36,561 nt of DNA from a virus, in IMG/VR virus record IMGVR_UViG_3300012936_000059, positions 1-36,561 of that record. One strand, 5' to 3'. A program made the position numbers and the translations under genes. Numbering within the stretch: the first letter of the stretch is position 1; the number at the start of each line of letters is the position of its first letter. This document shows, piece after piece, positions 1 to 36,561 of the stretch. The notes below the pieces were generated by a model that saw only the letters and a program-made list of their open reading frames with translations, had not been told where the DNA came from and did not search any database.

Positions 1-43
1 AAATATACTCGAGGAAGAGGCCCTTGTCGATTTGTGTATATAA
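1..43 (+). CDS. C-terminal end of an upstream gene (partial)
   Basis: Reading from base 2, the frame encodes NILEEEALVDLCI and stops at TAA 41-43, immediately before a hairpin. The acidic/hydrophobic ending looks like an ordinary protein C-terminus, but only 13 codons are visible, so no function can be given. Frame 1 is also open from the window edge to 219, but it runs through the hairpin and into the convergent lipoprotein gene, so it is less likely to be the real frame. Confidence 0.4.
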   Translation, partial: NILEEEALVDLCI

Positions 44-70
44 AAAAAGCGATGAATCGCTCCATCGCTT
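42..70 (-). terminator. Rho-independent terminator of the acidic lipoprotein gene
   Basis: Perfect 8-bp inverted repeat AAGCGATG (47-54) / CATCGCTT (63-70) with an 8-nt loop. Read on the minus strand the stem is followed by a run of seven T (42-48 on the + strand are A), the classic intrinsic terminator layout. It lies about 65 bases past the stop of the minus-strand gene. It may also slow + strand transcription from the convergent upstream gene, but there is no T tract on that side. Confidence 0.7.
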
Positions 71-136
71 CTAAGTTAGAATATCAATTTAAGCAGCTAA
101 GCCGCAAAAATAAAATTAATTTAATTAACGCTGAGT

Positions 137-508
137 TTACTCACCATCTGAATCTTCTGGACCCTCAGATTCAGGAGCTTCTTCCTCTCCACTCTCCGCT
201 TCAGGCGTCTCCTCAGTAGACTCATCAACTTCTTCTTCGTCTGGAACTTCCATGTCAACTTCTTCTTCGTCTGGAACTTCCATGTCAACTTCTTCCTCTA
301 CAGGAATCTCTTCTTCAGGCACCTCCATGTCAACTTCTTCCTCGTCGACGACCTCCTCCTCTTCACAGTCCTCCTCTTCTGAAACTACACACTCAACTTC
401 TTGACCAGCTTGGGTCTCTTCTTCTGTAGAATCATCATCGTCGCAACCTGAAAAGATTGCTGTAATTGTAATTAATAGTGCTAAAACTAATGCTTTTAAT
501 CTTGACAT
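137..508 (-). CDS. Acidic repeat lipoprotein
   Basis: This 123-residue protein begins with a short basic n-region (MSRLK), a hydrophobic stretch (residues about 6-19) and a lipobox-like FSGC with the lipidated Cys at position 22. The mature part starts CDDDD and is overwhelmingly Glu/Asp, with tandem decapeptides of the type EEEVDMEVPD at about residues 55-95. A strong ribosome site (AAAAGGAGA) precedes the ATG at 508. Asp at +2 after the Cys is, in enterobacteria, an inner-membrane retention signal, so a periplasmic inner-membrane tether is the simplest reading. It is the only minus-strand gene seen and has its own terminator, an arrangement typical of morons, genes expressed independently of the phage programme. 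Phage lipoproteins are known superinfection-exclusion factors, but no specific homology is recognised and function is unknown. Confidence 0.8.
   Translation of the reverse strand: MSRLKALVLALLITITAIFSGCDDDDSTEEETQAGQEVECVVSEEEDCEEEEVVDEEEVDMEVPEEEIPVEEEVDMEVPDEEEVDMEVPDEEEVDESTEETPEAESGEEEAPESEGPEDSDGE
225..284. repeat. Two perfect 30-bp tandem repeats inside the lipoprotein gene
   Basis: Units 225-254 and 255-284 are identical. A degenerate third copy follows from 285 (with a 15-bp expansion to 329) and a partial copy after that. They encode the EEVDMEVPD decapeptides. Perfect identity of adjacent units suggests recent slippage or unequal recombination. Confidence 0.85.
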
Positions 509-604
509 ATTTATCTCCTTTTGTCATAAATCAATTAAATATGTATTTCTATAATATAATAAATTATAATTATTTTTATAATTATATTAAACAAAGGAGA
601 AACA
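509..604. promoter_or_regulatory. Divergent AT-rich promoter region
   Basis: This is the only divergent intergenic region in the window, between the minus-strand lipoprotein and the + strand membrane gene. It holds several TATAAT-like hexamers (for example 550-555 and 555-560) and a 9-bp AT-only hairpin (565-573 / 578-586), followed by the ribosome site AAAGGAGA before the ATG at 605. Transcription of both flanking genes must begin here or, for the + strand, upstream. No convincing -35 element at good spacing was found. Confidence 0.4.
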
Positions 605-964
605 ATGCCTATTAATTTAGACACAAAAAACATTTTAACGTTAATTAAAGACAACACTTTTCAAAAAATTACAGCTGTAGTTTTTTTATGTTCACTATTT
701 TTTTACCTAGGTAGACTATCTATGCCGGAGTGTAGACAAGATGTTGTCTGTCATGATATTATTAAAGATAGAGACTTACTGTCACAGCAACTTGTCAAAG
801 AAAGAACAAGTTGTCAAAAAGAAAAAGTAAGTGATCTTAAAAAATTGACAGAAAAACTAAATACAGATTGTGCAATGAGAGTTGACAATGCAATTGGTCA
901 CTGTGAATTTAGTGAAGATATTCACTGTCCAATTTGTGTTGCAAGAGGAGTGTGTCTACAATGA
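605..964 (+). CDS. Cys-rich membrane-anchored coiled-coil protein
   Basis: 119 residues. A single hydrophobic segment (about residues 20-38) follows a short N-terminus, then a charged helical part with heptad-like spacing and eight cysteines (43, 49, 70, 89, 100, 108, 111 and 117, including CPIC near the end). The topology is likely N-in with the Cys-rich part outside the cytoplasm, where disulfides could form. A good ribosome site (AAAGGAGA) precedes the ATG. The stop overlaps the start of the next gene (ATGA), so the pair is probably translationally coupled. An overlapping pair of an N-anchored and a secreted protein recalls i-/o-spanins of phage lysis cassettes, but the partner lacks a lipobox, so that role is only a possibility. 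Confidence 0.75.
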   Translation: MPINLDTKNILTLIKDNTFQKITAVVFLCSLFFYLGRLSMPECRQDVVCHDIIKDRDLLSQQLVKERTSCQKEKVSDLKKLTEKLNTDCAMRVDNAIGHCEFSEDIHCPICVARGVCLQ

Positions 965-1476
965 TTAAAAATATTTTGCTAAGTTTAAGTTTAGTTTTAA
1001 GTATTACTAGTAATTTATTTGCACAGCCTTCAGTAATACCTGCAACATTGTCTATTTCACAAGAAAAACAAGAAGAGTCTTTAATAATTGAGCATAAAGA
1101 CGTAAAGATTACAGTTGGTAAACTGGAAATATATGCACCTTTTATCTATCAAGGAGAAATTGCTCCTAAACAAGGTTATTTAATTGGAATAAAAGACACA
1201 GTTAGAATGAAAGATATAGTAACTGGTTGTCAAAATAGTTGTGACTCTTTAGTTGAAGTTATAAAAAGTAGTAATGAAGAAAAACTAGTGCAATGTCAAA
1301 AAAGATGTGATGAAAGAATAAATGTTATAACAAAGAAAAATGAAAAACTAATGCTAGAGGTGAAAATACTTGATAAAAGTTTAAAGTCTGAAAAACGGTC
1401 AAAATTTTTATGGTCATCGCTTTCAGCTACTGCAGGTGCAGGTTTAGGGATTTTAATATACCAAATTGTTAAATAA
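961..1476 (+). CDS. Secreted protein with signal peptide and C-terminal membrane anchor
   Basis: 171 residues from ATG 961, which overlaps the previous stop and sits behind an AGAGGAG ribosome site; an upstream in-frame start at 934 would bury the signal peptide. Residues 1-21 form a signal peptide ending LFA before Gln. Residues about 95-145 are a charged coiled coil with two Cys pairs (CQNSC, CQKRC), and about 149-170 form a Gly/Ala-rich membrane helix at the extreme C-terminus. The bulk should therefore sit in the periplasm, held by the tail anchor. Coupling with the preceding Cys-rich membrane protein suggests a complex, perhaps disulfide linked. Family not recognised. Confidence 0.75.
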   Translation: MIKNILLSLSLVLSITSNLFAQPSVIPATLSISQEKQEESLIIEHKDVKITVGKLEIYAPFIYQGEIAPKQGYLIGIKDTVRMKDIVTGCQNSCDSLVEVIKSSNEEKLVQCQKRCDERINVITKKNEKLMLEVKILDKSLKSEKRSKFLWSSLSATAGAGLGILIYQIVK

Positions 1477-1526
1477 TAAAGTTTTTCGTAATAATTATAA
1501 AAGTGCAACAAACTTAGGAGTTATAA

Positions 1527-1811
1527 ATGGAAATGCAACCTAACTTAGTTCTTTCAATAGGAACAGTTCTCTCTGTTATAGGGTTATTTTATTCATGGCA
1601 TAAAGATTCAAAGAAAAATGCAGAAGAAATGGCAAATCTAAAAGCAAGAGTAATAAACTTAGAAGATAAAGCAAAAATACAAGAAGGTGTACTGCAAGAG
1701 CTCTTAAGTTCAGTCCAAGAAATTAAAGTATTTTTAGCAAAAATAGATACAAAAATGACAATAATTGAAAAAGACATTAATAGTTTAAAAGAAAAGAATG
1801 AAAATAGTTAA
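1527..1811 (+). CDS. Small membrane protein with long coiled coil
   Basis: 94 residues. An N-terminal membrane segment (residues about 7-23) ending in SWHKDSKK is followed by an almost uninterrupted coiled coil to the C-terminus, with regular Leu/Ile/Val heptads. The positive charges after the helix predict that the coiled coil lies in the cytoplasm. The layout resembles small phage haemolysin/holin-accessory proteins (XhlA type), but the sequence is not diagnostic. TTAGGAG precedes the ATG. It is third in a run of membrane proteins, so a membrane or lysis module is plausible but unproven. Confidence 0.7.
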   Translation: MEMQPNLVLSIGTVLSVIGLFYSWHKDSKKNAEEMANLKARVINLEDKAKIQEGVLQELLSSVQEIKVFLAKIDTKMTIIEKDINSLKEKNENS

Positions 1812-1821
1812 TATATAATAA

Positions 1822-1829
1822 TATAAGAC
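1822..1829 (+). promoter_or_regulatory. Possible late-type promoter (TATAAGAC)
   Basis: The stretch TAATATATAATAATATAAGA begins at the stop codon of the preceding gene (1809) and lies 38 nt before the GTG at 1847. Near-identical stretches start at the stop codons 10644 and 15386. The core resembles the T4 late consensus TATAAATA with mismatches. In such AT-rich DNA the support is weak. Confidence 0.25.
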
Positions 1830-1846
1830 AATCAAGGAGAAAAACA

Positions 1847-2083
1847 GTGAGATTAACAGCTAATAATTTAAAAAGAATTATTTTGGAAGAAATGCACAAC
1901 GTAAGACTAAATGAAAGTGCAATAGAAAGACCTGTAAGAATTACACCACAGTATTTAAATAGAATTATAAGAGAAGAATATGAAGCGCATCAGCAAAGAC
2001 AAAGATTGTCTGAAGCACGTCGTTTAAGAAGAAGAAGAATAGCTGAAGCACGTCGACGTCAATCACAAAAATATTATTATTAA
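1847..2083 (+). CDS. Basic small protein with prohead-protease-like cleavage motifs; candidate internal head peptide precursor
   Basis: 78 residues, GTG start behind a clear AAGGAGA. The protein contains a duplicated motif, LKRIILEEM (8-16) and LNRIIREEY (37-45), each preceded by Thr and followed by a LxE sequence. The C-terminal third is extremely basic (RRLRRRRIAEARRR). Three sites fit the T4 gp21 prohead protease rule [LI]xE before a small residue: LNE23/S, LSE56/A and IAE67/A. Cleavage would release arginine-rich peptides, as seen for T4 internal peptides made from scaffold/core proteins. The inference is a capsid-core protein whose peptides stay with the DNA; no homologue is recognised and the protease gene is not in this window. 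Confidence 0.7.
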   Translation: MRLTANNLKRIILEEMHNVRLNESAIERPVRITPQYLNRIIREEYEAHQQRQRLSEARRLRRRRIAEARRRQSQKYYY

Positions 2084-2097
2084 TTTTTAAAAATAAG

Positions 2098-2130
2098 GTG
2101 TACATTTATTGAATTGTGTTTATTATATAC
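2098..2130 (+). promoter_or_regulatory. Candidate promoter GTGTAC-17-TATTAT
   Basis: GTGTAC (2098-2103) and TATTAT (2121-2126, continuing ATAC) are 17 bases apart in the 98-base gap before the gene at 2182. A similar box pair with the same spacing occurs at 36404-36432, and GTGT-then-TATAAT variants occur at 4051 and 32747. Short AT-rich motifs, so chance is a real alternative. Confidence 0.3.
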
Positions 2131-2181
2131 CTGCATTTAATCGCGAACAAAAAATATTTAATTAAATGAAAGGATTAATAA

Positions 2182-2442
2182 ATGCAATTATCACCAGAAC
2201 AAGTCCAGTCAATTAACGTTTTACTTTCTGCTGTACAAGTGGCACAACGACGAGGTGCTTTTTCATTGCAAGATGCACACACTCTACAAGAAGCAGTTGA
2301 TAGATTAGTGCCTAGAGAAGAGCAAGAGAGACAAGCAGAAGAGGCACAAGCTGCCGATGCAAGCGGTGATCAGGCTGAAGCAGTAGTTAGTTTACCAGAG
2401 ACAGACGACGCAGACACACAACCTGCAGCTGACTCAGAGTAA
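2182..2442 (+). CDS. Small phage protein with acidic tail
   Basis: 86 residues. The N-terminal half (about 1-43) is helical, with Gln/Ala-rich repeats and RRGAFSLQDAHTL, a pattern I associate with small conserved proteins near capsid genes of marine phages. The second half is a disordered, strongly acidic Ala/Glu/Asp tail. AAAGGA precedes the ATG. It contains one possible prohead-protease site (LQE/A near residue 37), which could be chance. It is bounded by a candidate promoter upstream and a perfect palindromic terminator downstream, so it may be a single-gene transcription unit. Function unknown. Confidence 0.65.
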   Translation: MQLSPEQVQSINVLLSAVQVAQRRGAFSLQDAHTLQEAVDRLVPREEQERQAEEAQAADASGDQAEAVVSLPETDDADTQPAADSE

Positions 2443-2459
2443 TTTTAAAAATAAAAAAT

Positions 2460-2487
2460 AAAAACAAGTAATTAATTACTTGTTTTT
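2460..2487. terminator. Bidirectional palindromic terminator
   Basis: A 28-base perfect palindrome from AAAAACAAG to CTTGTTTTT, 18 bases after the stop of the preceding gene. The stem ends in a run of five T on either strand, so it could terminate transcription both ways, although there is only one + strand gene flank to protect. Confidence 0.65.
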
Positions 2488-2504
2488 GTAATATATAATA
2501 AACA

Positions 2505-2585
2505 GGCCTAGTGCAAACATAACAGCTGACCCCGCCAGCGCACTAGAATCATGCGGACAAGTTTATCACAGAAAGTGAGGAAGTT
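2505..2585 (+). promoter_or_regulatory. Structured, locally GC-rich leader upstream of the SH3-like gene
   Basis: CTAGTGC (2508-2514) pairs with GCACTAG (2540-2546), enclosing a nested GCTG (2525-2528) / CAGC (2536-2539) stem. A smaller CAC/GTG hairpin lies nearer the ribosome site GTGAGG. The stretch is clearly GC richer than other intergenic regions here. It could be a structured 5' leader, a small RNA or an mRNA-stabilising element. It has no tRNA-like arms. Confidence 0.4.
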
Positions 2586-2996
2586 ATGGCTACAAGAAGA
2601 AAGTCTACTCCTAAAAAGAAAAAAGAAGAACCAGTAGTAGAATCTCCTGTTGAAAAAGATGTTGAACCAGTTGCTGAACCAGTAGTAGAAAAGAAGGCTG
2701 CTAAGTCAGAACCTGTTTCTGCACCAGAACAACCAAGAACTGAAGAAGTGCCTCCTCCTGTCCCTGAAGAGCCTAAGGCAGAAGTTGAAGTCCCTGTAGC
2801 AGTTGCTGCTCCTGTAGTTGAGCAACAAGTTGTAGCAGAGCCTCGCATAAGCATTGGTTCTGTTGTTATGACTCCATCTGGCAAAAGATGTCAGGTTATA
2901 GGTCATGCAAAAGGCGGAAAACTAAAAGTTCAGAATTTACAAAATACTCGTAAGGTTTATGCATATGAGCCTTCACGTCTTTCACTGGCACAATAA
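2586..2996 (+). CDS. Protein with basic head, Pro/Glu/Val-rich linker and C-terminal SH3-like domain
   Basis: 136 residues. Residues 1-14 are Lys/Arg-rich (RRKSTPKKKKEE), 15-85 form a low-complexity Glu/Pro/Val/Ala linker, and about 88-136 look like a small beta barrel (ISIGSVVMTPSGKRCQVIGHAKGGKLKVQNLQN), similar in pattern to KOW/SH3 folds that bind nucleic acid or proteins. The ribosome site GTGAGGAAG decides the start. It sits between an acidic small protein and decoration-like proteins, so a virion-assembly role is likely, but function is unknown. A minus-strand open frame over the linker is a composition artefact. Confidence 0.7.
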   Translation: MATRRKSTPKKKKEEPVVESPVEKDVEPVAEPVVEKKAAKSEPVSAPEQPRTEEVPPPVPEEPKAEVEVPVAVAAPVVEQQVVAEPRISIGSVVMTPSGKRCQVIGHAKGGKLKVQNLQNTRKVYAYEPSRLSLAQ

Positions 2997-3026
2997 CTTA
3001 AAACAACATATAAAAGGAGATTTAAA

Positions 3027-3476
3027 ATGCCAAAAATTAGACATATGGATACGAAAGGTCTTGTTCAAGAAAGCGGCGCCGGCGTAACCTTTGAGCAAGG
3101 ACAAATTACTAAAACAATAAGTCACGTAACAGATACATTAACTCTTACAGCTGATGGTGCCACTGCATTCACACAATCTGCAACAAATAATTTACCTAAA
3201 GGCTGTAGAGTTTTAGGCTTTAAGGTCGAAGTTATTGAAGCCGGGAGCGTGGACTCAGCAATTTCAAAAATTGGACACAGTGGCGACTCTGATGCATTTA
3301 TTGCAAATGTTGGTCTTAACAATAATACTGTAGGATCAAAGTCAGGATTTGCTTTAACAGAAACAACAGTTCTTGACGCAGCACGAAAACTTAAAGTAGA
3401 ACACGCAGCAATTGCAGCTGGTGCAGGTAAAGCAGGTAAAGTAAGAGTTACAGCTTTAATTGAACAAGTTAGCTAA
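3027..3476 (+). CDS. Beta-rich virion protein, first of a tandem paralogous pair (decoration-like)
   Basis: 149 residues, strong AAAAGGAGA site. The sequence alternates short beta strands and small residues: a Thr/Ser-rich strand segment, LPKGCRVLGFKVEVIEAG near the middle, and a C-terminal AGKVRVTALIEQVS. The downstream gene shares this plan (LPAGTKVKAWKVEILTAG; PPKVRVSIMIEEII), so the two are paralogues from a tandem duplication. Size, lack of membrane or catalytic motifs, and position between head-type small genes and neck genes suggest a head-decoration or fibre-type structural protein. This is inference from context. Confidence 0.7.
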   Translation: MPKIRHMDTKGLVQESGAGVTFEQGQITKTISHVTDTLTLTADGATAFTQSATNNLPKGCRVLGFKVEVIEAGSVDSAISKIGHSGDSDAFIANVGLNNNTVGSKSGFALTETTVLDAARKLKVEHAAIAAGAGKAGKVRVTALIEQVS

Positions 3477-3492
3477 TCAATAGGAGAATGTA

Positions 3493-3954
3493 ATGAAAAT
3501 TGAACTGTCAAATACTAAAGGTGCGGTTACATTCCTTGAAGGCTCAGACTTAGATATTGTTCAAGGAGAAATAAATCTTAGAACAAGAATTCTTTCATCA
3601 GAAGTCACGCTGGTCGATGGCCAGGATGAAATTGATACAACTATTAATTTACCTGCCGGCACCAAAGTCAAGGCCTGGAAGGTAGAAATACTAACTGCAG
3701 GTGGTAATGCGGCAAACATAACAGCATTAGGCCAGGCACAAGCAGTTGCAGCAGGAGCAAACATAGCAGACTTTTCTGGCATTTTTGCGCTGGCCCAAAA
3801 TAGCGCTGCAGGTGCATCAGAACAAGGTACAGTTGCATCAGCAGGTGCAGCTGTCTTAGGTGCAGCAGATATTGATTTGTTTATGCAACATGCTGACCCA
3901 GGAGCAAATCCTCCAAAAGTAAGAGTCTCTATTATGATTGAAGAAATTATCTAA
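3493..3954 (+). CDS. Beta-rich virion protein, second of the tandem pair (decoration-like)
   Basis: 153 residues, AGGAG site seven bases before the ATG, 16 bases after its paralogue. It keeps the INLPAGTKVKAWKVEI core and the VRVS-I-IEE ending of its neighbour, while the middle (residues about 75-125) is an Ala/Gly-rich region that differs completely. The first twelve residues also differ. Conserved frame with divergent middle suggests a common fold with different exposed loops. It is the last gene before a strong terminator, closing this transcription unit. Confidence 0.7.
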   Translation: MKIELSNTKGAVTFLEGSDLDIVQGEINLRTRILSSEVTLVDGQDEIDTTINLPAGTKVKAWKVEILTAGGNAANITALGQAQAVAAGANIADFSGIFALAQNSAAGASEQGTVASAGAAVLGAADIDLFMQHADPGANPPKVRVSIMIEEII

Positions 3955-3978
3955 TTTTTATTTAGACTTTTAATCTTT

Positions 3979-4016
3979 AAACCTCACTGTAGTAGAGATA
4001 CTCTTTGAGGTTTTTT
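3979..4016 (+). terminator. Rho-independent terminator
   Basis: AAACCTCA (3979-3986) pairs with TGAGGTTT (4006-4013), with an inner AGTA/TACT stem (3991-3994 / 3999-4002), and runs into six T residues (4011-4016). It lies 25 bases after the second beta-rich gene and separates it from the neck genes. Confidence 0.85.
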
Positions 4017-4050
4017 AGTATTTAAAAGTCGATAATTTGACTACTTACAA

Positions 4051-4077
4051 GTGTTTTTTATTAAACAGTCCTATAAT
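4051..4077 (+). promoter_or_regulatory. Candidate promoter after the terminator
   Basis: TATAAT at 4072-4077 follows GTGT (4051-4054) by 17 bases. It lies just after a strong terminator and 32 bases before the neck-gene ATG, where a new transcript is expected. The GTGT box is shared with the gap before the polymerase-like gene (32747). No TTGACA-type -35 at good spacing. Confidence 0.35.
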
Positions 4078-4108
4078 TACTTATGTAAAGGATTTACAGG
4101 AGTTTTTT

Positions 4109-5623
4109 ATGATAACGTTTGTTAGTACAACGCAACCAACACCTTTTGGTATTTTTGATTCTGATTCGCATTTTCAAGAAGATGCTGATGGTTTAGTGTT
4201 ATATGTTAAACGTCGATTAGGTGATGACGTTTTAAGTGTTGAATTGACAAGCAAACAAATATGGGCAAATTTTGAAGAAGCTACACTAGAGTTTTCAAAG
4301 CAAATAAACGCACATCAGGCCGAATCTTATATGTCGAATATTTTAGGTTTAAGCACAGGACTTAATGAAACATTTAGAAAAAATGAAAATGGCCATTATT
4401 ACTATATAGACTTAGGTCAAGAAGAAAATGATCTAATAGATGACGGCACAGGTTCTATCAATACAAGAAAAAATGTTCAAGTTTTAAAGATACAAGATGT
4501 TAATGATCCAAGGTTTAAGCTTCAAAATAAAAAAGCTACATATAAAATTGATGCAGGACAAATAGTAGAGCCTCGAGAGATAGTTTCTTTGCTTCAAGAC
4601 GAATCTGCCAGTCCAGTTGTAGACAAGTTAAATGGCCCAAGTGGTCAAGAGCAAAAATTTCCTAGAGAAACATTAGAATATTTAATAAGAAGATCTGAAC
4701 CTTATGCAAATGAAGCTTTTGTTGGTGGTGTAACTAATTCTATTAAAGGATTTATAAATCTTGATCATGACAAACAAGACTACAATGTGTACAAGGATAT
4801 GATTATTGCAGGACCAAATGGAGAACAATTATCTCTACAAGAATTTGATGGTAGCGATGATCATTTATCTTTGTTCAATCCAAAGTTTAAAAATCAACTT
4901 CTTCCAACTGCTACGGCAACAAAAATAAAAATAAACGAAATATTTCATTTTTCTCCCCAAGCAGCATATAGATTTTTTGATACAACATCTGCAATAAATT
5001 ATTTAAACAATCAGTTTTCATTTGAGTCTTTTACGCCTGAGACAGTTTTTTATGTCTTGCCAGTCTTTGAAGATTTGTTAAGAGCTGGCCAGTTAGACAT
5101 ATCAAATAGAGTTAGAAGAAGTAATTTTTCATATAAGTTACAAGGGCAAAACTTAAGAATATTCCCAAGGCCTACGCAAAGTAATCCTCTAAGTCTTTTT
5201 ATTGACTTTTCGTTTCCCTCTGATCCATATAAACCTAACTTACCATATTCAGACGAGTCTATTAATGGTGTGTCTAATTTATCTAACGTTCCTTTTGGCA
5301 ATATAAAGTATAGTGAAATTAATCAAATGAGTAGGCAGTGGATAAGACAATACACGCTTGCTTTATGCAAAGAAACGTTAGGATTAATTAGATCAAAATT
5401 TAGTAGTGTTCCTATTCCTGGGAGTGATGTTCAGTTAAACGGAAATGATCTTATTAGTCAAGGAAGAGATGATAGACAAAGACTTGCTGAATCACTGTCA
5501 GAAACTTTAGATAAGTTGACTTATCAAAAACTTTTAGAGGCTGATGCATCTCAAAGTGAGTCTATGAATACTATATTAAAAAGAATACCTGTTCCTAACG
5601 GAAGAGCAATAATAATAGGGTAG
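4109..5623 (+). CDS. Neck/head-completion connector-like protein
   Basis: 504 residues from ATG 4109, chosen because ACAGGAG lies seven bases upstream; the frame is open to 4037 but without a good start there. Residues about 45-75 (LTSKQIWANFEEATLEFSKQ) form helices with the FEEA pattern common in phage head-tail connector/neck proteins. The rest is mixed, ending in a helical region (about 400-490) with IRQYTLALCKETLGLIR. It begins the tail operon directly ahead of two small neck-type genes and the sheath, the place where T4-like phages carry gp13. Assignment rests on that pattern and context; it is longer than T4 gp13, so another portal-proximal role is possible. Confidence 0.5.
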   Translation: MITFVSTTQPTPFGIFDSDSHFQEDADGLVLYVKRRLGDDVLSVELTSKQIWANFEEATLEFSKQINAHQAESYMSNILGLSTGLNETFRKNENGHYYYIDLGQEENDLIDDGTGSINTRKNVQVLKIQDVNDPRFKLQNKKATYKIDAGQIVEPREIVSLLQDESASPVVDKLNGPSGQEQKFPRETLEYLIRRSEPYANEAFVGGVTNSIKGFINLDHDKQDYNVYKDMIIAGPNGEQLSLQEFDGSDDHLSLFNPKFKNQLLPTATATKIKINEIFHFSPQAAYRFFDTTSAINYLNNQFSFESFTPETVFYVLPVFEDLLRAGQLDISNRVRRSNFSYKLQGQNLRIFPRPTQSNPLSLFIDFSFPSDPYKPNLPYSDESINGVSNLSNVPFGNIKYSEINQMSRQWIRQYTLALCKETLGLIRSKFSSVPIPGSDVQLNGNDLISQGRDDRQRLAESLSETLDKLTYQKLLEADASQSESMNTILKRIPVPNGRAIIIG

Positions 5624-5627
5624 TAAC

Positions 5628-6284
5628 ATGGCAAGATTATTTTTAGGACAAAGAGAAGCAGACTTTTTTTCTGATATTTCAAAAGAATTGATTAAAGATG
5701 TTGCAGGGCAAAAAATATACTACTATACAGTGCGAGAAGATCTAAGTGATGTTCACGATGTATACGAAGAATCAATGCATAAAATATTTAATCCGCCTAC
5801 TGAAATAGAGTGTTTAGTTGAATGGCAGCCATCTGAAGTCAAAACAACACAATTTGGGCATGAGCAAATAAAAACAATTTCAGTCTTTATGCACAATAGA
5901 GATGTTATCGATAGAGACTTAAATATTCAGCAAGGTGATTACATATCTTACGGTGAATACTTTTTTGAAATTACATCTATAGTTTACGACAAATTAGTTT
6001 ACGGTCAAATAGAAAGAGTAACATCAATAAAGCTTGCATGTAAGCAAGCTCGTATTGAGCATATATTTAAAAATGCTATTGGCCCAACTTACGAAGCTTA
6101 TGTCGAAAGTGATGCGGTTCAAGTAGAGTTTGAGCAACAAAGAGGACAAACTGAGTCTGATGTTCGTCAGCTCGTTAAAGACGGTGTACTTGAAGAGCCT
6201 ATTTCAAAACCTAGAAAAGTTGCTAATGACGGAACTGTTAAAAGTGTAAATGGTGTAGGCTCTTCATTTTACGGAGATGATTAA
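5628..6284 (+). CDS. Neck/head-tail joining protein (gp14-like position)
   Basis: 218 residues, four bases after the previous stop. The N-terminal half contains YYYTVREDLSDVHDVYEESM and FNPPTEIECLVEWQ, followed by a beta-rich core (about 70-135) with QQGDYISYGEYFFEITSI, the kind of small barrel seen in head-tail stopper/joining proteins. The C-terminal 60 residues are polar and probably flexible. It overlaps the next start by one base (TAATG), so it is co-translated with the tail-completion gene. Neck function is inferred from fold pattern and order; direct gp14 homology is not established. Confidence 0.5.
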   Translation: MARLFLGQREADFFSDISKELIKDVAGQKIYYYTVREDLSDVHDVYEESMHKIFNPPTEIECLVEWQPSEVKTTQFGHEQIKTISVFMHNRDVIDRDLNIQQGDYISYGEYFFEITSIVYDKLVYGQIERVTSIKLACKQARIEHIFKNAIGPTYEAYVESDAVQVEFEQQRGQTESDVRQLVKDGVLEEPISKPRKVANDGTVKSVNGVGSSFYGDD

Positions 6285-7504
6285 TGACTACAAGATTTGA
6301 CAAAGAAAAAGAAGATAATAGCTCAATAGTCTTAGGATATGAAGGCTATTCTCATCCAGAACAATATACAATACCTTCTTGTGGACTAGAAGATTTAGAC
6401 TATGCGGTGTTTAATCTATTTGACAATCAGCTTCCTTTATATTATGAACATCAGGGTCAACAGAAAAAAATACCTGTTATTTTCGCTACAGGCGAAAGGT
6501 TTGCAATTTTAAGAAGAAACAAACCCTTGACAGATAAGACTGGTGCACTTGTTTTACCTTTAATTTCTATTACTAGAACTTCTCTTGAGAATACTCCTCA
6601 AAAAGGAATGGCTAATAACCAATTGTTTCCTGAAGTTTTAGTTAGAAGAATATCAAAAGATAACGTAAAATGGCGCCAGAAAAACAATTTTGAAGGATTT
6701 GAAAGTTTAAACAGCACAAAGAAAACAAACAAAACAGAATATAATCTTGCACCTCAAATAAAAAACAATATTTATGAAACAATAGAAATACCTCCTGTCA
6801 AGTATTTTGGTGCAACATATGAAATATCTCTTTGGAGTTCGTTTACACAACAAATGAATGATTTATTGACTACTATTATGAGTGCTTATACAATAAATCC
6901 AGGTCAACAATTTCGCATTGAAAGTAAAAAAGGATATTGGTTTCCAGCTTTTGTAGAGAGTAACTTTTCTCAAGATACGAATTATGCTGATTATACTGAC
7001 GCAGAAAGGTACATCAAGTACAATATGACTTTAAATGCAACAGGTTATATTCTTGCACCTAATATTTTAGGAGGAAAAGTTAGTCTTAAGTCTTTAGTAA
7101 GCGCACCAAATATTTCTTTTGAAACTCTTTTTTCAAACACAGATACTTCGCCAAACGTTGGTGGAATTTCTTCTAATGACCCTAACGCTAGAATATTAGA
7201 TAATATTTTAACTGAAAATTCTCCAAATATTTCTCAAAAAGTAGGCTATAAAGCAATCGATTCTATTACAGCTTTAAATAGTTACGACAAATCTTCAGCA
7301 CAAGTAACGGGTGAATCAGACTTGGAACCTTATGATACTTTTGGCAATATAAACACAAACGATACTAAAGTTAAAAAAGTAGCTATCGTTGACAAAGAAG
7401 GTAAAGTAGTTAATGTTAAAGCAAGCGTAAGTGCAAATGGTGAACTAGTATATGATCAAAAATACGCAGAAAAAATATTCAATATATCAAATTCAAACAA
7501 TTAA
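6284..7504 (+). CDS. Tail completion/terminator protein (T4 gp3/gp15-like)
   Basis: 406 residues, start overlapping the previous stop. A central domain has KKIPVIFATGERFAI (about 62-76), GALVLPLISITRT (about 87-100) and YEISLWSSFTQQMNDLLTTI (about 180-200), the arrangement I recognise from T4-type tail terminator and sheath-stabiliser proteins, which cap the tail and join it to the neck. The C-terminal 130 residues are polar and Ser/Asn-rich. It directly precedes the first sheath gene, as expected for this role. Family match is by pattern only. Confidence 0.5.
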   Translation: MTTRFDKEKEDNSSIVLGYEGYSHPEQYTIPSCGLEDLDYAVFNLFDNQLPLYYEHQGQQKKIPVIFATGERFAILRRNKPLTDKTGALVLPLISITRTSLENTPQKGMANNQLFPEVLVRRISKDNVKWRQKNNFEGFESLNSTKKTNKTEYNLAPQIKNNIYETIEIPPVKYFGATYEISLWSSFTQQMNDLLTTIMSAYTINPGQQFRIESKKGYWFPAFVESNFSQDTNYADYTDAERYIKYNMTLNATGYILAPNILGGKVSLKSLVSAPNISFETLFSNTDTSPNVGGISSNDPNARILDNILTENSPNISQKVGYKAIDSITALNSYDKSSAQVTGESDLEPYDTFGNINTNDTKVKKVAIVDKEGKVVNVKASVSANGELVYDQKYAEKIFNISNSNN

Positions 7505-7571
7505 AAGATATTTAGATAATAACTCGCATATTTATGTAACGTATTAGAAAATTAATTTTAGGAGAACTAGC

Positions 7572-10500
7572 ATGGCAGAGCAGACATTTAAGTCTCCAGG
7601 CTTTTTTGAACGAGAAATAGAAGTAATCAAAAGGCCTATAGTAAAAAGAAATGATGTTCCAGTAGGTGTTATTGGAATGGCGCGCAGAGGACCTGCATTT
7701 GTACCAACTACAGTTTATTCTGCAGATGAGTTTGCAAGAGTTTTTGGGCGCCCAGATAGAAGAATGATGAGTAATCACGCAGTTTCTGAGTTTTTTAGAA
7801 ATCAAGGAAAGGCACTTACTTTTTGTAGAACACTAGGTAGTGGTTACTTTGATGAAGGCACAGGTAACACAATTAACGCAGGTTTTAAATTTGTCTCTTC
7901 AGCAGCAAATAACAAAAAACACGGTTCAGTTCACTTTATTGTTGCAAAGCATCAATTAGCAAACTCTGAATTTTTATCACTAGGCAGCTTTAATGATAAT
8001 GACTCACACACTACAAATATGGATAGTGACTCAGCTGGCGGTTTAGCTGGAGCTGCAGGTGATGGTGTAGTTGAGTTAATTAGAGCAATGATTTTTACTC
8101 ACAAAGACTACGCAGTAACTGTAGGTTTGGAAGATAATGCAGACGATCACACAATAATAACAGACAATAAATTTACAATAAGATTAAGAACACAATCAGA
8201 AATTACTAACAACGAAGAAGGAATAGCATATTCTGTTTCTTTAGACCCTTTAAGAGATGATTACATTTCTAAAGTATTAAACATAGATCCTCTTTCTTTT
8301 GACGAAAAAAAGCACTATTTGTATGCAGACTTTCCAGTTGATGAAGTTGTTGCTAGTTCTGATACAAAAGCAGTTGGTGTTTTACACCCGAATGATACTT
8401 GGGACAGTAAATTTAACAATTTTCAAAGTAAGTTTACAACTCCAGAAACTCCTAGTTTTATATCGCAACCTTTTGGTGATAAAGAATATGATCTTTTTCA
8501 TATTGAGTCTTTGGATGATGGTTCATATGCTTCGACAAAATATAAAATATCAATAACAGGACTTCGAGCTAGCACAGATCCAACTGATAATTATGGAACC
8601 TTTAACTTAACAGTTAGAGATTTGAGAGACACAGATGAATCTCCTATTGTTTATGAGTCTTATACAAATTGTTCTCTAAATCCAGTAGCAGATAACTACA
8701 TTGCAAAAATAATTGGTGATCAAAAACTTTACTATAACTACGAAGCTGATGGTGAAGAAAAACGTCTAGTTAGAGAAGGAACTTTTAAAAATAAATCAAC
8801 TCGAATTAGAGTTGTTATGAGCAGTGATGTTCAAATGCAAGAAGTCCCAGAAAAAGCTTTACCTTTTGGATTTAGAGGTGTTCCTGCACTTTTATTAAAT
8901 GATGATGGCACAGATTCGAGTACAAATTTAAGAATGTCGTCTAATAGAGATATTGGCAATTCTGGTTTAGACCACGCTGTAATGCCTCCTTTACCTTATA
9001 GATTTAAAATAACTAAAGGCACAGTTAAAACTGGTCAAAGCTATGCACAAAATTATACGGGTCAAGCTTCAACAGCAGAATCAGTTGATTTAAATCTTCA
9101 CTGGGGATTAATGACTACAACTATCGAAGATATAGACCAGCCTAATAGCGGAACTAACTTTAATTATTTGATAGAAAATTATACTAAGTTTTTAAGTGCT
9201 GATTATAGTGTTTGGTCTAAACAAAAAGCTGACAAGCATAATAATAATAAATTTAGTTTAGCAAAAGTATCTCTAAACAAAGATACTTTGTCCGATGTTG
9301 ACGGTACTATTAATGATATATTTAAAGATGCAGTATATATTAGAAATGCAGATGCTGACAATAGTGTGATGTATGATGCATCTCAACATTTGGTCAAAAT
9401 GGGTGGCGATACTAGTGATAGCTTAGCTCAAGATACTGATAGAGTTTCTTTGGCAAAGCTTTTAGCTGAAGATGCTACTAAGTTTAATAAATATAGTTTA
9501 GTAGCCAAATTTACTGCGCCCTTTTATGGAGGTTTTGACGGTCTAAATATTTTAGATAGCGATTCATATTATATGACAGATCTTGCTTCTTCGACCGAGC
9601 AAGACCTATACAGAGCTGATTTGGCTAACGGCAAAGCACACAGTGACGGCTTTAGCAGCGGAATAAGAGGCACTTTAAAGTCTGAGTCTAATCCTACTAT
9701 GCAAGGCGAAGAAAACAAAAACAACGTTATTTCTTCATATAGAAATGCGATCGAAGTTATGACTGATGAAATGGTTGTTAATCATAACGTTATTACTGTG
9801 CCTGGCATAAGAGATCCTTTTTTAACAGACTACGTTAAAAATAGAGTAGAAGCTTACGGTAGATCAATCTTTTTAATGGACATTCCTCAGTACGACAAGC
9901 AAACTTTAAGAATTTTTGTTAGCGAAAGAGGCATTGCAGATGCAAGACCAGATGTTGGAGAAACATCAGCACAATTTGAGTTAAGAGAAGTTAATTCTTC
10001 TTATGTTGCCTCATACTTTCCAGACGCATCAGTATTAGATAGCAGTGACAGTGATGAAGGTTCAGTAAACGTTAGAAGATCAGTTAGAGTAAGTCCATCT
10101 GTTGTTGCGTTAGGTGCACTTGCCAAAACAGACGCAGTTTCTCAACCTTGGTTTGCACCTGCTGGTTTTGCGAGAGGTGCTCTTGATACAATTACTTCAA
10201 TAGACGTAAGACTCAATGCAGAAGATCGTGATACTTTATATGAATCACGAATTAATCCTATTGCAAACTTTCCAAATAAACAGTTTGTTATATTTGGACA
10301 GAAAACAGCACAGCTTGCAAGAACTGCACTTGATAGAGTTAATGTTAGAAGATTAGTTTTAGAAGTTAAAAGGCAAATAGGCATAACTGCACAACGTTTG
10401 CTTTTTGAGCAAAATAATAAAGCAACTAGAGACTCTTTTGTTTCTACTGCATCACAACGACTTGCAGACATACAGCTCGGTCAAGGTATTGAAGATTTTA

Positions 10501-10646
10501 GAGTTGTAATGGATGATACAAATAACTCTGCTGAAGATGTTGACAATAATAGACTTAACGGTAAAATTATTATTGTTCCGACGCGTGCTGTAGAGTTTAT
10601 TGCAATTGATTTTGTAATAACTAATGCAGGCGTTGAATTTCCCTAA
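7572..10646 (+). CDS. Contractile tail sheath protein 1
   Basis: 1024 residues behind TTAGGAGA. The N-terminus (SPGFFEREIEVIKRPIVK, then VGVIGMARRGPAFVP) is the standard sheath arm and first domain. The C-terminus has PWFAPAGFARG, then FVIFGQKTAQ, ALDRVNVRRLVLEVKRQI and the closing EFIAIDFVITNAGVEF, the hallmark of the phage tail-sheath family that forms the contractile outer tube around gp19-type tubes. T4 gp18 has 659 residues, so this protein carries about 360 extra, mainly between residues 110 and 700. The DDGSYAST segment and following beta domain recur in both sheath paralogues downstream. It keeps all conserved ends and is probably the standard sheath subunit. Confidence 0.9.
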   Translation: MAEQTFKSPGFFEREIEVIKRPIVKRNDVPVGVIGMARRGPAFVPTTVYSADEFARVFGRPDRRMMSNHAVSEFFRNQGKALTFCRTLGSGYFDEGTGNTINAGFKFVSSAANNKKHGSVHFIVAKHQLANSEFLSLGSFNDNDSHTTNMDSDSAGGLAGAAGDGVVELIRAMIFTHKDYAVTVGLEDNADDHTIITDNKFTIRLRTQSEITNNEEGIAYSVSLDPLRDDYISKVLNIDPLSFDEKKHYLYADFPVDEVVASSDTKAVGVLHPNDTWDSKFNNFQSKFTTPETPSFISQPFGDKEYDLFHIESLDDGSYASTKYKISITGLRASTDPTDNYGTFNLTVRDLRDTDESPIVYESYTNCSLNPVADNYIAKIIGDQKLYYNYEADGEEKRLVREGTFKNKSTRIRVVMSSDVQMQEVPEKALPFGFRGVPALLLNDDGTDSSTNLRMSSNRDIGNSGLDHAVMPPLPYRFKITKGTVKTGQSYAQNYTGQASTAESVDLNLHWGLMTTTIEDIDQPNSGTNFNYLIENYTKFLSADYSVWSKQKADKHNNNKFSLAKVSLNKDTLSDVDGTINDIFKDAVYIRNADADNSVMYDASQHLVKMGGDTSDSLAQDTDRVSLAKLLAEDATKFNKYSLVAKFTAPFYGGFDGLNILDSDSYYMTDLASSTEQDLYRADLANGKAHSDGFSSGIRGTLKSESNPTMQGEENKNNVISSYRNAIEVMTDEMVVNHNVITVPGIRDPFLTDYVKNRVEAYGRSIFLMDIPQYDKQTLRIFVSERGIADARPDVGETSAQFELREVNSSYVASYFPDASVLDSSDSDEGSVNVRRSVRVSPSVVALGALAKTDAVSQPWFAPAGFARGALDTITSIDVRLNAEDRDTLYESRINPIANFPNKQFVIFGQKTAQLARTALDRVNVRRLVLEVKRQIGITAQRLLFEQNNKATRDSFVSTASQRLADIQLGQGIEDFRVVMDDTNNSAEDVDNNRLNGKIIIVPTRAVEFIAIDFVITNAGVEFP

Positions 10647-10661
10647 TATATAGATATAAGA
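10644..10661 (+). promoter_or_regulatory. Late-promoter-like motif before sheath 2
   Basis: TAATATATAGATATAAGA begins at the stop codon of sheath 1 and lies 41 bases before the sheath 2 ATG. It contains TATAAGAATA (10655-10664), close to the T4 late consensus. The same stretch recurs before the tube gene (15386), giving modest support. Confidence 0.35.
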
Positions 10662-10684
10662 ATAAAAAACAGGAGACTATAGAT

Positions 10685-13600
10685 ATGGCTGGACAAGGCT
10701 CAGCAAGAGTAACTCTTAATGAAATAGATTTATCACAAGTCAGAGACCCAGAACAACTTCCTCAAGGTGCTCCAGCTGCTGTTGTCGGTCCAGCAAAACG
10801 TGGACCTGCATTTGTTCCCAAGACATTTGCAACAATACAGCAGTTTAACGAAACATTTGGTTCGTTACAAAAAGTAAGCAAAGACAGCAATGCTAATCTT
10901 TTTGGGCCTTTGGCTCTTAACGAATGGATGAGAAATGCACAAGCAGGGACTTTTTTGCGTGTCCTTGGTGTAGGTGATGGTAACGCAAAAGCATCAAGCG
11001 GCAGGGTAACAGATGCTGGATTTGTTGTTGGATCTAATACTACTTATGATAGTAATAACGAACTACAAAGAAACCCGTACGCAACGTCGTTAAATGTTAA
11101 TAATGAAGATGCTGCACTTAAAACTGCAAGAACTCATTTTCTTGGCTGTTTTATGAAAGATCAAGGACAAAGCACATTTCTACAAGATGCAGGCATTCAA
11201 GCATCAGAAGGCCCCGGATCTATTAAAATACGACTAACAAATGACAAAAGACCTCACGACAATAGCACACTTAAGTTAACTTTTATTAACGTAGCATCAC
11301 TAGACGCCACTGACAATAGGACTTTTACATTTACAGGAGACCCTACTGCCAACGACAATGTTAACAATGCAAGTGATCATATCGTAACTGTTTTGTTTGA
11401 TTTAGCTACACTAATAGACACAGATACAACAGCTACAGCGGCACACTTAAATGCAACTTTAGTTCCAGATACACTAGACGCTAAGATTGAAAATATAGCA
11501 AGTGACGCGTTAGTACCAGGACTTAGATATAAAGTTACACGAGTTGATGCAAATGACTGGAGTGCTTGTAGTAATGCACAAAACTGGTTTGGTGACGATA
11601 TAGCAAACGCAGCAGTAGGGGATGAATTTATTGCTACGTCGGTAGGAGCCAACGGAAAAGGTGAAGTTGAAACATCTCAAGACGAGGCAAATGCAACTTT
11701 AACGATCGTATCAGTTTATAATGCTGAAGCTACAAACAACAACGAAGTAGAATTTAATATAGTAACAAATCCTGATACTGACTTTGCTGACGTTTTAGTT
11801 GGTAGCAAGACAGCTTCTGTTGAATCTCAAGAAATATCATTTGGCGGCGGAGGTACTGAAAGTGCTTTTGCAGACATTCAATTTGCAGGCAACCCAAATG
11901 CAGATGATGCCTTAACAATTACAGCATTAACTAATGACGGAGATGGAAGTTTTACAGATAATGATGTTGTCTATACGTTTAAAAACGATTTGACAAACAA
12001 AAATGACAATGACAAAATTTCAAATGGCGATGTCGTTACAGACACGTACGAAGTAACAAATGCAGGTCAAGTTGAAGTTAAAATTGCAGAAAATTATACA
12101 GATACAGTTTTAAATTTAAAAGCTGCATTTAAAAGAGTTGCATCACAAGCAGGCACAGGCGCTGAGTCTGGTCAAGCAGCAGGATCTGGTACTTCTACAA
12201 ATCATGAAGGCAAGTTAAATGTTTCTGACATTGATCAGGACTCTTTTAGAATTGTGCAAGTTTTAAAAGGAACAGTTGGAAGAAGTAAGGAAGATGGAGA
12301 TGATCCGATTGTTAACGATGCGACCAATGTCACAATATTGGGTGCTAGCGATGCATCAAATACTGCTGCTCCAATTGCTAATGGTTCTGGTCACTACAAA
12401 GAAGGACAAGATGATTTTGCATCTCTAACTGTTACATTACTAGGACAGCCTAACAATGATGATCAAATAACGTTTGTTGTAAGAAATAGTGCAAACAACG
12501 GCAACTTAACTGAGACTTATGTTTTTAAGCCAGCTAATGGTAATGTTAATGCTAATGACGACGGTAGCAATAACACAATTGTTTTAATTGGCACAACTTT
12601 AGATGAAACACTGGTAAATCTAAGATCTGCGATTATAACTAATAGTGTAGCTGGCGATAAAATTAGAGAAGGTCTTAACACAGACGTCAACAATACTTAC
12701 TCATCAAGTTTAGTTTTAAATGATGAACAAAACAGTTTGACTATTATTGCAAACGCAGCTGACGCTCAAAAAGGTGCACAGTCAAACTTAACACAGACTT
12801 TCGGCGTTTCTGATGCAGTAACACTTTCAAATATTGATGGTGCAAGTGTAGTAGGAAACTTTGGTAAAAAAGTGGAAAACTTTACAGGTGGAGGTGGATC
12901 TGCTGAGCCTGTTGTTCGTGGTGTTCTTATGTCACCTCAAGGGGTAATACCTACACTTAAAACAACAAACGCTGCTTATGATTCAAGTCCGACAGATGAA
13001 AATAGAAGAAAGTTAGTTGTTAAAGTTAACGACACTGATTTACTTGACTTTGGTACTGATGCATCTACTAACTTGATAGGATATCAAATAGGCAATGTAA
13101 CAACAACAGATGATCAGACTTTTGAGCTAATATTAAATGGATTTAAGAGCGAAGAAAACTCTTCTTCTTTGATATGCTCTTTTAATCCAGAGAGCACTAA
13201 TTATTTTGCTAAAGTTATGAATACTGATCCAGAAAAAATCGAAGAAAGAGGACATTATTTACATGCGCATTGGGATATTGATCCTAGAGTAGCAAAAGCT
13301 GATTTGAGTGGTGTTTTAAGTCAAGCAGGTAGTTTAATAACTAGTGATATGGCAGGATTCTGTATGCACTCTGTAGGAGATAGAGCTGTAGAAGGTGTTG
13401 TTGGAGGTGTTGATGTACCAAATACACCTGATTTTGAGTCTTTTGACTCAAGATATCGTACTGCTAAGTCTCCTTGGATTATGTCACAGAAAAGTGGCGG
13501 TTCTTCTAAAAAGTTGTTTAGATTACATTCTCTTGATGATGGTAAGTCTGGAAATGATAGATTTAGAATTTTAATTTCAAATATACGTTCTGGAGAAAAC

Positions 13601-15388
13601 GCCAGTGATTTTGGAATTTTTGATTTAACTTTAGAGTCGTTTGATAGTGATCCTATAAGTGGAGAAAAGCTAATTCAATGGAGTAGTTTATCACTTGACC
13701 CAGAAAGCAAAAATTACATTGGTCGCGTAATTGGTGACAAGCATATGTATTATGACTTTGATAGATTACAAAGCAAGCAAAGACTTGTTGAAGAAGGTGA
13801 CTATGAAGTTAGAAACAAATATGTTCGTGTTGAAGTATCCGTAGAATTGGAGACAGCTGATGGCGCTTCATGGGCAAGATCTGCTTTGCCTTGCGGGTTT
13901 AAAGAATATAAGACTCTTAATTTGTCGCCTAGAGCAGGATTGTTTGCTGAGCTTGGCACAGATCGAGAAGGCGCTGGCAGATTGCTTCCAGCAGGCTCCT
14001 TTAACTCGCTTAAGGTTTTACCTTTGCCTTTTGTAAAGCACATAACAAGAAAATCTGGATTAACAACAGAAACATCAGAAGCTTTGGCATGGGGTGTTAA
14101 GTTTGCAAAGAAGCAAAGAGATGAGCCACATCGAGAAATTGGTGAGATTCGTTTTAACCCAAGCATTATTTCTTGGACCAAGTTTTTTCCAGACATGGGT
14201 GCTTATCCTGTTTCTGTTGACTCTCAAGAAGAATTTTCTTTAGAGAACATTGCTTGGAACGAATCTGATTGGTCAACTTCTGAGTATGTAAGATCAGGAA
14301 ATGTTAGTGACTTACCAAGTGGAAAACAATACTTAGAATTAGCTTCTGCAGCATCAAGTGGTCGCAACGTAAGATTCCTTAAGTTCCGTTGTATAATGCA
14401 AGGTGGTTTTGATGGTCTAAATATCTTTAACAAAGAAAAAGCCGCAATGAGTTCAATTGCAGCATTTAGAGAAGCAAACGAAGAAGTAGCTGACTCCAAC
14501 GTGTTTACAGGTCCAACTATTGTTGCTTATCAAAGAGCAGTAGATGTTTTGGCAGATAAAAGTGCTACAGAATTTCAGCTATTAGCAATACCAGGCATAC
14601 GTGAACCAGTAGTTACTGACTATGCAATTACTGCATGTGAGAGTAGATTTGATGCAATGCTTGTAATGGACATAGAAGAATATAGCAGACTTAATGCAGT
14701 TATTTTAGATGATACTAAACCAAGTGTTAGTAAAACAATTTCTAAATTCTCTGATAGAAGACTAGATACTTCATTTGCAGCTGCATATTTCCCAGATGTT
14801 ATTATTCCTAGACCTTCTAACGGTTCACCTCTTCAAGTACCACCATCAGTAGGTATGTTAGGTGTAATGAGTCTTAATGATACACTTGCTGATCCTTGGT
14901 TTGCACCTGCTGGTCTAAGAAGAGGAAGAATAAGAGCACAAAACGTTAAAGTTCAAATGAATAGAGACACACTTAATGATCTTTACGATGCAGACATTAA
15001 TCCTATTTATGAGCCGGCTGGTAGAAGTGGTCAGGTTTTTGCCTTTGGTCAAAAAACACTGCTACAAAATCAATCAGCTCTCGATAGAATTAATGTTAGA
15101 CGTCTTTTAATTAACATTAGAAGAAAAGTTAAAGCAGTTGCAAACACTCTTTTGTTTGAGCCAAATAGAGCATCAACTTTAGCTAAGTTTAACGCTTTAG
15201 TTGATCCAATAATGTCAGAAGTTAAAGCTCGTCAAGGCGTTGAAAGATACAAGGTACAAATTGACACAACTACAACTACAGAAAACGATGTTTTAAATAA
15301 TACAATTAGAGGCAAGATTTACTTGCAGCCTACTAAGTCCGTAGAGTTTATTTCGCTTGATTTCGTAGTAACAAACTCAATTGATTAA
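10685..15388 (+). CDS. Giant contractile tail sheath protein 2 with modular insertion
   Basis: 1567 residues behind ACAGGAG. The sheath N-domain is intact (VVGPAKRGPAFVPKTFA, then LNEWMRNAQAGTFLRVLG), as is the C-domain (PWFAPAGLRRG, FAFGQKTLLQ, SALDRINVRRLLINIRRKV, EFISLDFVVTN). Compared with sheath 1, about 600 residues are added between about 160 and 830. This insertion holds repeated beta-rich modules of one pattern (about 392-480: FADIQFAGNPNADDALTI; about 575-665: FASLTVTLLGQPNNDDQITF), with Gly4 hinges at FGGGGT and TGGGGS. Their Asp/Asn/Thr-rich composition resembles surface-exposed decoration domains. Size is far beyond usual sheath length (roughly 350-700). It may form a specialised ring or alternate with sheath 1. 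Confidence 0.88.
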   Translation: MAGQGSARVTLNEIDLSQVRDPEQLPQGAPAAVVGPAKRGPAFVPKTFATIQQFNETFGSLQKVSKDSNANLFGPLALNEWMRNAQAGTFLRVLGVGDGNAKASSGRVTDAGFVVGSNTTYDSNNELQRNPYATSLNVNNEDAALKTARTHFLGCFMKDQGQSTFLQDAGIQASEGPGSIKIRLTNDKRPHDNSTLKLTFINVASLDATDNRTFTFTGDPTANDNVNNASDHIVTVLFDLATLIDTDTTATAAHLNATLVPDTLDAKIENIASDALVPGLRYKVTRVDANDWSACSNAQNWFGDDIANAAVGDEFIATSVGANGKGEVETSQDEANATLTIVSVYNAEATNNNEVEFNIVTNPDTDFADVLVGSKTASVESQEISFGGGGTESAFADIQFAGNPNADDALTITALTNDGDGSFTDNDVVYTFKNDLTNKNDNDKISNGDVVTDTYEVTNAGQVEVKIAENYTDTVLNLKAAFKRVASQAGTGAESGQAAGSGTSTNHEGKLNVSDIDQDSFRIVQVLKGTVGRSKEDGDDPIVNDATNVTILGASDASNTAAPIANGSGHYKEGQDDFASLTVTLLGQPNNDDQITFVVRNSANNGNLTETYVFKPANGNVNANDDGSNNTIVLIGTTLDETLVNLRSAIITNSVAGDKIREGLNTDVNNTYSSSLVLNDEQNSLTIIANAADAQKGAQSNLTQTFGVSDAVTLSNIDGASVVGNFGKKVENFTGGGGSAEPVVRGVLMSPQGVIPTLKTTNAAYDSSPTDENRRKLVVKVNDTDLLDFGTDASTNLIGYQIGNVTTTDDQTFELILNGFKSEENSSSLICSFNPESTNYFAKVMNTDPEKIEERGHYLHAHWDIDPRVAKADLSGVLSQAGSLITSDMAGFCMHSVGDRAVEGVVGGVDVPNTPDFESFDSRYRTAKSPWIMSQKSGGSSKKLFRLHSLDDGKSGNDRFRILISNIRSGENASDFGIFDLTLESFDSDPISGEKLIQWSSLSLDPESKNYIGRVIGDKHMYYDFDRLQSKQRLVEEGDYEVRNKYVRVEVSVELETADGASWARSALPCGFKEYKTLNLSPRAGLFAELGTDREGAGRLLPAGSFNSLKVLPLPFVKHITRKSGLTTETSEALAWGVKFAKKQRDEPHREIGEIRFNPSIISWTKFFPDMGAYPVSVDSQEEFSLENIAWNESDWSTSEYVRSGNVSDLPSGKQYLELASAASSGRNVRFLKFRCIMQGGFDGLNIFNKEKAAMSSIAAFREANEEVADSNVFTGPTIVAYQRAVDVLADKSATEFQLLAIPGIREPVVTDYAITACESRFDAMLVMDIEEYSRLNAVILDDTKPSVSKTISKFSDRRLDTSFAAAYFPDVIIPRPSNGSPLQVPPSVGMLGVMSLNDTLADPWFAPAGLRRGRIRAQNVKVQMNRDTLNDLYDADINPIYEPAGRSGQVFAFGQKTLLQNQSALDRINVRRLLINIRRKVKAVANTLLFEPNRASTLAKFNALVDPIMSEVKARQGVERYKVQIDTTTTTENDVLNNTIRGKIYLQPTKSVEFISLDFVVTNSID

Positions 15389-15406
15389 TATATAGATATA
15401 TAAAGA
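15386..15406 (+). promoter_or_regulatory. Late-promoter-like motif before the tail tube gene
   Basis: TAATATATAGATATA is identical to the start of the motif at 10644 and is followed by TATAAAGA (15399-15406). It begins at the sheath 2 stop codon, 40 bases before the tube ATG. A separate promoter for the highly expressed tube gene is reasonable. Confidence 0.35.
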
Positions 15407-15425
15407 ATTTTAGGAGAATAAAGAA

Positions 15426-15914
15426 ATGGCAGAGACACTTTCAGTCACGGAAATGATTCCAAATAAGTTTGAGCCAAAAAGAAAGAATCGATGGATCTTT
15501 GCGATTGAAGGCATCGATGCTTTTCTAATTAAGTCAGCAGCTCGACCACAATACTCAACAAACGAGACAACAATAAACTTTATGAATAGCACAAGATACC
15601 TTGCAGGAAAGACAACTTTTAGTTCAATAAACGTTGTTCTTTATGATCCAATTGCTCCAAGCGGTGCTCAGCAAGTTATGGAATGGGTTAGAACTCACTT
15701 TGAGTCTGTTAGTGGCCGTAGTGGTTATGCAGATTTCTATAAGAGAGATTGTCAACTCAAGATGTTGGATCCTGTAGGTACTGTTGTTGAACTTTGGGAT
15801 ATTAAAGGCGCTTATCTTCAAAGTGCTAACTTTGGTGACATTGGATACGATGATGATGCGCCAATGGAAATTACTATGGAACTTAGATTTGATAACTGCG
15901 TACTTCAGTACTAA
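15426..15914 (+). CDS. Tail tube protein (T4 gp19-like)
   Basis: 162 residues, close to the 163 of T4 gp19, behind TTTAGGAGA. Features of the family are visible: the N-terminal FEPKRKNRWIFAIEGIDAF, KSAARPQYS, the central VVLYDPIAPSGAQQVMEWV and the closing LQSANFGDIGYDDDAPMEIT followed by a short beta strand. Tube subunits stack as hexamer rings around the tape measure and carry DNA through the tail. It is the only tube gene in the window, although there are three sheath genes. It is followed by a long hairpin that could limit read-through. Confidence 0.92.
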   Translation: MAETLSVTEMIPNKFEPKRKNRWIFAIEGIDAFLIKSAARPQYSTNETTINFMNSTRYLAGKTTFSSINVVLYDPIAPSGAQQVMEWVRTHFESVSGRSGYADFYKRDCQLKMLDPVGTVVELWDIKGAYLQSANFGDIGYDDDAPMEITMELRFDNCVLQY

Positions 15915-15918
15915 TCTA

Positions 15919-15966
15919 ATTGCTTGTTAGTTTCTGTTTAAACGCTAGCAGCAATTAACAAGCAAT
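15919..15966 (+). terminator. Long hairpin after the tail tube gene
   Basis: ATTGCTTGTTA (15919-15929) and TAACAAGCAAT (15956-15966) form a perfect 11-bp stem with a 26-base loop. There is no proper T tract after it, so it is either a weak terminator or an mRNA-stabilising 3' structure for the abundant tube message. Confidence 0.5.
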
Positions 15967-16012
15967 CTATATAATTTAATTAATTTAGACTAAAAAGTTT
16001 TCTAAACCTATT

Positions 16013-16020
16013 TATAAATA
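16013..16020 (+). promoter_or_regulatory. T4-type late promoter TATAAATA
   Basis: An exact match to the T4 late promoter octamer, 39 bases before the ATG of sheath 3 and just after the hairpin that closes the tube gene. In T4 this site is used by the gp55 sigma factor with gp45/gp33. Position and exactness support real use; the octamer alone can occur by chance in AT-rich DNA. Confidence 0.55.
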
Positions 16021-16051
16021 CAAATAGACATAAAGAAAATAGGTTTTGCTA

Positions 16052-19000
16052 ATGCGGTTAACAAACAATACACCTTACAGCGTCAATATAATAAAGTCAG
16101 ATCAGGTAAAATCTGAAAAATTTTCTTCTTTAACATCTGATACATTGGGTATTGCTGGACCTTCTATAAAAGGTCCAGCATTTGTACCAAAAATAATAAG
16201 CGACTTTGAAGAAAATAGTTCTGCAACAGGAATCCTTAATACATTTGAAGACACATTTGGAAAAATAACTGACTATAAACAAATGCCTAACTCAATTGCA
16301 GCTGTTAATGAATGGTTTTCTCAAGGCGGTGCACAAGTAGCTTATGTTAGAATTCTTGGAGCAGGCAAAAATGGTATACCTAACGAACAAGGAATTGTTG
16401 AAGGAAGTGGATTTTTAGTAAATGATCTAGTCGTTAGCGGATCATCTACTCCTGGTTTTGCAGGAAACAATTCTTTTTCTACAAATAATAGTCAGGAAAA
16501 CATGCCAGGTAAAACTGTTCTATTATCTTCTTTTTTCAAACAAAAACAAAAATATAAAGAAACAAGTGAAAACACAATACACATATCCTCATTTGACGAC
16601 TATTTATCTCAGAGTAATTTAATACAAAACGAAGACGATATATGTGAGCTAATTACACATACTATTTTTTGCGCTCGAGGATGTGACATTAACATTGATG
16701 AGACTGAACTGGATACTCCTATTAGCATATTACATTTAAAAAACAATGATTTTAATACTTTAAAAGACTTAAGTGACGATAGAAGATTTACTCTAAATAA
16801 TCAAAAGACTCGATATAGAGAGAAATATTTAAATACACATTATAAACACTTTTTAGATAAAGGTCATGTTGTTTATTCAAAGTTTTTACCTTTTCCTGCA
16901 ATGATCAACAAACATGGATTAAAAGAAGCAGGAGATTTAAATGATAATTTTCATAATTTACTATTATCTACAAATGATTACCAACTAGAAGATTTTCAGA
17001 GTAAGTTTAAAACTGCTCAAACGCCTTGGATAGTATCACAACCTTTAAATAGAGAAGGAATTGAAGATAATAGAGAAAATTTAATTGAAAAATGTCTAAA
17101 TTTATTTAAGATCTATGCAATTGATGATGGCACTGCAGGAAATAAATTTAGAATAAAAATAACACCTCAAGTCTTAGGTAATCGCAAGAATAAAACATTT
17201 TCAAAGTTTACTTTAACCTTGTCAATGTACAATAAAAACAACAACAGCTTTAAAAAATTATTGCAATATAGAAACTTAAATTTAAATCCTGATAGTAAAG
17301 ACTATATTGCAAGAAGAATTGGTACTGAGCATGAATACTACGACTTTAATTTACAAAAAATTGTAAGTAAAGGTAATTATTCTTTAACTAACAATTACAT
17401 TAGAGTAGAAGTTAATAAAAATATCGAGTATCATAAAGTTTCGATCTATGAAATTATTCCTTGCGGCTTTATGCCTTACCCTAAAATCGATTATAGTATA
17501 AAACAAGTGCCTTTGCACTATTCAACAAATCTTCTAAGAAAAAGTAGAATAGAAAAAGATTTGTCACAAAATTCTTCTTGGGGTGTTGCTTTTGATAATT
17601 TTAGTATTACATCACAGCAAGAAATTGTTGAAGGGCGTCAAGTTATATTTACATGTAGTTTTGATTCAGGATCATCAGAAGATCAAAAAGCACATTACTA
17701 CGATTATACAAAATACTATCAGGATAATTACATACAAAAGAATAGAAATAACTGGCACTATGCAACAAGCTCTCAAGAAGATACTACAAATTCTTTTTTT
17801 CATCTTGAAAAAATACTATATCCAGACATTAACAGTATTGATAATGTTAAAAAATGGATATATGCAATATACAGAAAAGATGGTAAAAAAACTTCTGATA
17901 TTACTTCAATAGGCAATAATATTTTTTCGTATAAGTACGTTGATATTGAAAAATTACTTAAATCAGACAGCACAGATGATAGTATAAATTCAGAATTTCT
18001 CTCGTTTGAGCTCTTTACATTTGGCGGTTTTGATGGTGTCAATTTACTAGACTACGATAAAAAACGAATGAATCAAAATGCTTTTGTCAAAGAGCTTGAA
18101 AACGAAGAAAACAGTGAAAATCCTAATAATAATAAGATGCCTACTTATAATTCTTTTAGAATTTCTCATAATATTTTAGTTGACGATTCAAATTGTGACA
18201 TTGATATACTTTCATTTCCTGATGTTGGTCACCACAAGTTTAATAAAAGCATTTCAGTACTTTCAAATGAAAATAGAAAATATCTGTCTGTTTTAAATGT
18301 TCCAGAATTTTCTGCGTCTGGTATTTTAAAAAACTATGATTTTTATGATATAAATTATAATTTACCTGATTCACAAGAACAACAGAGTCTAAATGGATCA
18401 ATTCAGCAAGATTTAAAAAATGGAACTAATGTAACAGTTGACAGTACAATTCAAAATAACTACAACAACAGATTTACTTTTAATGTTTGCAATACATTTG
18501 AAGCAGCTTTAAGATTTAATAGTATTGTACATGCTAGACACGTAATACAACCTTCAGTTTTGGCAATAAGAGCAATTGCAGGAAACATATCTTCTCCGTT
18601 AAGCATTAATAGAGTTTTTACAAATAGCGGTATAGATTACATAAAAGTTTATAATCTTAACTTTAATAGAAGAAATAATAATAATTTTGATAGAGTTGTT
18701 AAAAACTCTCTTTTAGGAAATACTAATATAAACTACATTGTCCCAGACACAATAGACAATCAGACGTTTTTAAATTTAAATTCACAAAATACTTCTATAA
18801 ACTTAAGAAATAGTCTTTCTAGACACGCACATAATACTAGAATAGTGAACAATATTAAAAAAAATATAAAATACTTAATTTACTTAGAAGATATATTGTT
18901 TAATAATATTTCTAAAATAATTAATCTAAATAATTCTTTAAATTTTAAAATAGATGAATTATTAAATAATTACAAAGAAAACAACACAATAAAAGATTAC

Positions 19001-19201
19001 TATGTAAGTTTTAACTCTGGGTCTTCTGATTCTGAAATTAGTGATGCATATAAAAATATTATGAGAACAAAAATAGCAATATGTCTATATGGTAACAGCA
19101 CTGAAAATATTCAAGAATTTAGATTAGATGATTTATTTAATATTACACAAAATAATTTAACAGAAACAGCAGACCAAGATATAGTAATTAATACCATATA
19201 A
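16052..19201 (+). CDS. Divergent tail sheath paralogue 3
   Basis: 1049 residues from ATG 16052; a TTG six bases earlier is in frame but less likely. The N-domain is clearly sheath-like (LGIAGPSIKGPAFVPK, VNEWFSQGGAQVAYVRILGAG), and the middle shares the AIDDGTAGNKFRI and YYDFNLQKIVSKGNYSL domain with sheaths 1 and 2. The C-terminus departs: PWFAPAG and FGQKT are missing, and the helix equivalent to ALDRINVRR is reduced to SLSRHAHNTRIVNNIKK, in an Asn/Ile/Lys-rich, very AT-rich stretch. Because the C-domain normally makes the inner sheath and tube contacts, this copy may cap or terminate the sheath or bind the baseplate rather than polymerise. It has its own late promoter. Confidence 0.82.
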   Translation: MRLTNNTPYSVNIIKSDQVKSEKFSSLTSDTLGIAGPSIKGPAFVPKIISDFEENSSATGILNTFEDTFGKITDYKQMPNSIAAVNEWFSQGGAQVAYVRILGAGKNGIPNEQGIVEGSGFLVNDLVVSGSSTPGFAGNNSFSTNNSQENMPGKTVLLSSFFKQKQKYKETSENTIHISSFDDYLSQSNLIQNEDDICELITHTIFCARGCDINIDETELDTPISILHLKNNDFNTLKDLSDDRRFTLNNQKTRYREKYLNTHYKHFLDKGHVVYSKFLPFPAMINKHGLKEAGDLNDNFHNLLLSTNDYQLEDFQSKFKTAQTPWIVSQPLNREGIEDNRENLIEKCLNLFKIYAIDDGTAGNKFRIKITPQVLGNRKNKTFSKFTLTLSMYNKNNNSFKKLLQYRNLNLNPDSKDYIARRIGTEHEYYDFNLQKIVSKGNYSLTNNYIRVEVNKNIEYHKVSIYEIIPCGFMPYPKIDYSIKQVPLHYSTNLLRKSRIEKDLSQNSSWGVAFDNFSITSQQEIVEGRQVIFTCSFDSGSSEDQKAHYYDYTKYYQDNYIQKNRNNWHYATSSQEDTTNSFFHLEKILYPDINSIDNVKKWIYAIYRKDGKKTSDITSIGNNIFSYKYVDIEKLLKSDSTDDSINSEFLSFELFTFGGFDGVNLLDYDKKRMNQNAFVKELENEENSENPNNNKMPTYNSFRISHNILVDDSNCDIDILSFPDVGHHKFNKSISVLSNENRKYLSVLNVPEFSASGILKNYDFYDINYNLPDSQEQQSLNGSIQQDLKNGTNVTVDSTIQNNYNNRFTFNVCNTFEAALRFNSIVHARHVIQPSVLAIRAIAGNISSPLSINRVFTNSGIDYIKVYNLNFNRRNNNNFDRVVKNSLLGNTNINYIVPDTIDNQTFLNLNSQNTSINLRNSLSRHAHNTRIVNNIKKNIKYLIYLEDILFNNISKIINLNNSLNFKIDELLNNYKENNTIKDYYVSFNSGSSDSEISDAYKNIMRTKIAICLYGNSTENIQEFRLDDLFNITQNNLTETADQDIVINTI

Positions 19202-19205
19202 AATA
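19197..19205 (+). promoter_or_regulatory. Late-promoter-like TATAAAATA
   Basis: This motif overlaps the sheath 3 stop codon and lies 29 bases before the gp26-like ATG. It differs from the T4 late octamer by one extra A. Weak evidence on its own, stronger as one of several TATAA-type motifs at stop codons in this tail cluster. Confidence 0.3.
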
Positions 19206-19225
19206 CACTGGAGTAATTTAACAAT

Positions 19226-20068
19226 ATGAACAAACTAGATAAGCCTATTTCTCCTGAAGAGATTGACAAGAAGGGTCCTATCCAAATACAAAATGTTGCA
19301 AAAGATGAATTTGGATTAGATATTCCTGTAGAAAATGTTCCTTTGCCTTCTATGGGAATAATCTATAATAAGGATAGCTCACTTTATAACAAAGAAGTAT
19401 TACAAATAAGACCAATGACAGCAAGAGAAGAAGATATTCTTACATCAAGAGCTTATATAAAAGATGGAACTGTAATATCAAAGCTTATCGATAGTTGTCT
19501 TGTTGACAAAACTATCAATTCAGAAGATTTAATTTCAGGTGATAGAACAGCACTTATGGTTGCGTTAAGAATTACAGGCTATGGTGCAGACTATGAAATT
19601 GAAGTATCTTGCCCGGAATGCGGTGCAACAAACAAGTCAACTTTTGACTTGGCTTCCTTACCTATCAAAAGACTTAAAGTAGAGCCTGTTGGTGATGGCG
19701 AAAACTTATTTGAAGTTGTTTTGCCTGTTACAAAAAAGAAAGTTCGCGTAAAGTTTCTTACAGGACATGACGAAAAAGAAATGATGATTATTAACGAAAG
19801 AAAAAAGAAAAAAGGATTTAGTACAGATACTTCTGTTACTGATAGATTAACTAGATCAATACAGTCAGTTGATGATATTACAGATAAAAATAAAATTTCA
19901 TTTTTTGTTAAAAATCTTCCTGTTAGAGATTCTCTTGCATTGCGTAGATTTTTAGATAAACAAGAGCCGGGCGTTGAAATGAAAAGTAACTTAAGATGTA
20001 ACAGCTGCTTTGAAGAAAGTGAGGTTGACTTACCAATTGGAACTTCGTTTTTTTGGCCTGACAGCTGA
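19226..20068 (+). CDS. Baseplate hub/assembly protein, T4 gp26-like, with zinc-ribbon cysteines
   Basis: 280 residues, CTGGAG site 10 bases upstream. Residues about 40-90 (LPSMGIIYNKDSSLYNKEVLQIRPMTAREEDIL) and the DRTALMVALRITGYG segment match the T4 gp26-type baseplate family. CPEC at 129-132 and CNSC at 258-261 form a likely zinc-binding pair interrupted by a beta domain. T4 gp26 (208 residues) acts in hub assembly; here the gene sits just upstream of the tape measure, a position held in lambda-like phages by tail-assembly chaperones. Its 3' end overlaps a second ORF in another frame over a run of seven T. Confidence 0.75.
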   Translation: MNKLDKPISPEEIDKKGPIQIQNVAKDEFGLDIPVENVPLPSMGIIYNKDSSLYNKEVLQIRPMTAREEDILTSRAYIKDGTVISKLIDSCLVDKTINSEDLISGDRTALMVALRITGYGADYEIEVSCPECGATNKSTFDLASLPIKRLKVEPVGDGENLFEVVLPVTKKKVRVKFLTGHDEKEMMIINERKKKKGFSTDTSVTDRLTRSIQSVDDITDKNKISFFVKNLPVRDSLALRRFLDKQEPGVEMKSNLRCNSCFEESEVDLPIGTSFFWPDS

Positions 20069-20279
20069 GAGTAAGCATTATATTTTAGAATATATTTACT
20101 TGTTAATTAGACATTTAGGCTTTACATATAAGGATGCTTATAATCTTCCTGTTTGGAAAAGAGATTGGTTTGTTAAAAAGTTTATAGAAGAAAAGGAAAA
20201 AGCACAAGAAAGACAAGCACCTCCACCAAGTAACAACGCAGCAGTTAATAGTTCTTCTAGAAGACTTTTTAGACAGTAA
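20010..20279 (+). CDS. Overlapping ORF upstream of tape measure; probable tail-assembly chaperone extension
   Basis: The frame is open from TTG 20010 (GTG 20019 is also possible) but contains no ATG and no good ribosome site, so expression may depend on shifting from the gp26-like frame. After the overlap the protein reads ILEYIYLLIRHLGFTYKDAY, then LPVWKRDWFVKKFIEEKEKA, a helical pattern typical of the second product of tail-chaperone pairs. The last 25 residues are Pro/Ser/Asn-rich. Position directly before the tape measure is where chaperone pairs such as lambda G/GT lie; they hold the tape measure in an assembly-ready state. The real start is uncertain. Confidence 0.65.
   Translation: MKKVRLTYQLELRFFGLTAESKHYILEYIYLLIRHLGFTYKDAYNLPVWKRDWFVKKFIEEKEKAQERQAPPPSNNAAVNSSSRRLFRQ
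20047..20056 (+). other. Candidate translational slippery site (GTTTTTTTGG)
   Basis: The gp26-like frame reads TCG TTT TTT TGG and stops five codons after the run. A -1 shift meets TGA at 20059-20061 and is useless. A -2 or +1 shift on the seven T enters the overlapping ORF, giving a fusion of about 350-351 residues. The downstream ORF has no ATG. Mu-type phages are known to use -2 shifts in tail-chaperone genes. Confidence 0.4.
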
Positions 20280-20327
20280 AAATATTTTTCGCATAATTAT
20301 ATAACAGTAAAGCTAGGAGCAACTAAA

Positions 20328-23300
20328 GTGGCTGACAATTCTAAGTTAATGCAACAAATGATTAAAACTCTTCAATCAATAGAGCAAAATACTTCTACTA
20401 GCTCTAGCAGCGGATCTGCAGGCATTAATAGTCAAATGTTTCAGGCAATGAATGCAGCGTCACAAATGATGAACTCAAATACACAAAGTGCGTCTGATAA
20501 TGTAAATAGGTTTGTTGCTTCGCTAGACCAAGCTGCAGCTAGATTCAAAGATCAAGGAAAAATACTCGGCTTTATGACTACTTCCTTTGACCAAATGGAT
20601 AAATTAACAGGAAGAATTTTTAGCAAAATAGGAAATAAAACTGGTATAACAAAACTATTTAAAGGTGTAAAGTCTGTTGGGTCTGGTATAAAAGAGTGGG
20701 GTTCTGCAATTAAAAATGCAGAAAAAGGCTTAGATAGAGTGTATATACTTGTCGACGGAATAACTTCAGCAATGGGAAGTATTATTGGAGGAACATTAAG
20801 CTTTGTAGGAAAAGCTATCGGCGGATTTATTAGCTTAGGAAAAGTAATTACTAACTCTATAGTGTCAGTACTTGGAAATGCATTGACCTCAATAACAAAA
20901 TTTGCAGAGTTTGCAGTCACCTTGCCTATAGAAATTGCAAAAAAAGCGTCAGAACTAGGAGGGCAGCTGAGGCAAGAGCTGGTAGAAGTAATTGGAACTG
21001 CTGTAGAAAACACAAAAGAATTGTTTGACTTGGCATCAAACGGAGGCGATGCATTTAAAAAACTAGGAGGAATTGCAAAAGGATCACTACTCTCTTTTCA
21101 AAGTGTAAATAGTACGATGACAAAGCTTTTTGGTTATGGAGCACAAGGCGCTGCAAAGATGATTGCTGATATTACTAGAAATATCGCTGATATGGGAGTT
21201 TTTTCCGAAGTATTTGCAAAGTCTACGACAAAAAGCGGAAAATCAATTGAGTTTATTACGAGAATGACTAGAGGAATGGGAATGCAGGCTGCAGATCTTA
21301 ATTATATTGTAGCTGAAGCATTTAAAAACGGTGAGCATTATTTTGAAACAATGACTCGTAACAAAGAAGAGCTTGATATAGTAAGCACTGAATTTGGTGT
21401 TAATAGAAAAAGATTGTCAGCAAATTTCTTTCAGCTTCGCAAAGACATTACACAGTTTGGTCATTTATCGGATATTGAACTAAAAAGGACAGCAGCATCT
21501 GCAATGCAATTAGGTGTAGAAATGAAAGATGTTGCTGCAGTATTTAGTAAGTTTAATACATTTGAAGATGCAGCAAACAGTGCAGCTTTATTACAACAAA
21601 CTTTTGGAATGAATATAGACGCACTACAGCTAATTAGAGCTGAAGATCCTATGGAAATTGTTGAAATGTTTAGACAGTCAATGCTAATGACTGGTAGATC
21701 ATTTGATGATCTTAACAGACATGAAAAATCTTTAATGGCTAGCCATACAGGAATGTCTGCAGAAGCACTTAAGCAAGTAATGAACTATAAAACGTTGGGC
21801 AAGTCCTACGAAGACATTAAGAAAATAATGAACGATCAAAAACCTGAAGAACGTCAAATTAGAGCAATGAAAGATATGGCATCTTCTATGGCAGAAGTTC
21901 AAAAAATTATGAACAAAAAAGACTTCTTTACAGCTTTCCTAGATGGTTTTTCAAAGTCAATTATGTATGGCACAACGTTTGGTGACGCAATGGCTAAAGT
22001 AAATAAAGCTATGGAAAACTTTTACGAAGAAGGTTTAAAGCTTGACGAACAAGGCAAAAAAAATCTAGAAGCAATAACAGCACCATTTAGCGGAATATTA
22101 GATGAAATAGTTGACATATTTAGTGTTAAAGGACTTAGAGGAATAATGTCAGAAGTTCTTGAAAATGTTAAAGAGTTTGTTGAAGACATAACAGATCCTA
22201 CTCGGTGCTTTGCAGGTATATCTCGCAAATGGGAACTTAAAATAAAAGGTCTTTTTGACTTTTCACAATTAGCTGATGATTCGAGCTTCTTAGGAAGATT
22301 AGTAAAAGTTACAGGAAAAATTATTAAATTTGTGCTTAAGTCATTTGTTGCACTTGGGCCAGGATTAATTAAAGTTGTTGGTGATGCGCTATTATCAGTT
22401 ACAAGCTTTCTTAGAGATCCTAACAAGTTTGTGCTAAGTGATACTGCTTTAAATATAGCAAAGTTCTTAGGGTTTACAGACGCTGAATGGGCGTGTTTTA
22501 AAACTGACATGGGTATTGCCTTAGCAGACATACAGGAATACTTGCTTGGCGTTGAACCTTCAGGAGGAAATCCTGGACAAAAAGGTCTATTTAGCAAACT
22601 TTTTGGCGAAGGTGGTGATGCAGGAGGTATTCTTGATAATGTAAGCACACAGCTAGGAAAAATGATTAAAAAAGCTTTAGGCATTGCAGAAAAGGATGAC
22701 TTTTTTACATCAGTAGGACAAAAGATTGTTGACGGCATGGTTGCTGCAAAGGAAAAAATAAAAGAGCTAGTTAAACCTTTGATGGATGGAATTAAAGAGT
22801 GGCTCATTAAAAATACAGACTTTGGTGCAACAATGTTTTCTACTCCAGGAGATTCTAGCGCTCTTGAGATAAAAGAAGGTGATTCTATTACGACTAAGGC
22901 AGTCAAAAGGTACAAGAAAGGTGGTGCAACTAAACTACTCGCAGAAAGTGCAAAAGATACTTATCGTGGTGCAACAGGTTTACTAGGTAAGATTCCTTTA
23001 GTTGGAGGTGCTTTAGAAACAGTAGCAAATTTACCTATGGACGTAATTGATTATGGTTACGGTGGCGAGTTAATGGCTGGTGCAAAAGGAGCAGTAAAAG
23101 CAGGAGTTGCAAAGAAAGCAGCAGAAGAAGCTGCAAAGAAAGCTGCAGAAGCATCTGCAAAGAAAACTTTCACAGAAGCTGCAAAAGGAGCAGTTAAAAC
23201 TGGAGCAAAAAGTTTAGGCAAAGGAGCAGCTAAAACTGTTGCAACAGGCGGTTTAAATTTAGCTGGAAAATTTGCATCAAAAGCGTTAGGGCCTGCTATA

Positions 23301-24035
23301 TCAATACTTTCTGAGTATGCTGAGAGCGAAATGAATATGAATGAAGCTCTTCAAGACCTAGATAAAAAATTAAAAAACGGAGAAATTTCTCCTGCACAAT
23401 ACAAAGTCATAAGCGAGTATATGCAAGAGCAAGAGACAAAAGGAATGTTTGCTCGAGCTGGTGGAGGTATGCTTGCAGCTGCTCTTACTGGCGCTGCGTT
23501 AGGTACATTTGCGCCTGGTGTTGGTAATCTTGTTGGTTTTGCTGCAGGTGTAGGAAGCTATATGCTAGGTAGTGCAGCTTCTGAGTATGCTTTTGATACA
23601 GAATCAGCGCAAGAAGCGATGGCTAAAAAACTTGCAGAAATGCAAGCAGCTGAAACTGCTTCAGTAGGAACAGCAGATCCAACAAAAGCAGTAGCTCAAG
23701 TAACAGAGCAAGTAAAGCAAGCACAGGCTCAAGCAGCTGCAGAAAGAAAAACTGAAAGAGAAGCTGAATTATCGCATGTAGCTGATAGATTTGTTCAAGT
23801 AAGTACAAATCAGGCTGACTCGCTAATGAACGCAATGTCTAGAGGATTTGAAGGTATGCATGTTATGTTTGATCAAGAGTCAGTAGGCAGAGTAATTGTA
23901 CCTTATATGACAGAGGTTCAAGCAAGACATGCAGGAAATGCAGCTACAAACCCAAGTCATAAAACGCCAGGAACTGGTAGCGATAGAGCTGCAGTAGCAC
24001 AAAATAGTTCAGTAGGATCAGCTGCGCCTGCTTAA
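20328..24035 (+). CDS. Tape measure protein
   Basis: 1235 residues from GTG 20328, chosen because TAGGAG lies nine bases upstream. The protein is mostly helical, with two hydrophobic Gly-rich stretches (about 140-200 and 1044-1090) that in tape measures may insert into the host membrane. The MQLGVEMKDVAAVFSKF and LMASHTGMSAEALKQVMN region (about 390-490) recurs in myovirus tape measures. Residues about 920-985 are an Ala/Lys-rich repeat zone, and the C-terminal part (about 1110-1150) is a Gln/Ala/Glu coiled coil. The tape measure sets tail length and fills the tube; at about 1.5 angstrom per residue this implies a tail near 185 nm. Upstream chaperone-like genes support the call. Confidence 0.88.
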   Translation: MADNSKLMQQMIKTLQSIEQNTSTSSSSGSAGINSQMFQAMNAASQMMNSNTQSASDNVNRFVASLDQAAARFKDQGKILGFMTTSFDQMDKLTGRIFSKIGNKTGITKLFKGVKSVGSGIKEWGSAIKNAEKGLDRVYILVDGITSAMGSIIGGTLSFVGKAIGGFISLGKVITNSIVSVLGNALTSITKFAEFAVTLPIEIAKKASELGGQLRQELVEVIGTAVENTKELFDLASNGGDAFKKLGGIAKGSLLSFQSVNSTMTKLFGYGAQGAAKMIADITRNIADMGVFSEVFAKSTTKSGKSIEFITRMTRGMGMQAADLNYIVAEAFKNGEHYFETMTRNKEELDIVSTEFGVNRKRLSANFFQLRKDITQFGHLSDIELKRTAASAMQLGVEMKDVAAVFSKFNTFEDAANSAALLQQTFGMNIDALQLIRAEDPMEIVEMFRQSMLMTGRSFDDLNRHEKSLMASHTGMSAEALKQVMNYKTLGKSYEDIKKIMNDQKPEERQIRAMKDMASSMAEVQKIMNKKDFFTAFLDGFSKSIMYGTTFGDAMAKVNKAMENFYEEGLKLDEQGKKNLEAITAPFSGILDEIVDIFSVKGLRGIMSEVLENVKEFVEDITDPTRCFAGISRKWELKIKGLFDFSQLADDSSFLGRLVKVTGKIIKFVLKSFVALGPGLIKVVGDALLSVTSFLRDPNKFVLSDTALNIAKFLGFTDAEWACFKTDMGIALADIQEYLLGVEPSGGNPGQKGLFSKLFGEGGDAGGILDNVSTQLGKMIKKALGIAEKDDFFTSVGQKIVDGMVAAKEKIKELVKPLMDGIKEWLIKNTDFGATMFSTPGDSSALEIKEGDSITTKAVKRYKKGGATKLLAESAKDTYRGATGLLGKIPLVGGALETVANLPMDVIDYGYGGELMAGAKGAVKAGVAKKAAEEAAKKAAEASAKKTFTEAAKGAVKTGAKSLGKGAAKTVATGGLNLAGKFASKALGPAISILSEYAESEMNMNEALQDLDKKLKNGEISPAQYKVISEYMQEQETKGMFARAGGGMLAAALTGAALGTFAPGVGNLVGFAAGVGSYMLGSAASEYAFDTESAQEAMAKKLAEMQAAETASVGTADPTKAVAQVTEQVKQAQAQAAAERKTEREAELSHVADRFVQVSTNQADSLMNAMSRGFEGMHVMFDQESVGRVIVPYMTEVQARHAGNAATNPSHKTPGTGSDRAAVAQNSSVGSAAPA

Positions 24036-24055
24036 TTTAATCAAAAAGGAAAACA

Positions 24056-24307
24056 ATGAAAATTCAAGATGTTAAAAAACAATTATTTGATGAAATGAAG
24101 CTGCCAGATTTGCTTGCGCAAGCACTTTCAAAAAAACTTGATATTCCATATGAAGAATTGGAAAAGTTAATACAGCAAAAATTTCAAAACAAAATTAATG
24201 AAGCTTATAGCTCTTTGCCAAATTTAAATAAAATAAAAGATTACAATGTTGAAAACAACATGAATATTGATGAATTTATCGAAGGCAAGAAAATTATTAA
24301 AGGATAA
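24056..24307 (+). CDS. Small helical protein between tape measure and baseplate genes
   Basis: 83 residues behind AAAAGGAAAA. Largely amphipathic helices (MKIQDVKKQLFDEMKLPDLL; IPYEELEKLIQQKFQNKI), no membrane segment, no Cys, no catalytic motif. It lies 21 bases after the tape measure and three bases before the next gene, so it is co-expressed with baseplate genes. A small baseplate or assembly factor is possible; no family recognised. Confidence 0.65.
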   Translation: MKIQDVKKQLFDEMKLPDLLAQALSKKLDIPYEELEKLIQQKFQNKINEAYSSLPNLNKIKDYNVENNMNIDEFIEGKKIIKG

Positions 24308-24310
24308 GTT

Positions 24311-27091
24311 ATGCCAAAATATATTTTAGATATCGACGGTAATATTAAAGATCTCAGTAATGGTAATGAAGACGTACCAGCAATTAATATTGCCAAAAAG
24401 TATGTTGGGCATGGAGAATCAGTTAATCTTGTAAACTTAAGTAACACTACAGATAACGTCATTACAGATAACGAATTTACTAAGACTTTTTTTAACTTAG
24501 CAAACGTAAATCTTCCAATAGGAGATTTATTAAGTGATGATGTCGGGTTTCAGTCTTTAAATAAACATACAATTACTGAAACTAGTCCACCTGATCTTCA
24601 AGACGGATTTGTAAAAAGAGATAGAGATAATCCTAAAAAAAACTTTCTGCTTAATCCATCATTTGGAGCTGATAATCCGCAAACTTTTTACAATAACTTT
24701 AGTGACTATTTAAATAAAGGTGACATATTTGCAACAGAATTAGAAATAGCTGCAGGTGCTGATTTTAACTCTGCAGGACTTAGAGACATAACTCGACTTG
24801 TATTTTGGCTCGACTATCTTGTTGAAAATATAGTTTATATTGCTATTGTTGAAGCTTTACTTGGTACAGAAAATTTATTAGGATCTGACGAAGGTGCATA
24901 TACTGCACAAAGTTCAAATGGCGAACTAGGTAACTATGGACCAAAAAACTATACAGCAATTACAAAATATTTTCGAGAAGTTTTAAACTATCCGTCGCAA
25001 AGTAAAGAAAGTGTAGGGCTTAACGATAGAATTGGTGCGTTCTTTATTGGTCTTGCTCTTTTTGTTAACGCAGATGACTCTTCTAACTTTTTAAAAGGTT
25101 ATTTAAAAGAAGCTTCTTTTGGTGCTAGAACCACCACAGCAGGTGCAAACCTTGTACAAGATTTGTTATATTACTTGGCAGACAGTCTTTTTAGTTTAAG
25201 TAATATTGGAAATAATAGACTTTTGATGCTAATTAGAAGATTTCATCAAAAAGGTGATTGGCACCAGAATCAAATATATAAAGCAAAAAGTCTAGACAAA
25301 ACAAAAGAAAACATTGTAGAAAAATATCTCGTTCACTTAAATCACTATTATTTTAAGTTTTTAGTTGAAAGAATGCATGTTGGCCTTAAAACTGTTCAAT
25401 ATTATAGAGATAAAGATAGCAGAATTAAAAAATTTCATAGAAGTGGAAGATTAAAAGATAGTAGAAATAAAGCTTTTGGGTTTTCTGCTTTTAATAACTA
25501 TACTATTTACAGAGACAAATATCCTGATTACTTTGCTCTTAATTCTGAAACATTAAAATTTGGAAAGCTCGATACAGCAGAACTTCTTTCAGAAAAGCAA
25601 GCGCTGTATGGCGACAATGTTGGACAGCAAGTGTATGATGCTTACAATGACAAACTAAGCAGAAGACAGTCTATGTCAAATGCTTTACTCCCGCAAGCTT
25701 TAATATATCCTGATTCTTTAATTAGAAGCAACACAGTTAAAAAACATTCTAGATATCAAGCTGGAGAAGCATTATGTGAAGATATAGTAAGAGGGTATTT
25801 TTTAAGAACAACGAAGCCACAAGAAAGAATTAGTCAAAAAGCAGTCAAACAAATTGAAGATTACTATGAAAAAGAAATGATGCCTTTTTATATTCAAGAT
25901 GTAAGAACTAATGAAATCTTAGGCTTTCATGCTTTTATTGATTCTATAACGGATAATTTTAATGTAAATCATAATGCGACAAAAGGATTTGGCAGAATAG
26001 AAGACGTTCGTCATTATGTAGATACTACTAGAAATGTTAATATAACTTTTACTCTTGCTGCAATGTCCAAAGAAGATCATGATTTAATGTGGTATCAAAT
26101 AAACAAAGTTGTTGCTATGTGCTACCCTCAATGGTCTAGAGGATTTAAAAATCAAGAAAAAGATCCTGAAGGCTTGAAAGGTTTCGAATATCCTTTTACA
26201 CAAGTTCCAACCGCTTCTCCTCTAATAAGAATTCGCCTAGGTGATGTCTTAAAATCAAACTATTCAAAGCACTCACTGAAAAAAATACATGGTGCAGGAA
26301 ATGGTAAGCAAGACACGTTTTGGGGAGGACAAGGATCTATATATGTGAAAGACAAAACTCAACAAATTCGTATTTTACCAGGTGTATATAGAAATAAAAA
26401 AACTGGTGAGTATAAAGAGCATGAAGAAGTAGTATTAGTAGACGACAGTAATAATAGCAACAGTAATAATAGCAAAGGAACATATAACTCTCTTGACGGT
26501 CTATATAGATTTTTTCATAATAAAAAAAACAGTCATTTGGAAAAAGTTTCAAATAGCTTTTCAAATATGCGTCCAAAGCCTGGCAATAGATTTATGAGTT
26601 TCTTTTTTGGCGATGATGAGTATGAAGTTGATAATAAGAGTCTTGTATTTGAAAATCCTAATTATAACGACGTCAATGATCCACAAAAAAGCAATAATAA
26701 AAAAAATAAATTATTGATTTCAGATTATGAGGAATATGTTAACGCATATGATAGCGATCGCGAAAAAATAAACAACCCAATTACAGCTGCGTATGAATCA
26801 ACTTTAGGTAGAGGTTTAGCAGGTTTTATAACAATGTTGGACGTTAATTATCAAGATCAATTATGGGAAACAGAAGTAGTAGGTTCAAAAGCTCCTAAGC
26901 TAGTTAAATTAACAATTAACTTTGCACCGACTCATGATATTGCTCCAGGATTAGATGCAGATGGTGCGATGAGAGCTCCTGTTTACAATACTGGAAGAAT
27001 TGTTAATACTATATACGGTGACGTGTATGATAATTCAACCATGTCACCTAAAAATACAGGTTATCCTAACGAACACAGCAACGGAACTTAA
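24311..27091 (+). CDS. Large baseplate protein with tail-tube-cap-like domain
   Basis: 926 residues, AAAGGATA site. Residues about 525-610 (MPFYIQDVRTNEILGFHAFI, FGRIEDVRHYVDTTRNVNITF, INKVVAMCYPQW) match the pattern of the small beta domain shared by T4 gp48/gp54-type tube initiator proteins and other baseplate proteins. The N-terminal 500 residues are unrecognised but include helical stretches (about 165-200), and about 710-725 is a Ser/Asn low-complexity loop (SNNSNSNN). The C-terminal 100 residues return to a beta-rich region (LVKLTINFAPTHDIAPGLD). It is far larger than gp48 or gp54, so it may combine several baseplate functions. Confident as a structural baseplate gene, less so for the specific role. 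Confidence 0.6.
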   Translation: MPKYILDIDGNIKDLSNGNEDVPAINIAKKYVGHGESVNLVNLSNTTDNVITDNEFTKTFFNLANVNLPIGDLLSDDVGFQSLNKHTITETSPPDLQDGFVKRDRDNPKKNFLLNPSFGADNPQTFYNNFSDYLNKGDIFATELEIAAGADFNSAGLRDITRLVFWLDYLVENIVYIAIVEALLGTENLLGSDEGAYTAQSSNGELGNYGPKNYTAITKYFREVLNYPSQSKESVGLNDRIGAFFIGLALFVNADDSSNFLKGYLKEASFGARTTTAGANLVQDLLYYLADSLFSLSNIGNNRLLMLIRRFHQKGDWHQNQIYKAKSLDKTKENIVEKYLVHLNHYYFKFLVERMHVGLKTVQYYRDKDSRIKKFHRSGRLKDSRNKAFGFSAFNNYTIYRDKYPDYFALNSETLKFGKLDTAELLSEKQALYGDNVGQQVYDAYNDKLSRRQSMSNALLPQALIYPDSLIRSNTVKKHSRYQAGEALCEDIVRGYFLRTTKPQERISQKAVKQIEDYYEKEMMPFYIQDVRTNEILGFHAFIDSITDNFNVNHNATKGFGRIEDVRHYVDTTRNVNITFTLAAMSKEDHDLMWYQINKVVAMCYPQWSRGFKNQEKDPEGLKGFEYPFTQVPTASPLIRIRLGDVLKSNYSKHSLKKIHGAGNGKQDTFWGGQGSIYVKDKTQQIRILPGVYRNKKTGEYKEHEEVVLVDDSNNSNSNNSKGTYNSLDGLYRFFHNKKNSHLEKVSNSFSNMRPKPGNRFMSFFFGDDEYEVDNKSLVFENPNYNDVNDPQKSNNKKNKLLISDYEEYVNAYDSDREKINNPITAAYESTLGRGLAGFITMLDVNYQDQLWETEVVGSKAPKLVKLTINFAPTHDIAPGLDADGAMRAPVYNTGRIVNTIYGDVYDNSTMSPKNTGYPNEHSNGT

Positions 27092-27093
27092 TA

Positions 27094-27378
27094 ATGGCAT
27101 TGAATAGATATATTAATTTAGAAGGAAGTGAAATAGCTGTTAACAGCTATATTTACAAGGCAGTTGTGGACGGTTCTTTACAGTTTGAAGAAATGACAAC
27201 AGTTGAGGGTGATCGTCTTGATTTGATTGCACACAAGTATTACTCTAATGCTAATTATTGGTGGGTAATAGCATCAGCAAGTGGTATAGGATGGTGGTTG
27301 CAAGTTCCAAGCGGTGTAGACTTAAAAATACCCCTCAGTATAGAACAAGTAGAGAAAGTAATAGAAAGAATTCGATAA
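27094..27378 (+). CDS. LysM-like baseplate protein (gp53/gpX type)
   Basis: 94 residues, two bases after the previous stop. The core (about 35-85) reads VEGDRLDLIAHKYYSNANYWWVIA and then LQVPSGVDLKIPLS, the LysM-like fold used by phage baseplate/tail proteins such as the T4 gp53 C-terminal domain and P2 gpX, which hold the hub together. Its stop overlaps the start of the hub gene (TAATG), so stoichiometric expression is likely. Confidence 0.7.
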   Translation: MALNRYINLEGSEIAVNSYIYKAVVDGSLQFEEMTTVEGDRLDLIAHKYYSNANYWWVIASASGIGWWLQVPSGVDLKIPLSIEQVEKVIERIR

Positions 27379-30300
27379 TGGCTCCAAAATCTACAATTTC
27401 TCAAACAGTTGATAAAATTAATTATAAAATTTCTCAAGATGTATTAGAAACCAGTAATACTAGCAGAATTTTAAAAATGATGTCTAAGTCAGAGTTTCTT
27501 AAAAAAACTTTGTCGCAAGATAATCAAGTTGACCAAAATATTAAAGACAATACTAATATCTTCTTAATGCTTTCTTATCTTTTTCAATCAATTACAAATA
27601 AAGGACTTTATACACACGAAATAGTTAATTATTTAGTTGATGAAATTGACAAAATAGTAAAACAGGATCAAAAGCTTAAAAATGCTTTACCTGAGCTTCT
27701 TGCAGAATATATTACAGTCATTCATATGGACTACTCAAAAAGTTTTACTAATAATAAGTATAAGCATGCAAAGTTTTTAATGAATAAACAATTTGCAAAT
27801 TCATATTATGAAAAAATAAACACAGAACAAAATAAGTCAATTGAAGAATCATATAACCTAAATAATTTTCTTAATTTTAACAGTTCAAGTAACTCAATAA
27901 GTGCAGTTAAAAAGACAGTAAACGTACATAAAGCAGACGGTAAAGTTGTAGATCCAACTAGAGAAGAGCCGTCAATATCAGCAGTGCTGTTAAATAGTGA
28001 TTATTTGAGGTGTGGCGCAAAAAATGCGCTAGAATTATCTGCTTTTTTTAATATAATTCCGACTTTAGAATACGCCAAAGCATATCCTTATTTTAATGCA
28101 TCTTTTATTCTACCTTCAGTTTCTAAATCTGATGTTACACAAGTTTTTAAAACAGCTACATTAAATCAATTTATGTTTGGTTCATTGCCTTCAAGTGATG
28201 TTACAGAAAACTATAATTCTTTTGAAAACGTAATTGTTAATGATCAAGATAAGATAGGAGTAAAAACAAATCTTTCAGTGTTTACTTCACCACAAACCAT
28301 GGTTAACATGGATGAAAAAGTAGGACATAACGACTACGTGCAGGCAGATCAAAATCAATTACGTATTACATCTATTCATGATAAAACTAGACCTTTTATG
28401 ACTTTAAAGACTTTTACTATTGATGTTTCTCCAACACAGGGTTTAATGTCTTTTAAAACAGGTAAAATGTCTTTAGTACTACATGATAGAACGAGAATGA
28501 CAGATATTGCACCTTTTATTAAACCTGACTTGTTTGGATCTTTTGGCGCTGAAATACTTGTTGAATATGGATGGAAGCATAATCAAGGCGAAGAAAAAGA
28601 TAATTTTGGAAACTATAAAAACCCGATTGGCTCGTTTTTAAATTCATCTCGGACAGTTGAAAAATATATGATTACAAATTCACAGTTTTCAATTGAAAGC
28701 AACGGACAAGTAAACATAAACCTTTCAATTGCAATGAAAGGCCCTATTGATATTCGACAAACTGAGATTTCTGCAGATTCTGAAAAAGCACTTCAAGAAA
28801 ACAAGCTTTCTTTAGCAACTTCTGCTTATAATAATAACAAAAACAGCTTTTTTCGAGCAATTAAATTACCGTCATTTTTAGCAAGTGATACTGATTTTAA
28901 TCAAGCAGTAGCACTTTCAGCACCTGTCTATAAAAAAAAGACACTCAACGCGGAACAAAAAAGAAAGCTTGAAAAATTTAAAACAGAAGCGAGTGGTTTA
29001 GCAGGTTTTTTGAAAACAGTTACTTTTGAGTCTGGCAAACTTACATTTAAAAAGGAGACTTTAAAAAGAAGACAAACATTACTTGATAAATATTTTGGAA
29101 AGACTTTTACTAGTTTATTAAAACAGTCGTCTGATAATAAAAATATAGTATATACAAACGCCGCATTACAGGCAGACCCTGAAAGTCAGATTACAGCTTT
29201 AAGATCCACTTTATTAAATATTAAAAAAACTATTCAAAGCATTTTAGATGACGATGAGAGAAGAGAGCAAAATGTTAGGTCGTACGTTGAGTCACTAATC
29301 GGGGGAATAACAACAGATTATTTTAAAAGTAAACTCTTGTCAGATACAATTAGCAAGTATAAAAAAAAAGAAGAAGCAAAAGACATTGAGATAATTGGCG
29401 ACAATTATGTTACATTAGGAGCAATTATAACGTCTTTAGTTGGAACGCATATGTCTTCAACAGGTAAATACAACGAAATTCAAATGGTTTATCATACTGT
29501 AAATAAGCAGTGTGGTTTGGCTTCCAGAATATACAGCAAAGAAGGTGTGACCTTAAATATTGCATCAATACCTGTAGAAAAAAACATGTTAGAAGCTTTT
29601 TTAAAGGATCTTTTTACTCAAAAAACTGTTTTAACATTAGAGTCTTTGATAAGTCAAATTATTGTAAAATTTGTTATGACAAAAGACAATCCAATGTATG
29701 GTTTATCTGACTTATATAGAAGAAAAGAAGAGTACAGTGACCCTGTTAAGCCAGTGTACAAAAACAAAAAGTTTAAGACAAGAAGTTCTTTGAAAACTCC
29801 TGAAGACAGGCTAAATTATTTTTATTACGGCTCCGACAAAGAAATTTATGATGTTGACCCAAAAGTCATACCGCCTTCAATTCATTTAAGTTTTGATACT
29901 TTAGCAAGAGCTAATTTTGAAGGCAGCGATACAAACTATGAAGATACAATATGCCGAATTAACATTTATGATAGAAATGATAATCCATATCAAGAGCTTT
30001 CTACGCTATATAACGCAACTGTAATGGGTCAGAGTAATAACATAAACAGTACTTTAAAAAAAGCAGCAACTTTTTTACAAAAATACAACCACATTGAAGA
30101 ACTTAAAAAAAGTCTTGCCAAAGCGAAAGACAAAAAACCTATCGACAAAAAACTAATTAAGTCTTTAAAAAGTAGAATAAATGCAGAAATTATTGAGCTT
30201 GGCGGTACTGATAACGTAGGTCAATCAGCAGCTGCGATTGATAGTAGAATAAAGAAATTTATTGTTGCTTTAACTGACGATTCAGATGGAAAAAGACCTA

Positions 30301-32729
30301 TATTTCAAAAAATTATAAAAGACAATAAGACTTTTTACACTTTAAATAGAAAAAATATTGGAGAAATTAAAGAAAAATATAAAAAAATAATACCAACAGC
30401 AACTTTTGCCACACAAAATACATCTCTTATAAATGCGTCTGTTGCAACTGTAAATGAAGGAAAATTAAATACAGTTTATATTACAAGAGCTGACAGGAAT
30501 GATCAACAAAGACTAAACTCAAAAGTTGTAGTAGATATGCCTTTAAGAATACTTCCAGCTCAAGCTAGCATAGAGGTTTTTGGTTGTCCGTGGATTAATT
30601 TTGGACAATTTATATTTTTAGACTTTGAAACAGGCACAACTATTGATAATACTTACGCAGTGACAGGAATACAGCATACTATAAGCCCAGGAGTATTTAG
30701 AACAAATGTTTCTTTAAGCTATGGTGATGTTTATGGCAAATATCAAGGGTATGCAGATGTGTTAAGTCAATTGCTGCCAGAAGATGTTTCAGGAGATGCT
30801 TCAGAAAATGCTCAGCCCAAGGCTGAAGAAACTACAAAAAAGCAAAAACAAAAACAAGCGAAAGCTGTAAGACAAAGCAATACACAACAGACTGACTCAA
30901 CTGAAACAGGTAATCAACCACAAACAACTGCAGCGAGCACTACAAGTGGTGAGAATCAATCTGCTGATATCTCCCAGGCCGAGTCTGTTGATCAAAGTCC
31001 TACGCCTACTGAGAGCGCGACCTCAGAAGATTTGGGGGCTGCCGAAGAGACAGAAAAAACTGGCGGCAATCAATTTGTTCAAAGACCAATATCTCCATCT
31101 TCTGCTATACCTCAGGCAATAATTCAAACAAGCAGTATAGAGGAAAAAATTAATGCTTTCCTTGAATTATATCGAATCGGATTCTCACAAGAGCGCCTGA
31201 TACATTTTGATATAGCAGAAATAAGTGTGGCATATTTACCTGAGAGACATTTATTTCGCAAGACTCAATTTAGTAATAGTAATTGGAATGATTTTGATAA
31301 AATAAATGATAATAGGCTTTATTTGAATGCACCAGACTACAACAAAAGTAAAAGGTATATAAGCTATCAAAAGCAAGGAGATTTTGAAAATATTAAAAAT
31401 TATTACACCGGTGTTTTTCAAAACTCAAAAAACGATACAATAACTATTTTAAAACAAGCAGCACAAAATCAATCGACAACAAAAATTACTATAAAAAATA
31501 AAAATCAAAAAAATAATACAAGTTTACAAATTAAATTAAAAAATAACGATATACTTAAAAAAATTGAAACTTCACAAGAAGAAGCTGTTGATGTGGGATA
31601 TTTACTTTCTGTTTTGATTTCTATAAACAAAAATAGATTAAAAAATGCTATTGTATTAAATGACTTATTTTTTAAAAATATTAATGAAACTTTTGCTAGT
31701 ATATCAAAACGTTCTAGTTTTGTAATACCAACACTTATAAAAGAAGATTTTTACAAACGACTTGACTCAGATTGGAAAAAAAGAAATAGACTCTTTTTGC
31801 TGAAGTATCAAGAAAAGTTCCTTGAATTAACTTCTGGCGCTGAGAAACAATTTTATAATAATATTAAAAATAATACAGATTTTAAGTATGACTTAACAAC
31901 GTTATATGTAGTTATATATTATGGTTCGGAAGGTAGAAGTTGGGTTCAATATGAATGCAATCTTGAGTTTAAAGATATTGCTATACTTGGAGAAACTGAA
32001 GCGAATTTTATTTTTGATAAATCAAGAAGCAATCATACTACAATCAACGTTAATCACTATGAAAGAATAGGAAATATACTTTATTTAGGAAAAGTTACAA
32101 GCTTTAAGTTTAAAAAAATAAGTGAGAACATGTCAGACTCACAGTCTGGGAATTATATTAATTACTTATCTATATCAAATTTTAAAGTTAATAATGATTT
32201 ATTAGATTTAGCTCGTAATAATTCAAATTTCAAAAGTCAAGGCAAGTTCAGAGCCTTCGATATTGGAGCGAGATATGCATCGTGTATACAATTTTTTAGA
32301 TATGATCATTTCAACAATATTCTTGGCAAACCAAGCACCCAGAAATCAAGGAATGGCAACGATAATATTGTCTTTATTGAGCCAAATGATAGTGAACTTA
32401 TGGAAAATTTAAAAAGTGTATTATTAGACAATTTCTCTCCAGCCCCCACCATGCAGTCTAAGAAATCAGAAGAGTATTACAGAACACGTAACTTAAGAAT
32501 TAAAAGTTATTTTGCAAATGTTATTTATGACGTTTTTGAAGTAATGAGTCGTTTTATAGATGATGGATTAAGAAATTATATTAGTTACCACGAGAGTGCA
32601 GATAAACGAGCTCGTAGTGAAATGTTAAGAGCAATTTATGGTGATGATCTGAGGGGTGTACCTCCTCAAAACTTCACTGATGAACAAGTAAGGCATTGGA
32701 GGGAACATAAAAAAATAATTAAAAAATAA
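27378..32729 (+). CDS. Giant baseplate hub-like protein with unrecognised C-terminal half
   Basis: 1783 residues from ATG 27378, which overlaps the LysM gene stop; the frame is open further upstream but that part overlaps the LysM gene. Residues about 335-400 (MTLKTFTIDVSPTQG; LVEYGWKH) and about 1055-1130 (LRILPAQASIEVFGCPWINFGQ; YAVTGIQHTISPGVFRTNVSL) match the pattern of gp27/gpD-like hub proteins that form the trimeric platform under the tube. A disordered linker (about 1133-1245; Gln/Thr/Ser/Glu-rich) then leads into about 540 residues I cannot assign. T4 gp27 has 391 residues, so this protein is over four times larger. No lysozyme motif was seen. Confidence 0.6.
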   Translation: MAPKSTISQTVDKINYKISQDVLETSNTSRILKMMSKSEFLKKTLSQDNQVDQNIKDNTNIFLMLSYLFQSITNKGLYTHEIVNYLVDEIDKIVKQDQKLKNALPELLAEYITVIHMDYSKSFTNNKYKHAKFLMNKQFANSYYEKINTEQNKSIEESYNLNNFLNFNSSSNSISAVKKTVNVHKADGKVVDPTREEPSISAVLLNSDYLRCGAKNALELSAFFNIIPTLEYAKAYPYFNASFILPSVSKSDVTQVFKTATLNQFMFGSLPSSDVTENYNSFENVIVNDQDKIGVKTNLSVFTSPQTMVNMDEKVGHNDYVQADQNQLRITSIHDKTRPFMTLKTFTIDVSPTQGLMSFKTGKMSLVLHDRTRMTDIAPFIKPDLFGSFGAEILVEYGWKHNQGEEKDNFGNYKNPIGSFLNSSRTVEKYMITNSQFSIESNGQVNINLSIAMKGPIDIRQTEISADSEKALQENKLSLATSAYNNNKNSFFRAIKLPSFLASDTDFNQAVALSAPVYKKKTLNAEQKRKLEKFKTEASGLAGFLKTVTFESGKLTFKKETLKRRQTLLDKYFGKTFTSLLKQSSDNKNIVYTNAALQADPESQITALRSTLLNIKKTIQSILDDDERREQNVRSYVESLIGGITTDYFKSKLLSDTISKYKKKEEAKDIEIIGDNYVTLGAIITSLVGTHMSSTGKYNEIQMVYHTVNKQCGLASRIYSKEGVTLNIASIPVEKNMLEAFLKDLFTQKTVLTLESLISQIIVKFVMTKDNPMYGLSDLYRRKEEYSDPVKPVYKNKKFKTRSSLKTPEDRLNYFYYGSDKEIYDVDPKVIPPSIHLSFDTLARANFEGSDTNYEDTICRINIYDRNDNPYQELSTLYNATVMGQSNNINSTLKKAATFLQKYNHIEELKKSLAKAKDKKPIDKKLIKSLKSRINAEIIELGGTDNVGQSAAAIDSRIKKFIVALTDDSDGKRPIFQKIIKDNKTFYTLNRKNIGEIKEKYKKIIPTATFATQNTSLINASVATVNEGKLNTVYITRADRNDQQRLNSKVVVDMPLRILPAQASIEVFGCPWINFGQFIFLDFETGTTIDNTYAVTGIQHTISPGVFRTNVSLSYGDVYGKYQGYADVLSQLLPEDVSGDASENAQPKAEETTKKQKQKQAKAVRQSNTQQTDSTETGNQPQTTAASTTSGENQSADISQAESVDQSPTPTESATSEDLGAAEETEKTGGNQFVQRPISPSSAIPQAIIQTSSIEEKINAFLELYRIGFSQERLIHFDIAEISVAYLPERHLFRKTQFSNSNWNDFDKINDNRLYLNAPDYNKSKRYISYQKQGDFENIKNYYTGVFQNSKNDTITILKQAAQNQSTTKITIKNKNQKNNTSLQIKLKNNDILKKIETSQEEAVDVGYLLSVLISINKNRLKNAIVLNDLFFKNINETFASISKRSSFVIPTLIKEDFYKRLDSDWKKRNRLFLLKYQEKFLELTSGAEKQFYNNIKNNTDFKYDLTTLYVVIYYGSEGRSWVQYECNLEFKDIAILGETEANFIFDKSRSNHTTINVNHYERIGNILYLGKVTSFKFKKISENMSDSQSGNYINYLSISNFKVNNDLLDLARNNSNFKSQGKFRAFDIGARYASCIQFFRYDHFNNILGKPSTQKSRNGNDNIVFIEPNDSELMENLKSVLLDNFSPAPTMQSKKSEEYYRTRNLRIKSYFANVIYDVFEVMSRFIDDGLRNYISYHESADKRARSEMLRAIYGDDLRGVPPQNFTDEQVRHWREHKKIIKK

Positions 32730-32746
32730 TATTTTGTTATTTAGTC

Positions 32747-32773
32747 GTGTAAACTTTATTTTTTTTATATAAT
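32747..32773 (+). promoter_or_regulatory. Candidate promoter before the polymerase-like gene
   Basis: GTGT (32747-32750, continuing AAAC), 17 bases, then TATAAT (32768-32773). Initiation about seven bases later would fall at or next to the ATG at 32782, giving a leaderless or nearly leaderless mRNA, which agrees with the absence of any ribosome site there. Confidence 0.4.
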
Positions 32774-32781
32774 ATTAATAT

Positions 32782-33846
32782 ATGAACGTATATAATAAGA
32801 TAAAAATTAGCAATATTTATAATATAAAAAATCATAAAGTTTTTCAAAAATATATTAAATTTACTAACAATTATGTAGACTTTGTAGACTTTAAAAACTT
32901 ACTTCCGACTTCTGTATATGATACATTTATTAAAACAGTAGATAATGATTACTTAAAGTCTCAAGAATTAGATTCAAATTGTAACTTTATACAGTTATAC
33001 AACCAACACAGTTTTTTGTTAGATAAAATCAAAGAAGCTAAAATTAACAAGTTAGCTTATAAAGCTTTTCTGGAAATAGAAAAAAACGATACTGTTGTTT
33101 CTATTTTAAAAACTTTTCGACCAAAAAAGTTTTATGCTGATCGGGTTAATTACAAATTAAACAGTAATGTAACGGGTAGGTTAGTTGTAAAAGAAGGTCC
33201 TAATATTTTAACTTTGCCAAAAAGATGTAGATCAATTATAGAGTCTAGATTTAAAGACGGTAAAATAGTATGTATTGACTTTAATAATTTAGAGCCTAGA
33301 ATATGTCTAAAGCTGTCTGGTAAAGATGCGGGTAAAGACATTTATTTAGAGATAAACGACTTATTAAGTTTTGACGCGGATAGAAGTGTTATAAAAAGAG
33401 CTATAATATCTGTTTTATATGGGGCCAGTTATAAATCACTTGACAATATATCAGCAGCTAGATCTTTAGAACTTTTTGAGTGTGTAAAAAATTATTTTGA
33501 TATAGATAATGTTTTAAAAATAGCTGAAAATATTGACAGTTTCGGTATTAGAAGAAATTATTATGGAAGACCTCTTTGGAATCTAGAAGAAACAAAAAGT
33601 AATATTATTTTAAACAATTACGTTCAATCATCAGCTGTAGACTTGGCACTAAATTACTTTTATCAACTAACAAATAATATAGATATAAACTTGGCTGTGC
33701 CAATTTTTATATTACATGACGCTATAATATTTGATGTAAATAAAGAGTATGAAGAGGCTTTAGAAAAAGAAGTAAAGCTTGGATATCATGATAAAAATTT
33801 AGGCTTCTTTCCTCTTTCTTTAGACATATTTAATAATCTATCTTAG
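32782..33846 (+). CDS. Compact family A DNA polymerase-like protein
   Basis: 354 residues. The polymerase motifs occur in order: TGR (131-133); motif A DFNNLEPR with catalytic Asp166 and steric-gate Glu171; motif B RSVIKRAIISVLYG with Arg201, Lys205 and Tyr213; YGRP (261-264); NNYVQSSAVD with Gln282; motif C LHDA with Asp313. The protein would extend the 3' end of a primer using dNTPs. There is no 3'-5' exonuclease or 5' nuclease domain, and only about 120 residues precede the palm, so the thumb is reduced. Unusual residues are Ile209 where Phe/Tyr is usual in motif B, and Ala for Glu in VHDE. No ribosome site is visible. It could be an active minimal polymerase, a subunit of a split enzyme, or a diverged remnant; intact catalytic aspartates favour activity. 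Confidence 0.8.
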   Translation: MNVYNKIKISNIYNIKNHKVFQKYIKFTNNYVDFVDFKNLLPTSVYDTFIKTVDNDYLKSQELDSNCNFIQLYNQHSFLLDKIKEAKINKLAYKAFLEIEKNDTVVSILKTFRPKKFYADRVNYKLNSNVTGRLVVKEGPNILTLPKRCRSIIESRFKDGKIVCIDFNNLEPRICLKLSGKDAGKDIYLEINDLLSFDADRSVIKRAIISVLYGASYKSLDNISAARSLELFECVKNYFDIDNVLKIAENIDSFGIRRNYYGRPLWNLEETKSNIILNNYVQSSAVDLALNYFYQLTNNIDINLAVPIFILHDAIIFDVNKEYEEALEKEVKLGYHDKNLGFFPLSLDIFNNLS

Positions 33847-33857
33847 GAGAACTAAAA

Positions 33858-34106
33858 ATGAACATAAAAGAAAGCACATTACACCAAATAGCAGCAAGGT
33901 ATATTTTAGGAGAAGATATTGAAATAAAAATTTCTGGTACAGAAACACAACTACATTGTCTTCAGGAGCTCTTAAATGTATCAAGAGAGCTAAAACAGAC
34001 ACTTGATGAAAATAAAAATTTAGAAAAAGTTAATTTTTTAATTAAAGAAAAAAAAGAGTTAACAAAACAATTTCAAAACTTAACAGGCATGACTTGGTTT
34101 TTATAA
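33858..34106 (+). CDS. Small conserved-looking phage protein of unknown function
   Basis: 82 residues, TAGGAGA site, 11 bases after the polymerase-like gene. The first third reads AARYILGEDIEIKISGTETQL, followed by two helices (about 32-75) and the ending QFQNLTGMTWFL. I recall small marine-phage proteins with a similar helix plus aromatic tail next to HD-domain genes, but have no function for them. No membrane or catalytic motif. It lies in a short operon with the degenerate HD-fold gene. Confidence 0.65.
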   Translation: MNIKESTLHQIAARYILGEDIEIKISGTETQLHCLQELLNVSRELKQTLDENKNLEKVNFLIKEKKELTKQFQNLTGMTWFL

Positions 34107-34115
34107 GGAAAATAA

Positions 34116-34721
34116 ATGTATAAACAACGTGACGTTGAATTGTTATGGCAAAAGTATACAAAACTATTGAAAGGACTAAAAGATCAAAACGTAGATAATC
34201 TAATAGAATCCTGGGATCAGAGAATTATTATGTCTTCTTTTTCCTTAAGAGAAAAAGAGCCATTTTGTGGAATAGGAGGATTAGTTGAGTATTCTTTAGA
34301 GCTAGCCAAAGCAAGCAATAATATTGCTAAAGCATTAAACTATGATGTTGCAAAACATTCTATTATAAAATGCTGCTTACTTTCTATATTGGGTAGAGTA
34401 GGAGATGTAAATGAAGATCGATTTAAAGAATGCACTTCTGAATGGCATCAAGAAAAATTAGGACAGTATTTTGATTGGAATGAAAATTGTCCTAAGTACT
34501 TAGTAAATGATATGACTTTGTTTTTATTACAAAATAACAATATTTATTTAACTTGGGAAGAATGGCAAGGTATTAGCTTGCTAGGAGATTTATCTTCAGA
34601 TAATAGCAAGTTTTATAGTACACATAAAAGTCGTCTTTCTTTAGTGCTGCAACTTGCTTATGAGTCGACGCTAAAAGACGAAAAAGACAAAATTGATGGA
34701 GTATATACTGTTCCTTTTTAA
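34116..34721 (+). CDS. Degenerate HD-domain phosphohydrolase-like protein (likely pseudoenzyme)
   Basis: 201 residues, AAGGAAA site. The fold pattern of phage HD phosphohydrolases is visible: GIGGLVEYSLELAKAS (52-67), LLSILGRVGDV (88-98), KLGQYFDWNENCPKYL, LTWEEWQGISLLGDL (145-159) and the final LSLVLQLAYESTLKDE. The metal ligands are lost: the His of GGLxEHS is Tyr59, the His-Asp pair of LLHDxGK is Ser90-Ile91, Lys is Arg94, and the late Asp of the QADMxAS-type motif is replaced. The protein should therefore not hydrolyse phosphoesters, but could still bind a nucleotide or partner. The reading frame is intact with normal codon use, so it appears to be under selection for another role. Confidence 0.65.
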   Translation: MYKQRDVELLWQKYTKLLKGLKDQNVDNLIESWDQRIIMSSFSLREKEPFCGIGGLVEYSLELAKASNNIAKALNYDVAKHSIIKCCLLSILGRVGDVNEDRFKECTSEWHQEKLGQYFDWNENCPKYLVNDMTLFLLQNNNIYLTWEEWQGISLLGDLSSDNSKFYSTHKSRLSLVLQLAYESTLKDEKDKIDGVYTVPF

Positions 34722-34751
34722 TAAATATATAACAAATAAAAAGGTATAAAC

Positions 34752-36386
34752 ATGCAAGATATATATAAAAAAGTTATTGAGCGATTATTGAGAGAAATGA
34801 GTGTAGCAGGAGTTACAACTCCTGTAGGTACTGGACCAAAAGCAGGCTCAGCTGGAAGAAACGTTTATAAAAAGTCTACTGCAACAGACAAAAAGCATAG
34901 AACAAAAGGTAAAAAGAAAAAAATCTATACAAGATCTGTACAGTGGTATCTTAAAAACGGTGGAGAAAAAGGTAGAAAAAGATCTTTAAAGGAAAGCTTT
35001 AACTTTCTTTTTGAAGCAAAAAAAACGCCACAATTAGAAAATCTTTCTAAAGACCAGATTTTAGCTTTTATAGAACATATGTTAGGTAATGCTGTTGAAG
35101 GTTATCAGATAAGTATGACAGAAAAGTTTAGTGGACAGCACGTTTCAGTTTTAGTAGGTCCAGATGACTATAAAAAAGATAAAAAAACAAATCAAATTAT
35201 AAATACAGGACCACAAATTTTCATTGCGACAAAAAAATCTTTTGATAGGGCAAAGACCGACAGGTCAAAAAAAGGCTTGCCGGTGACTAATGTTGATGTA
35301 ATGAAAACAAAATACAGCGATTTATATACATACGATGAGTTTAAAAAATCAAAATATCGAAGATATGCAGGATACAACTGGTACTTATTTTTAAATAGAA
35401 AAGGAGCTTCTAGTAGTATCTACAATGCTTTTAAGTATTCTTACCCACACAAAATGCCAAAAGGAACTTATAAATACTTTGGCGTTGAATCACTTAAGTC
35501 AGATGATAGAAAAGGTGATTATATATCTTACAGTATACCTGGAAGAAAAGAATACGCTGTTGTATACTCAGGAGACTTTACTGAGTCTGATGCTGAAGCA
35601 ATGACAAATCCAAAATACAATATTTACTTTATGGGCCCAGAACAAGCAGTAAGACTGCCAGAAATTAACCAAGAGTTTATTGATGTACTTTCGTCTTTAA
35701 GACAACAAATTCAAGATCATTCGTCTGGATCATTTAAAAAATTTGTTACAGAAAATATAAAACCTCAGCTAACTGAATTAATTATAAATTCTTTAAGCGG
35801 TTCTTTGATTGCACCTAACTCTCCTTTTGAAGGTCTTTTTGTTTCCATCAAAGATCAGATAGGATTTAAAATACCTAACCCATCTTATGGTAATTTACAA
35901 AGAATTCAAGCACCATTTGCAGCAGCATTTGAATATAAATCAGTTGATCTTAGAGCAGCATCACAAAGTTTATTTGAAGTTGCTGAAGCAATTAAAATGC
36001 AAGATATAACTTTAACTACTAGCGATCAAATAAAAAAGAATTCTACTGGCTACAATATTTTAAATTATGCAGTTACACTTGGAAACTTATCATTAAGATC
36101 TGGCTTAAGAGTTTTCTTTACTCCTGAAAGGTTTCAGGCATTTACTAATGACATAGCAAGTCTAATAAATAATCCAAGTAAAAGTTTGGCCGGTAAAATT
36201 ATAAAAACAATGTCATCTTCAGTTCAACGCAATTACGATTGGCATGTTGTTAATTCTGGTGACAGTTATAACAACCCGAATATTACAACTATAACTCAAG
36301 CTTTTGATGACTTATGCACTAAGATAGAAATATTAAAAGAATATAGAAAACAAAAAGCAAAAGAAGAATTAGAGTTAGAAAAATAA
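34752..36386 (+). CDS. Nucleotidyltransferase/ligase-like protein with a cleavable basic N-terminal region
   Basis: 544 residues behind AAAAGG. Residues 1-88 begin with an amphipathic helix (MQDIYKKVIERLLREM), then a Gly/Lys/Arg-rich stretch, ending in LKE81/S and LFE88/A, two matches to the T4 prohead protease rule. The following domain resembles covalent nucleotidyltransferases (DNA/RNA ligases): motif I EKFSG with Lys125 (usual KxDG, here Ser for Asp), motif III-like KYFGVES (Glu246), motif IV FEGLFVSI (Glu360) and motif V IGFKIPNP (Lys373). The C-terminal 150 residues are helical and unassigned. If cleaved, the enzyme domain would be packaged in the capsid and delivered with the DNA. Substrate unknown; Ser for Asp in motif I leaves activity open. 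Confidence 0.65.
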   Translation: MQDIYKKVIERLLREMSVAGVTTPVGTGPKAGSAGRNVYKKSTATDKKHRTKGKKKKIYTRSVQWYLKNGGEKGRKRSLKESFNFLFEAKKTPQLENLSKDQILAFIEHMLGNAVEGYQISMTEKFSGQHVSVLVGPDDYKKDKKTNQIINTGPQIFIATKKSFDRAKTDRSKKGLPVTNVDVMKTKYSDLYTYDEFKKSKYRRYAGYNWYLFLNRKGASSSIYNAFKYSYPHKMPKGTYKYFGVESLKSDDRKGDYISYSIPGRKEYAVVYSGDFTESDAEAMTNPKYNIYFMGPEQAVRLPEINQEFIDVLSSLRQQIQDHSSGSFKKFVTENIKPQLTELIINSLSGSLIAPNSPFEGLFVSIKDQIGFKIPNPSYGNLQRIQAPFAAAFEYKSVDLRAASQSLFEVAEAIKMQDITLTTSDQIKKNSTGYNILNYAVTLGNLSLRSGLRVFFTPERFQAFTNDIASLINNPSKSLAGKIIKTMSSSVQRNYDWHVVNSGDSYNNPNITTITQAFDDLCTKIEILKEYRKQKAKEELELEK

Positions 36387-36403
36387 AAATAAAAAAAATT
36401 AAT

Positions 36404-36434
36404 GTGTAAATATTAAAATTATATTATATTATAC
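36404..36434 (+). promoter_or_regulatory. Candidate promoter GTGTAA-17-TATTAT
   Basis: GTGTAA (36404-36409) and TATTAT (36427-36432, continuing AC) are 17 bases apart and lie 86 bases before the next ATG. The boxes resemble those at 2098-2126. Alternative -10 hexamers overlap in this AT run, so the exact start is unclear. Confidence 0.35.
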
Positions 36435-36479
36435 GATCACAATTGGTGATCACAAAACAAATTAAAAAACTAACCAATT
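36435..36479 (+). promoter_or_regulatory. Possible pseudoknot leader of the last gene
   Basis: GATCAC (36435-36440) pairs with GTGATC (36446-36451), closing a 5-base loop AATTG that is complementary to CAATT (36475-36479). The bases from 36480 to the ribosome site are A/U-rich and unstructured. This is the layout of the T4 gene 32 translational operator (pseudoknot plus unstructured tract), and the hairpin could alternatively be an operator site. Confidence 0.3.
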
Positions 36480-36519
36480 AAAATTTAAACAAATACAAAA
36501 TGAAAGGTAATTAATACTT

Positions 36520-36561
36520 ATGGCTATTGATCTAGCAGCAATTCGCAAGAAACTTGGACAA
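36520..36561 (+). CDS. Start of a gene, possibly ssDNA-binding protein (partial)
   Basis: Only 14 codons are visible (MAIDLAAIRKKLGQ), behind GAAAGG. This beginning resembles the N-terminus of gp32-like ssDNA-binding proteins of marine T4-like phages, where a basic start (LAST motif region) mediates cooperativity. Adjacent replication-type gene (polymerase-like) and the operator-like leader agree. Too short for certainty. Confidence 0.35.
   Translation, partial: MAIDLAAIRKKLGQ

Follow-up and report, generated by a model that had tools for sequence, protein, structure and literature searches.

Three tail sheath paralogues around a single tube gene in a group of contractile-tailed phages

Introduction

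In the textbook picture, a contractile tail has a single sheath protein surrounding a single tube protein. A 36.6-kb virus record, IMGVR_UViG_3300012936_000059, which is probably a fragment and was analysed over its entire length (36,561 nucleotides; the window), departs from this picture, as three sheath-like genes lie around one tube gene. The question raised is whether all three are sheaths. The original prediction, made from the window alone, was that of a heteromeric or segmented sheath.

The tail module and its surroundings

The tail genes, all on the + strand, make up a neck-tail module of T4 type. It begins with a gp15-like tail terminator or sheath stabiliser (6284..7504, 406 aa); the Pfam match (T4-gp15_tss, E 7.8e-4) is below the gathering cut-off, and the gene has the same position in relatives. 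Next are sheath paralogue 1, or SH1 (7572..10646, 1024 aa), sheath paralogue 2, or SH2 (10685..15388, 1567 aa), a gp19-type tail tube gene (15426..15914, 162 aa; PHROG 4542 tail tube, E 6.7e-29) and the divergent sheath paralogue SH3 (16052..19201, 1049 aa). The three sheath genes and one tube gene that had been predicted are thus confirmed. The longest ORF for SH3 begins at TTG 16046, but ATG 16052 was taken as its start. Directly 3' of SH3 lies a gp26-like baseplate hub gene (19226..20068; Pfam T4_baseplate, E 4.9e-19), followed by a 1235-aa ORF that we take for the tape measure by its place and length.

Other genes of the window were also noted. A small protein encoded on the - strand, against the direction of the tail genes (137-508), carries a signal like that of lipoproteins (FSGC) and an extended acidic repeat (EEVDMEVPDEE). 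Three small ORFs at 605-1811, two of which overlap, encode membrane segments or a signal peptide along with coiled coils, and are possibly a spanin-like lysis cassette. Two adjacent look-alike proteins of 149 and 153 aa (3027-3954) are possible decoration proteins. A short family-A DNA polymerase-like ORF of 354 aa is present directly after the tail genes (32782-33846); in Microcystis phage Mel-JY01, a DNA polymerase I gene of about the same size likewise lies close to the tail module.

Three members of the sheath family

SH1 matches Phage_sheath_1 and Phage_sheath_1C in Pfam (PF04984/PF17482) and PHROG 23 (E 2.5e-53), and its profile matches T4 gp18 in the PDB (E 2.6e-44). SH2 matches Phage_sheath_1C (PF17482, E 1.1e-6), as do all 20 of 20 SH2 members, and PHROG 23 (E 4.1e-40). 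Both are bona fide sheaths. By BLASTP, SH1 and SH2 share 29% identity over 843 columns (E 2e-90), SH1 and SH3 26% (E 6e-27), and SH2 and SH3 25% (E 2e-41).

SH3 by itself has no match in Pfam or PHROG. Similarly, when viral contigs were scanned with the single SH3 sequence, nothing was found; its relatives were retrieved with the SH3 alignment as the query. At the level of families, SH3 aligns with SH1 end to end over 901 columns (hhalign, probability 100, E 1.9e-70), and its core holds many invariant residues. The AlphaFold model of SH3 (pTM 0.69, mean pLDDT 66) retrieved solely contractile-tail sheath proteins at E < 0.001 in Foldseek, T4 gp18 being at the top (E 1.2e-9). The large size and partial uncertainty of the model keep the TM-scores low (0.3-0.5, depending on the target), and the fold was assigned from the E-values and the profile match jointly. 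SH3 is a full-length sheath homologue that has kept the sheath fold. Homology to both the core and the C-terminal domain of the gp18 family is, therefore, found in all three proteins, through Pfam and PHROG for SH1 and SH2, and through profile-profile comparison and fold for SH3.

Conserved order and one tube gene

Some 240 loci were retrieved by scans in which SH1, the tube and SH3 served as queries. The order gp15-SH1-SH2-tube-SH3-hub was observed in about 20 distinct viral contigs belonging to one clade, which rejects an assembly accident as the source of the three sheaths. Contractile-tailed phages with three sheath genes are a widespread, mostly marine group. Counting only distinct loci that show gp15 as well as the gene following the tube, one sheath gene was seen in 5 loci from more distant relatives, SH1-SH2-tube-hub in 33 loci from sister lineages, and SH1-SH2-tube-SH3-hub in 19, with 2 more having SH3 and an SH1 split in two ORFs. 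These counts are not estimates of abundance, as similarity was the basis for collecting the loci and carriers of SH3 are over-represented through the SH3 scan. Wherever the context is visible, SH3 never occurs without SH2 and SH1. Whole-record searches of 14 relatives (27 to 484 kb) found exactly one tube gene in each, and no sheath gene outside the tail cluster. The series is, therefore, one, two and three sheath genes, always with one tube gene.

Within the three-sheath group, the loci L225 and L231 have SH1 split into 670+220 aa and 282+642 aa, respectively, by a frameshift, an intron or a sequencing error, and their SH3 is much more divergent. One two-sheath relative (L241; contig NHDW01000006.1, 305,838 bases) is binned as a Methylococcaceae genome and is probably a mis-binned jumbo phage genome. 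The metagenome bins of the relatives belong to unrelated bacteria, and hence no host is claimed.

Duplication history

In a tree of SH1, SH2 and tube together, all 20 of 20 three-sheath loci form one clade with a support of 1.0, and 32 two-sheath loci fall outside it. This tree was midpoint-rooted, and the support for the two-sheath side as a clade is just 0.55. A phylogeny of the three proteins had been suggested as a check on the original prediction. With outgroups included, SH1 (UFBoot 100), SH2 (88) and SH3 (100) each form a clade of their own. SH3 lies on the SH2 side, the two being grouped with a support of 99. SH3 as the sister of SH1 was rejected (AU p 0.001). Its late derivation from SH2 inside the three-sheath clade was not rejected (AU p 0.186), so SH3 may have arisen either by an early duplication plus loss or by a late duplication. 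On these trees, the sheath gene was duplicated once to give SH1 and SH2, and once for SH3. The first sheath of the huge phage LR756508 was rejected as an SH2 orthologue (AU p 3e-5).

Terminal arms and the SH2 insert

The N- and C-terminal arms of sheath proteins form the handshake between neighbours. It is through this conserved 'handshake' that the sheath subunits are interwoven (PMC8894135). In SH1, the conservation is 0.89 for the first 25 residues (MAEQTFKSPGFFEREIE..., near invariant, 7572..7646) and also 0.89 for the last 30, against a mean of 0.68. The corresponding values for SH2 are 0.82 and 0.93 against 0.53; in both proteins, no other regions are as well conserved as the two arms. 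In SH3 they are 0.38 and 0.37, both under the mean of 0.44. A C-arm profile, made only from sheaths outside the SH1/SH2/SH3 family (mostly single-sheath relatives, together with both LR756508 sheaths), gave a median of 94 bits for SH1, 83 for SH2 and 6 for SH3. The N-arm profile is less clean, since its 60-residue target takes in part of the conserved core. SH3 has, by these comparisons, lost the conserved C-terminal arm. Its last 75 aa (18974..19198) are without the motif, and it is, therefore, named here a sheath paralogue and not a proven linking subunit. The claim that the C-termini differ thus stands for this last part, and falls for the rest of the SH3 C-terminal part, which aligns to SH1 throughout. 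The AlphaFold model of SH1 was poor (pTM 0.37) and was not used, so the arms are not comparable in 3D.

Differing insertions had also been foreseen, and SH2 bears them out. SH1 is nearly constant in length in the family, mostly around 1000-1100 aa. The length of SH2 varies between 968 and 1783 aa, a spread caused by a variable insert (approximately residues 175-735, 11207..12889) that is patchy between phages: by BLASTP it has patchy matches in other SH2s and is nearly absent from the shortest ones (968-1005 aa). No Pfam domain was found within the insert, and across the SH2s there were just two marginal Gp18_domIII_N matches. In other sheaths, extra domains extend outwards (PMC8894135), and roles in stability or adsorption have been proposed for them (PMC9230969). 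By analogy, the SH2 insert is probably on the outside of the sheath.

Rates, selection and translation signals

Over the same genome pairs, the mean identity is 0.82 for the tube, 0.61 for the C-terminal 650 aa of SH2, 0.59 for SH1 and 0.34 for SH3. SH3 is the fastest-evolving of the three sheaths; its dN/dS in close pairs is 0.11-0.20, which denotes purifying selection, and it is, therefore, constrained and functional. In the window, its GC content is 0.27 vs 0.35-0.39 for SH1, SH2 and the tube, and the protein is Asn-rich.

The ribosome-binding site of SH3 in the window is weak, with only TAGG (16040..16051), and its anti-SD duplex is -3.1 kcal/mol vs -7.3 for SH1, -7.4 for SH2 and -7.3 for the tube. 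In the family, the predicted anti-Shine-Dalgarno pairing is -7.1 for SH1, -7.0 for SH2, -7.3 for the tube, -7.1 for the hub and -3.8 kcal/mol for SH3 (from 58 distinct starts; internal ATG background -1.7). In 45 of 47 loci the SH3 site is weaker than the tube site, with a paired p of 3e-9 that overstates the independence of loci related to each other. The strength of the site is an imperfect proxy for copy number, as the hub and gp15 genes, whose products are low-copy in T4, have strong sites too.

A T4-type late promoter, TATAAATA, at 16013 in the tube-SH3 gap was rejected, being no commoner than chance in the window and not conserved, with a presence in 6 of 79 gaps. Searches for intrinsic terminators and promoters were uninformative in a sequence this rich in AT. 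Two inverted repeats were seen by eye in the gap (15918-16046), one of which overlaps the weak ribosome-binding site of SH3.

A proposed division of labour among the sheath proteins

With about an even chance in its favour, the best explanation is a two-component sheath of SH1 and SH2 with a specialised, low-copy SH3, which most likely makes one end ring. Phage PaBG offers a precedent for the two-component sheath, and Pvc3 and Pvc4 of the contractile injection systems offer one for the end ring. SH1 and SH2 are both intact, have strong ribosome-binding sites, are always adjacent and are retained together across a large divergence, and a heteromeric sheath is for this reason their best reading. 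They would be the major, arm-linked subunits of the virion, co-polymerising round one type of tube, and SH2 would in addition present its phage-specific insert, probably outside. SH3, a paralogue from the SH2 side, keeps the sheath core but lacks the C-terminal arm that links neighbours. Since this arm is absent, SH3 would most likely form one special ring at an end of the sheath and not the body, and the gene order favours the baseplate side. The usual baseplate-side starter of the sheath is gp25. As gp25 was found in SH3-bearing genomes (four hits, two of them below or near the Pfam cut-off), SH3 as its replacement was rejected, and SH3 would act alongside it. Against this explanation, gp25 already starts and gp15 ends the sheath, which leaves no need for a further ring at either end; moreover, SH3 could be an assembly factor, and SH1 and SH2 could make separate segments instead of mixing. 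The fuller scheme, in which two co-polymerising body subunits and an arm-less end-ring isoform arose stepwise through one, two and three genes with the tube remaining single, is put forward tentatively, as slightly less probable than its opposite.

The fast evolution, weak ribosome-binding site and lost C-arm of SH3, its lack of a Pfam match and the position of its gene beside the baseplate hub would also suit a protein outside the sheath, such as an assembly chaperone, or a baseplate or fibre-attachment protein with a borrowed fold. The entire core fold is, however, retained end to end with its many invariant residues, and we consider this reading unlikely, at about one chance in four. Somewhat less likely still is a segmented sheath, in which SH1 and SH2 remain unmixed in different stretches or rings and SH3 makes a third. 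The PVC sheath proteins do take different ring numbers, with 6 chains apiece for Pvc3 and Pvc4 in the baseplate structure 6j0n and 30 chains of Pvc2 over three entries; but the ribosome-binding sites of SH1 and SH2 are equal and their arms intact, and neither resembles a minor ring component. Of the sheath originally predicted, the heteromeric form is thus kept for SH1 and SH2, and SH3 fits a specialised low-copy role. That a single sheath works, the remaining copies being redundant or in decay, or else artefacts of assembly, is very improbable: SH3 is indeed very divergent, but the genes are intact in tens of independent contigs and vertically inherited in one clade, and SH3 has its invariant residues and low dN/dS.

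Comparison with known systems

Two sheath proteins in the group of PaBG and three in the AFP/PVC injection systems are known already. In Pseudomonas phage PaBG, both sheath proteins are present in the structural proteome (PMC7412058) and make a two-component sheath (Kurochkina 2018, doi 10.1016/j.virol.2017.12.010). Like the SH1 and SH2 genes, they are a paralogous pair arising from gene duplication. PaBG differs in having two sheaths and not three, in their smaller size (547 aa for one), and in that its products, gp76 and gp213, come from genes that are not adjacent, unlike SH1 and SH2. The one PaBG sheath included in the tree (L087) falls outside the whole SH1/SH2/SH3 family. Two sheath copies have also been reported in 'some phage genomes' (PMC9230969). 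Phage LR756508 (484 kb) has two nearby sheath genes and one tube, by an independent duplication; duplication of the sheath gene has thus also occurred independently elsewhere, and probably in PaBG too (PMC7412058). T4 gp18, Mel-JY01 and Flavobacterium phage immuto share the same fold with one sheath gene, and Mel-JY01 also has the order gp15-sheath-tube-hub.

A literature search covering few subscription journals found no paper pairing 'three tail sheath' with 'phage', which does not prove novelty. AFP and PVC have three sheath paralogues (Afp2-4, Pvc2-4), as in the window. However, AFP possesses more than one tube protein (Afp1, 5 and 7) and the phages here have one, and the window encodes a phage tail with T4-type neck, hub and gp15 genes and a separate sheath lineage. 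A clade with a twice-duplicated sheath, in which one copy has lost its linking arm, is widespread. The one-, two- and three-sheath series offers a natural test of the ways in which contraction, ring identity and surface display may be divided between subunits. For phages, the clade also points to an independent origin of positional sheath isoforms, which are known from the injection systems.

Follow-up and report, generated by a model that had tools for sequence, protein, structure and literature searches.

Genes and reading frames at the locus

The window, which is the whole stretch of DNA analysed here, is an IMG/VR virus fragment of 36,561 bases, and the tail genes, shift site and T domain described below lie on its + strand. 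A tail sheath protein (7572-10646; PF17482, E 3.6e-9) and a tail tube protein (15426-15914; phrog_4542, E 6.7e-29) precede a gp26-like gene at 19226-20068, and a large unassigned open reading frame (ORF) at 16046-19201 sits between the tube gene and this locus. The gp26-like protein, the predicted short product (G) of 280 aa, belongs to the T4_baseplate family, as indicated by matches to PF12322 (E 4.9e-19; 69.3 bits against a curated cut-off of 24.5) and phrog_150 (E 3.2e-23). The 3' end of the gene reads ACT TCG TTT TTT TGG CCT GAC AGC TGA, in which seven T residues occupy 20048-20054 and the 0-frame stop lies four codons past the run at 20066-20068. The run, read as TTT TTT T(GG), constitutes a candidate shift site at which the P-site tRNA-Phe could slip by +1 on UUU_U. 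In-frame TTT TTT T is rare in the main genes of the window (2/10,520 codon positions); the other occurrence, at 5664 and followed by CT GAT early in the gene at 5628-6284, gave no sign of use.

An open +1 frame spans 19995-20279 and holds no ATG. Its sole candidate starts are TTG 20010, GTG 20019, TTG 20025, TTG 20037 and TTG 20100, and no well-spaced Shine-Dalgarno sequence was found ahead of the four upstream codons (20010, 20019, 20025 and 20037). The -1 frame meets a stop immediately after the run (FLA*). Recomputed fusion lengths were 350 aa for a +1 shift and 351 aa for a -2 shift. The preliminary description had reported the gp26-like ORF, the U7 run and an overlapping second ORF without ATG or Shine-Dalgarno sequence, had considered the -1 option closed at once, and had given 350-351 residues for a fusion by +1 or -2; all of these points were confirmed from the sequence, frames and translations. 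The second ORF had also been drawn from TTG 20010, which was not upheld, as the decoded part most likely starts with GGC at 20055 and comprises a domain of 74 aa (20055-20279), hereafter the T domain.

A GTG-started ORF of 1235 aa at 20328-24035 follows the pair. Searches of this ORF against Pfam and PHROG and by tblastn against phages gave no match, and it is a putative tape measure by position and size only; an annotated tape measure occurs at or near the same place in Flavobacterium immuto, Listeria LIS04 and Caulobacter Cr30 (loci L038, L045 and L258). The order of the tube gene (15426-15914), the pair (19226-20279) and the 1235-aa ORF fits a G/GT layout, and a chaperone role of the pair would likewise follow from position and homology. 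Directly after the tail genes, a 354-aa ORF (32782-33846) gave a weak match to DNA polymerase A (PF00476, E 3.5e-8) that narrowly missed the cut-off.

Searched by itself, the T ORF of the window matched no PHROG at E 0.1. Profiles were more informative: a non-iterated profile of the +1-frame ORFs recovered the gp51 of cyanophage Bellamy (E 2.3e-7) and its KVP40 counterpart (E 1.6e-7), and a profile built from -1-frame T domains of T4-like phages recovered T4 gp51 (E 3.7e-7) and the window T domain (E 5.2e-5), both in small databases. Judged by these profile matches, the T domain is homologous to the C-terminal domain of annotated gp51 (phrog_634). DUF6760 (PF20546) was rejected as an identity for T, as it scored 14.7 bits (E 0.034), under the cut-off of 27, and the control genomes also lacked a match.

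A search for solved structures by sequence found none. Among solved structures, the AlphaFold model (pLDDT 85.9) of the window gp26-like protein aligned best with 2ob9, the HK97 tail assembly chaperone; the match is weak by VIA-align (Z 4.9, 91 residues, rmsd 3.5) and also by Foldseek (prob 0.33).

Relatives with the +1 arrangement

A DNA-level search for phages carrying the pair matched nothing. Viral contigs were scanned with the window gp26-like protein, thereby yielding 36 loci of 34-86% identity, and every distinct locus that reached the junction carried TTT TTT T followed by GG, AC or AT, with a 0-frame stop a few codons downstream and an open, similar +1 ORF. Further scans and phage records brought the total to 170 loci; several queries were used, as one profile over all gp26-like proteins was too diverse for scanning. 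A hidden Markov model (HMM) of the second ORF placed the T domain next to gp26 in 164 loci, with 157 in the +1 frame and 7 in the -1 frame. The former include a second copy of the window, without which 156 remain, and dereplication at 90% protein identity reduced these to 97.

An in-frame UUU_Y (UUU then U or C) was present within the last ten gp26 codons of 97/97 dereplicated +1 loci, compared with 6.6% of the ten-codon windows taken from other parts of these genes. The slip codon lies 3-7 codons ahead of the 0-frame stop in all relatives. The T domain, recognised by the HMM, is conserved in an open +1 frame throughout the 156 loci, including those with gp26 identities of about 34% and less and those in phages of 53% GC. 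Base variability follows the 0-frame phase before the site and the +1-frame phase after it, and codon periodicity thus switches at the site. Conservation of the T run, which had been named as a check in the preliminary description, was observed as T7 in most relatives (88 distinct rows) and as UUU_Y in all +1 relatives.

Conserved RNA structure downstream of the +1 site was not found overall (mean z -0.36, 4/79 below -2; window z 0.22). A 7-bp GGGCCTA/TAGGCCC hairpin lies shortly after the slip site in L113, L114, L125, L127 and similar loci, where it is a possible stimulator, and is absent in the window. Upstream anti-Shine-Dalgarno pairing in the +1 group was mildly stronger than in synonymous shuffles (-4.1 vs -3.3 kcal/mol).

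Direction of the frame change and alternative explanations

The TTT TTT T of the window by itself fits +1 slippage, -2 slippage and polymerase slippage alike, and the direction rests on the relatives. Their diverged sites read TTC TTT TGG, CTT TTT TGG, TTT CTT TGG, TTT CTA TTC and TTT CTT CTC; the Streptomyces-type phages carry CTG or CTA TTT followed by CGN or CAG, including ATC CTG TTT CGC, the Streptococcus phage GXN1 carries TTC TTT CGT and SP-15 carries TTT TTT CAC. UUU_Y is the sole feature common to these diverged sites, and it would let tRNA-Phe re-pair one base forward. At Phe-Phe loci whose second codon is the usable slip codon, that codon is always TTT and never TTC, though TTC makes up 26% of Phe codons; where Leu stands second, the Phe before it is encoded by TTT with C as the next base. 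This compensation between Phe and Leu codons indicates that the constraint concerns +1 slippage and not the T run as such.

A ribosomal -2 shift of the Mu type on U7, giving the 351-aa fusion with one extra Phe, is feasible in the window, where the P-site UUU at T4-6 can move to T2-4, and has a precedent in phage Mu (PMC3498833). We nevertheless regard it as improbable, since TTC TTT TGG, CTT TTT TGG, TTT CTA TTC, CTG TTT Cnn and TTC TTT CGT keep the same frame relation and allow no -2 re-pairing. Slippage of RNA polymerase on T7 would produce mixed mRNAs, of which those minus one U encode the fusion; the retention of T7 in most relatives is in line with this, as such runs can make polymerases slip. 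The frame relation is still +1, however, in GC-richer relatives that have UUU alone (ATC CTG TTT CGC in Streptomyces phages) and in those with the interrupted TTT CTA TTC. That three U's suffice in the Streptomyces phages argues against polymerase slippage, which we consider very improbable. The preliminary description had proposed a -2 or +1 frameshift before the tape measure; the frameshift is retained with +1 favoured, whereas -2 is set aside, as the diverged sites allow re-pairing only at +1.

Alternatively, T could be a gene of its own or a translationally coupled one, with initiation at a TTG, GTG or internal codon. Such codons exist in the window +1 ORF, and an ATG for T is present in L059, L063 and some T4-like phages. 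Against this, no ATG, GTG or TTG is available in 69/156 +1 loci from the preceding +1 stop up to the slip codon, and in 20/156 the closed part of the +1 frame reaches to less than or about 5 nt from that codon. Homology of T also starts right at the slip site, and the slip codon is lost precisely in those loci that have an ATG and a different frame. L059 and L063, both marine, encode T in the third frame, where it starts at an ATG of its own, and they use TTC for the Phe (TTC TTG TAT and TTC CTT TGG). The gp26 tree nests both within the +1 clade, beside the +1 loci L164 and L064, which shows that loss of the slip codon accompanies gain of a start. A good start codon without a T run, which the preliminary description had held to speak against a frameshift, was seen only in these two loci; as T was reframed and the slip codon lost together, they corroborate the link between slip codon and frame, and separate initiation appears even less probable than polymerase slippage. 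A chance overlap with a non-coding frame, with the T run an accident of base composition, would be compatible with the AT richness of the window and its many homopolymers (9 T7 and 45 A7 positions). Conservation of the T domain in 156 loci, including the 53%-GC phages, and the codon periodicity contradict this explanation, to which we attach almost no probability. A +1 frameshift in the window gp26-like gene thus very probably accounts for the arrangement, as judged from the compared sites.

The probable -1 site of T4-like phages

The gp26 gene ends at a different site in T4-like phages. In Bellamy and KVP40 it reads NNT TTT TTC GNN stop, which contains U_UUU_UUC, a heptamer of the canonical -1 type, through which the -1 frame runs as FFR... 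into gp51. The same arrangement was present in 82/82 further contigs, with FFR in nearly all. The -1 group comprises L168, L169 and L172-L263. U_UUU_UUY, with C or U as its last base, was found in 13/13 phage records examined in detail (P-SSM2, S-PM2, Bellamy, KVP40, Aeromonas 65, Stenotrophomonas Yut2, Ochrobactrum OC, Caulobacter Cr30, HTVC008M, Cronobacter S13, Vibrio EniLVp02, and Agrobacterium OLIVR5 and Atu_ph07). After dereplication, 70/70 -1 loci carried U_UUU_UUY with TTT as the first Phe codon, and the second Phe was TTC in 67/70, though TTT is the commoner Phe codon. The 0-frame codon after the two Phe codons is nearly always GNN, with a free second base; in the -1 frame this base is the synonymous third position of the Arg codon CGN, and selection thus acts on the -1 frame from the heptamer onward, before the annotated gp51 ATG is reached. 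No plausible gp51 start lies ahead of the conserved part in Aeromonas 65, OC, HTVC008M and L227.

Upstream Shine-Dalgarno-like stimulators are known at bacterial -1 sites such as dnaX. In the -1 group, upstream anti-Shine-Dalgarno pairing was stronger than in synonymous shuffles (-6.8 vs -5.2 kcal/mol, sd 0.18), and a Shine-Dalgarno-like GAGGG precedes the heptamer, where Glu is encoded by GAG at 49:12 compared with a usage of 540:1231. The records viewed carry the heptamer without a frameshift annotation. Two loci with T in the -1 frame stand somewhat apart: L041 (LR756511, a 595-kb phage) has GGT TTT TTC (U_UUU_UUC) at a long distance ahead of the 0-frame stop, which is itself overlapped by an ATG, and both a frameshift and a separate start are possible there; in Munch (L047) the pair does not adjoin a recognised tape measure and fits the -1 scheme poorly.

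In T4, gp26 and gp51 are separate, divergently transcribed genes (L170; the observation covers 4480-5229 and 3803-4429 for gp51/gp26). T4 gp51 matched PF12322 over residues 1-201 (E 3.9e-52) and covers positions 13-280 of the 282 positions of phrog_150, while T4 gp26 covers 14-235 only. Given this coverage and the match of its C-terminus to the T profile, T4 gp51 seems to join a gp26-like domain to T within a single frame, with gp26 apparently the short form; the two would be paralogues serving as GT and G, respectively. Both T4 proteins join the tree inside the -1 clade (99/82), on long branches that leave their placement unsure; this position suggests that the T4 pair arose by duplication after a -1 ancestor.

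Proposed products and relation to known systems

The basis for our interpretation was read from sequence, namely, the frames, the conserved shift site, the homology, the start-less relatives and the codon-periodicity switch at the site; from it we infer the occurrence of the shift, its efficiency and the chaperone function. It is highly likely that +1 frameshifting at UUU_U provides a tail-assembly chaperone pair from one gene in the window. Most ribosomes would translate gp26 to the TGA and release the 280-aa protein in the 'G' role. In a fraction of ribosomes, with tRNA-Phe on the P-site UUU and U next, the tRNA would move one base forward (UUU_U to UUU), thereby skipping one T of 20048-20054, and decoding would continue with GGC CTG ACA... 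to 20279. The shifted product would be a 350-aa gp26-T fusion in the 'GT' role, with the junction ...TSFF-GLTAESK.... By analogy with lambda, G may coat the tape measure, and the T domain of the fusion may recruit tail tube subunits. The chaperone listing of the T4 homologues, the weak HK97 match of the predicted model and the gene position together point to such a G/GT-type role.

Frameshifted chaperones are already known, with -2 in Mu and very likely +1 in HSTV-2 (PMC5009743, PMC3498833). The lambda gpG/gpGT system (PMC5009743) resembles the window in its two overlapping ORFs before the tape measure, its short and C-terminally extended products and its slip near the end of the first gene, but the shift is -1 there and would be +1 on a single UUU_Y in the window, and no sequence relation is shown. 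Phage Mu shares the net frame change and the functional slot with the window, whereas the comparison excludes -2 for the diverged relatives of the window. HSTV-2, a haloarchaeal myovirus (PMC5009743), shares the +1 direction and has a UUU_C site; its gp22 ends with AAG UCC UUU CGC AGA (L171, ~15480-15515), near the PA-X sequence UCC UUU CGU. In contrast to the window, it is an archaeal virus, and its first protein is not detectably of the gp26 family (profile E 0.14).

UUU_C sites for +1 shifting are known from influenza A PA-X (UCC_UUU_CGU) and plant amalgaviruses (UUU_CGN) (PMC3498833, PMC5052127), which share with the present sites a P-site UUU, a following pyrimidine and the +1 re-pairing of tRNA-Phe proposed here. 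Similar sites among the relatives are TTC TTT CGT in Streptococcus phage GXN1 and CTG TTT CGC in Streptomyces phage BRock, and UUU_C of the PA-X type occurs in L038, L040, L042-L044 and L046. The eukaryotic viruses differ in using eukaryotic ribosomes, and the window and most relatives have UUU_U followed by UGG or UAC. The loci described here add a large set of candidate +1 sites from bacterial viruses that follow the UUU_Y logic of influenza PA-X.

For T4, the literature lists gp26 and gp51 among the chaperones of hub assembly and reports gp51 to be absent from the particle (PMC3004832). Their families are those of the window, with gp26 as the short form and gp51 bearing the T domain; T4 uses two divergent genes, whereas the window would use one locus and a +1 shift. 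We consider it likely that gp26/gp51 serves the T4-like superfamily as a whole as its G/GT chaperone pair, with three interchangeable modes of expression at the same Phe-Phe. These would be a +1 slip on UUU_Y (the window group, SP-15 and the Streptomyces BRock-type phages), a -1 slip on U_UUU_UUY that has a Shine-Dalgarno-like stimulator ahead of it (cyanophages, KVP40, Aeromonas 65 and HTVC008M) and, in T4, duplication of the gene together with an in-frame fusion (gp26 and gp51). If so, T4 is no exception, and a second gene replaced its frameshift. The lambda-type G/GT frameshift is said to be shared by long-tailed phages 'except T4' (PMC5009743), and cyanophage gp51 seemed short by ~200 residues (PMC3037559); both would be explained if full-length gp51 equivalents are frameshifted from gp26 and two genes serve in T4, an account drawn from the comparison that is testable. 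A gp26/gp51 frameshift was not found described in the open-licence literature.

The fusion is unannotated in the records viewed for SP-15, BRock, Mel-JY01, Aeromonas 65, HTVC008M and P-SSM2. Several deposited annotations (L043-L046, L254-L263 and other phage records) omit the T domain, start it wrongly or label it 'hypothetical'; Aeromonas 65 ST65p119 and SP-15 SP15_046 are examples of a wrong start.
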